A stretch of DNA of 39,230 nucleotides from Methanothrix sp. Its GTDB lineage: Archaea; Halobacteriota; Methanosarcinia; Methanotrichales; Methanotrichaceae. Positions 1 through 39,230 of this stretch are shown here, piece by piece; position 1 is the first letter of the stretch; every line of letters begins with the position of its first letter. Location of the stretch: NCBI GenBank assembly GCA_026394565.1, contig JAPKYA010000085.1, positions 1-39,230 on the forward strand, written 5' to 3'. The notes beneath the pieces are model-generated. The model had not been told where the DNA came from. It worked only from the letters and a program-made list of their open reading frames with translations, and made no database searches. The translations under genes were made by a program, and so were the position numbers.

Positions 1-662
1 TACTCCAGAAACTTCTCGTTCAATTTTTGTTTCTGCGAATCATACACCACACTCATCCGGTCATAGAAGATTGTTTCAGGAACCGCGCCGATCTCATGGA
101 AAAATTCGATGTGGGCTTGGATCACCTCCAGCCGGGTCGACCGAGGATAGAGTCGGGCAAACCGATAGAGGGAGAAGGGCAATACAAACACGGCTAGATA
201 GAATTTTGACCTGATCCCTTCTATGCAAAGAACGACTTCACCCCAATCGAATTCAGCACGCTGACCAACGCGCGGCTCCTGGAGGATATACACCTCTCGT
301 GGGCTGTTGGTACGTTTCCAGCGGACAACTTCATCTTTGACGCTGGTGTATCCGATTTTATGGCCGTCCGTGACGAGCAGCTCCCAGATTCGTTTGGCAG
401 TGAGTCGCTGTTTTCGGGGTTGTTCAAGGTTCGACTCAAGATACTTGTGGATCTTCTGGCGGACGGTCTCTGTTAGGACGCGCGAGGGCTGGATGATCTT
501 TCGGTTCTTCGGCAGGATCTCTTCAGCTTCTCCATCCTGTAAATCCTTGATCCGACGTAAGTATTTTTTCGCGGTATTCGGGGATATGCTCAGTTCGCGG
601 GCTACTTTCTTGTAGGAACCATAGAGTTCGTACAAATCGACGATTCTACGTATATCTGCCAT
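1..662 (-). CDS. istA: IS21-family transposase IstA, partial (C-terminus beyond left edge)
   Basis: An open frame reads leftward from an ATG at 660-662 to the window edge without a stop, giving about 220 residues. The start (MADIRRIVDLYELYGSYKKV) is a helix-turn-helix of the resolvase/IstA type, with SISPNTAKKYL as the recognition region. Further on, AEFDWGEV and TIFYDRMSVVYD are the first two acidic positions of the IS21 DDE catalytic core. IstA cuts and joins the element ends with help from the ATPase IstB. The protein is normally about 400-500 residues, so roughly half is visible, and istB should lie to the left of the window. The family call is firm from the motifs plus the terminal repeats at 720-787; whether the element is intact cannot be seen. 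Confidence 0.85.
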   Translation of the reverse strand, partial: MADIRRIVDLYELYGSYKKVARELSISPNTAKKYLRRIKDLQDGEAEEILPKNRKIIQPSRVLTETVRQKIHKYLESNLEQPRKQRLTAKRIWELLVTDGHKIGYTSVKDEVVRWKRTNSPREVYILQEPRVGQRAEFDWGEVVLCIEGIRSKFYLAVFVLPFSLYRFARLYPRSTRLEVIQAHIEFFHEIGAVPETIFYDRMSVVYDSQKQKLNEKFLE

Positions 663-787
663 CGTTTTCACCTTAGTGCCCACCTCTCAGCATACTTGGT
701 GAGAGGAGGCTTTCCTTCTTAGGGGGGGGTCAAAAACGAATCGGCTTTTCCAAATATAGGGGGGTCAAAAATGAGTCGGCGAATACA
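1..787 (-). mobile_element. IS21-family insertion sequence, istA-proximal end
   Basis: Upstream of istA two near-identical tandem copies occur, each reading GCCGAyTCrTTTTTGACCCCCC on the minus strand, at about 723-744 and 759-780. Multiple terminal repeats of this kind are characteristic of IS21-family ends. The outermost copy is preceded by TGTATTC, so the element end is placed at the TG/CA boundary near 787. The other end and the target duplication are outside the window, so the boundary rests on one end only. Confidence 0.75.
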
Positions 788-799
788 TCCAGTGAGTCC

Positions 800-908
800 T
801 CCGTGCGCTTTGTGTCTCTGTGGTGGTAGTATCGTCAGCCATTGGTTATAACCAGTAGCTAACGACGTTTCAACCACAGAGACACAGAGTTCACAGAGTA
901 CGCACGGA
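800..908. repeat. Dispersed intergenic inverted repeat (CACAGAGACACAGAG type)
   Basis: The left arm 800-824 (TCCGTGCG, then TGTGTCTCTGTGGT) is the inverted match of the right arm 873-908 (ACCACAGAGACACA, then CGCACGGA). The right arm holds an extra 14 bases against 3 in the left arm. The middle is about 48 bases. It is non-coding and looks like a mobile or dispersed palindromic repeat next to the IS end. Such CACAGAGACACAGAG words recur between genes in many environmental genomes. Confidence 0.7.
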
Positions 909-1220
909 GCGACTAACTAACAACGGAAAAAACCAAAGTAACCTTTGGTTAGCCACCTGAAATAGCGAAGAGCCTTAATTTATTGGATTGTGAAGGACGT
1001 AACGGGAAGTCCTTGGCCTTCCGGCCGATATGATACAACTTTGGCTAATGAAGCGAAAAATCCCATAAAACGCGCTCTGATGCTAGAGGATCATGATGGG
1101 AACAAAAACGAAGAAGCTGCAGAGAAGCCTGCCCTTGGGAGGGGGTGGATTTCGCGTTCTTTATATCGCCAGAGTTTCATTTCACATCGCCAAGTTTGAT
1201 TTCAGGTCCTTGTTTCCGAT
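909..1220. other. Intergenic stretch without a convincing gene
   Basis: Short open frames exist on the plus strand (for example 990-1199), but they lack a recognisable domain, have poor ribosome-binding context and run into the 3' end of the minus-strand gene. I see no RNA gene or further repeat here. It may be decayed DNA associated with the insertion sequence. Confidence 0.5.
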
Positions 1221-2537
1221 TTATTCCCCCTCATATCTCACCAGCCCCTCCCACCCCTTTCCCCCAAAATTCGCATACACTCCCACATCGCCCTTCTTTG
1301 CAGTCGCATTCCCTTCAAACAGATCCCCTCGCGACGCAAGACTTGTCCATTCGTCTCCGCACACCACAGCCACCTCTTGGGCTCCAGGAACCCTGATCCG
1401 GAACAGGTAGCTCTCCCCTGCCCTCAGCCTGCCCTCCAGCGGCCCGTAGAGATAGGCCCCCACCTCGCCAAACTTTCCGAAAGCCATGGGAAAGCCGGCG
1501 CCCCCACCGGAAGCAGCATTGATCCGGTATTTAAAAACGGAGTTGTACTCGCCCGGCCCGTCCTTCTGCCTGGCATACGCCTTCAGAATATAGCTTCCCG
1601 CCGCAGGAAACTGTACATAAATATCATACCTCTCTCCCTCTCTCTGGCAAAATGTGCGGCCATCCCCAGCAGCCGCGCCGTCCGCATGCTCCAGCTCCGC
1701 CATCATCAGCACATCCGCAGGAGCCTTGATGGAGACATTGATCTGCTTATCCGCGCCAATCGTTCCATTTCTCTGGCCAAGCTTCAGGCCCAGGTTAAAA
1801 AATTCCGGTTCCAAATAGACAAGCCGCTCAAACTCCTCCTTTGAGACTGGCTCATCGAGAAGCTGCCAGCGGGCCTCCTCTGGGAAGTGGTCATAGATGA
1901 ACTGAGAGGGCGGCGCCATAAAATAGTGATCATCGAACCGGCGCACGTACCTGCCGTCCCCGCTCACATACCCCGCCCCCCAGGTGGAGTCCATCAGATA
2001 CCAGGACCCGTTTATCATAACGCCGTTCCAGGCATGATTGGAGGGGCCGCTGAAGTTCGTGCCAGGCATGTAGCCGTACCCCTTTCCGTAGCCTCTGATC
2101 ATCTCGGCCTGCAGGCCCGCTTCCCGGGCCATAGAGAGGAAGAGATCGGAATAGCCGTAGCAGACCGATTTTCTGCTCTTTAAAACATCCTCGGAGTACG
2201 TGGCCCCAGAGCCTCCCTTGAAAAAAACCTCAACGTTGTAGTCGATGTTCTCTGTAATCCACCGGAATATGGCTCTGGCCTTCTCGCGATCATTTTTTGC
2301 CGGCTCTACCAGATAGGCAGCCAGGCTTTCCACTGAAGCCTCGACGGTGGACGGCGCATTCAAGGCATGACGGTCAATTTCCTCATAACTATAATTCAGG
2401 GTGGTGTTAAAATCATTAGGAGCGATTGCTGCCAATCCATTTTCCGCATCCTTCTCCAGAACGCCGGATGTTTCAGAGGCAGCCGTTACAGCAAGCGGCT
2501 GAAGCATTAGAATGATTAAGATAATTATTATTCTCAT
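1221..2537 (-). CDS. Secreted transglutaminase-like (KY-peptidase type) protein
   Basis: This 438-residue protein has an N-terminal hydrophobic signal segment (MRIIIILIILMLQPLAVTAA). A transglutaminase-like domain follows at about residues 75-235. The catalytic triad is visible: Cys in KSVCYGYSDLF, His in SNHAWNGV and Asp in LMDSTWG. The arrangement matches the kyphoscoliosis-peptidase branch, whose members are papain-fold peptidases or amide hydrolases. The C-terminal 200 residues look like beta-sandwich material repeated twice and carry no catalytic motif I recognise. The start at 2537 is preferred because GGGAAG lies six bases upstream; the frame also allows ATG at 2543 or TTG at 2561. The protein likely acts at the cell surface; substrate unknown. 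Confidence 0.8.
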   Translation of the reverse strand: MRIIIILIILMLQPLAVTAASETSGVLEKDAENGLAAIAPNDFNTTLNYSYEEIDRHALNAPSTVEASVESLAAYLVEPAKNDREKARAIFRWITENIDYNVEVFFKGGSGATYSEDVLKSRKSVCYGYSDLFLSMAREAGLQAEMIRGYGKGYGYMPGTNFSGPSNHAWNGVMINGSWYLMDSTWGAGYVSGDGRYVRRFDDHYFMAPPSQFIYDHFPEEARWQLLDEPVSKEEFERLVYLEPEFFNLGLKLGQRNGTIGADKQINVSIKAPADVLMMAELEHADGAAAGDGRTFCQREGERYDIYVQFPAAGSYILKAYARQKDGPGEYNSVFKYRINAASGGGAGFPMAFGKFGEVGAYLYGPLEGRLRAGESYLFRIRVPGAQEVAVVCGDEWTSLASRGDLFEGNATAKKGDVGVYANFGGKGWEGLVRYEGE

Positions 2538-2650
2538 AGACATCTTCCCAGTAAGAATCAAAACATATTTAGCTCTTCGCCATTTCCAGCAGCTTACCCC
2601 AGGTTACTATGTTAAGTGCGGCAAGAATTAATTGTCCTTTCCTCATCAGA

Positions 2651-2707
2651 ACTTCGCGGCTTCGCGTGATGCCCTGGATCTCACGCGAAGTCGCGTTGGT
2701 CGCGAAG
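2651..2707. repeat. Intergenic palindromic repeat (TTCGCG type)
   Basis: CTTCGCGTGA at 2660-2669 pairs with TCACGCGAAG at 2681-2690 around an 11-base loop. Further TTCGCGG and TCGCGAAG words flank it on both sides. It lies in the 262-base gap between two minus-strand genes and has the look of a dispersed intergenic hairpin repeat rather than a simple terminator. A 60-codon open frame across 2569-2751 appears to be an accident of this repeat. Confidence 0.65.
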
Positions 2708-2799
2708 AAGGCAATGATGAGGATCTTTTTGGTGTTCTGGGAGATAGGCAACGAGCTTCTGCCCAGAAGTAAGGCCGAGGAAGCAAAAGTTGATCTGGT

Positions 2800-3357
2800 C
2801 TATATAATCCCTTTTTCTCTCAGAGCAGCTCGCATCTCAGTTACTTCTGATTCCAGCTTTTCAAACCTCTGTTCAAGATATCCCTTCAGATCTTTTCTGG
2901 ACTCCTGAACCTCTTCCAGCAGGTTTTCCTGGGCATTGAGGGTCTCTCTTTGCAGATCGATCATAACATCCATCTTTCTGCCGAGATTATCATTCAAATT
3001 ATTCACTGCCCCAATGAGATTATTTAGATGGGACGCGGCAGTATCCAGCCGAGAATCTGTCTCGCCCTTCTCGACAAGCTTGTAGAACCTGCTGAAATCA
3101 CCCTTCGGCTCTGAATATTCTCTTTCGATAGAGGAGACTTGTGTCAGATTATCATTAATATTAATAGCTTCTTCAAACCACTTCAGCTTATCCTCATTGC
3201 CTTCGGCCAATATTTTCACCCGGCTGTCATCAAGGTTCTCCACAGTTCCTTTTAGTCCCAGCATTCTGGCAAAATCGGCGACTTTTGCTCTATATCCAGT
3301 CTTCTGAACACTACCCGAGACATAAGCCGTAAGCCTCTTCATCTTTTGTGAGTTCAT
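2800..3357 (-). CDS. Acylphosphatase-domain protein with C-terminal coiled coil
   Basis: 185 residues. The first ~90 residues form an acylphosphatase fold: AYVSGSVQKTGYRAKV carries the phosphate-binding loop and catalytic Arg (GYR), and KGTVENLDDSRVKILAEG carries the catalytic Asn. The usual family loop is VQGVGFR; here it is VQKTGYR. Residues ~105-185 are heptad-rich and charged (NNLIGAVNNLNDNLGRKMDV and onward), predicting a long coiled coil. Free acylphosphatases are about 90-100 residues, so this is a fusion. It probably hydrolyses acyl-phosphates in the cytoplasm or uses the fold for binding, with the coil giving oligomerisation. The same fusion may exist in other methanogens, but I cannot check that here. 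Confidence 0.75.
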   Translation of the reverse strand: MNSQKMKRLTAYVSGSVQKTGYRAKVADFARMLGLKGTVENLDDSRVKILAEGNEDKLKWFEEAININDNLTQVSSIEREYSEPKGDFSRFYKLVEKGETDSRLDTAASHLNNLIGAVNNLNDNLGRKMDVMIDLQRETLNAQENLLEEVQESRKDLKGYLEQRFEKLESEVTEMRAALREKGII

Positions 3358-3417
3358 AGCTCTTTGTATATGTCTTTATCGCTATATTTCAGCGGAAGAA
3401 TAGTATTGCAAAGATTC

Positions 3418-4161
3418 TTACAGCACTATCTCCATCATGTCGTGGCCCAGCGGCCATTTCTTGAGGGCCATCTCGTGAGGCGGATAAAGGTGGCTCAGGT
3501 GGGTGAGCAGCAGCCTCTTCGCGCCCAAGCGCTCTCCCAAAGCTACGGCCTCATCCGCAGTCATGTGCTTGCTGATGGTGTAGCCCGGCGGGGTTATGGC
3601 ATCCGCCAGCATCAAATCAGCATCCCTCATCAGCTCCAGGCTTTCCTCGGCAATCTCCATCTTGGTGTCACTGGTGATCACCACCACGTGGTTGCCGTCG
3701 TCTATCCGCACGCCCACCGTTTCCGTGGGCGGGTGGTTGACGGGAAAGAGGGTGAACTCCATTCCAGCAATATCGAAGGGCTGACAGGCTACTGCATCAT
3801 GGCGCACTGGATTGAGGAAATAAAGATAGTTGAGGATATAATTCATGGTGTTCTTCAGAGCATAGACATCCACATGGCTTTGCACCCGGTGAAAATCCCC
3901 AAAGCCGGCATAGTGATCATAATGGGCGTGCGTCCATATCACGCCGTCCACGCTGGAGATGTCCTTCTTCAACAGTTGCCAGCGCAGGTCCGGGCTGCTG
4001 TCTACCAAAACCCGGCCGTCTTCCTCATCCGACTCGATAAGAATGGAAAACCTCATCCTGCGGCTTCTGCCCCCGCGAAGAGCATCCATGCAGGCCGGAC
4101 ACTTGCATCCTATCTTAGGTGTGCCTATGGCGTCGCCCGTACCCAGGAGAGTAACCTTCAT
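3418..4161 (-). CDS. PhnP-like metallo-beta-lactamase-fold phosphodiesterase
   Basis: 247 residues. It begins MKVTLLGTGDAIGTPKIGCKC, typical of the PhnP/PqqB branch, with the structural zinc Cys residues in GCKCPAC. The metal-binding motif is THAHYDHYAG; later His/Asp positions are in NHPP, TSDTK and LLLTHLSHLY. PhnP opens phosphoribosyl cyclic phosphates; other members act on cyclic nucleotides or as tRNA-processing relatives, so the substrate is not fixed. The start overlaps the stop of the upstream AAA ATPase gene as ATGA (4158-4161), which implies translational coupling and a shared role. Confidence 0.85.
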   Translation of the reverse strand: MKVTLLGTGDAIGTPKIGCKCPACMDALRGGRSRRMRFSILIESDEEDGRVLVDSSPDLRWQLLKKDISSVDGVIWTHAHYDHYAGFGDFHRVQSHVDVYALKNTMNYILNYLYFLNPVRHDAVACQPFDIAGMEFTLFPVNHPPTETVGVRIDDGNHVVVITSDTKMEIAEESLELMRDADLMLADAITPPGYTISKHMTADEAVALGERLGAKRLLLTHLSHLYPPHEMALKKWPLGHDMMEIVL

Positions 4162-5450
4162 GCAGTGATGCTCCGCTTGTAGTCGGAGATCCTGCGCCGG
4201 AACTCCTCTACAGACCTCTTCAGATCTTCCTGGTCCAGATGTCTTCGATCCTCTAATAGGGCATTGAGCACGGCTTCTCTGATCACCAGCCTAAGATCGG
4301 AGCCGGAGTAGCCCTCCGTCATTTCTGCGAGCGCGGTCGTATCCACTTCGGCATCAATACGAGACAGTACCTTGTCCAGGATCATGCGCCTCATCTCCTC
4401 GTCGGGCAGGGGGAAGTTCAATACCTTGTCGAATCTTCTCCAGGCGGCATAGTCCAGCAGTTGAGGGTGATTGGTGGCCGCCAGGAGCAAAACGCCATGC
4501 TCCACCAGGCTGATCTCATCTATGGCTTTTAGGAGCGTGTTGACGGCCCTTTTCATGGCTCCATGCTCATCCGAGGTCCTGGTCTTGGCCACGAAGTCGA
4601 ACTCATCGATGAGCAGTATGCAGGGGGACAGCCTCTTGGCCAGCTCAAAGACCTTATCTATGTTCTTGGAGGTCTCGCCCAAATACTGGCTGGTGATCAT
4701 GGAGAGGCGAACCTCTACAATTGGAAGGGAAAACCAGCTGGAAAGAGCGCGAGCAGTGGTGGTCTTGCCGGTTCCCGGCGGGCCGACAAAAAGAAGCTTG
4801 CCGATCTCATAAAGACCGATCTCTCGCAGATATTGCCGGTTTTTCAGAGCCTTGCCCATCTTCTCTATCTCAGACTTCTGCTCCGCGGTCAGAATCAGGC
4901 CGGCAATGCTGTCCCTCACATCCTCGGGGGCCTTGATGTAGGCCAGCTTGAGAAGCTCTTCCGCCTCCTTGGAATCCTTGCAAAGCTCCTTTATGCGAGC
5001 GTCGATCCACTCACGATCAGCGGAAAGAGGCTTATTGGCAATTTTGGCCTGGGCATAACTCACACCGAGGGAGTCATAGTTCTCAAAGAAGTAGGCCAAT
5101 GTGGGATTCGATTTGATCCTGGCCAGATCCTTTTGATTGGCGAACCACTTGGCCGCCACATCGAATACGGTCAGCCGGAGCTGGGAGCCAAACTCCTCAA
5201 GAGCCACAAACGTAAGATCTTTTATGACCGCTTTGACATTCTCGATGCCATAGATCTTCTGCGCATCGGCACTGGTTACATAAATCGGCCTTTTGACGCT
5301 CTTGGTCTGCATATCGAAGTAATGCTTGCGAATATTGGGGGGCAGGTCATCTTCAGTCAAATTTTCTTTGCGGTTATAAATATCTGCAGTCAGCAGCAGC
5401 TCTGCAACATCAATAGCACCACACTTCTCCAAGCCATTTTCTACGCCCAT
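4158..5450 (-). CDS. AAA-type ATPase
   Basis: 430 residues. The Walker A motif GPPGTGKT is near residue 223, Walker B ILLIDEFDF near 279, and sensor 1 plus the arginine-finger region is AATNHPQLLDYAAWRRFD. A helical lid follows (GYSGSDLRLVIREAV), matching the classical AAA family (p97/katanin/proteasomal-type C-terminal domain). The N-terminal ~200 residues are a mostly helical substrate or regulatory domain I do not recognise. A GGAG eight bases before the ATG and a TATA box at 5486-5496 support this start. It is the first gene of an operon with the PhnP-like hydrolase, joined by a four-base overlap. It probably remodels a protein partner; the partner is unknown. Confidence 0.85.
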   Translation of the reverse strand: MGVENGLEKCGAIDVAELLLTADIYNRKENLTEDDLPPNIRKHYFDMQTKSVKRPIYVTSADAQKIYGIENVKAVIKDLTFVALEEFGSQLRLTVFDVAAKWFANQKDLARIKSNPTLAYFFENYDSLGVSYAQAKIANKPLSADREWIDARIKELCKDSKEAEELLKLAYIKAPEDVRDSIAGLILTAEQKSEIEKMGKALKNRQYLREIGLYEIGKLLFVGPPGTGKTTTARALSSWFSLPIVEVRLSMITSQYLGETSKNIDKVFELAKRLSPCILLIDEFDFVAKTRTSDEHGAMKRAVNTLLKAIDEISLVEHGVLLLAATNHPQLLDYAAWRRFDKVLNFPLPDEEMRRMILDKVLSRIDAEVDTTALAEMTEGYSGSDLRLVIREAVLNALLEDRRHLDQEDLKRSVEEFRRRISDYKRSITA

Positions 5451-5485
5451 CTTTAAAGCTCCATGGAACTGAACTAAACTAGTGG

Positions 5486-5496
5486 CCTATAAAAAG
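5486..5496 (-). promoter_or_regulatory. TATA box for the AAA ATPase/PhnP-like operon
   Basis: On the minus strand the sequence reads CTTTTTATAGG, about 36 bases before the ATG at 5450. Transcription would begin near 5462, just upstream of the GGAG ribosome-binding site. Confidence 0.55.
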
Positions 5497-5531
5497 AGAT
5501 AAAGCTTTCCATTCGTCAAGTCTGCAATTCG

Positions 5532-6596
5532 TTAAGACTCCCGGTTATTTATGGCCGCCCGGTAGGCCGCCAGGAGAAATCCGTATAGTGTGGGGCCGAT
5601 GATCACGCCGATGATCCCCACCACGAATATGGGGGCGGTGTAGGCGAGCAGTGTAATTATGGGGTGAATCCTGGCGCTCTTCATGGCCAGATGGGGGCGG
5701 ATTACATTCTCCGGTATCACCATGAGCACCACCGTTCCGAATACCAGTACAATCAGAAAACGGATCATATCCCCCTGGAACAGATAATAGAGAGACAATG
5801 GAATGAATACGAAGGGCGGCCCAAGCATGGGGATGAGCGTAAAGACGCCCACAACGGCTCCCAGCAAATAGGGATAGGGCACGCCCAACATGCTAAAGCC
5901 GATGGCCGCCAGGACTCCGCTTAGCATGGATGTGGTGAAGTAGACAGTAAAAAGAGTGTTATAGATGCTGTTTAGCTCGTGCAAAAAATTTACTACAATT
6001 CCTCGCTTCTGCTTGGGAATCAGGTCTACCGCCCTGGCCATGAAATCTTTGCCGTCTATGAGAATGTAGTACGTGAAGAATACTACTACTATCAACTGAG
6101 CAAATAGCACAGGAAGGTTGGAGGCAAATGAAGTTAGCTCTCGCTGTACAATGGGAAAGAGCCAGGTGGCGATGGCCACGGGAATGTCGCTTATCTCCTG
6201 TACATTTTTAAGAATAATGACATTTACGTAATTATAAACCCAGACAGGAAGGGCGCTCTTGGCCCATATGTCGATATCCTCGGTTATGGCGGTGAACTGG
6301 AGGCCGGATAGGGCTCCGGATTTTTCCAGATTGGATATCTCCACCAGGAGCACAGTGGTGATGCCGAGCAATATGGCCAGAATGAAGATGAAGACAATCA
6401 ATATGGAGAAAAAAGAGGAGATCTGCCTTTGCCGGGTCAGACGAAAGAACGCGGCATAAAGCGGCTTGAGAAGAAATATCAGGACTATGCTCAATAAAAT
6501 GGTGGTAAGGAAATCCTTGGTCAGGTACACGGTGGCAAGAAATACCAGGAATACCAGGGCTCCTGCTGCCATGTCAAAGCGACGGCTGAAATCCAT
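5532..6596 (-). CDS. AI-2E family transporter-like membrane protein
   Basis: 354 residues with seven to eight hydrophobic segments. The family (UPF0118, PF01594) pattern is clear: an N-terminal pair of helices (LVFLVFLATVYLTKDF), a central soluble part, then the conserved block LLGAVVGVFTLIPMLGPPFV and a C-terminal GPTLYGFLLAAYRA. Family members include TqsA (autoinducer-2 export) and Na+/H+ antiporters, so the substrate cannot be read from sequence; in archaea an ion-transport role is at least as likely. GGGAGATA lies about ten bases before the ATG. It is separated from the upstream and downstream genes by 60-80 bases. Confidence 0.85.
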   Translation of the reverse strand: MDFSRRFDMAAGALVFLVFLATVYLTKDFLTTILLSIVLIFLLKPLYAAFFRLTRQRQISSFFSILIVFIFILAILLGITTVLLVEISNLEKSGALSGLQFTAITEDIDIWAKSALPVWVYNYVNVIILKNVQEISDIPVAIATWLFPIVQRELTSFASNLPVLFAQLIVVVFFTYYILIDGKDFMARAVDLIPKQKRGIVVNFLHELNSIYNTLFTVYFTTSMLSGVLAAIGFSMLGVPYPYLLGAVVGVFTLIPMLGPPFVFIPLSLYYLFQGDMIRFLIVLVFGTVVLMVIPENVIRPHLAMKSARIHPIITLLAYTAPIFVVGIIGVIIGPTLYGFLLAAYRAAINNRES

Positions 6597-6661
6597 GGGT
6601 ATGACTATCTCCCTTTAACAGTATAAACTTTTCCATTTGATTTTGATCTATCCAAATTCAG

Positions 6662-7339
6662 CTATTTAGGATTTGCTATCCCGGAATCAGTTTGCAGTTT
6701 GCCGTCTATTCCCACCACATAGCATTTTTGCGGCACGTCCTTTCCCGATCGCAACGCAGCCTCCGCTACCAGGGCCTCAAGCTGGGCGCAGCAGGGGACG
6801 ATCATGTGCAGCACGGCAATGTCCAGGATCTCATTGGCCTTGAGGATCTCGCTGAGTTTGTCCACAAAGGGCCCGGTCTCATCCAGCTTGGGGCATCCCA
6901 CCAGGGCCACGCGACCTTTGATGAAGTCCTGTTGCATGGTGGGATAAGCAAAAGCGGTGCAGTCCCCGGCCACGAGCAAGCTGGCGCCCTTAAGGTAAGG
7001 AGCCCAAGGACGCACCAGCCTCATCTGGATGGGCCAGCCGCACAGCTCATTTGCATCCTGCTTTAGGGTAATCGGAGCAGTGCAGGGCGTGACGACAGCA
7101 TCCGCACTTCTCTTGTGCTCTTTGGCCGCCTTCTCATCAAACTGCAAAGCCTCGCGCACCTCAATGGTCAAGGCTCCCTGCGGACAGACGGCCAGGCAGG
7201 CGCCCAGGCCGTCGCAGAAGCTGTCGCTCACCACACGAGCTTTTCCGTCCTTCAACTCGATGGCACCTTCAGCGCAGGCGGTGATGCACTCGCCACAACC
7301 GTTGCAGAGCGACTGGTCGATCTTGATGATCTTTCTCAT
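6662..7339 (-). CDS. Ferredoxin-like 4Fe-4S protein with extra Cys-rich C-terminal domain
   Basis: 225 residues. The N-terminus is a bacterial-type ferredoxin domain. The first cluster motif CNGCGECITAC is complete. The second, CDGLGACLAVCP, has Leu where the second Cys would be, so that site has three Cys in the usual positions. After residue ~85 comes a domain with scattered conserved-looking Cys (CGWP, GDCTAFAYP, GCPKLDE, VPCCAQLE) that could hold another cofactor. This layout is widespread in anaerobic archaea as an uncharacterised iron-sulfur electron carrier. A TATA-like GATATTTAAGG lies upstream of the ATG. It is probably cytoplasmic; its redox partner is unknown. Confidence 0.8.
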   Translation of the reverse strand: MRKIIKIDQSLCNGCGECITACAEGAIELKDGKARVVSDSFCDGLGACLAVCPQGALTIEVREALQFDEKAAKEHKRSADAVVTPCTAPITLKQDANELCGWPIQMRLVRPWAPYLKGASLLVAGDCTAFAYPTMQQDFIKGRVALVGCPKLDETGPFVDKLSEILKANEILDIAVLHMIVPCCAQLEALVAEAALRSGKDVPQKCYVVGIDGKLQTDSGIANPK

Positions 7340-7384
7340 TACGGCTTAATATTACCCTCGAGCCTTAAATATCAATAGCATAAG

Positions 7385-7858
7385 TTATGGTGCATCAAGC
7401 CAGGACCGGGCATATGTCAGCCAGTTGTCTCCGCCGCATCTTCCCACCGCCAGAGATAACAAATCGCAGGTTCTTCCATCAGGAAACGCGCACACTGTAA
7501 TATCGCCATAGGGCGTATGAACGCTCCTTAGACTGCCTCCACTGCTCCGACAGATCGTTTCGGCTGATTCAGACCACATGCTCTCGGATTGGGAGACGTA
7601 GCTCGGCAAGATATTAGGCGAAAGGCTCCGGCTGCAATCTCCCTGGAAAAATGCCTGTACATCACACCAGCTCTTATCCGGGAACATGCAGATTCCCTGA
7701 CCATCATTAATTCCGGGAGATGTGCTGTAGAGATAGCCTGACCTCACACAGTAGGAGCGCGCCTGATCGGCAGAATCTTGTGCCATAGCCGTCAGCAAGC
7801 CCGAGGACAGAAATGCCAGGATACAGAGGCCTGACAGAATATTCTTGGCGAATTTCAT
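7385..7858 (-). CDS. Secreted protein with two DUF333-like Cys motifs
   Basis: 157 residues beginning with a signal peptide (NILSGLCILAFLSSGLLTAM, then AQ). Two similar segments follow: ARSYCVRSGYLYST with ICMFPDKSWCDVQAFFQGDC, and ICRSSGGSLRSV with VCAFPDGRTCDLLSLAVGRC. The pattern C-x-GG/SG, then C-xFPDG-x-CD-x-aF/L-x-G-x-C is that of DUF333 (PF03891), a short secreted domain of unknown function, here duplicated with probable disulfides. An AGGTGAT ribosome-binding site precedes the ATG. The gene begins 13 bases after the upstream secreted-protein gene, so the two form an operon. Confidence 0.75.
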   Translation of the reverse strand: MKFAKNILSGLCILAFLSSGLLTAMAQDSADQARSYCVRSGYLYSTSPGINDGQGICMFPDKSWCDVQAFFQGDCSRSLSPNILPSYVSQSESMWSESAETICRSSGGSLRSVHTPYGDITVCAFPDGRTCDLLSLAVGRCGGDNWLTYARSWLDAP

Positions 7859-7871
7859 TTTTTATCACCTC

Positions 7872-8762
7872 TTATGGCTCCACCAGGCCGAAGATTGCCC
7901 ATCTCCAGTCAGCTCCCTTCGTGCGGAACGATTGATTTCGGCTCCCTTCAGGAAGCACTATTTGCACAGGCTCGCCAAAATTGCCGTAATCAGTCGTTTC
8001 CTGCAGAGTCGATTGTATGGTAAAGTTTTGCTCCTCTATCCTGAGAATCGAGGGTGTGAGGATCAAGCTGGAATCAATCTCAATTCTTCTCAAAAGAGAG
8101 GTCTGTTTGGAAATCCAGGCTGTGATTGAGACATTGCTATTGCCGAGAATTGATGTGCTGTCGAAGTCAAAGCTCTTGTTGTCGAATTCCTCAGGCAGTT
8201 GGAAGGGCGAAGACAGGTAGGAGGCAAAGATCTGCATGCCTAAAATGGTCTTCTCGATCAATGGTATTGGCTCTCCGGCCAGCTTGTAGCAGTCCTCACC
8301 GTCAATCTTCTCTGTAGCTGTGATCAACAGGTCGCTGTAGTTTAAGAGCCCCGTCTGGCCTGGAAGCTCGTTATAGTCCGCCATGAGGGCATCCGGATCG
8401 GTGATGTTAAATTGGGTCCAGTTATCTCCTTCCTTCCAGAACTCAGTGCCGTTTAAGAAGTATCCTTGCCAGGAGAGGACTTGCCCATCTCCAATATCCG
8501 TAAGCTGATGGCTCCACCAGCCTGATTTCGCAGTCAGGTTCACTTTTCCTTTCGTGGCCTTGATTGCAGCGAATTTGTCTTGCAGCGATTCATTGCTGTA
8601 GATGATAGTGCTTTCTGCAGAACGGGAATAAGTATAGCTGGTGAGATTGTCTGCGGATAGCGTCATCATCTGCTTGAGCTGATCAACGCTTACATCCTCT
8701 GCAAAGACAACAGGGAGACATAGCAGGGAAATAAAAGCGATGATTGTCAGAATAATTTTCAT
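7872..8762 (-). CDS. Secreted LolA/LppX-like protein
   Basis: 296 residues with a clear signal peptide (ILTIIAFISLLCLPVVFA). The mature part is beta-rich with repeated patterns of the lipoprotein-carrier fold: QLKQMMTLSADNLTSYTYS at the start, then GKVNLTAKSGWWS, IDGEDCYKLAGEP and SLLRRIEIDSSL. Many N-x-S/T sites suggest glycosylation at the cell surface. LolA-like folds bind lipids or hydrophobic ligands; this is a fold-level guess from pattern, not an identified ortholog. A GGAGG site precedes the ATG and a TATA box lies at 8797-8806. The DUF333-like gene follows in the same operon. Confidence 0.65.
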   Translation of the reverse strand: MKIILTIIAFISLLCLPVVFAEDVSVDQLKQMMTLSADNLTSYTYSRSAESTIIYSNESLQDKFAAIKATKGKVNLTAKSGWWSHQLTDIGDGQVLSWQGYFLNGTEFWKEGDNWTQFNITDPDALMADYNELPGQTGLLNYSDLLITATEKIDGEDCYKLAGEPIPLIEKTILGMQIFASYLSSPFQLPEEFDNKSFDFDSTSILGNSNVSITAWISKQTSLLRRIEIDSSLILTPSILRIEEQNFTIQSTLQETTDYGNFGEPVQIVLPEGSRNQSFRTKGADWRWAIFGLVEP

Positions 8763-8796
8763 GAAAAACCTCCAGAGATAAATGGGTACAACTCAG

Positions 8797-8806
8797 CTAT
8801 AAATAT
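8797..8806 (-). promoter_or_regulatory. TATA box for the secreted LolA-like/DUF333 operon
   Basis: The minus strand reads ATATTTATAG, with its centre about 40 bases before the ATG at 8762. The ribosome-binding GGAGG (8769-8773) falls inside the predicted transcript. Confidence 0.5.
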
Positions 8807-8900
8807 TCGTATGTTCCCTGGTTGGGGAGGTATTGATCACCTCTATCGCGATGTTCCCTGAGGCATCCAATAGGTTTTCGAGATTCATGAGGCGTCCAGA

Positions 8901-9449
8901 CTATTCATTCATCAATTTATATAAGTTTATATAATAACGTGTTACTTTCTCGCTTACTTTCGGAGCTTCCATCAGAGTAAAACCCAAGCCCGACTTCAAA
9001 TAGAGATCGAGAGAACCGGGCTTTGGATCTACCGTTAAATACCTGCATCCTACAGATTCGCATATTATGCTGGTTACGAGTCCAACCGCCCATTTGAGAA
9101 TATGCGTCCCAAAGCCCTTGCGCTCGCATTCCTCGGCTACTGCCAGGCGGCCTATCAAAACACATGGAAGAAATCGATAAGCGGGACTTTCTTTGCTTCT
9201 TCTCTTCACCACATCCACACTCTTCAAGTAGGGTGCGGCAACTGAGTCAGCGCTCAACGTTACAAGACCAACAACAATACCTTCATAAGAGAACAAGTAG
9301 GTTCTGCTTAACAAACATCTCTGCTCACGCAGGGCATCGTTCTTTATAAAATCGTTTAAATCTGAATTGCTGCAATGAAAATCACTGATGTCGAGGCTGC
9401 TATTCAACGCCTCGACATTGATCTCATACCATCGAATGGCAGGATTCAT
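8901..9449 (-). CDS. GNAT acetyltransferase, probable toxin of a type II toxin-antitoxin pair
   Basis: 182 residues of the TacT/AtaT-like GNAT branch. The N-terminal SDISDFHCSNSDLNDFIKND is the FxC-x(n)-LNxFL type of start seen in this branch. The core contains VLIGRLAVAEECERKGFGTH, the acetyl-CoA pyrophosphate loop in Q/R-x-x-G-x-G/A form (ERKGFG). The end SLDLYLKSGLGFTLMEAPK matches the usual Y-x-x-x-GF closing motif. Related toxins acetylate aminoacyl-tRNA. The start overlaps the stop of a 50-codon upstream gene by one base, giving tight co-translation as expected for a toxin-antitoxin operon. The tRNA target is family inference. Confidence 0.8.
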   Translation of the reverse strand: MNPAIRWYEINVEALNSSLDISDFHCSNSDLNDFIKNDALREQRCLLSRTYLFSYEGIVVGLVTLSADSVAAPYLKSVDVVKRRSKESPAYRFLPCVLIGRLAVAEECERKGFGTHILKWAVGLVTSIICESVGCRYLTVDPKPGSLDLYLKSGLGFTLMEAPKVSEKVTRYYINLYKLMNE

Positions 9450-9601
9450 CAGAACTTGATGGGATGAGATTTATAAACATCTTTAGCCTCTGCAAGCCGT
9501 CTCTTTTGTTGAGGGGTGACGGCATAGGAAGCTTCGCTCTGCCAGAACACAGCAGCATCTTCCGCTGTCAGCGTTATACCCAATCGAAGCGGTCTTGACA
9601 T
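9449..9601 (-). CDS. Putative 50-residue antitoxin upstream of GNAT toxin
   Basis: A short frame begins at the ATG 9599-9601 (MSRPLRLGITLTAEDAAVFW) and ends with a TGA whose last base is the first base of the GNAT start codon. It is too small for many gene callers. It has a charged, helix-prone C-terminal half (TPQQKRRLAEAKDVYKS). Most GNAT-toxin antitoxins are ~90-residue DUF1778 RHH proteins, so this one is about half that size and I do not recognise a standard RHH domain. Position, the one-base coupling and codon quality support a real gene; the antitoxin role is inferred from the neighbour. Confidence 0.65.
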   Translation of the reverse strand: MSRPLRLGITLTAEDAAVFWQSEASYAVTPQQKRRLAEAKDVYKSHPIKF

Positions 9602-10136
9602 ATGCTTAAGCCTTTTTTATTCAGTTTGAATGCATGAATAGATGCATTGTATTTAAACGTTTACCATAAACCACCTGGCATAATCGCCGCCTCGATGCTC
9701 TTGCCTATGTCGCAAAGCTCGCCGCCTGCCTGCCCTGGCGGAAGGGAGTTAGAGATGCGACTTGGTGCTCATGGATATTCACATCGAAATCCTGCTTTCG
9801 AAAGTATCAGATTCGACTTTCGGTCCGTTCGCAGGCTTGCCTGCGCGGACACAGACATGCGCGCAGCGCAAGCGATCTTTATGCGCGCTTCTCGCCGATC
9901 TTACGACTCGGACTCTTGCAGAAGGACTTGATATCCGATCTGGGTGGATCTTGCCACCTGCACTTTTTGTGCATACTTGAAAACGGAGTTGAATCCCTCA
10001 GAAAAATTCTTAATGTAGAAGATGTAATGACAAAAGATGATTAGTCAAATGGCAAGATGATCATCGAGGAAAGAGCTTGGCGCCAAGCATGCATAAGGTC
10101 ATGGAACGAAAACCTAATGCATTAGGAGCGGATAAG
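9602..10136. other. Long intergenic region, possibly decayed coding DNA
   Basis: About 535 bases without a convincing gene. Plus-strand frames at 9647-9931 and 9762-9980 have no recognisable domain. From about 9930 one frame reads LENGVESLRKILNVEDVMTK and stops at 10042; this looks like a real protein tail, but no start or upstream domain is identifiable. The segment may be a gene remnant. The promoter of the giant secreted protein should lie within the last 100 bases. Confidence 0.4.
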
Positions 10137-13100
10137 ATGAATAAAAAGACCTTGGTTTCATTATTTGTTGGAATTTTTTTTATTGCTATGGCCATCTGTT
10201 ATGCATCGGACGATTCAGAAGAGATGAATAATACTGCACTTTTGGATAATTTATCTCTAATAAATTCAGCCCACCCAGAAGACATCAAAATATTACCAGA
10301 GCAGCTTTCGGACGATTCCCTCTCAGTAATTCTAATAGCAGTTTTTAATAATTCAATGCCGTCTTTTAGCATAGCTGGAACAGAGGTTTTGGATAACAAC
10401 CTGATTATAAAGGTTAATTGCGAGATATCTGAGCAGGGAAGAGCAAATCTAACGCCAAGAACGGCATATACTACCTTCTTCAATCTGACTTGCCAAAACT
10501 ATAATATTCTGGTGCAAGATAACTCCACCGGCATGGAAATCGCCAGAGAGAACAGCTCCATTAAACCTGCAGGCGAATTCATAAGCAAAAATGGTCTGAC
10601 TGCCACTATAGGGACATATAAGGGCGGAATGGAAAATGGCACATTGTATCTGATGCCCTTCCCAACGGTTCCGGTCTGCCCGCCTGGACTCTTCGAAAAT
10701 ACCAGCTTCTGGGCAAATACCACAGATAGATTTTATCTGATGATTAATCTCACAAACTTTGCTCAAGATCGAAAAGAAACAAAGATAATGCTGCATTCGC
10801 CATTGGGGGATGAAATCATTATTACTCCGAGCGAAATCTATCTGGAGGACCTAAAGAACAATTCGTCCTCCCTCTGTGTGTTCCAGATTGAGAATAGAGG
10901 CCCGGATCATGGAATATATAATTTGACGTATGAATTGAGTTTTAGCGAAAATGGTGCTCAGCAGTCCATTTCCGGCATTCTGCCAATGGGAGTGTATGAG
11001 AGATATGAATACTATTATGAGGATTTAAATGGGAATCTGACTACAAATGTCAAAGTCCGAACCCCTTTCAATGACACATTCAACTACACTGCCAGTGGTT
11101 GGTCAAACAACTTGACAAAGGATGGCAAGATATGGATTCCTACAGAAACCAGATTTGAAGCAAGCTTCGGCAATTATACAATGCAGGAGCCACATAGTCC
11201 CTTTCATCTTGCCTTAGTAGGGGCGGTAGCAGGAGGGGTAATATGCGGCGGAGCAACTGCCTGGGAACAATGGAAAGAAAAGAAATCGATTGATTGGAAC
11301 GATGTGTGCAAGAATGCTGGCAAAGGTGCAGTGGGTGGAGCATTTTTAGGCTTGACATACGGCTTTACAGCCCCTGGCGCAATTGGCGCAAAACTAGGGC
11401 TCACAGGAGCAAAAATCCTTAGCAATACGGCATTGTCTACAGTAGCTTTTACAGCATTGGATGCAGGCAATGAATTCGCTGAGAAAGGGAAAATTAGTTG
11501 GTCTAACGTCTTAACAAACGCGGTCCTTAATGCAGGAGAATCGTCGATTTTATATGGAGTAGGTCATATAGCGAGCGCAGTAACACCAGCAGTTTTACAT
11601 GCAGCTCGTGGCGGCGGCGTGGGCAAATGGGCTAAAGTCAGTGAACTGATGATGAAGGGCAAAATTATAGATTCAGCTCAGCTCTATAACTCCATGGCAG
11701 CTCACTTATCCCCTCAAATATTTCAACGAGTCATTTCTGGATATGAAAATACTCAGGGTATCTTTGATCTGGATAAAGTCCTCAAGAGTGCATCATTTAA
11801 ATACGTTGCACAGCATATTTTTAAAGATCCTAATGGGGAGTATCTTGTAAAGACTAACGGAGAAGGCGGGTTATTTGAAGGTCGAGATAAGTCCACAGAC
11901 TTCACCACTACCTATCCGATTGGAGAGAATGTCGCGCAGAATTACACATCGATGATCTGCGAAGCCTCCGGAGTATGGACATACGCAGACGAGGTTGAGC
12001 ATACAACTGGACTTGGCTCCCAAGAGATTCGCTGGGGGGCGAATGAAGTAGAAGAAAATAGTGGGCTTAGATTTGATGCATCTAAAATGATCACGGCGGA
12101 CATAGAGCAAGATTTCTGTTTAGGCAAACTAACTCACTTTAACTGGCCAACAGATTCTGGCGCGGACGCTGAAAAAGCGATCCTAAATGTGGCCTTGCAC
12201 TTCACGGACCCTATGGTCTCACCTGATCCACAGTTTAATTTCGATCTAAGTATTCTTAACACGGATAATACCGGTGGGGCTTGCGACCAGAGCATTCAAA
12301 AGAGCGACACACCCTGCGACGACCTGATAATGTGGACCATCACTGAACCGACTCAGAACTTCCAGATTGGCAATGAGATTTACACACTGAATATTATTGG
12401 TTTCGTGGACAACTGGCCTGAAGGTAATCCAGTAAACGCATTCTTCACCGAGGAGAGGAAAACAAATACTGCATATCTCATCGGAAGAATAATACCTCAT
12501 CAGGTTTCAAAGAGCGCGATTCAAGATCAGCCTTTAGGCCAGTTGCCTGCCAAAGATCTCCTCTATTCTGAGGACTTCTCTAATCCAAAGAGCGGATGGC
12601 CGAGGTACAGCACAGAAGATGAGGTCTTTGCCTATGAGGATGGCAGATATAATGTTACCGTCTTCCCAGATAGCTCGTATTCATTAGAGACTCATAAAGA
12701 TGAAAATTTCACAGACTTTGTGATGGAGGTTGAGGCAGCCAAAGTCGGCGGTCCAGATCCCAGCTATTATGGATTGGTCTTTCGATACATTGATGAGAAT
12801 AATTTCTATAAATTTTCTATATCCAGCAAGGGTGAATACAAATTTAGTGGCATAAAGGATGGATCTTGGTTCGCAGTCAAAGATTGGACAAAATCCGGCA
12901 TCATTCGGACAGTAGACGCATCCAACATCATTCAGGTAGTGGCTGAAGGTGGCAGGTTCACATTTTATATAAATGGATTTAAGGTAGCATATGCTTTTGA
13001 CGGTACCTTTGATACAGGCCGTATAGGAGTTGTCGGGCAGACTGACGATGGCGGCGCGCACGTCAGCTTTGACAATCTAAAAGTCTGGTCTATTGTACCC

Positions 13101-13685
13101 TATCAGCCTTTCGGCTCGCTCCTTGTCGGGGATATACTCTATTCTGACGAATTCAGCAATAGTGAGAGCGGCTGGGCCAATTATACTACGGAGGATGTGA
13201 GCTATACTTATTATGGAGGCAGGTACTACATAAAAATCATTCCGAAGAATGCCTACTTTTATGCTTCTCAGGCAGCAGAAGATTTCGGGGATTTCGTGAT
13301 GGAAGTTGAAGCTGCCAAAGCGAAGGGCCATGATCCAGTCAAGTATGGCGCTGTTCTGAGGTTTATTGACGACAATAACTTCTACCGCTTTGACGTATCG
13401 AGTAATGGTTACTTCAAATTTGATGGGAAAAAGGACGGATCGTGGTTTAATGTTATCGACTGGACAAAATCTGATGCCATTTACGACGATGAGTCTACCA
13501 ACATCATCCAGATATTGGCAGAAGGTGACAAGTTCACATTCTATATAAATGGAGCAAAGGTTGCCGAGGCTTATGACAGTAGTTTGGGCTCAGGCAAAAT
13601 AGGACTCGTAGCAGAGACTTCAGAAGACTACGGCGAAGCACTTGTGAGCTTTGATAAGCTAAAGGTGTGGTCTATTAAGGATTAG
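10137..13685 (+). CDS. Giant secreted surface protein: Gly/Ala-rich hydrophobic region, choice-of-anchor-K-like domain and two tandem C-terminal beta-sandwiches
   Basis: 1182 residues from the ATG at 10137, chosen because it starts a signal peptide (LVSLFVGIFFIAMAICYA) and follows TAGGAG; the frame is also open from 10077. Residues ~25-350 are an extracellular region with very many N-x-S/T sites. Residues ~355-480 are Gly/Ala-rich and hydrophobic (HLALVGAVAGGVICGGATAW, GAVGGAFLGLTYGF), resembling glycine-zipper pre-toxin regions. Residues ~590-785 resemble a choice-of-anchor K domain (SGVWTY, IRWGANEVEENSGLRFDAS). Then come two ~185-residue copies of a LamG/DUF1080-like sandwich (803-986, 991-1181), both with FSN-x-SGW, DFVMEVEAAK, FTFYING and VSFD-x-LKVWSI. 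The role is probably cell-surface adhesion or carbohydrate binding. Codon use is AT-richer than the neighbours. Confidence 0.75.
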   Translation: MNKKTLVSLFVGIFFIAMAICYASDDSEEMNNTALLDNLSLINSAHPEDIKILPEQLSDDSLSVILIAVFNNSMPSFSIAGTEVLDNNLIIKVNCEISEQGRANLTPRTAYTTFFNLTCQNYNILVQDNSTGMEIARENSSIKPAGEFISKNGLTATIGTYKGGMENGTLYLMPFPTVPVCPPGLFENTSFWANTTDRFYLMINLTNFAQDRKETKIMLHSPLGDEIIITPSEIYLEDLKNNSSSLCVFQIENRGPDHGIYNLTYELSFSENGAQQSISGILPMGVYERYEYYYEDLNGNLTTNVKVRTPFNDTFNYTASGWSNNLTKDGKIWIPTETRFEASFGNYTMQEPHSPFHLALVGAVAGGVICGGATAWEQWKEKKSIDWNDVCKNAGKGAVGGAFLGLTYGFTAPGAIGAKLGLTGAKILSNTALSTVAFTALDAGNEFAEKGKISWSNVLTNAVLNAGESSILYGVGHIASAVTPAVLHAARGGGVGKWAKVSELMMKGKIIDSAQLYNSMAAHLSPQIFQRVISGYENTQGIFDLDKVLKSASFKYVAQHIFKDPNGEYLVKTNGEGGLFEGRDKSTDFTTTYPIGENVAQNYTSMICEASGVWTYADEVEHTTGLGSQEIRWGANEVEENSGLRFDASKMITADIEQDFCLGKLTHFNWPTDSGADAEKAILNVALHFTDPMVSPDPQFNFDLSILNTDNTGGACDQSIQKSDTPCDDLIMWTITEPTQNFQIGNEIYTLNIIGFVDNWPEGNPVNAFFTEERKTNTAYLIGRIIPHQVSKSAIQDQPLGQLPAKDLLYSEDFSNPKSGWPRYSTEDEVFAYEDGRYNVTVFPDSSYSLETHKDENFTDFVMEVEAAKVGGPDPSYYGLVFRYIDENNFYKFSISSKGEYKFSGIKDGSWFAVKDWTKSGIIRTVDASNIIQVVAEGGRFTFYINGFKVAYAFDGTFDTGRIGVVGQTDDGGAHVSFDNLKVWSIVPYQPFGSLLVGDILYSDEFSNSESGWANYTTEDVSYTYYGGRYYIKIIPKNAYFYASQAAEDFGDFVMEVEAAKAKGHDPVKYGAVLRFIDDNNFYRFDVSSNGYFKFDGKKDGSWFNVIDWTKSDAIYDDESTNIIQILAEGDKFTFYINGAKVAEAYDSSLGSGKIGLVAETSEDYGEALVSFDKLKVWSIKD

Positions 13686-13709
13686 ATTGTGCCATTTAGT
13701 TCGCCCAAT

Positions 13710-13750
13710 GTCAAAGAACGGGAGCGGTGAGAACTGCTCACCTCTTTGAC
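13710..13750 (+). terminator. Hairpin after the giant secreted protein gene
   Basis: GTCAAAGA (13710-13717) pairs with TCTTTGAC (13743-13750). Inside, GGTGAG pairs with CTCACC around AACTG, leaving an eight-base bulge on the left arm. It sits 25 bases after the stop codon. It may act in termination or 3' end protection, though it lacks the U-tract usual in archaeal termination. Confidence 0.4.
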
Positions 13751-13806
13751 GGGATGATGAATGGCCAGAGCGCGTCGATTTTAAGCAATCTCCGAATCCT
13801 ATATCA

Positions 13807-14049
13807 CTAAGGGCTCTTTCTGCTCCTCCCCAGCGCCATCAGCCGGGTGGCCCTCTCTGCCTCGATGCTACGACGGCAGGCCGGGCAGATCCGAATCCAT
13901 TCCGGGCTCACCAGGAAGTTGTGACCTTTGTCCTTCAGGCGTCCCAGGTTTCTCTTCAGGACGTACCTGGAGTCGCCCTCGTAGGGCTGCCGTCGGGGTT
14001 TTGGATGTCGCAGAACTAATGGTTTCATTCGGCAACTGTCCGAATTCAT
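13807..14049 (-). pseudogene. Glutamine synthetase (GlnA) N-terminal fragment, frameshifted
   Basis: The minus-strand frame contains PYEGDSRYVLKRNLGRLKDK followed by GHNFLVSPE, which matches the GlnA segment P(F/Y)EGDPRYVLKR...G(Y)xFxVGPE. Just upstream, in another frame, the same strand reads FCDIQNPDGSP, the residues that should precede it, so a single base appears missing near 13984-13986. A stop lies directly before that FCDI block, and after SPE the match to GlnA ends (it continues WIRICPACRRS, not ELEFF). The fragment covers ~35 of GlnA's ~440 residues and cannot be active. The visible frame could encode an 80-residue peptide, but I regard it as debris of a glnA copy. Confidence 0.6.
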
Positions 14050-14095
14050 AGTCCCGCAAAATAATTATATACCCAGGAAAACGATTCTCTGCCCA

Positions 14096-14626
14096 ATGCT
14101 TCTCTTTGCCCACGTGGGCCTGGCTTTGGCCTCCGCTCGCCTCCTAAGCCGCGTGAGCCTGCCCTTTCTGGCTCTGGGCTCCATGCTTCCCGATATCATC
14201 GACAAGCCCCTGGGCCTGATCGTCTTCGGCAGCCCCAACATGGGCCGCATAGTAGCCCACACGCTGCTCTTCCTGATGCTCCTCTCTGCCCTGTCCATCT
14301 ATTTTCGGGACATCAGGCTCTTCTCCCTCACCTGGGGCGTGCTCATCCACATCTCCCTGGACTTTATGTGGAACTCGCCAAAGACATTTCTCTGGCCGTT
14401 CCTGGGGCCATTTCCCAGCGCCCCCCTGCTGGACACCATGAGCTACCTGGAGATGCTTCTTTGCGGCCTGAAGAATCCAGGCGTTCTGATACCTGAAATA
14501 GCAGGCCTGGCCTATATCATATTCTTTGCCTATGCCAGGAGAAGGCAAGCCTTAGCCTGCATTGATCATCATCTCAAGCGGCCCAGAGAAAAAGCCGGCT
14601 GCATCCTGGGGGAATGGAAAGATTAG
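14096..14626 (+). CDS. YdjM/DUF457-like membrane protein (putative metal-dependent hydrolase family)
   Basis: 176 residues with about four hydrophobic segments. The start MLLFAHVGLALASARLL with its early His, then LALGSMLPDIIDKPLGLIVF, and VAHTLLFLMLL and LIHISLDFMWNSP further on, give the pattern of His/Asp residues (AH, LPDxxD, H, HxxLD) placed at membrane edges. This is characteristic of the YdjM family, annotated as membrane-bound metal-dependent hydrolases of unknown substrate. The polar C-terminus overlaps the next gene. Expression is probably linked to that downstream regulator. Confidence 0.75.
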   Translation: MLLFAHVGLALASARLLSRVSLPFLALGSMLPDIIDKPLGLIVFGSPNMGRIVAHTLLFLMLLSALSIYFRDIRLFSLTWGVLIHISLDFMWNSPKTFLWPFLGPFPSAPLLDTMSYLEMLLCGLKNPGVLIPEIAGLAYIIFFAYARRRQALACIDHHLKRPREKAGCILGEWKD

Positions 14627-14882
14627 AGCGCGCAGAAGCAAAGACCAGATCATCCTTGAGATTCTGAGGATTTGCGCCAATGGTGAGAATGTTACCAAAA
14701 TTGTCTATCAAACCAATACCAACTTCACCACCATCAAAGGCTATCTTCATCTTCTCACGAAAAATGATCTCATTGAATGCCTGGGCCCCTCCCCGCGATT
14801 ATTTAAGACCACTCCTAAAGGCATAGATATGATGAATCGCTTAAAGATGCTGCAAAGAGAGATGGAAGGGCTGGTTGTGTAA
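14562..14882 (+). CDS. Small winged-helix transcriptional regulator
   Basis: Up to 106 residues from a TTG at 14562. The conserved part begins near RRSKDQIILEILRICANGEN, and the true start may be nearer there (~14620). The fold is the archaeal winged helix of the SSO10a type: helix ILEILRICANG, then the helix-turn-helix VTKIVYQTNTNFTTIKGYLH, then the wing LIECLGPSPRLFKTTPKG and a C-terminal helix (MMNRLKMLQREMEGL) for dimerisation. It overlaps the YdjM-like gene if the TTG start is used. It ends two bases before the convergent acyl-CoA synthetase gene. Its targets are unknown. Confidence 0.75.
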   Translation: MIIISSGPEKKPAASWGNGKIRARRSKDQIILEILRICANGENVTKIVYQTNTNFTTIKGYLHLLTKNDLIECLGPSPRLFKTTPKGIDMMNRLKMLQREMEGLVV

Positions 14883-16607
14883 TCAAGCCGTCTTCATCCC
14901 GGCCGCTTCCTCCAGTCCCAGCTCCTTGATGGACTCATCTCTCATCTTGAACTTTTGAATCTTGCCGCTCACGGTCATGGGAAAGTCATCCACGAACTTG
15001 ATGTACCTGGGGACTTTGAAGTGCGCGATCCTTCCCTTGCAAAAGGCCTTAATCTCCTCAGCACCGGCAGTTGCCCCCTTCTTCAGCTTGATCCAGGCCA
15101 TGATCTCCTCGCCGTACTTCTTGTCGGGCACACCTATGACCTGCACATCGCTTATGGCCTGATGAGTGTATAAAAACTCTTCAATCTCTCGCGGGTAGAT
15201 GTTCTCTCCGCCCCGGATGACCATATCCTTGAGCCGGCCGGTAATTTTGCAGTAATCCTCCTCATCCAGAGTGCCCAGGTCGCCGGTGTGCAGCCACCCC
15301 ACCTTATCCACACACTGGTCTGTGGCCACCGGATTGTTGTAGTAGCCGCGCATGATCATGTAGCCGCGAGCGCATATCTCGCCGGTTTCGCCGCGCGAAA
15401 CAATCTTGCCCGTCTTGGGGTCCACGATCTTCATCTCGGTATGCGGCATGGGCCTGCCGATGGTCGAGACCCTCTGCTCCAGGGAATCATCGGCAGAGGA
15501 CATCGTGATGCCGGGCGAGGCCTCCGTCTGGCCGTAGGTGATCACAACCTCTCGCATGTTCATGAGGGTGCTCACCTTCTTCATGAACTCAATGGGACAG
15601 GGCGATCCGGCCATGATTCCAGTACGTAGGCTTGAGAAGTCATATTTAGAAAAATCGGGATGCTCAAGCTCGGCTATGAACATGGTGGGCACGCCGTGCA
15701 CGGCAGTGCAGCGCTCTTTCTCTATGGCCGACATAACCGACGCCGGATCGAAGTATTCGGCAGGCAGCACCATTGCCGCCCCGTGCGTCATGCAGGCCAA
15801 ATTGGAGAGCACCATGCCGAAGCAGTGATAAAAAGGAACAGGTATGCAGAGCCGGTCTTTATCTGTGAACTTCATGCACTCGCCGATGAAGTAGCCGTTG
15901 TTGAGAATGTTGTGGTGGGTGAGAACCACGCCCTTCGGGAAGCCGGTCGTGCCCGATGTGTATTGAATGTTGATGGGATCATCAAAGTCCAGGCTCTCTG
16001 CCCTCTCCTGCAAAATCTCATCAGGCACCTCATCTCCCATCTTCAGCACATCATCCCAGGAATACATGCTCGGCTGCTTCTCGCCCCGGATCATCACTGC
16101 CGTCCGGAGGAAGGGCAGCTTCTCGGAGTGGATCTTTCCCGGCTGGGCAGTTCTGGCCTCAGGACAGACCTCGTAAAGCATCTGCACATAGTCCGAGCTC
16201 TTGAAGCGATCGATGAGCAGCAGAGCCTGCGCCTCCGACTGGCGCAGAGCATACTCCAGCTCATGCGTCCGGTAGGCGGGGTTGATGTTCACCATGATGA
16301 TGCCCGCCTTGGCCGTGGCGAACTGGGTGATGATCCATTCCGCTAAGTTTGTGGCCCAGATGGCCAGACGGTCGCCCTTCTTGAGGCCGAGGGCGATGAA
16401 ACCTTTCGCGGCGCGATCCAGCTCCTTTTGCAGCTCGCGATAGGTGTATCGTTTCTCCTGGTGGATGGATACAATTGCATCATTATCAGGGTATATTTCC
16501 GCTATTTCATGGAACATATCTCCGATGGTCTTTCCAATAAGCGGTTTTTCCGAGCCGCGAAAAGCATAGCTGTGCGAGACTTTGCCTGGCATGGGATGGC
16601 AATTCAA
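14883..16607 (-). CDS. Acyl-CoA synthetase (AMP-forming), medium-chain type
   Basis: 574 residues of the ANL adenylating superfamily. The P-loop-like A3 motif is YTSGTTGFPKGVVLTH; A5 is ITYGQTEASP; A7/A8 are GWLHTGDLGTLDEEDYCKIT and GRLKDMVIRGGENIYPREIE; the A10 Lys is in MTVSGKIQKFKM. It activates a carboxylic acid to acyl-AMP and then acyl-CoA. Length and motif details fit FadD/medium-chain acyl-CoA ligases better than acetyl-CoA synthetase (~650 residues). Methanothrix-type methanogens carry several such enzymes. The start is a TTG at 16607; an in-frame ATG at 16592 is a good alternative. It is divergent from the aminotransferase, with 55 bases between. Confidence 0.9.
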   Translation of the reverse strand: MNCHPMPGKVSHSYAFRGSEKPLIGKTIGDMFHEIAEIYPDNDAIVSIHQEKRYTYRELQKELDRAAKGFIALGLKKGDRLAIWATNLAEWIITQFATAKAGIIMVNINPAYRTHELEYALRQSEAQALLLIDRFKSSDYVQMLYEVCPEARTAQPGKIHSEKLPFLRTAVMIRGEKQPSMYSWDDVLKMGDEVPDEILQERAESLDFDDPINIQYTSGTTGFPKGVVLTHHNILNNGYFIGECMKFTDKDRLCIPVPFYHCFGMVLSNLACMTHGAAMVLPAEYFDPASVMSAIEKERCTAVHGVPTMFIAELEHPDFSKYDFSSLRTGIMAGSPCPIEFMKKVSTLMNMREVVITYGQTEASPGITMSSADDSLEQRVSTIGRPMPHTEMKIVDPKTGKIVSRGETGEICARGYMIMRGYYNNPVATDQCVDKVGWLHTGDLGTLDEEDYCKITGRLKDMVIRGGENIYPREIEEFLYTHQAISDVQVIGVPDKKYGEEIMAWIKLKKGATAGAEEIKAFCKGRIAHFKVPRYIKFVDDFPMTVSGKIQKFKMRDESIKELGLEEAAGMKTA

Positions 16608-16662
16608 TCGCTAAGGGGATATAACATTATCTTAAGGCAGGTTCAGAGAATGTGGAAATTAA

Positions 16663-17841
16663 ATGACCAGATTGTTCGCAGATAGGATGGGTTGTGTCCA
16701 TAGATCGTTCGTGAGGGAGATTCTGAAGGTGACAGAGGACCCCGAAATTATATCCTTTGCGGGCGGACTTCCCAACCCCAGATATTTTCCGGTGCAAGAG
16801 GTAGCCAAAGCAGCACAGAAGGTTCTCTCTGAATGCGGCGAGGCGGCACTACAGTACAGCACAACGGAAGGTTACCTTCCCCTCAGGGAGATGATCGCAG
16901 AGAGATATGCCAAGCGGGGAGTGAAGACAAAAGCCTCTGAGATCTTGATCACCAATGGCTCTCAGCAGGGCCTCGATCTCCTGAGCAAGGTATTCTTGAA
17001 TAAAGGCGACGGCGTCATCCTGGAGCGGCCCACCTATCTGGCTGCAATTCAGTCTTTCGGCTTCTTCGAGCCCAAATTTCATTCCATACCACTGCAAGAG
17101 GACGGAGTCGATCCTGCGGCATTGGAGAAGGCGCTCTTGAAAGATGATGCCAAGCTGTTCTACTCCGTCCCCAACTTCCAGAATCCCACGGGCATAACCT
17201 ACTCCGAAAATAAACTCAGAGCTGTGGCGGAAAAGCTGAGTGACTGCAGCACGGTCTTCATAGAGGACAATCCCTATGGCGATCTGAGGTTCATGGGCGA
17301 GGACAGGCCGTCCATGAAAAATTTCCTGGGAGAGAGTGCAGTTTTGCTCGGCTCTTTCTCCAAGATCGTCGCACCAGGCGTGCGGCTGGGATGGGTCTGT
17401 GCCTGCGAGGAGATCATGGAGAAGCTGATCATTGCCAAGCAGGCATCAGACCTGCACTCCAATTATCTCTGTCAGAGAATTATCCATCAATATCTCAAGG
17501 ACAACGACATAGAACGGCACATCGCCAAGATCCGAAAAGCCTACAAGGAGCAAAGGGATTTCATGGTGCAGACCATGCAGGAAACCTTCCCAGAGGGCGT
17601 CAGCTTCACCAGACCGGAGGGAGGAATGTTCCTCTGGGTGACATTGCCGGAGGGCATGTCGTCTCTCGATCTCTTCCACCGGGCTATAAAAGAAAAGGTG
17701 GCCTTCGTGCCCGGTCTGGCCTTCTATGCAGACGGAGGCGGGAGCAACACCATGAGGCTGAACTTCTCCAACTCAGATAATGAACGAATCTTCGAGGGCA
17801 TCACCAGGCTGGGAAAGGTCATCAAGGAAGATGCCTCATGA
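16663..17841 (+). CDS. PLP-dependent aminotransferase, class I (2-aminoadipate/aromatic type)
   Basis: 392 residues. It opens with the substrate-binding ISFAGGLPNPRYFPVQEV pattern of the MocR/LysN/ARO8-like fold-type-I group. The cofactor motifs are TNGSQQGLDLL, the Asn of VPNFQNPTG, the Asp of IEDNPYGDLRF, the Schiff-base Lys in GSFSKIVAPGVRLGW and the carboxylate Arg in NTMRLNFS. It probably transfers amino groups between 2-oxoglutarate and a branched-chain, aromatic or aminoadipate substrate; sequence alone does not decide which. The ATG at 16663 is the only reasonable start. It is monocistronic, followed by a T-tract. Confidence 0.9.
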   Translation: MTRLFADRMGCVHRSFVREILKVTEDPEIISFAGGLPNPRYFPVQEVAKAAQKVLSECGEAALQYSTTEGYLPLREMIAERYAKRGVKTKASEILITNGSQQGLDLLSKVFLNKGDGVILERPTYLAAIQSFGFFEPKFHSIPLQEDGVDPAALEKALLKDDAKLFYSVPNFQNPTGITYSENKLRAVAEKLSDCSTVFIEDNPYGDLRFMGEDRPSMKNFLGESAVLLGSFSKIVAPGVRLGWVCACEEIMEKLIIAKQASDLHSNYLCQRIIHQYLKDNDIERHIAKIRKAYKEQRDFMVQTMQETFPEGVSFTRPEGGMFLWVTLPEGMSSLDLFHRAIKEKVAFVPGLAFYADGGGSNTMRLNFSNSDNERIFEGITRLGKVIKEDAS

Positions 17842-17852
17842 TCTGCCGCCTC

Positions 17853-17861
17853 TTTTTTTTT
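17853..17861 (+). terminator. T-tract terminator after the aminotransferase gene
   Basis: A run of nine T follows the stop codon by about 11 bases. Archaeal RNA polymerase commonly terminates at such oligo-T tracts without a hairpin. Confidence 0.5.
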
Positions 17862-18012
17862 GCCAATTGATTTGTCATTTTGACCAACAGGTATATCACC
17901 TAGAATGATCGTCTATAGAACGTTACATTTTCGTCGATCCAAAGAGATTTGTTGAGATGTTTTTTGTAGCAGGTTCGATTCTTTGAATCGATACAAAAGG
18001 TACGTGAATTAA

Positions 18013-18219
18013 ATGTTTGAGAGAAAATATGAAAATAGCGGTAGCAGCGGCAACAGCAGTGGCGGCTACAACAGCGGTCCCAGAGAGATGACAGATGTAA
18101 CTTGCTCAGAATGCGGCAAGCAAACCCAGGTCCCCTTCAAGCCGGACGGATCCAGGCCGGTTTACTGCAGCGAGTGCTACCAGAAGCACAGACCTGCCAG
18201 GGCACCTAGAAGATATTAA
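18013..18219 (+). CDS. Small zinc-ribbon protein (CxxC...CxxC)
   Basis: 68 residues. The first 25 are Gly/Ser/Asn-rich and probably disordered. The conserved part VTCSECGKQTQVPFKPDGSR then PVYCSECYQKHRP is the CxxC-x(n)-CxxC zinc-finger common in bacteria and archaea as a stand-alone domain (related to the CxxCxxCC/RNA-polymerase-like zinc finger). The basic C-terminus (ARAPRRY) suggests nucleic-acid contact. Some relatives are translation- or transcription-associated, but the role here is not known. It is a single gene with about 170 bases on either side. Confidence 0.8.
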   Translation: MFERKYENSGSSGNSSGGYNSGPREMTDVTCSECGKQTQVPFKPDGSRPVYCSECYQKHRPARAPRRY

Positions 18220-18395
18220 TCCGATTTGATTTAATCGTTCTGTTTTAGCCGAATCAAATTCATAAATCGGCTATGTGGGGCGACATCCTGCCCTGCAGAT
18301 TTCCAACTTTTTGACGGCTCGCGAGCTTTACCTCTCCGAAAGCTTAATGCAAAAGATATTGAGACCTGTGGGGAACGGAAAGGAACTAGAGGATT

Positions 18396-18869
18396 TTGAT
18401 TGAACACAAGCAGACAGTAGTTCTCGATCCAGCATCAAACACGATGATTGAGGTGGACGAAGGGATAGCTCCGCTGTTGCAAGTCATCTGGAACTGCGGC
18501 ATCATTACCTGCAATTCCTGTCAAGAAAATAAGCCGGGTATCATATGGATTGAGTTTCTCGCCGCAGAAGATGCAGAAGCGTTTTTAACACGCATTGTAT
18601 CGGGCCTTGATCCCATTAGCCGCCCTGAAGCCGACAACTGGCTGTACTCCAGAATAACGGGTGCAAATGGGGGCTGGCAATATACCGCTCACCCTCACGA
18701 TGCCAGAGAATACATCGATGAAGAGTGCGGCACCATAGAATTGAACGCCTCCCAATCGTGTGCAATTGCTTTATCCATATCCATCCGCTTTCCCGTGGAA
18801 GATTACGAAAGACTGCGCGATATTCTCTGCAGACAGCTGCGAAGCGCAATTGCTGCCAAAGGATTATAA
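18396..18869 (+). CDS. Conserved-looking hypothetical protein, 157 aa
   Basis: I do not recognise the family. The frame starts at TTG 18396 with AGAGGAT directly before it. The sequence is mixed alpha/beta and soluble: TVVLDPASNTMIEVDEGIAP, WNCGIITCNSCQENKPG, then IEFLAAEDAEAFLTRIV. Cys in CGIITCNSC could bind metal. It has no signal peptide or membrane segment. Codon use resembles the neighbours, and the next small gene follows at 54 bases, so the two may be co-transcribed. Confidence 0.65.
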   Translation: MIEHKQTVVLDPASNTMIEVDEGIAPLLQVIWNCGIITCNSCQENKPGIIWIEFLAAEDAEAFLTRIVSGLDPISRPEADNWLYSRITGANGGWQYTAHPHDAREYIDEECGTIELNASQSCAIALSISIRFPVEDYERLRDILCRQLRSAIAAKGL

Positions 18870-18923
18870 ATCGCTGAGGCTAATTATGATTTATAATTCA
18901 GTAAATCGAAATAAGGAGCCGAA

Positions 18924-19178
18924 ATGACCTGTGATCTTTGTACTAGAGCACCGGTGGGTGCATGCGTGGGCGAAGCGTTCTGTTCGTCCCTCCATTTGAC
19001 GGACGAGGACGCCTGTACGCTGGCGGCTGATATCTGCCTCTCCTGGTGGCAGAAGAGAGATGACGAGACTTCCATTGATGATCTGCTCTGGGAGATGTCG
19101 GAGAACAGAATTGATGAGCTGGCATGTGATCCCGAGAAGGCCAGGGCGTATTTGGCAGAGAGGATTTTAGAGGATTGA
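18924..19178 (+). CDS. Small acidic Cys-containing hypothetical protein
   Basis: 84 residues starting MTCDLCTRAPVGACVGEAFC, so four Cys fall in the first 20 residues (CDLC plus two). The rest is acidic and helical (DDETSIDDLLWEMSENRIDE). The start is well supported by AAGGAG nine bases upstream. The N-terminal Cys cluster could bind zinc or an iron-sulfur cluster. I know no family for it. It follows the 157-residue gene closely on the same strand. Confidence 0.65.
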   Translation: MTCDLCTRAPVGACVGEAFCSSLHLTDEDACTLAADICLSWWQKRDDETSIDDLLWEMSENRIDELACDPEKARAYLAERILED

Positions 19179-19301
19179 TCCGTCTCCACCATTACATTTA
19201 TTTCCTCGGCGCAATTCTGATTTTCGGAGCGTACACGACCACAACATGCCGGTCGTAGCATTGAGCCATCGCTTGCGCCTCCCCCCAGTTCGCTTACCTG
19301 A

Positions 19302-19457
19302 TTACTCCTCGATCAACACATTGTGCCTCTCGAAGAACTCTCTTAGGGCCTCTTCAACCACCTGGCTCTGGCCCCGCAAGCTGCTTTTGGACATTACGGT
19401 GTAAACCTTCAGAGTTTTGGCCACCGATTCGGATAAGGTCAATGTAGTTTTTTGCAT
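19302..19457 (-). CDS. RHH-A: ribbon-helix-helix (CopG/Arc-type) regulator, 51 aa
   Basis: MQKTTLTLSESVAKTLKVYT is a classic RHH start: beta strand (KTTLTLSE), helix 1 (VAKTLKVY), then the helix 2 region SQVVEEALREFFERHN. RHH dimers insert the paired strands into the DNA major groove, usually repressing their own promoter. A longer start at 19466 exists, but beginning at 19457 gives exactly the same length as its paralog at 22432-22587, with 40 of 51 residues identical by my alignment. It is divergent from the 11-mer-repeat gene at 19577. The intergenic block between them is conserved at two other places in the window. Confidence 0.8.
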   Translation of the reverse strand: MQKTTLTLSESVAKTLKVYTVMSKSSLRGQSQVVEEALREFFERHNVLIEE

Positions 19458-19576
19458 TGCACCCATAACGAGGCTTCGAGTTTATATATCTTATGTATCT
19501 GAAAATTTAGGTACCAAAATCTTTTTATGCAATAACAGCCTACTAAATTGAGATTAATAAATGGAGGAATTAAAAA
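19458..19576. promoter_or_regulatory. Divergent promoter/operator A (RHH-A / 11-mer-repeat protein 1)
   Basis: It contains ACGAGGC, TTATATA (the RHH-side TATA on the opposite strand), CTTATG, the palindrome GGTACC at 19510-19515 followed by AAAA, then CTTTTTATGC (19521-19530) as the TATA box for the rightward gene. The same order of words recurs at 20825-20948 and 22303-22431. The likely meaning is two promoters facing away from a shared RHH binding site around the GGTACC word. Confidence 0.6.
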
Positions 19577-19867
19577 ATGGCAAATGATCGTATAGAGGCG
19601 GCGAAAGCTGATACAAAGAAAGCAATGTCAGACATAGGCAACAAGATGGCACATGCTAAAGCTGATTTAAATGCGGATGTAGAGAAGATCAAGGCCAATT
19701 TCGGACAGGATGTGGCCGAGAAGAAGGTAGCTTATGCAAAGGCTGACATAAGGGCCGGCGCTCTGAAGGCAAAGGCTGATGTCGAGAATAAACTGGCACA
19801 TGCAAAAGCTGATGCTGAAAAGGCGAAAGCCGACATAGAAAAAAAGATGGCTGATGCACTGAAATAA
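19577..19867 (+). CDS. 11-residue-repeat (LEA/synuclein-like) protein 1
   Basis: 96 residues, no Cys, Pro or Trp, about one third Ala and rich in Lys, Asp and Glu. The word AKAD recurs at 11-residue spacing (AKADIRAGALK, AKADVENKLAH, then AKADAEK of 7, then AKADIEKKMAD). Such hendecads form long amphipathic helices, as in LEA group 3 and synuclein-type proteins, which protect membranes or proteins under drying, salt or temperature stress. No enzyme motif is present. The ribosome-binding leader GGAGGAATTAAAAAATG is nearly the same as at 20949 and 22761. A DUF1328 gene follows directly. Function is inferred from composition and period only. Confidence 0.75.
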   Translation: MANDRIEAAKADTKKAMSDIGNKMAHAKADLNADVEKIKANFGQDVAEKKVAYAKADIRAGALKAKADVENKLAHAKADAEKAKADIEKKMADALK

Positions 19868-19914
19868 ACAATATTAAGCATAACTAATTATCAATATATA
19901 TGGAGTTTACGGAA

Positions 19915-20094
19915 ATGGCGGACTTGCTCTATTTGGCTATAGTATTCTTCGTAATAGCTCTGATACTTGGAGTATTGGGAGTACGTGGTGCCGGTATATC
20001 GATGGATATTGCCAAATGGCTAATAATAGTATTCATCATCCTGGCGGCACTATCGCTCATATTTGGTGGCTCATTCCACACGTTTGGAATCTAG
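19915..20094 (+). CDS. DUF1328 (UPF0391/YtjA) small membrane protein
   Basis: 59 residues from the ATG at 19915: [20 protein letters not shown], then [20 protein letters not shown] and [11 protein letters not shown]. This is the typical two-helix pattern of DUF1328 ([20 protein letters not shown]...IAKxLxxxFxxLxxxSLIxG). Bacterial members are associated with envelope or general stress. GGAG at 19902-19905 gives good spacing to 19915; an ATG at 19900 is the alternative. It lies 47 bases after the 11-mer-repeat gene, probably in one transcript. Confidence 0.8.
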
Positions 20095-20113
20095 GATTAC
20101 GTATTGAGATTGA

Positions 20114-20221
20114 TTATATAAAATTATATTCATTGCTATGGCCAAGTGCATTGAGAACAAAATTCTCGACCAGGCCCCCTTTTTTGGCAGTCGGTTCGGA
20201 TAGGTTCAATTTAGTTTTGAG
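20114..20221 (-). pseudogene. Remnant of an RHH regulator (fourth copy, start lost)
   Basis: On the minus strand one frame reads LKTKLNLSEPTAKKGGLVEN and then FVLNALG, matching KTTLTLSEPIAKT and VVEEALK of the intact RHH proteins with the middle missing. A TAA lies just before this frame, and an ATG eleven bases upstream of AAAACT is out of frame, so it cannot be translated as an RHH protein. It is a decayed duplicate lying head-on to the DUF1328 gene. Confidence 0.6.
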
Positions 20222-20352
20222 TCCACATTATATATATTAAGTCTAGAATCATAAAATAGGGATTCAAAGTATGGGTGCAGGCCTCGATGAGATGAGATGG
20301 CTCAAGTGCATCCTCGCCGTCGGCCAGAACTAAAGACACACTAATCCAATTC

Positions 20353-20688
20353 TCAATGATGAGGTGGTATGAACTTTGTCCTGCTATGCACATGTGCGGT
20401 TTTCTGAAGCTCTTTTACAATATGGACAGCATCGACGTTATATTTGATATGTGCTTCGCCGTTCGCCTCATCTATGTGGATCAGTTTATTCTCCTCTAGT
20501 TTTTTTAAGACCCTCAAAATCTGTTCCTCAGAAAGTCCGTCCGTCTTGGAGTATTTTATAACTTCAGACTCGGTACTCTGGGCATAGGGATCCTCTTCAC
20601 TTCCCAGGCTCCACATATCTATGATTCGACCAAAGACCTTTTTCTCGTCCATATCCAGATCTTTCTCGGTTAATATATTGTTGCTCAA
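20353..20688 (-). CDS. Small winged-helix-like DNA-binding protein
   Basis: 111 residues from a TTG at 20688 that follows GGAGGGAG at good spacing; the frame is open to an ATG at 20712, which has no such site. After a charged start (LTEKDLDMDEKKVFGRIIDM) comes a helix-turn-helix: ESEVIKYSKTDGLSEEQILR, then VLKKLEENKLIHIDE with the beta wing EAHIKYNVDAVHIV. This matches the winged-helix pattern of small archaeal regulators. Its start lies 14 bases downstream of the truncated RHH-B stop, so it is in that transcript and may have taken over its regulatory role. Confidence 0.65.
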   Translation of the reverse strand: MSNNILTEKDLDMDEKKVFGRIIDMWSLGSEEDPYAQSTESEVIKYSKTDGLSEEQILRVLKKLEENKLIHIDEANGEAHIKYNVDAVHIVKELQKTAHVHSRTKFIPPHH

Positions 20689-20701
20689 TTTAATCTCCCT
20701 C

Positions 20702-20824
20702 CTATGTACCACTATTTTGCTTAGTATCCTCTATTTTGAAGCCACGCTTCTTGAAGAATACTATTAATGCCTCTTCGACCACCTGGCATTTAGTCCGCAA
20801 GCTACTTTTGATAGTTTTGGGCAT
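20702..20824 (-). pseudogene. RHH-B: internally deleted RHH regulator
   Basis: 40 codons from ATG: MPKT is followed directly by IKSSLRTKCQVVEEALIVFF and KKRGFKIED. Against the intact copy MPKTTLTLSEP...TKSSLRAQSEVVEEALKEFF, about 18 residues holding the DNA-binding strand and most of helix 1 are missing, in frame. It could still be translated, but it should not bind DNA as an RHH dimer; a dominant-negative partner is conceivable. It sits divergent to the secreted-protein gene at 20949, as intact copies do to theirs. Confidence 0.6.
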
Positions 20825-20948
20825 TATATATTGACTTACGAGGCCCTTTGCTTATATAGATTATGGTACTTCAAGATATAGATACCAAAAGCTTTTTATT
20901 TAAAGACATCGTATCAAGAGTTGGAATCGCAAAAGGAGGATTCGAAAA
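20825..20948. promoter_or_regulatory. Divergent promoter/operator B (RHH-B / secreted protein)
   Basis: It carries ACGAGGC, TTATATAGATTATG, GGTAC then GATACCAAAA (20881-20890), GCTTTTTATTTAAA (TATA box for the rightward gene), ATCGTAT and the leader AAAAGGAGGATTCGAAAAATG split by the start codon. GGTA...TACC forms a short inverted repeat spaced 14 bases. The words and their order match blocks A and C even though RHH-B itself is broken, so another RHH copy may act here in trans. Confidence 0.6.
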
Positions 20949-21632
20949 ATGAAATATAGTAAAATTTTGCTTTGTATGGCGGCATTCGCCGCGTGCTTGC
21001 TAATTGGTATCGCATGGGGAGAAGACTATCTGAATGGTGGATATGTCAGTTCCAGCCGTGCAAATCCGGATGAGGGGCTGGCCGGCATGTTGCAGTGGCT
21101 CGATACACCAGTCCCCAACTTCCCCTGGTACACTACTGGTGGTTCCTTCTACAGCCAAGCGTATAGCTACACCACGTTCTCGCCCTTCACAGAGTATTAT
21201 GTAACCGCCGGTACGCCTGTCGTAGGTGGGATAATAAGCAATCCTATCAAGTTCAATATAACGCAGAAAACACCATCCCGTGTGTACTACGGTGCCGGTG
21301 TAGGGTTGCCATACAACCAGTATGCATCCACTGTGCCATCCAAGACCAACGACCTCTGGGTCCAAGGAGCAGCAAACTGGACACAGTATGTGGTAAGCCC
21401 GGTCGGAACATGGATGCAGCTAATCGCCTACGCACCTGTTGAAGGACCGGCAGGTTTCTATGAGATGATCCAGACCGACACAACCAGTTCGAAATACTGG
21501 ACTTATCAGTTCAACCAAGGTTATAACACCATGAACTTCAACGCCGACCAGGTTGGAAGACATATGCTCTACTTTGTGGTTAATAACCAGCCCAGCAATG
21601 TGGTTGTTGTGGATGTGTTTGCCCAGGCTTAG
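20949..21632 (+). CDS. Secreted aromatic-rich surface protein, 227 aa
   Basis: It has a signal peptide (ILLCMAAFAACLLIGIAWG, then ED). The mature ~203 residues are rich in Tyr, Trp, Phe, Gly and Asn and have no Cys: WLDTPVPNFPWYTTGGSFYS, SRVYYGAGVGLPYNQYAS and the end VGRHMLYFVVNNQPSNVVVV. The closing beta-strand pattern suggests an Ig-like surface domain. I recognise no enzyme. It may be a sheath or envelope component; Methanothrix-type cells have a proteinaceous sheath, but assignment to it is speculation. It shares promoter block and leader with the 11-mer-repeat genes, which ties it to the same regulon. Confidence 0.75.
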   Translation: MKYSKILLCMAAFAACLLIGIAWGEDYLNGGYVSSSRANPDEGLAGMLQWLDTPVPNFPWYTTGGSFYSQAYSYTTFSPFTEYYVTAGTPVVGGIISNPIKFNITQKTPSRVYYGAGVGLPYNQYASTVPSKTNDLWVQGAANWTQYVVSPVGTWMQLIAYAPVEGPAGFYEMIQTDTTSSKYWTYQFNQGYNTMNFNADQVGRHMLYFVVNNQPSNVVVVDVFAQA

Positions 21633-21685
21633 GCAGGGTCAACAAAGCCAGCATCTTAGAGATAATAGATAACTGAAAAAAATAT

Positions 21686-21737
21686 GAGATTGATAGTTGG
21701 TGCATTTCTGCCATCGAGGCTTAATGCTATCAATCTC
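21686..21737 (+). terminator. Inverted repeat after the secreted-protein gene
   Basis: GAGATTGATAG (21686-21696) is a perfect inverted match of CTATCAATCTC (21727-21737), with GCAT/ATGC just inside. The loop is about 25 bases. It lies between the convergent ends of two genes and could mark 3' ends on both strands. Confidence 0.45.
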
Positions 21738-21739
21738 TA

Positions 21740-22033
21740 TTAATCCTGTTTTTTGAGTAGCTTTGACATAGGTATAGATGGATCTGCTAATTCTGCTTCA
21801 AATGCTACTTTTCGAAAGTATACCATTAAGCCCAGCAAATTCAACATCTCCGTTATGAGCACATCTGCTGCTGCAAAGATGACAAATATTAGTATAAAAA
21901 ATATTAGTAATATGGAAGCTAAAGCTGATGCTCGACGATGGTGACCGATGTTCCTGGAGAAATACATGAATAACAGAATAGTTAATGTAAAATCTTTGCT
22001 AATGTATAATTCAAGATAAACATTATGAATCAA
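21740..22033 (-). CDS. Possible small membrane protein
   Basis: Up to 97 residues from a TTG at 22033; an ATG at 21967 gives 75. A strong hydrophobic segment (SALASILLIFFILIFVIFAA) and a weaker one (FTLTILLFMYF) predict one or two membrane helices, with a charged tail (PSIPMSKLLKKQD). No clear ribosome-binding site or family match is visible. The opposite strand also has an open frame (21753-21944) ending MEAKADARRW, which resembles the end of the 55-residue repeat protein, so the coding strand is not certain. Confidence 0.35.
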   Translation of the reverse strand: MIHNVYLELYISKDFTLTILLFMYFSRNIGHHRRASALASILLIFFILIFVIFAAADVLITEMLNLLGLMVYFRKVAFEAELADPSIPMSKLLKKQD

Positions 22034-22134
22034 TTTTTAGCGGTCTTTTGTAACTCACCCATAAGACCGCCTTTTGAATCGCTGCCAAAATCAGCTCGAT
22101 ACTGCTTACTCTATTTCATAAGCTCTATCAGTCC

Positions 22135-22302
22135 CTATTTTTTCCAACCTTTCCTTGCATCTGCTTTTCCATTTGCTCCCTTCTTCCCCAAATCCGCTGC
22201 CCCTTTCTTTGCATCTGCGCTTCCAGACGCCACGGTCTTCCCTACACCAGAGGTTGCTTTCGTCGCAACACCCTTTGTCCTCTTATCTTTTTTATTTTGC
22301 AT
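22135..22302 (-). CDS. Small Lys/Ala/Gly-rich repeat protein, 55 aa
   Basis: From the ATG at 22300-22302, after TTGGAGAATTTAAA, a 55-codon frame reads MQNKKDKRTKGVATKATSGV, then GKTVASGSADAKKGAADLGK and KGANGKADARKGWKK. It is strongly basic, without Cys or Pro, and shares the ADAKK/KADA words with the 11-mer-repeat proteins. GVATKATSGVGKTVA is reminiscent of the KTKEGV repeats of synucleins in composition. It is divergent to RHH-C across promoter block C. I have no family name; a membrane- or nucleic-acid-coating role is a guess. Confidence 0.6.
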   Translation of the reverse strand: MQNKKDKRTKGVATKATSGVGKTVASGSADAKKGAADLGKKGANGKADARKGWKK

Positions 22303-22431
22303 TTTAAATTCTCCAATTTAACTTATTTTACGATTGTATTAATACGATATTTTTAAATATAAAGCTTTTGGTACATAAATTGGTATGTGTCATAATCTAT
22401 ATATATGTAATGTCCTGTACGATAGGGATTA
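22303..22431. promoter_or_regulatory. Divergent promoter/operator C (55-aa protein / RHH-C)
   Basis: Read on the minus strand: ATATATAGATTATG, CATACC, ATGTACCAAAAGCTTTATAT, TTAAA and ATCGTAT, nearly identical in order and sequence to block B (20825-20948). On the plus strand, two GGTAyrT words occur 13 bases apart at 22370 and 22383, a plausible double RHH site lying between the TATA boxes of the two divergent genes. Confidence 0.65.
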
Positions 22432-22587
22432 ATGCCCAAGACTACATTGACCTTATCCGAACCTATAGCCAAAACTTTAAAGGTTTATACTGCACAAACA
22501 AAGAGCAGCCTGCGTGCCCAAAGTGAAGTTGTAGAGGAAGCGCTAAAAGAGTTCTTTGAGAGGCACAACGTAAAGATCGAAGCCTAA
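22432..22587 (+). CDS. RHH-C: ribbon-helix-helix regulator, 51 aa
   Basis: MPKTTLTLSEPIAKTLKVYT, then AQTKSSLRAQSEVVEEALKE and FFERHNVKIEA. It has the same length as, and is about 40/51 identical to, RHH-A (19302-19457), so it is a recent paralog. The strand residues TTLTL should contact DNA. It lies divergent to the 55-residue repeat protein and directly upstream of repeat protein 2, so it is flanked on both sides by members of the same class. Autoregulation through block C is expected from the RHH family. Confidence 0.8.
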   Translation: MPKTTLTLSEPIAKTLKVYTAQTKSSLRAQSEVVEEALKEFFERHNVKIEA

Positions 22588-22705
22588 TTCGAGATAAGGC
22601 CACAGGCGAGCGCCTGGCCGCTCAGGCGGGCCCGCCTCGCAAGAATGCGGGGATACTGTCTCCGAGCAGCTCGACTGCCGCTGCCGCCAGCTTCATTAAA
22701 AAAAT

Positions 22706-22760
22706 TTAAATTCAAAGAAGTCGTATTTAAAATTAGAAGTACAAAAGGAGGATTCAAAAA
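22706..22760 (+). promoter_or_regulatory. Conserved 5' leader of repeat protein 2
   Basis: AAAGAAGTCGTAT and, just before the start codon, ACAAAAGGAGGATTCAAAA match the leader of the secreted-protein gene at 20949 (AAAGACATCGTAT, then CAAAAGGAGGATTCGAAAA). The upstream half of the block (GGTACC region) is absent here and replaced by GC-rich DNA containing the palindrome GGCGGGCCCGCC. Confidence 0.5.
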
Positions 22761-22982
22761 ATGACAAATGAAACTTTGGAGAAGGCAAAGACCGAGATAG
22801 AGAAGAAGCTGGCTTATGCAAAAGCTGATGCAGAGAAAGGATTTGCCGATGTAAAGGCTGAAGTGGAGAAGGCGAAAGCCGAGGTAGGGAAAAAGGTGGC
22901 CCATGCAAAAGCTGATGTGGATAAGGCGGGAGCCGATGCAAAGGCTGAAGCACAAACTAATCCGGTGGGCTGCTCTGCTTAG
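22761..22982 (+). CDS. 11-residue-repeat (LEA/synuclein-like) protein 2
   Basis: 73 residues. A regular hendecad runs through it: AKTEIEKKLAY, AKADAEKGFAD, VKAEVEK (7), AKAEVGKKVAH, AKADVDKAGAD, AKAEAQTNPVG. The 11-11-7-11-11 layout, with the 7-residue unit inside, echoes that in repeat protein 1. Unlike protein 1 it ends in PVGCSA, so it has a single Cys near the C-terminus. The expected structure is one long amphipathic helix binding membranes or partners. It follows RHH-C on the same strand and has the shared GGAGGATTC leader. Confidence 0.75.
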   Translation: MTNETLEKAKTEIEKKLAYAKADAEKGFADVKAEVEKAKAEVGKKVAHAKADVDKAGADAKAEAQTNPVGCSA

Positions 22983-22997
22983 TTAGATCCATATGTC

Positions 22998-23174
22998 ATG
23001 ATGAAAGAGCGCGAAAAATCCGGGCCCATTCCCATAAACGAGCCCATCTTGGCCGAGTTTCATAAAGGCAAAAAGGTCTACAGCGGACAGTTCCTGATTT
23101 CCTCATTTCCCGATCCCATCGACTCCAATCCTGTAGTCGTTTTCACAGGCACCGGCGAGCTGACGGAGCATTGA
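22998..23174 (+). CDS. Small hypothetical protein, 58 aa
   Basis: Two ATG codons in a row (22998, 23001) start MMKEREKSGPIPINEPILAE, then FHKGKKVYSGQFLISSFPDP and a beta-rich end (VVVFTGTGELTEH). The codon pattern is protein-like, and the gene follows repeat protein 2 by 15 bases. No family is recognised and no strong ribosome-binding site is visible. It could be a fragment of a longer lost gene. Confidence 0.4.
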   Translation: MMKEREKSGPIPINEPILAEFHKGKKVYSGQFLISSFPDPIDSNPVVVFTGTGELTEH

Positions 23175-23351
23175 CACCAATCTCCACAACGGTCCATTCT
23201 TTCTAGCAGAACTGCCTCTCGATTTACAGGGATTGATGATAGGCGCTCGGCTCGGGTGTACATAGTTCTTTCAAAAAGTTATATATCTGAAGAGCATCCA
23301 ATAAGAATGTAAATCTCTAGAGCTTTTGAAATGACAAAAGGAATGATTAGA

Positions 23352-24986
23352 ATGAAAAATTACAAATCATTTTTAATTGCAATGCTGCTGATACTGACAG
23401 CCGGCATAACAGGTTGCGTGGAAAAAATGCCACCGCAGACAAATGTTGTCGAGATCAAGAATTTTTCATTTCAGCCAAGTTCGATCACGGTATCCCCGGG
23501 AACAATTGTGACCTGGGTAAACAACGATCCTGTGGAGCATACGGTAACCAGTTCAGACGGAATCTTCAAATCGGGCAATATGGCCACCGGTGGCCTGTTC
23601 AATTTTACATTCTCAAAACCCGGAAAGTACCAGTACCAATGCTCGATTCATCCCTCCATGGTGGGTTATGTAATAGTTGCCTCAGGGCAGACAGATGCGG
23701 GAAAGGTTAATGCCACTGGCCCCGGCTCGACAGAGATGAAGAATGTTAGTAATAGTATGACGAATCAAAGCGCGCCCGTGGTTGGGCTGAAATTGGTCGC
23801 TTCGGGCTTTGCTGCACCTATGGAATTTATCAGCACCAAAGATGGGCGAATGTTCGTCGTCGACCAGATAGGACTTGTCAAGGTGATAACGGCGGATGGA
23901 ACGCTGCAAGAGAAGCCTTTCCTGAATATCAGCGATCGCATGGTCAAACTTTCGCCCACCTATGATGAGCGAGGGCTTCTGGGCCTGGCATTTCATCCTG
24001 ATTTCGCCCTGAACGGTCGCGTCTTTGTGTATTACAGCGCACCGCTGCGGTCAGGTGCGCCGGAAGGCTGGAGCTGCACCAATAACCTCTCCGAGTTCCT
24101 TGTCTCGAAAGATGACCGGAACTTGATCGACATGAACTCGGAGAAGGTTCTTCTCCAGATCGATAAGCCTCAAATGAACCACAACGGAGGGACCATCGCC
24201 TTCGGCCCGGATGGATATCTGTATCTGCCTTTGGGCGACGGCGGCGGCGCGAACGATGTCGGCATGGGACACGTAACCGGCGGCAACGCCCAGAATACCT
24301 CAATTCTCTTGGGCAAGATTCTGCGCATAGATGTGAATGTGAATAACGCCAGCGCAGCATATGGCATTCCAGCCGATAACCCCTTCGTTAATGAAAAGGG
24401 CTTCCTGCCCGAGATCTGGGCTTACGGCCTGAGAAATCCCTACAGGATCTCCTTTGATTCTGCAGGCCGTCTCTTTGTAGCCGATGCCGGGCAGAACCTC
24501 TGGGAAGAGGTGGACCTGATCAGCAAAGGAGGCAACTATGGCTGGAATCTCAGAGAAGGAACTCACTGCTTCGATCCCAATAGCCCGAAAGAGTCCCCTG
24601 CCAGCTGCCCCGACATAGGCCGCAAAGGAGAGCCGCTCCTGGGGCCCGTAATCGAGTACGATCATAATAATCGCACCGTGGTTGTAGGCGGTTACGTATA
24701 CGAGGGCAAGGCTCTGATGCCGCTTGCCGGCAGCTATGTCTTTGCAGACTGGTCCAGCAGCTTTGCCAAAGGAGACGGCAAGCTTTACATGGCCAATCCC
24801 GCCGGGGAAGGGCTCTGGAAGATGGAGGAGATCCGTGTGGCAGACAGACCAGGCGGAAGGATCAATGAGTACATTCGCTCCATTGGTCAGGACGACGAGG
24901 GCGAGCTTTATGTCTTGACATCGGAAGTGGGAGGACCCTCAGGAGAGACGGGAAAGATCTACAAGATGGTTCCATCTGCAAAATAG
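23352..24986 (+). CDS. Cupredoxin fused to glucose/sorbosone dehydrogenase-type beta-propeller, lipoprotein
   Basis: 544 residues from the ATG at 23352, which follows AAAGGA; the frame is open from 23331. The signal peptide ends in a lipobox-like LTAGITGC, so membrane anchoring is likely. Residues ~30-110 are a cupredoxin with a complete type-1 copper set: His in VEHTV, then Cys, His and Met in QYQCSIHPSMVGYV. After a Ser/Thr/Asn-rich linker, residues ~150-540 form a PF07995-like propeller: GFAAPMEFIS, DERGLLGLAFHPDF, MNHNGGTIAFGPDGYLYLPL, PEIWAYGLRNPYRISFD, AGQNLWEEVD and GGNYGWNLREG. Family members oxidise sugars with PQQ. The copper domain is placed to accept electrons. Whether PQQ is available in this organism is unknown. 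Confidence 0.85.
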   Translation: MKNYKSFLIAMLLILTAGITGCVEKMPPQTNVVEIKNFSFQPSSITVSPGTIVTWVNNDPVEHTVTSSDGIFKSGNMATGGLFNFTFSKPGKYQYQCSIHPSMVGYVIVASGQTDAGKVNATGPGSTEMKNVSNSMTNQSAPVVGLKLVASGFAAPMEFISTKDGRMFVVDQIGLVKVITADGTLQEKPFLNISDRMVKLSPTYDERGLLGLAFHPDFALNGRVFVYYSAPLRSGAPEGWSCTNNLSEFLVSKDDRNLIDMNSEKVLLQIDKPQMNHNGGTIAFGPDGYLYLPLGDGGGANDVGMGHVTGGNAQNTSILLGKILRIDVNVNNASAAYGIPADNPFVNEKGFLPEIWAYGLRNPYRISFDSAGRLFVADAGQNLWEEVDLISKGGNYGWNLREGTHCFDPNSPKESPASCPDIGRKGEPLLGPVIEYDHNNRTVVVGGYVYEGKALMPLAGSYVFADWSSSFAKGDGKLYMANPAGEGLWKMEEIRVADRPGGRINEYIRSIGQDDEGELYVLTSEVGGPSGETGKIYKMVPSAK

Positions 24987-25091
24987 ATACCTTTTGCAGA
25001 TACTTTCTGGAGAAGACCGGCAGGCCGCCAAATGGCCTGCCGTCCAAATCAAGAAAATTGTGCCGCAAAAAGGATGGGGAAATGGAGCAAA

Positions 25092-25490
25092 ATGGAGCAA
25101 AATGCAGCGAATGAAGCTGAAATCGCTTCTATGAAGAAAGATATCGGCGATGCTTTGGGAGCCGACTATTACGACCAAATGCAAGCACTAGATAACCGGT
25201 TCACTGAGCTAAAGCTGGGTATCCCTGAGCAGAAAGACTACGCGCTCATGCAGGATGCTATAACTATGCTGCAGGAAGAGATAAGGGATAGTAATGACTT
25301 AGAGTACACGGACGATGACTACGAGGAAGTGACCAAGGAGTTCTATGAAGAGCTTCTCGATGAGGAATCAGGTATAGATCTGCGTGGTCGGGCGGTCATT
25401 GATTTCGTGGTCAATAAGCTCAAAGTCATCCTCGAGGGCTTTGAGGAGGGGGACGAATGGGGGCCTGGCCGGGATACAATGGAATTGTGA
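25092..25490 (+). CDS. Acidic helical hypothetical protein
   Basis: 132 residues from ATG 25092 (GGAG just upstream); ATG 25074 is an alternative. The sequence is highly acidic and helical: EIASMKKDIGDALGADYYDQ, then DAITMLQEEIRDSNDLEYTD and DDYEEVTKEFYEELLDEE. It has no Cys, signal peptide or membrane segment. I do not recognise a family. It may be a small regulatory or binding protein. It ends 160 bases before the 3' end of the oppositely oriented sulfur-carrier operon. Confidence 0.6.
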   Translation: MEQNAANEAEIASMKKDIGDALGADYYDQMQALDNRFTELKLGIPEQKDYALMQDAITMLQEEIRDSNDLEYTDDDYEEVTKEFYEELLDEESGIDLRGRAVIDFVVNKLKVILEGFEEGDEWGPGRDTMEL

Positions 25491-25650
25491 TATGATGCCA
25501 TCCAGTCCAGGTTCTGAGAAGCTCTCCGCGGCGTCCCTGTCTTGACCTGCCACCTGTCCCACCCCCACGCACAGGCATGCGCACGAGCGGGCGAGCGGGC
25601 CCGCCCGAGAGCTTGACGGACGCTCCAATTGCATTTTCAGCAGATGTTTT

Positions 25651-25998
25651 TTATCCCCCGCACCCCTCACCGGACTCGTACGCCTCTCGGAGCTGATCGG
25701 CCACACTCTCGGAAAGCCTCTGACCGGCCACGGTGAAGAAGACCTCGGCAAAATCGGGACGAAGGCAGCAGGAGCTCTCTGTTCCTTCTAAAACCAGGTC
25801 GGCCAGATAGCGCATATCCTCGACAGAGAGCTTTTTCAAGCGCTGCTCGAACTCCTGCACACTCCTGGAGTGGTGATTGGCCACAGGGGGCAGAATGTTC
25901 AGGTACTCAATCTCAATTCCCTTCTTCTGCAGCACTTCCAGCTCAGGAACCAGCTTTATTAAAATTTGCAGGTCTTTCTCATTCAGATCTCGGGCCAT
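25651..25998 (-). CDS. Conserved-looking hypothetical protein, 115 aa
   Basis: From ATG 25998 (MARDLNEKDLQILIKLVPEL), with a TTG at 26019 as the alternative start. Helical: GIEIEYLNILPPVANHHSRS, LKKLSVEDMRYLADLVLEG and ESVADQLREAYESGEGCGG. Three Cys occur (CC after ESS, and near the end). The C-terminal GG is unusual beside sulfur-carrier genes, but the fold is not beta-grasp. A TATA-like GCTATATTATTG at 26018-26029 may give it its own promoter. It is last in the minus-strand cluster. Confidence 0.6.
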   Translation of the reverse strand: MARDLNEKDLQILIKLVPELEVLQKKGIEIEYLNILPPVANHHSRSVQEFEQRLKKLSVEDMRYLADLVLEGTESSCCLRPDFAEVFFTVAGQRLSESVADQLREAYESGEGCGG

Positions 25999-26029
25999 GC
26001 AGACAGCAGTGCTCTGCAATAATATAGCG

Positions 26030-26353
26030 TTATCCGACAGATTGAGCCACCCAGTCCAGGTAAGGCTGATGGCCTTCGATTATGGGAAGAGCGATGATCT
26101 CGGGAACGGCGTAGCTGTGCAGCTCTAGAATCCTCTTCTGGAGCGGCTCGAACTGGCTCTTCTTCGTCTTGATGATCAGGAGCACCTCTTCGTCGCAGTT
26201 GAGCTTGCCCTCCCAGAAATAGCAGGACCGAACCGGCGAGATGTTCACGCAGGCGGCCAGCCGCTCCTCCACCAGCGCGCTTGCCAAAGGCTCCGCCTCG
26301 CCCGGGCCGGCGGTGCAAAATACTACTACAAATCCATCTTCCCGCTCGCTCAC
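26030..26353 (-). CDS. cutA: CutA1 divalent-cation tolerance protein
   Basis: 107 residues. The CutA pattern is complete: VVVFCTAG, EPLASALVEERLAACVNISP, SCYFWEGKL, EEVLLIIKTKKSQFEPLQKR, then HSYAVPEIIALPI and YLDWV. CutA forms a very stable ferredoxin-like trimer linked to copper or other metal tolerance; its exact function is unsettled. Its ATG overlaps the moaE stop by four bases (26350-26353), so the two are co-translated, placing it with molybdopterin-type sulfur transfer genes. Confidence 0.92.
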   Translation of the reverse strand: MSEREDGFVVVFCTAGPGEAEPLASALVEERLAACVNISPVRSCYFWEGKLNCDEEVLLIIKTKKSQFEPLQKRILELHSYAVPEIIALPIIEGHQPYLDWVAQSVG

Positions 26354-26745
26354 GTCCTTCCCACCCAGCGCTCGCCCTTCTCTCCCATCTCCTTCTTCCA
26401 GAGGGGCGCTCTTTTTTTTAGCTCCTCAATTATGTATCTGCAGCCGGAGAAAGCCTCCTCCCTGTGTGCTGCCGAGCAGACGATGGCCACGATGCTCTCG
26501 CCAACAGCCAGCGAGCCTGTGCGGTGCACGACCTCCGCTGCCATAAGGTGGAAGCGGCTCATGGCCTCCTCCCGGATGGCTTCCAGCTCCGCCTGGGCAG
26601 CCTCCCGAAAAGCCTCCACCTCCAGCCCCTCCATGCCGTCATCCCTGACTGTGCCAAGGAATGTGACCATAGCTCCGGCATCCTTGCTCCGGGCCCTTCT
26701 TATCATCTCGTCCAGGGAGATCTCCGCCTCGGTGATCTCGATCAA
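26350..26745 (-). CDS. moaE: Molybdopterin synthase catalytic subunit MoaE
   Basis: 131 residues. Family motifs are AGAMVTFLGTVRD near the start, EAFREAAQAELEAI, VHRTGSLAVGESIVAIVCSA AH in two parts, and the active-site stretch ELKKRAPLWKKEM with its conserved Lys residues. MoaE takes sulfur from MoaD thiocarboxylate to build the dithiolene of molybdopterin, the cofactor of molybdenum or tungsten enzymes such as formylmethanofuran dehydrogenase in methanogens. The MoaD-like gene lies five bases upstream, so the two subunits are encoded together. Confidence 0.93.
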   Translation of the reverse strand: MIEITEAEISLDEMIRRARSKDAGAMVTFLGTVRDDGMEGLEVEAFREAAQAELEAIREEAMSRFHLMAAEVVHRTGSLAVGESIVAIVCSAAHREEAFSGCRYIIEELKKRAPLWKKEMGEKGERWVGRT

Positions 26746-26750
26746 GAGCT

Positions 26751-27029
26751 TCAGCCTCCTGCCAGGGGAGGAAATATGGCCAGCTCGTCTCCTTCCTGCA
26801 GCGTTCTTGAGAGGTCCTGCAAGGGATCGATCCTCTTTCGGTTGACCATGAGCAAAACATAATCACGCAGCTCCCCGGATTCGTCAAAGGCCGCTTCTTT
26901 GAATCTGGGATTGGCCAAGGCCAGCTCCTCAAGCAGCTCTTTTACCGTTGCACCCTCTAACAGGCGCAGCTCCCGCTCTTTTCCGAGAATCTCCCGGAAA
27001 CCTGCAAACGCCAGAACCATAATCCGCAT
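26751..27029 (-). CDS. moaD: MoaD-like sulfur carrier (molybdopterin synthase small subunit)
   Basis: 92 residues from ATG 27029: MRIMVLAFAGFREILGKERE, then GATVKELLEELALANPRFKE, YVLLMVNRKRI, and the end LQEGDELAIFPPLAGG. The C-terminal GG and the DELAIFPPLAGG tail are the MoaD signature; the tail is adenylated by an E1-like enzyme, charged with sulfur and inserted into MoaE. It sits next to moaE, and the E1-like gene is in the same cluster. The frame is open to 27086, but the upstream extension has no conserved look. Confidence 0.92.
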   Translation of the reverse strand: MRIMVLAFAGFREILGKERELRLLEGATVKELLEELALANPRFKEAAFDESGELRDYVLLMVNRKRIDPLQDLSRTLQEGDELAIFPPLAGG

Positions 27030-27042
27030 GCTATAACCACGT

Positions 27043-27414
27043 TTATTTCTTATACATCTCGCCAAAGCTGGCGGGAGCCGGTCCAAAATCGGCCTTACCT
27101 TTCACACCGCCCTTCGTCAAGGACTTCTTGATCTTCTCCGCCTCATTCTCCCGCAGCCGGGCGATCTCCTCTTCAGAGTCGATTCCCATGACGAAAGTGC
27201 CGTGACAGGGCTTGACGTATGTGAAGAGCATCTCCGTTCCCCGCACGCCTATGGCCACGGGCGGCACGCCGATGATGTAGTAGTCCTTAAAGAGCTTGTA
27301 GCCGGGATTGACGTAGTAGACCTCCTCAGAGTTCTTCTCGATGTACTCGCGGGCGTCCTTGAAGGAGGTGCGCTCCAGGTACAGCTTGTACTTCATCTGC
27401 TCTACACAGCTCAC
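27043..27414 (-). CDS. DUF1894 methanogen protein
   Basis: 123 residues: MSCVEQMKYKLYLERTSFKD, AREYIEKNSEEVYYVNPGYK, then GVPPVAIGVRGTEMLFTYVK and PCHGTFVMGI. This matches the DUF1894 family, known to me only from methanogenic archaea, of unknown function. The conserved PC(H/Y)GT might be a reactive Cys. Its ATG overlaps the DUF1890 stop (27411-27414, ATGA), so the two are tightly co-translated and probably form a complex. The MoaD gene follows 13 bases later. Confidence 0.85.
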   Translation of the reverse strand: MSCVEQMKYKLYLERTSFKDAREYIEKNSEEVYYVNPGYKLFKDYYIIGVPPVAIGVRGTEMLFTYVKPCHGTFVMGIDSEEEIARLRENEAEKIKKSLTKGGVKGKADFGPAPASFGEMYKK

Positions 27415-27860
27415 AAAACCACCTTATCGATCTTGTTCTTGAGGGGATTGGGATTGTGGGTTGCCTTGGCCACGATCTTCTCAGCAGGATAGTCAATGCT
27501 CTCCCCCAGAGCCTCGGCATTCTTGCCGAATACCACCGCAAAAAGCCTGGCCTTGGAGATGGCACTGAATGTTGCCCCGTAGGTCATGCCTGCATCGCTG
27601 TGCATGAAGGCGAAGCATACGTCAAAGTCAACCTTCTTTTCCACCACATCTCCTATCAGCTCGTCCAGATCGACCGTCTTTTGCACATAGTAGCTCTCCG
27701 GGTCGGCAACCTTGAGCAGCTTGACTGCTGCATCAGTGCCTGCTACTGTAACATCCCAGCCGGATTTTTTTAGCTTATGGGTGAGATAGATCACCATGCT
27801 CATCTGCACAGGCACTTCCGGACAGCCCATCACCAACAGCGCATTTTTGCCTTCGCTCAT
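27411..27860 (-). CDS. DUF1890 methanogen protein
   Basis: 149 residues from ATG 27860 (MSEGKNALLVMGCPEVPVQM); the frame is open to 27902, but GGAAG just upstream supports this start. Motifs: LLVMGCPEVPVQ, YLTHKLKKSGWDVTVAGT, FDVCFAFMHSDAGMTYGATF and ATHNPNPLKNKID. This is DUF1890, a Rossmann-like family restricted to methanogens as far as I know. It is joined by an ATGA overlap to DUF1894. The two sit between the E1-like/Ubl genes and moaD-moaE, hinting at sulfur or cofactor chemistry. Confidence 0.85.
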   Translation of the reverse strand: MSEGKNALLVMGCPEVPVQMSMVIYLTHKLKKSGWDVTVAGTDAAVKLLKVADPESYYVQKTVDLDELIGDVVEKKVDFDVCFAFMHSDAGMTYGATFSAISKARLFAVVFGKNAEALGESIDYPAEKIVAKATHNPNPLKNKIDKVVL

Positions 27861-27911
27861 ATCTTCCATCTCTTTGCTATTATTCCTATTAATACTCAAC
27901 ATAGGAGCCCT

Positions 27912-28649
27912 CTATTTCGAGCACTCCAGGCAGGCAGTATTGCACTCATAGGCCATCTCGTCCAGGCAGCAATTCAGCCCATCCCAGAGCAGTAGACGGT
28001 TCTCCAGAAGCTTGCCAGTGCCTGTAACATACTTTACTGCCTCAGTCACCTGAATAGAGCCGATCACACCGCAGGTGCTGCCCAAAGCCGGAAAGATCGA
28101 TGCAGGAGGGGCTCGGGGAAATATGCAACGCAGGCAGGCAGTTTTGCCGGGAATGATTGTGGTAGCCTGTCCCTGGCAGCCGCTGATGGCCCCGTGAAAG
28201 AGGGGGATCTTCCTTTGCAAGGCTGCCCGGTTCAAAAGATATCGAACCGGGAAGTTGTCCATGGCATCCATGATCAGGCGGGAGCCTTGCAGGAGCTCTC
28301 CGATGTTGTCCTCGGTGATGGTCTCCACCAGCGCCTCCACCTCGATCTCAGGGTTCAAACCGGTTAAGGTCTCATAAGCCGACTGGGACTTGGGCCGGCC
28401 CACGTCTGCATGGGAATGCAGTATCTGCCGGTTGAGGTTGGAGAGTTCCACAGAGTCGCAGTCCACAATGCGAATTTTTCCGAAGCCTGCTGCCGCCATG
28501 TAGAGGGAGACGACGGAGCCCAGGCCGCCAGCTCCTGCTATGAAGACGCTCGTTCTTTTAAGCTTCTCCTGGCAGTCCTCGCCAAAGAGGCGGATCTGGC
28601 GGGAGTATCTCTTTTTTTCGGCATCATTAAGCTTCATTTCAAGTGTCAT
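27912..28649 (-). CDS. ThiF/MoeB/UbaA-like E1 adenylyltransferase
   Basis: 245 residues. The ATP site GAGGLGS is near residue 39; IVDCDSVELSNLNRQILH holds the DxxxxSNLNRQ metal and substrate motif; DAMDNFPVRYLLNRA follows. A zinc site is made by CLRC and a C-terminal CLEC; the reactive Cys is in GSTCGVIGSIQV. It adenylates the C-terminal Gly of ubiquitin-like proteins for sulfur transfer (molybdopterin, thiolated tRNA) or, in archaea, protein modification. A small GG-ending protein is encoded five bases upstream and a MoaD two genes downstream, so it likely charges both. Confidence 0.93.
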   Translation of the reverse strand: MTLEMKLNDAEKKRYSRQIRLFGEDCQEKLKRTSVFIAGAGGLGSVVSLYMAAAGFGKIRIVDCDSVELSNLNRQILHSHADVGRPKSQSAYETLTGLNPEIEVEALVETITEDNIGELLQGSRLIMDAMDNFPVRYLLNRAALQRKIPLFHGAISGCQGQATTIIPGKTACLRCIFPRAPPASIFPALGSTCGVIGSIQVTEAVKYVTGTGKLLENRLLLWDGLNCCLDEMAYECNTACLECSK

Positions 28650-28654
28650 TCATT

Positions 28655-28849
28655 CTAACCGCCGTGCACAAACCGCACTATCTTCAGCTCGTCTGAGCCG
28701 CCGGCCGTCTCCTCCTCAGAGACAATCCTGCCGTTCTTGGCCACGATGACCTCTACTGGATTTATGCCCAGCTTCATGAGTATGTCTTCGATGCGGGCGC
28801 ATTTTTCCGCGATCTCTTTTTTGCTGCCATCCGGCAAGGCGATCAACAT
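28655..28849 (-). CDS. ThiS/SAMP-like beta-grasp protein
   Basis: 64 residues: MLIALPDGSKKEIAEKCARI, EDILMKLGINPVEVIVAKNG and the end DELKIVRFVHGG. The GG terminus and length fit the ThiS/SAMP2/UrmA-like group: small archaeal ubiquitin-like modifiers that act in tRNA thiolation or protein conjugation. The pattern INP-x-EVIVAKNG-x-(I)V is that of this family. It starts the operon; GGGAGAT lies six bases before the ATG. The E1-like gene follows after five bases. Confidence 0.88.
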   Translation of the reverse strand: MLIALPDGSKKEIAEKCARIEDILMKLGINPVEVIVAKNGRIVSEEETAGGSDELKIVRFVHGG

Positions 28850-29063
28850 TTTATCTCCCTTGGCTTAATGGGCGGTTCTGGTGCAAAATGCTTCTGGTGG
28901 GCTGAGGGATGCCCGCCTCCAGCCCGCCCACGCGCGCGCGTCAGCTCAGTTCACGATTGTGAATGGGGCATTAGAGACGGATTTGCTATTTAAGTCTTGG
29001 GAATAGGGCAAGTGTGAGAGACGATGGTGGACATCTACAACCTGGATATGATTCTATCGAAAA

Positions 29064-29074
29064 CTTTTAAAATA
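29064..29074 (+). promoter_or_regulatory. TATA box for the ERCC4-type nuclease gene
   Basis: CTTTTAAAATA is centred about 25 bases before the ATG at 29093, so the message would be nearly leaderless. This supports starting at 29093 and not at 29024. Confidence 0.5.
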
Positions 29075-29092
29075 AGAAAAAAGAGTTATCCT

Positions 29093-29881
29093 ATGGCTCG
29101 ACCTTATCCCATCCTAGCATCTATCGATATCAACGAAGCTCACCGCCACAGGGCCCGGCACATCAAGAAAGCTATCGCCTTCGACGAGCACTTTCTGTTG
29201 GGAAAGGTCGAGAAACTGTCCCATGATCTGCGTTTCCAATGGAATGGTCAAACTCTGAACGTCGAGCTCAAAGACTTCACAGGCGATTGCCATAGCGACT
29301 ATGTAGCTTCTATCATCAGTTCGCAGGGCCGCCTGTATCAGCAGGTCCTGATAGGCAGGGAGCTTCAAGACCCTCTGATTATCATAGTCCTGGGAGCGGA
29401 CGCAGATGTCTCTTCTGCCATTGCCAGGACGGTCTACTCAAGAGGTTTTCTTGGCAGGAAGGCCGAAGACAAGATCATCGAATACGCTCAGATGGTGGAA
29501 CACTTCGAGGCCGACTGCATAGGCTGCAATGTCCGGGTATGGAGGCTGAAGGATAATCCCTACGCTCGGATGCTCCTTCGAGTCCGCAAGATCCTGGTGG
29601 GCGGGGACCTGTCCTGCTTTCGCCCCAGCACTGCTGAGGGCGAGCGCAAAGCCGTGGGGCTATCCCTGATGATTGGAAACGGCATCGGTCCCGCAAGGTC
29701 AAAGAGCCTTCTTGAGAAGTTCCTTCTCACACTGCAGGCCAAAAATCCGGATACCTACCTATGCGATTGCAGGGGGATCGGCCCCAAGCTCGCGTCCATC
29801 ATTCAGGAGACATTTGACCTGCCCCCTGAGATGGCGATGCGTCCCAAGGCGCGAAAAGCCGGAGGGAGGGATTCTCACTGA
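29093..29881 (+). CDS. ERCC4/XPF-type nuclease with C-terminal helix-hairpin-helix
   Basis: 262 residues from ATG 29093 (MARPYPILASIDINEAHRHR). The ERCC4 pattern is visible: IDINEAHR in place of the usual V-D-x-R-E, VELKDFTGDCHSDYVASI for the E-R-K-x-x-D block, then SSQGRLYQQVLIG (the GRL-x-x-Q motif). In the canonical motif Arg follows Glu (ERK); here it is ELK. The C-terminal GLSLMIGNGIGPARSKSLLE and CDCRGIGPKLASII are paired helix-hairpin-helix elements. XPF-type nucleases cut structured or stalled-fork DNA. The upstream extension (29024-29092) encodes VDIYNLDMIL, a match to RhuM (34225-34257), and is probably a recombination scar. Confidence 0.7.
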   Translation: MARPYPILASIDINEAHRHRARHIKKAIAFDEHFLLGKVEKLSHDLRFQWNGQTLNVELKDFTGDCHSDYVASIISSQGRLYQQVLIGRELQDPLIIIVLGADADVSSAIARTVYSRGFLGRKAEDKIIEYAQMVEHFEADCIGCNVRVWRLKDNPYARMLLRVRKILVGGDLSCFRPSTAEGERKAVGLSLMIGNGIGPARSKSLLEKFLLTLQAKNPDTYLCDCRGIGPKLASIIQETFDLPPEMAMRPKARKAGGRDSH

Positions 29882-29892
29882 GAACTCGGGTT

Positions 29893-30087
29893 TTGGAGCT
29901 ATCCGGACGGAAGGTGCATGGGACTATTTGGCTTTTAGATCAGATGGTAGAATATGAGATCCTCGATAAGCAGGAGCGTGCAGCATCTTTGAAGCTCATG
30001 ATCGAGTCTGGGTGCAGGCTGCTTTGTGATGAAATTAAATCTAGACTGATTTGGGAAGAAGTCACCAATAATATTGATATATTATGA
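29893..30087 (+). pseudogene. C-terminal fragment of a PIN/DUF3368-like toxin
   Basis: 64 codons from a TTG: KVHGTIWLLDQMVEYEILDK, then QERAASLKLMIESGCRLLCD and EIKSRLIWEEV. The pattern (V)xGTxxLLxxxxxxxIxxxxxxLxxMxxxGxRLxxDExxxxL is the last third of DUF3368/PIN-family putative toxins (RNases). The catalytic acidic residues in the N-terminal two thirds are absent, so it cannot be an active PIN nuclease. It sits 11 bases after the ERCC4 gene and 47 before the Avs-like gene. Confidence 0.5.
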
Positions 30088-30134
30088 TAGAAGATACGTG
30101 GGATACACACGGAATTATCAGATGATGGACTATT

Positions 30135-33100
30135 ATGACTAAGCTCAATCAAATACAAACTGCCTTGCTAGAATTAGATGGCGGCAAGTTCCAGAAGCTT
30201 ATGGATTCATATCTATATAAGATGGGTTACGAATGGATTAATTCTCCTGGATCTGTTCTGGGATCGGATAAAGTAAAGAAAGGCACACCTGATACATTTT
30301 TCAGTCTTCCAAATGGAAAATACGCATTAGCAGAATATACAACCCAGCAAACTGGCGTTTTCGGCAAGATCAAAGGTGATCTCAATAAGTGCTTGGATTT
30401 AGTGAAAACCGGGGTGCTCATTGAGGAAATTATTTTTTGCCACACGTCCACGCTATCGTTTCCAAAGGTAGATGATCTTGTAAAAGAGTGCATGAGGTAT
30501 GAGATCAATATAAATATCTTTGGCATAGACAAAATATCCCAGGATCTTTACCAAAAATACCCACATCTAGCGCGTGACTTCCTTGGCATCGAAGTAGATA
30601 CAGGACAGATCATGTCTCCTGAATATTTTATTTTAACTTACGACAGAAACAGACTTGCTACTCGCCTTAACACGAAATTTCGCTTTAGGGAGGTAGAAAT
30701 TGAGCAAATCCTTCAAATCCTAGAAAATAGTGACTTGGTCATAGTATCAGGTCGGCCTGGCATAGGCAAATCTCGTTTTGCCCTGGAATGCTGCAAGCGA
30801 TTTAAGGATGCTCACTCAGATTATAATATCCAATGTATCTACAACCGAGGTCAGGACCTCTATGAGGATCTGCGTGGTTACTTCTCGAAACCTGGAAACT
30901 TCCTTATCCTAGTAGATGATGCCAATCGCGTAAGTCGTTTTGATTATATCATACAGCTCCTTCAAGGTAAGCGTGACGACCAATTGATCAAGGTGATTGT
31001 AACTGTTCGTGATTATGCTCTTGACGGAATTCGGGATTCTGCGAGTTCGCAAGGTGATACACCAATTATGGAATTAAAGCCCCTGGAAGATAGTCAGATT
31101 AAGCAGTTAGTGAGAGATGAGTTCGTCATATCAAATCCACTTTATCTTGACCGGATTGCTGATATTTCAAAGGGAAACCCTCGCCTAGCTATGATGACAG
31201 CCGAAGTGGCAAAACGAGAGAATAAGTTTGAAAGCATAATAGATGTCACAGTCCTTTATGATAAGTATTTCTCATCCATTCGACATGATCTGGACGAATT
31301 AGGTGATAAAAATCTCCTCAAGGTCGCAGGCATTGTTGCTTTTTTTCGATCAATTGATTATTCGAACAAAGAGATTATGGCTGCCATCGAGGATGCATTC
31401 GAAATGCCTTCCGGGGCTTTCTGGGAGACCACACGAAAACTTCATAACTTAGAAGTTTTTGATATGTATGAAAATGAGATCGTAAAGACTTCTGATCAAA
31501 TTTTAGCAAACTATTTATTTTACCTCGCTTTTTTTAAAGATAAAGTGCTTGACTTTTCTGTCCTTTTAGAACATTTTTTTCCAAAACATCGTCATCGTCT
31601 GGTCGATGCCATCAATCCAGTGCTAAACACCTTCAACCTGGATGAGATCGAAGATGTAATGCGCGAGCCAGTTGATAGAGCTTGGCAATCCCTAAAAGAA
31701 ATGGATAGCAAGGATAGTCTTCTCCATCTTTTGGAGGTCTTTTGGTTTCTCATACCGACAGAAACGCTCCTCTACGTCAAAGGCCATATAGATGAGATGG
31801 ATTTAAGAGAGGTTGATCCGTCCAAAATGGATTTTAAGGAGAATTCTCAGATACCATCACCATCGATTCTCGGTATTCTTGGCTCATTTAAGTATGGAAA
31901 AGATGCAGATTTCCGGATTGCTCTGGACCTGCTTTTCGACTATGTCGCTAAAAGGCCAGATGAATTGCCGCAAGTGCTTTTCCTACTTACCGATAGATTT
32001 GGATTCAATCACAGGTCTCATTTCAGCGGCTTTAGGATACAACAAGATATAATTAGTGTCCTTTGGGAGCACACAAATAATGGACAAAATGAATTGTATT
32101 CTAGGATCTTCTTAGCAGTTGCTGATAAATACCTTCAAATAAAATTCCACACTACTGAATTAAAAAGTCGTCATGCTATTAACATAATCAATTTCCATCT
32201 TCCGCCAACACCAGAGCTCTTCCAACTGAGGCAAATAATTTGGGGCAGATTATTTTGTTTATATAAAATTTCTGCACTTCGAAAGACTGTGCTCAACGTC
32301 CTTCACAGCTACTGCACATGGAACCACGTGGATTCTGTAAGAGATATCGTAATGCAAGATGCGAAAGAAGTACTACCTTTCATAAACACTGAATTGAATC
32401 CTGAAAGCTACAGTCATTGCTACGCAGTTCATGAATACTTAGATCTTCTTGGCTGCCAGGGTGTTCTAGTCGATAAATCTGCTGAAGATAATTTCACTAA
32501 CGAGGCATATAAATTGTCGAAGCTGCTCCTACGTAATAATTTTGAAAGAAAAAATTTAGGTATGAGCCTTGATAAGTATAAGCAGCTAAAACGGAAGCAG
32601 ATTGATGAAAAATTCAAAGGGTTTGGTTTACCTGACTATGAATATTTCTTCAAGCTAGGTATCGAAATCTACACTGAGATGGTTCAAAGCCAAATGGACT
32701 ATCAAATTCAGACGGAGACTATTGATATTCTCCTTGCATTAGCTGATAGAAATCCAGATCTTTATACTTATGTCCTGGAGTACTACCTAAAATTAGGGGA
32801 CCCACTTAATCTTGTATCTCTTCCAGAGTCTCAACGATTAATAGAGAAGCTCGTAGAAATCTGTAAAGCGGAACGCTCTTACGAGATTCTCAGATCACTT
32901 GATCCGACTATGCGTTCCTGGTTGTTCTGCTACTATATCTTTCTGCCAGCAAGCGAAATTTCAAAAGACCACTTGCTTCAACTGTATTCTTTGTACCAGG
33001 AGACTAACGGAAGTGGTCTACATCAAAGCCTTGACTTCTTGCTCAAGTATCGCTCACTCGAGGAAGATGTAGTTGTGCGAGTCACAGAGATAATCTTGGA

Positions 33101-33569
33101 AAAGGTGATGGCAGATCCCAGCTTTGCTTGTGCCCTCTCGTCGTTACTTAACGAATATACTGATGTGAATAAAGAAATTATAAACATTTTCGCGAAAAAT
33201 AAACTCTTGCTTGAAAGAGCATATTTGGCAGTCTTAGAAATTGAAGCTCATGCAGACTACGATGGGAAAACCTTTGAACGTATCCTGGATTTAGATCCGG
33301 ATTTCATCTCAGTGCATATTGACCACGCGTATAAAATAAAAGATATGCCTTGTCTGCTAGACGATACCAGAGACTATACGTTCCTTTGGATGCGAGATAA
33401 TCATGAAGAAGTAATAGCACGAGCCGTAAAGCAGACCTTTAAAAATGAGCTAGAGCAGGGTGCTTTTCGTTATACTTATACGTACCTGAACGTATTTTTT
33501 ATCCAAAGAAATAACGATAAAAATATGGTGTGGTCAGAGAGAGGCAGGACCAATTATTGGATGCTTTGA
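30135..33569 (+). CDS. Avs-like STAND NTPase with N-terminal PD-(D/E)XK-type domain (C-terminus displaced by a frameshift)
   Basis: 1144 residues to the visible stop. Residues 10-150 resemble a restriction-endonuclease fold: helix GGKFQKLMDSYLYKMGY, then GTPDTFF (Asp53) and YALAEYTTQ (Glu67, with Thr where Lys is usual). Next is a STAND-type NTPase: Walker A GRPGIGKS at 206-213, Walker B FLILVDDAN at 256-264, sensor Arg in VTVRDY (292), and GNPR at 347-350. Residues ~380-1144 are a long helical repeat array, the likely ligand sensor. This layout (nuclease, STAND, helical sensor) is that of anti-phage Avs systems, in which phage protein binding triggers nuclease activity. Homologous-looking C-terminal residues continue in the -1 frame (33530-33904), so the gene appears broken near 33540. 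AT-rich codon use suggests acquisition by transfer. Confidence 0.75.
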   Translation: MTKLNQIQTALLELDGGKFQKLMDSYLYKMGYEWINSPGSVLGSDKVKKGTPDTFFSLPNGKYALAEYTTQQTGVFGKIKGDLNKCLDLVKTGVLIEEIIFCHTSTLSFPKVDDLVKECMRYEININIFGIDKISQDLYQKYPHLARDFLGIEVDTGQIMSPEYFILTYDRNRLATRLNTKFRFREVEIEQILQILENSDLVIVSGRPGIGKSRFALECCKRFKDAHSDYNIQCIYNRGQDLYEDLRGYFSKPGNFLILVDDANRVSRFDYIIQLLQGKRDDQLIKVIVTVRDYALDGIRDSASSQGDTPIMELKPLEDSQIKQLVRDEFVISNPLYLDRIADISKGNPRLAMMTAEVAKRENKFESIIDVTVLYDKYFSSIRHDLDELGDKNLLKVAGIVAFFRSIDYSNKEIMAAIEDAFEMPSGAFWETTRKLHNLEVFDMYENEIVKTSDQILANYLFYLAFFKDKVLDFSVLLEHFFPKHRHRLVDAINPVLNTFNLDEIEDVMREPVDRAWQSLKEMDSKDSLLHLLEVFWFLIPTETLLYVKGHIDEMDLREVDPSKMDFKENSQIPSPSILGILGSFKYGKDADFRIALDLLFDYVAKRPDELPQVLFLLTDRFGFNHRSHFSGFRIQQDIISVLWEHTNNGQNELYSRIFLAVADKYLQIKFHTTELKSRHAINIINFHLPPTPELFQLRQIIWGRLFCLYKISALRKTVLNVLHSYCTWNHVDSVRDIVMQDAKEVLPFINTELNPESYSHCYAVHEYLDLLGCQGVLVDKSAEDNFTNEAYKLSKLLLRNNFERKNLGMSLDKYKQLKRKQIDEKFKGFGLPDYEYFFKLGIEIYTEMVQSQMDYQIQTETIDILLALADRNPDLYTYVLEYYLKLGDPLNLVSLPESQRLIEKLVEICKAERSYEILRSLDPTMRSWLFCYYIFLPASEISKDHLLQLYSLYQETNGSGLHQSLDFLLKYRSLEEDVVVRVTEIILEKVMADPSFACALSSLLNEYTDVNKEIINIFAKNKLLLERAYLAVLEIEAHADYDGKTFERILDLDPDFISVHIDHAYKIKDMPCLLDDTRDYTFLWMRDNHEEVIARAVKQTFKNELEQGAFRYTYTYLNVFFIQRNNDKNMVWSERGRTNYWML

Positions 33570-33904
33570 TTAGGCAAAATTATAACGATCCAGACATGAT
33601 GATGTTCATATTCGGCGTTATCGCGAATTTCCCTGCCGAAAGGCGTCGTCAATTCGTATCCTCGTTTCTAGAACATAACAAATGCTTCGAAGATTTTCAG
33701 AGACTGGCCCTTGAGCCCAATTCTTGGGGCTGGTCAGGGAGCGCTGTACCCACGCTCCAAAAACGAGTAGATTACTTTGAATCAATTCACTCGCTCCTCA
33801 ATGAAGTGCAGCTTCTGCAACACAAACTGCATGTGGAGATGATAATTCAGGAAATTCACATGGAAATTGAGCGCGAGAAAAAAAGGGACTTCATTGGAGA
33901 CTAA
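33530..33904 (+). pseudogene. Displaced C-terminal part of the Avs-like gene
   Basis: The -1 frame opens just after a TAA at ~33516 and reads RQDQLLDALIRQNYNDPDMM, then EPNSWGWSGSAVPTLQKRVD and EIHMEIEREKKRDFIGD. It continues the helical character of the upstream protein, and ...LHVEMIIQEIHMEIEREKKRD looks like a natural terminal helix. The upstream frame runs WSERGRTNYWML and stops, whereas WSER plus QDQLLDAL joins smoothly if one base is missing within the AGAGAGAGG run at 33538-33546. Read together the protein would be about 1255 residues. The break may be a real mutation, a sequencing error or, less likely, programmed frameshifting. Confidence 0.7.
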
Positions 33905-33926
33905 AGAGAGGAGGACCAGAGGCCAG

Positions 33927-35000
33927 ATGAAGAAGCCCACGAGCGAAGAGAATGAAATGACCGCCGACAAAGCCACCCCCGCTCCGGATACCGGGATCAT
34001 CTTCTACCAGACAGAGGACGGCGGGTCCCGCATCCAGGTACGTCTGCAGGACGGCACCGTCTGGCTCAGCCAGAGGCTGCTGGCCGAGCTTTACCAGGTT
34101 GCGGTTCATACTATTAACGAGCATATCTCCGCCATTTATGGGGATCATGAACTCAGTCAAGAGGCAACTATTCGGAAATACCGAATAGTTCAAACCGAGG
34201 GCATTCGCCAGGTTGAGCGGCAGGTGGACTTCTACAACCTGGATATGATTCTGGCCATCGGCTACCGCGTGCGAAGCCACCGGGGAGTGCAGTTCCGCCG
34301 CTGGGCTACGGAGCGCTTGAAAGAGTACATCATCAAGGGCTTTGTGATGGATGATGAACGGCTTAAGGGAGAGAGGGCTTTCGGCTCTGACTATTTCGAC
34401 GAGCTGCTGGAGCGCATTCGCGATATTCGGGCCTCGGAAAAACGCTTTTACCAGAAGGTTCGCGACATTTACACCATTTCAGTGGATTACGATTCAAAGG
34501 CGGAAAGCACCCAGGAATTCTTCAAGATAGTGCAAAACAAGCTGCATTGGGCAATCACCGGCCAAACTGACGCCGAGTTGATCTCCGGGCGGGCGGACGC
34601 GGGGCAGCTCAACATGGGACTTACGAGCTGGAAGGGCACCAGGGTTCGCCAGGCTGATGTGGTCGTTGCCAAAAATTACCTGCAACAGGGCGAGATAGGA
34701 CAGCTCAACCGCCTGGTGAATATGTGGCTGGACTATGCTGAGGACCAGGCCGAACAGAGAAAGCCGGTCTACATGAAGGAATGGCGCGAGAAGCTGGACG
34801 CCTTCCTGCAATTTAACCAGCGGGCGATTTTGCAGCACAGCGGGCGCACATCGATGGAGGAGGCCAAACGCTTGGCCCTGGAGCAATATCGTATCTTCAA
34901 TCAGAGTAGAATTGAAGCGGAGGATGACGGGGCCGAGAGCGAATTCGAAATAGAGGTGGAAAGGCTTTTGCCAATGAATAGAAACAAGACGGGAGAATAG
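33927..35000 (+). CDS. rhuM: RhuM-family protein
   Basis: 357 residues from ATG 33927 (GAGGAGG at 33907-33913 upstream); the frame is open from 33867. The family core is very clear: VRLQDGTVWLSQRLLAELYQ, HTINEHISAIYGDHELSQEA, RQVDFYNLDMILAIGYRVRS, FRRWATERLKEYIIKGFVMD, and later EFFKIVQNKLHWAITGQTDA and ADVVVAKNYLQQGEIGQLNR. RhuM was first named from a Salmonella pathogenicity island and is common in defence islands and prophages; its N-terminal part resembles a phage-type regulator (winged helix/BRO-like) and its activity is unknown. Only 22 bases separate it from the Avs-like C-terminus, so it likely shares that transcript. It is GC-richer than the Avs-like gene. Confidence 0.9.
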   Translation: MKKPTSEENEMTADKATPAPDTGIIFYQTEDGGSRIQVRLQDGTVWLSQRLLAELYQVAVHTINEHISAIYGDHELSQEATIRKYRIVQTEGIRQVERQVDFYNLDMILAIGYRVRSHRGVQFRRWATERLKEYIIKGFVMDDERLKGERAFGSDYFDELLERIRDIRASEKRFYQKVRDIYTISVDYDSKAESTQEFFKIVQNKLHWAITGQTDAELISGRADAGQLNMGLTSWKGTRVRQADVVVAKNYLQQGEIGQLNRLVNMWLDYAEDQAEQRKPVYMKEWREKLDAFLQFNQRAILQHSGRTSMEEAKRLALEQYRIFNQSRIEAEDDGAESEFEIEVERLLPMNRNKTGE

Positions 35001-35112
35001 CTGGCAGACGCACCGTTCAGAAATGCAGGGCGAATAGTTTGGGTTGCATTTAAGTATTCGAAAAAAGGTCTCTTTCCTCAGTTCGTCTAAATAAATTTCA
35101 AGGTGATTTATT

Positions 35113-36369
35113 TTGCAAAAGAGCGTAGTCAAGGATCTGGGCCTCGCAGAGGCAGGAGAAAAGCGCATCGAATGGGCGCGAAGGCACATGCCCGTTCTGG
35201 AACAGATCAAGAAGGAGTTCGAGAAGGACAAGCCTCTCAAGGGCGCGCGCATCGTTGCCTGTCTGCACGTCACCGTGGAGACTGCCAACCTCATCACTAC
35301 CCTTGTCGCCGGCGGCGCAGAGGTGGCGGTCACCGGCTCGAATCCGCTGTCTACGCAGGACGAAGTGGCTGCGGCCCTGGCAGCGCGTGGCCTTCATGTC
35401 TACGCCTTCCGGGGCGAGAATGAGCAGGAATACTACGACTGCATCAAAAAAGCCCTGGACCTCCGGCCCAACGTCAGTTTGGACGACGGCGCCGATACCA
35501 TCGCCATCATCCACAAGGAGCAGCCGGAGCTGGCCGCGCAGATGTTCGGCGGCTGCGAGGAGACCACTACCGGTGTCGTGCGCCTGCGGGCCATGGCCGA
35601 GGACAATGCTCTGCTCTATCCGGTCATCGCCGTCAACGACGCCGAGACAAAGATGATGTTCGACAACCGCTACGGCACCGGCCAGAGCACTCTGCACGGC
35701 ATTATGCAGGCCACTAACTTCCTCTTCGCGGGAAAGACCGTGGTCGTGGCCGGCTACGGCTGGTGCGGCCGGGGATTTGCCATGCGCGCCCGCGGCCTGG
35801 GAGCAAATGTGGTCGTAGTTGAGATCGAGCCGAGAAAAGCCCTGGAGGCGGCCATGGACGGCTATAGAGTCATGCCCATGCACAAGGCCGCGCCCCTGGG
35901 AGATCTGTTTGTCACCTTGACCGGCGACATAAACGTGGTTCGAAAGGAGCACTTCTCACAGATGAAGGACCAGGCAGTCCTCGCCAACAGCGGCCACTTC
36001 AATGTGGAGATCGACATTCCCGCCCTTGAGAAGATGGCCGCGGAAAAAGCTGATGTGCAGAACAATGTCACCGAGTACAAACTCCCAGACGGCCGCAGGC
36101 TCTACCTGCTTGCGGAAGGCAGGCTGATCAATCTGGCTGCCGCCTATGGTCATCCTCCCGAGGTCATGGATATGTCCTTTGCCAACCAGGCATTGGCAGT
36201 GCGCTACATAGTGGAGCACGGACGAAATCTGGAGAAGAAGGTCTATGCCGTTCCTGTGGAGATCGATCGCAGGGTGGCGGAGCTGAAGCTGGCCTCCATG
36301 GGTCTGGAGACGGAAAAGCTTACCGCGGAGCAGGACAAATACCTGCATAGCTGGCAAATGGGAACTTGA
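35113..36369 (+). CDS. ahcY: S-adenosylhomocysteine (or S-inosylhomocysteine) hydrolase
   Basis: 418 residues from TTG 35113, with AGGTGAT seven bases upstream. Motifs: [71 protein letters not shown] (catalytic Asp/Lys/Asn region), the NAD site [20 protein letters not shown], then [10 protein letters not shown] and [13 protein letters not shown]. It breaks down the product of methyl transfer from SAM to homocysteine. In methanogens such as Methanocaldococcus the enzyme prefers S-inosylhomocysteine after deamination, so that specificity is possible. It ends 45 bases before the kinase-like gene. Confidence 0.93.
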
Positions 36370-36414
36370 GGGTGCAACAAAAACGAGCAACTTAAGGAAA
36401 AATATAGGGGTGTC

Positions 36415-37506
36415 TTGGCCTTGGATCTGAAAAGAGGTAATCTGGAAGCATATCTGAAGAGCCTTTACGGGCGAGATTTATCGCTCCTGAGCACTCGAAA
36501 GATGGGTGAGACCATACCTACCACTGAGGACGTGAAAGGATTCGGATACGGATCGCCTCTGCTGGTGGAGTACGAGATCAAGGGAAAGATGGGCTCGGCC
36601 GTGCTCTCCTCCATGCGCGTGCAGCATGGCTTCGGCCACGACCACTTCTCAGACAGGGCCAGGATTATGATCTGGCAGAATTCGACCTTTGCCGGCCTCC
36701 CTAAACACGTTCCATCTCTCGATGTGGGCTACTTCACAGAAAAAGGAAAGCTGGTCTCAGCGGGAGACGCTCGCGAATACTTCCTGCTCATGGAGAAGAT
36801 TGAAGGGAAAGAGTACTTCTTTGACCTGGAGCGGGTAAAAGAGCAGGGCGCAACCGACCTGGACCACGACCGGGTCATAGCCCTCTCCAATTACCTGGCA
36901 GAGATTCACGCAGTCAAGAGCGACTGCCCGCCCCTCTATCAGCGCAAGATCCGGGAGACCGTGGGAGACGGCGAGTGCATCTTCGGCATTCTGGATGACT
37001 ATCCGGACAGTCCCGGCTTTCTGGATCCGGATGAGCTGCAAGAGGTCGAGAAGATCTGCGTGCAGTGGCGCTGGATGCTGCGGGGTAAAGCCCGCCGCCT
37101 CTGCCAGGTGCACGGCGACTTCCACCCCTGGAATATAATGTTCCGGGAGGGCACGGACTTCTCCGTCCTGGACAGAAGCCGGGGAGAGTGGGGCGAAGCT
37201 GCGGACGACATCACCGCTCTGGCCATGAACTACATCTTCTACTCAGTGCAAAAGAGCTTGCGCCTGACCGGAGACCTGAAAGACCTCTTCGAGCTGTTCT
37301 TCGAAAACTACCTGGAAAAGAGCAATGACGAAGAGCTGCTGGAGGTAATTGCGCCTTTCTTCGCCTTCCGGGCAGTGGTCGTGGCCAGCCCCACCTGGTA
37401 TCCGCTTCTCTCTGATGATGTGAGAAGAGCTCTCTTCAACTTCCTGGAGAACGTCCTTGCTTCTAAGAAGTTCAATTACAGGGATGTGAACAGCTACCTG
37501 GCCTGA
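36415..37506 (+). CDS. APH-fold (aminoglycoside phosphotransferase-like) kinase
   Basis: 363 residues from TTG 36415; a TTG at 36421 has better spacing to AGGGGTG. The catalytic loop is CQVHGDFHPWNIMF with its Asp and Asn, and the metal Asp is in FSVLDRSRGEWGEAADDITA, as in APH/choline-kinase-like enzymes. The N-terminal lobe (LLVEYEIKGKMGSAVLSSMR) is more divergent, and a Lys for ATP is not obvious. The substrate is unknown; small-molecule or protein phosphorylation are both possible. The Trm-G10 gene begins three bases after this stop, so the two are in one operon, which with ahcY may be linked to methylation metabolism. Confidence 0.8.
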   Translation: MALDLKRGNLEAYLKSLYGRDLSLLSTRKMGETIPTTEDVKGFGYGSPLLVEYEIKGKMGSAVLSSMRVQHGFGHDHFSDRARIMIWQNSTFAGLPKHVPSLDVGYFTEKGKLVSAGDAREYFLLMEKIEGKEYFFDLERVKEQGATDLDHDRVIALSNYLAEIHAVKSDCPPLYQRKIRETVGDGECIFGILDDYPDSPGFLDPDELQEVEKICVQWRWMLRGKARRLCQVHGDFHPWNIMFREGTDFSVLDRSRGEWGEAADDITALAMNYIFYSVQKSLRLTGDLKDLFELFFENYLEKSNDEELLEVIAPFFAFRAVVVASPTWYPLLSDDVRRALFNFLENVLASKKFNYRDVNSYLA

Positions 37507-37508
37507 GA

Positions 37509-38507
37509 ATGAAGACTTATGCCTTTGAGCTCTCAGGGGAGCATGAGACCCTGCCGAGAAGCGAGGCTTTAGCCCTGGTGGAGATCTTCTCCACCCGTTT
37601 TTGCGAGATCGCCTTCCTTGACCAGTGCCTGATAGTGGAGGCGGAAGACCTCGATGTGCAATTATTGGGCTGTCGTCTGGCCATGACTCATGGCATCATC
37701 GAGGTTCTGGCGGTCTGCGACGCGAACCTGGAGGCACTTGCCAAGTCTGTGAGCCAACTGGCGCTGCCCCGGCTGAGGTATCTGGTCAGGGCCCGGCGTA
37801 TCAAGGATGCCAAGCCTGCGGCGGATGCCGTGGAGCGCGAGGTGGGACGCATCCTTTTTCAGAGAGGCTACAGGGCGGACCTGAAAAGGCCGGAGATGGT
37901 GCTGCGAGCCGTTATCACCACCGAAAGAATCGTTTTGGGACGCGAGGCTGCAAGGACCGATAGAAGCTCCTTTGAGGCGCGCCGGCCTCACCTCAAGCCT
38001 TTTTTTCATCCCGGTGTTCTCATGCCGCGCATGGCCCGCTCGTTGATCAACCTCACCCAGATTCGCGCAGGCGAAATGCTGCTCGATCCCTTCGCCGGAA
38101 CCTGCGGCATTCTGATCGAAGCCTGCCTGATCGGCATCCAGGGGCTGGGCATAGAGGTTCAGACCCGGCTGGTAAAGGGTGCATTATGCAATTTGCATAC
38201 GCTTGACTGCTCCCTATTATTGGGAGATGCCAAGCGCCTGCCACTGCAAAACTCTTCCATCGATGCTGCTGTTCTGGACACACCCTATGGAAGGTCGGCA
38301 AAAATCCTGGCAAAGTCGAAAGAATCTCTTTTGCAGGAAAGTTTAAGCGAACTCTTCCGGGTGATCAAGCGTGGCCGTCGCATGGTAATCGTGGCGGACA
38401 GCTCTCTTGAGGTCTTGCTCGCGAGTGCGGGCTTCGATATTTTGCAAAAGCACACGGACCGCGTGCATGGAAGCCTGACACGACAAATATTCCTCTGCCG
38501 GAGATAG
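37509..38507 (+). CDS. tRNA (guanine10-N2)-dimethyltransferase (Trm-G10)
   Basis: 332 residues. The N-terminal ~150 residues form a THUMP-type RNA-binding part (MKTYAFELSGEHETLPRSEA, LRYLVRARRIKD). The class-I methyltransferase part has the SAM motif LLDPFAGTCGILIEACLIG and the catalytic DTPYGRSAKI, where the archetype is DPPYG; Thr replaces the first Pro. It methylates N2 of G10 in archaeal tRNA, first to m2G then m2,2G. It follows the APH-fold gene after two bases. Its by-product SAH feeds the hydrolase encoded two genes upstream. Confidence 0.9.
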   Translation: MKTYAFELSGEHETLPRSEALALVEIFSTRFCEIAFLDQCLIVEAEDLDVQLLGCRLAMTHGIIEVLAVCDANLEALAKSVSQLALPRLRYLVRARRIKDAKPAADAVEREVGRILFQRGYRADLKRPEMVLRAVITTERIVLGREAARTDRSSFEARRPHLKPFFHPGVLMPRMARSLINLTQIRAGEMLLDPFAGTCGILIEACLIGIQGLGIEVQTRLVKGALCNLHTLDCSLLLGDAKRLPLQNSSIDAAVLDTPYGRSAKILAKSKESLLQESLSELFRVIKRGRRMVIVADSSLEVLLASAGFDILQKHTDRVHGSLTRQIFLCRR

Positions 38508-38541
38508 TACAATAGTGCATTATGGGCAAAGAGAGGCTTCT

Positions 38542-39138
38542 TTAGGCCTCTGCCGCCTCATAGTCGGTATCGATGGTGTCCGCAAGGCCATCCTCAGCGT
38601 GGGCTGTCACCATGCGTTCAGAGACATCCTGATCGGAGAGTATCTCCAAAAAGCGCTTTGTGTATCCATCCTTCTCCGATGCTTTCTGGCTGTCAAAGAT
38701 ATTCCTGTACTCCGAGATGGTGGAAGGAGCTACCCGCAGACTTTCAGCCATCTCTTTGACGGATTTGCTGGCTTCCGTCAAGCGGAGAAACTCATCCTTG
38801 TCGAAAGGAGGCTTCAAATCCGTATTCCGGAATAAGTGGAGCTTGATTCGGGCCCGGCTGACGGTTTTATTGAGTGCTCGATCACCCAGTTGCTCTGCGA
38901 TCTCGGTATCGCTCAATCCCTTATAAAACAGTCTGACAACAGTTGATAACTGCTCGGCAGTCAGCTTTGTCTGGATGCCGTATTGTTTTATCATCTCCTG
39001 GACTACTCCGAGCAATGCGCGCTCAATCTCGCCGCTTCCCCGGAGACTACCATGACGGGTGGCCTGCTTCTCCACGACCTTGGTTGTGGCGCCAATCTTC
39101 ATAACGAGGTCCCGAAGCTGATCAGTCCTGCCACTCAT
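38542..39138 (-). CDS. Cmi4-like archaeal helix-turn-helix protein
   Basis: 198 residues. Two helix-turn-helix units are visible: LSDTEIAEQLGDRALNKTVS with RARIKLHLFR, and SVKEMAESLRVAPSTISEYR. Between them lies NTDLKPPFDKDEFLRLTEAS. The order resembles the conditioned-medium-induced protein 4 family of haloarchaea and methanogens, an archaeal regulator family of unknown regulon. The C-terminus is acidic (AHAEDGLADTIDTDYEAAEA). AAGGGGTGA sits before the ATG. It is convergent with the Trm-G10 gene, with 34 bases between. Confidence 0.75.
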   Translation of the reverse strand: MSGRTDQLRDLVMKIGATTKVVEKQATRHGSLRGSGEIERALLGVVQEMIKQYGIQTKLTAEQLSTVVRLFYKGLSDTEIAEQLGDRALNKTVSRARIKLHLFRNTDLKPPFDKDEFLRLTEASKSVKEMAESLRVAPSTISEYRNIFDSQKASEKDGYTKRFLEILSDQDVSERMVTAHAEDGLADTIDTDYEAAEA

Positions 39139-39170
39139 TTAAGATACTCACCCCTTGGAAACACCTCCGT

Positions 39171-39182
39171 TTATAGTATAAA
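39171..39182 (-). promoter_or_regulatory. TATA box for the Cmi4-like gene
   Basis: The minus strand reads CTTTATACTATA about 35-45 bases before the ATG at 39138, a standard distance for an archaeal promoter with a short leader. Confidence 0.5.
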
Positions 39183-39205
39183 GAGATTTCCATGGTATTA
39201 CAAAC

Positions 39206-39214
39206 CTTTTTATA
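39206..39214 (+). promoter_or_regulatory. TATA box of a gene beyond the right edge
   Basis: CTTTTTATA lies 16 bases before the end of the window, facing right, so a divergent gene probably starts just outside. Confidence 0.4.
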
Positions 39215-39230
39215 CACGGCCTTCGTCTAA

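Follow-up and report, generated by a model that had tools for sequence, protein, structure and literature searches.

A split gene for an Avs-like STAND protein with a variant nuclease-like head at a variable site in Methanothrix

Background

Does a methanogen gene that combines a nuclease-like head, a STAND NTPase and a long helical region encode a defence protein of the Avs kind, even though the head does not have the Lys residue of a conventional PD-(D/E)XK active site? The question was raised by the initial annotation of a contig stretch of 39,230 nucleotides from Methanothrix sp. (the whole stretch is called the window here). Avs1-4 sense terminase or portal proteins and kill by nuclease, according to the available part of PMC12931631. 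The initial annotation regarded archaeal Avs proteins as poorly known; they are not wholly unknown, however, as AVAST accounts for 5.6% of the defence systems recorded in rumen archaea in the available part of PMC11834463.

Results and discussion

Structure of the gene

The gene lies on the forward strand of the window as two open reading frames, as had been reported: the main ORF of 1144 amino acids (30135-33569), which encodes the head, the NTPase and the greater part of the helical region, and a 124-aa ORF in another frame (33530-33904), which is not a separate gene and carries the last approximately 123 codons, with matches to the C-termini of the relatives. The proposal that both belong to a single gene was supported by blastx of the junction: the alignment to the relative from an Ignavibacteriales genome (L108) reached its residue 1131, changed frame and resumed at residue 1133. 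The second ORF matched the C-terminus of L108 (43%, E = 7e-32) and a Methanotrichaceae copy (L177; 62%, E = 1e-46). In comparison with the other Methanotrichaceae copy, the differences at the three codon positions were 0.30/0.21/0.58 before the frame change and 0.23/0.20/0.47 after it, suggesting that both parts were still under protein evolution in the recent past. The frame change, near 33.5 kb, is either young or an assembly error in the draft contig. Since it splits the STAND gene in this assembly, the Methanothrix copy may be inactive.

Nuclease-like head with a putatively displaced lysine

The head (residues 1-160; 30135-30614, forward strand) contains GTPD (50-53) and EYTTQ (67-71), as annotated. 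Its predicted structure has the PD-(D/E)XK core, that is, a restriction-endonuclease-like fold, in agreement with the nuclease fold first proposed, and the best structural matches of the model were DNA enzymes. A head profile found no match at E ≤ 10 among the sequences of solved structures. The motifs extend from Asp53 of motif II to Glu67-x-Thr69 of motif III (30291-30341, forward strand). Both acidic residues were present in all 66 aligned heads, in 63 of which the search pattern had imposed them, and both were also kept in homologues found without the pattern. The Lys of motif III was absent, and Thr or Ser occupied its position in all 80 true pattern matches (64 Thr and 16 Ser; position 69 of the 66 aligned heads was Thr in 54 and Ser in 12). 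Thus, the initial annotation was right about Thr in place of Lys, but the replacement is a rule of the whole family and not a peculiarity of this methanogen.

Lys78 (30366-30368, forward strand), nine residues past Thr69 in the helix that follows the third strand (predicted helix 75-91), was invariant in the 66 rows, making it the candidate for a migrated catalytic Lys, and Asp53, Glu67, Lys78 and Asp82 were kept over about 14 phyla. Lys78 is likely to substitute for the Lys of motif III, which would be a shift of a kind described elsewhere in the PD-(D/E)XK superfamily; the available part of PMC1913061 describes families in which the Lys has moved, including the pairing of a motif III Thr with a Lys in the following helix.

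STAND NTPase and helical region

Residues 161-480 (30615-31574, forward strand) comprise the STAND NTPase and the helical/winged part that follows it. All of the annotated motifs were present, namely Walker A GRPGIGKS (206-213; 30750-30773, forward strand), Walker B LILVDD (257-262; 30903-30920, forward strand), VTVRD (289-293) and GNPR (347-350), and G209, G211, K212, D261, D262, R292 and N348 were invariant in an alignment of 38 family members. The nSTAND3 model matched 36 of these 38 members at E ≤ 0.1 (best, 8.5e-14), and the window protein scored 27.0 bits, just below the cut-off of 27.2. In the full-length structural model, ordinary AAA+ proteins (ORC, clamp loaders and ClpA) matched the NTPase nearly as well as STAND proteins did. 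The remaining region of the main ORF (residues 481-1144; 31575-33569, forward strand) is predicted to be almost wholly helical and is presumed to be the sensor; it was the least conserved part of the 38-member alignment, and no repeat family was recognised in it. The order of nuclease-fold head, STAND NTPase and helical C-terminal region supports the Avs-like layout that had been claimed.

Distribution and phylogeny of the family

Among 392 genomes from the archaeal phylum, a single-protein search found the window protein and none in the other 391; with a five-row profile, 17 of the same 392 genomes matched, 16 of them only in the NTPase region. The single-protein search gave no relatives in phage records. 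It did find relatives, with about 26% identity, on 13 Leptospira plasmids, as well as two haloarchaeal plasmids whose proteins have the NTPase in common with the window protein. The two haloarchaeal proteins (L006:3389-7171, 1260 aa; L007:3356-7117, 1253 aa) have, by eye, a different N-terminus without the nuclease motif. On one Leptospira plasmid, the relative is followed by a second large STAND-like gene (L002:9881-13675), in which the head reads by eye DGGVDV...FQVK, like the classical motif, and the NTPase part matches weakly. Four Leptospira accessions of the family were unnamed in the literature searched, a collection lacking most subscription journals.

To extend the family, we used a hand-made DNA pattern (G-T-P-D-x-[FY], [ND]-G-x-[FY], E) derived from residues common to the window and Leptospira proteins. 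Over 84,980 species genomes it gave 79 matches, with about two expected by chance on our own estimate; 78 were relatives by BLAST, and the other (L073) was rejected as a chance match. Both of the matches in viral contigs were relatives. The 80 true matches consisted of 41 closed genes of at least 1,150 aa, 30 genes running off the fetched stretch and nine short ones. Note that the agreement of the start codons proves nothing, as each was picked for being closest to a point 50 residues ahead of the motif. Among the 50 matches wholly inside the fetched stretch, nine were broken or remnants. Broken copies (L028, L065, L066, L074, L080, L081, L082, L085 and L093; G507, with L164 and L166; and G908) were disrupted by frame changes or stops, by an insertion or by an internal loss, or consisted of bare heads, and L054 has two TAG codons within the profile match. 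The family is rare; a family profile matched seven of 247 Bacteroidota genomes (including two seeds, one split copy and one remnant), two of 299 Bacillota genomes (one seed and one broken copy), two of 50 genomes from the order of the window and one of 26 from its genus.

The phylogenetic tree was reconstructed from the first 560 residues of 68 sequences, matches under 480 aa being excluded, and covered 13 named phyla and Leptospira (about 14 phyla). Only three of the 68 rows were archaeal: the window, L047 from Methanosaeta sp. UBA204 (a genome that appears under two handles, G392 and G992, with identical coordinates) and L064 from Methanobrevibacter. The window sequence and L047 formed a supported group with the Ignavibacteriales sequence L108 (100/99), inside a larger supported set (25 rows, 15 from Bacillota), whereas L064 was placed far from the window on a long branch and its position was unsure. 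The suggestion of an undescribed archaeal branch is therefore not upheld. The STAND gene probably reached Methanothrix by transfer, most likely from bacteria, although the direction is inferred from a tree rooted at its midpoint.

Variable site and neighbouring genes

Comparison of the flanks with congeners delimited a variable block of about 6.1 kb (28901-35036) that holds the STAND gene. In one genome of the genus (L156), the left flank up to 28,900 and the right flank from 35,037 are 32 bp apart, and in L183/L152 they are separated by 414 bp. At the same site, G421 (L180) lacks the STAND gene but has a RhuM gene that is present from residue 92 onwards, G425 (L182) has a homologue of part of a 285-aa ORF, and G433 (L181) has about 3 kb of DNA, most of it without a match. 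All 21 genomes of the genus searched matched some part of the stretch. The contents over six genomes of the genus, which range from a nearly empty site through a RhuM piece, the 285-aa gene and unmatched DNA to the STAND block, indicate that the site is variable, and RhuM may have arrived separately from the STAND gene. No tRNA was found at the block edge in the window. The GC content was 0.40 in the STAND gene, 0.54 in the RhuM gene and 0.49 in the whole window.

The gene next downstream of the STAND gene belongs to the RhuM family (33867-35000, forward strand; PADLOC candidate PDC-S05). The remark that no other large gene accompanies the STAND gene was nearly right, but the 285-aa ORF (29024-29881, forward strand), which has a weak helix-hairpin-helix match, shares the block. 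A 30-bp stretch of the RhuM gene (34223-34252) recurs at the start of this ORF (29026-29055) with 29 of 30 positions identical; as a RhuM gene occupies the site in G421, the copy may be what is left of an earlier RhuM gene. Elsewhere in the window, a 1202-aa ORF (10077-13685) has a C-terminal domain like 3-keto-disaccharide hydrolase.

We also sampled the neighbours of 20 relatives, taking at most 20 kb per relative, with 20 stretches elsewhere in these genomes as controls. The scan covered 136 of 159 neighbour proteins, from 17 of the relatives (three were excluded because of their size), and 136 of the 194 proteins in the controls (15 stretches from 13 genomes). At E ≤ 1e-15, 166 PADLOC models were matched near the relatives and eight in the controls, these being overlapping models and not genes. 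Among 25 listed of the 166 models, 24 were PDC-S05 or PDC-S23, matched by four RhuM proteins, and the remaining one was mad2, matched by six proteins against one in the controls. The window RhuM protein alone matches 39 PADLOC models at E ≤ 1, suggesting that RhuM accounts for only part of the 166. The comparison with the controls supports the company of defence genes. RhuM adjoined the STAND gene in three of the 20 relatives, as in the window, and no neighbour family was common to more than five of the 20 (ORFs of at least 110 aa). We rejected RhuM as a fixed partner, given these three cases and its presence at the same site without the STAND gene in G421.

Possible mode of action and alternatives

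From the predicted fold, the conserved residues, the NTPase homology, the company of the relatives and the variable site, we consider it probable that the gene encodes a single-gene defence protein like Avs1-4, with a variant D53/E67/K78 head, and that it was acquired by transfer into the variable site. With respect to trigger, assembly, substrate and outcome, the helical C-terminal region would bind a viral protein made in infection, after which the STAND NTPase would bind nucleotide and the protein would assemble. Assembly would gather the nuclease heads to cut nucleic acid, and cutting would halt the infection or kill the cell. Asp53 and Glu67 of the head may hold the metal, with Thr or Ser69 at the usual position of Lys and Lys78 of the next helix taking over its task.

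The missing Lys of motif III may instead mean that the head has kept the nuclease fold but is not catalytic, serving to bind nucleic acid or to bring in a partner, as Thr or Ser69 throughout the family and the recurrence of RhuM beside the STAND gene could suggest. However, the four residues kept over the phyla resemble an active site, a Thr in motif III combined with a Lys from the following helix has already been described (available part of PMC1913061), and RhuM is no fixed partner, so that we regard this alternative as improbable. A catalytic head might also cut RNA and not DNA, like the viral cap-snatching endonucleases, which seems very improbable to us. The active sites of the latter enzymes have PD...(D/E)xT and a Lys on the next helix, and 29 of 64 heads matched Pfam PF15518 (L protein N-terminus) at E ≤ 10, although the best value (1.8e-5) is a biased pick from 64 related queries. 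PF15518 matched five of the ten heads detailed, in four cases across the entire D-E-T-K region, but all five were below the curated cut-off (16.8-22.1 of 27 bits), the other five and the window head were missed, and the best structural matches, as noted, were DNA enzymes. Cap-snatching endonucleases are missing from the 50 listed matches of the head model, but this excludes nothing.

It is somewhat unlikely that the Methanothrix gene is dead, an accessory gene in decay without present function. The frame change and the broken copies elsewhere would fit such decay, but the codon-position differences point to recent protein evolution of both parts and the draft contig may contain an error. Moreover, this explanation concerns the Methanothrix copy and not the family, and is compatible with the Avs-like one. 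A wider proposal, which we find rather doubtful, is a further kind of Avs across bacteria that methanogens acquired more than once, with a D-E-T and migrated-Lys nuclease like the cap-snatching endonucleases, possibly cutting RNA; its sensor would be unlike those of Avs1-5, suggesting perhaps another viral trigger.

If the Avs1-4-like reading is true, a receptor family of about 14 phyla, named in no library searched, joins the Avs-type immune proteins, and such receptors move between bacteria and methanogens. The altered active site gives a clear mutational prediction (K78), and the intact bacterial copies, L108, L033 and L088 among them, are open to testing in laboratory hosts.

Comparison with known systems

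PADLOC and NCBIfam both include Avs models. The window protein matched none of them at E ≤ 1 (PADLOC) or E ≤ 0.1 (NCBIfam), and no Avs model was among the 25 commonest of the 28 PADLOC and 58 NCBIfam families matched by the other 37 members; no PADLOC, NCBIfam or Pfam model as searched named the head or the family. Of the Avs identity first proposed, a function like that of Avs is likely, but membership in a named Avs type is unsupported. The proteins form a real and widespread Avs-like nuclease-STAND family that is unnamed in the three libraries as searched.

With the Avs4 model NF041815 (cut-off, 1500 bits), the window gene gave no match at E ≤ 1e-3. The model did match another gene of the same genome (G000:C119:139-4293, L167; 515.6 bits, E = 4e-155), below the cut-off, so that the organism also carries an Avs4-like gene. 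L167 starts near a contig end, and the match begins at position 200 of 1579, the nuclease side being missing. Avs4 (AVAST type 4; PDB 8dgf) has 1,587 aa in two Escherichia coli proteins, whose heads have, in our own reading, QxK in motif III, whereas the present proteins have about 1,240 aa and ExT. In an alignment of four rows, two of them annotated as Avs4, the NTPases were homologous and nothing beyond the NTPase was aligned; a profile comparison of the heads, with only two Avs4 rows, gave no sequence signal (0.1%, E = 0.4).

Avs5 (SIR2-nSTAND3) differs in having a SIR2 head, whereas the head here has a nuclease fold and no SIR2. Mad8 of the Mads system (PADLOC) matched 30 of the 38 members weakly (best, 1.2e-6), in the window protein at residues 199-427, in the NTPase, leaving the head and most of the helical part unmatched. 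DUF1626, DUF506 and DUF790 were not among the 25 listed of the 47 Pfam families matching the heads. The head nevertheless resembles DUF1626, in which motif III has Thr and the Lys has probably shifted to the helix after the third strand (available part of PMC1913061); DUF1626, DUF506 and DUF790 are PD-(D/E)XK families with a migrated Lys or Arg, and in the present proteins the head is fused to a STAND NTPase.
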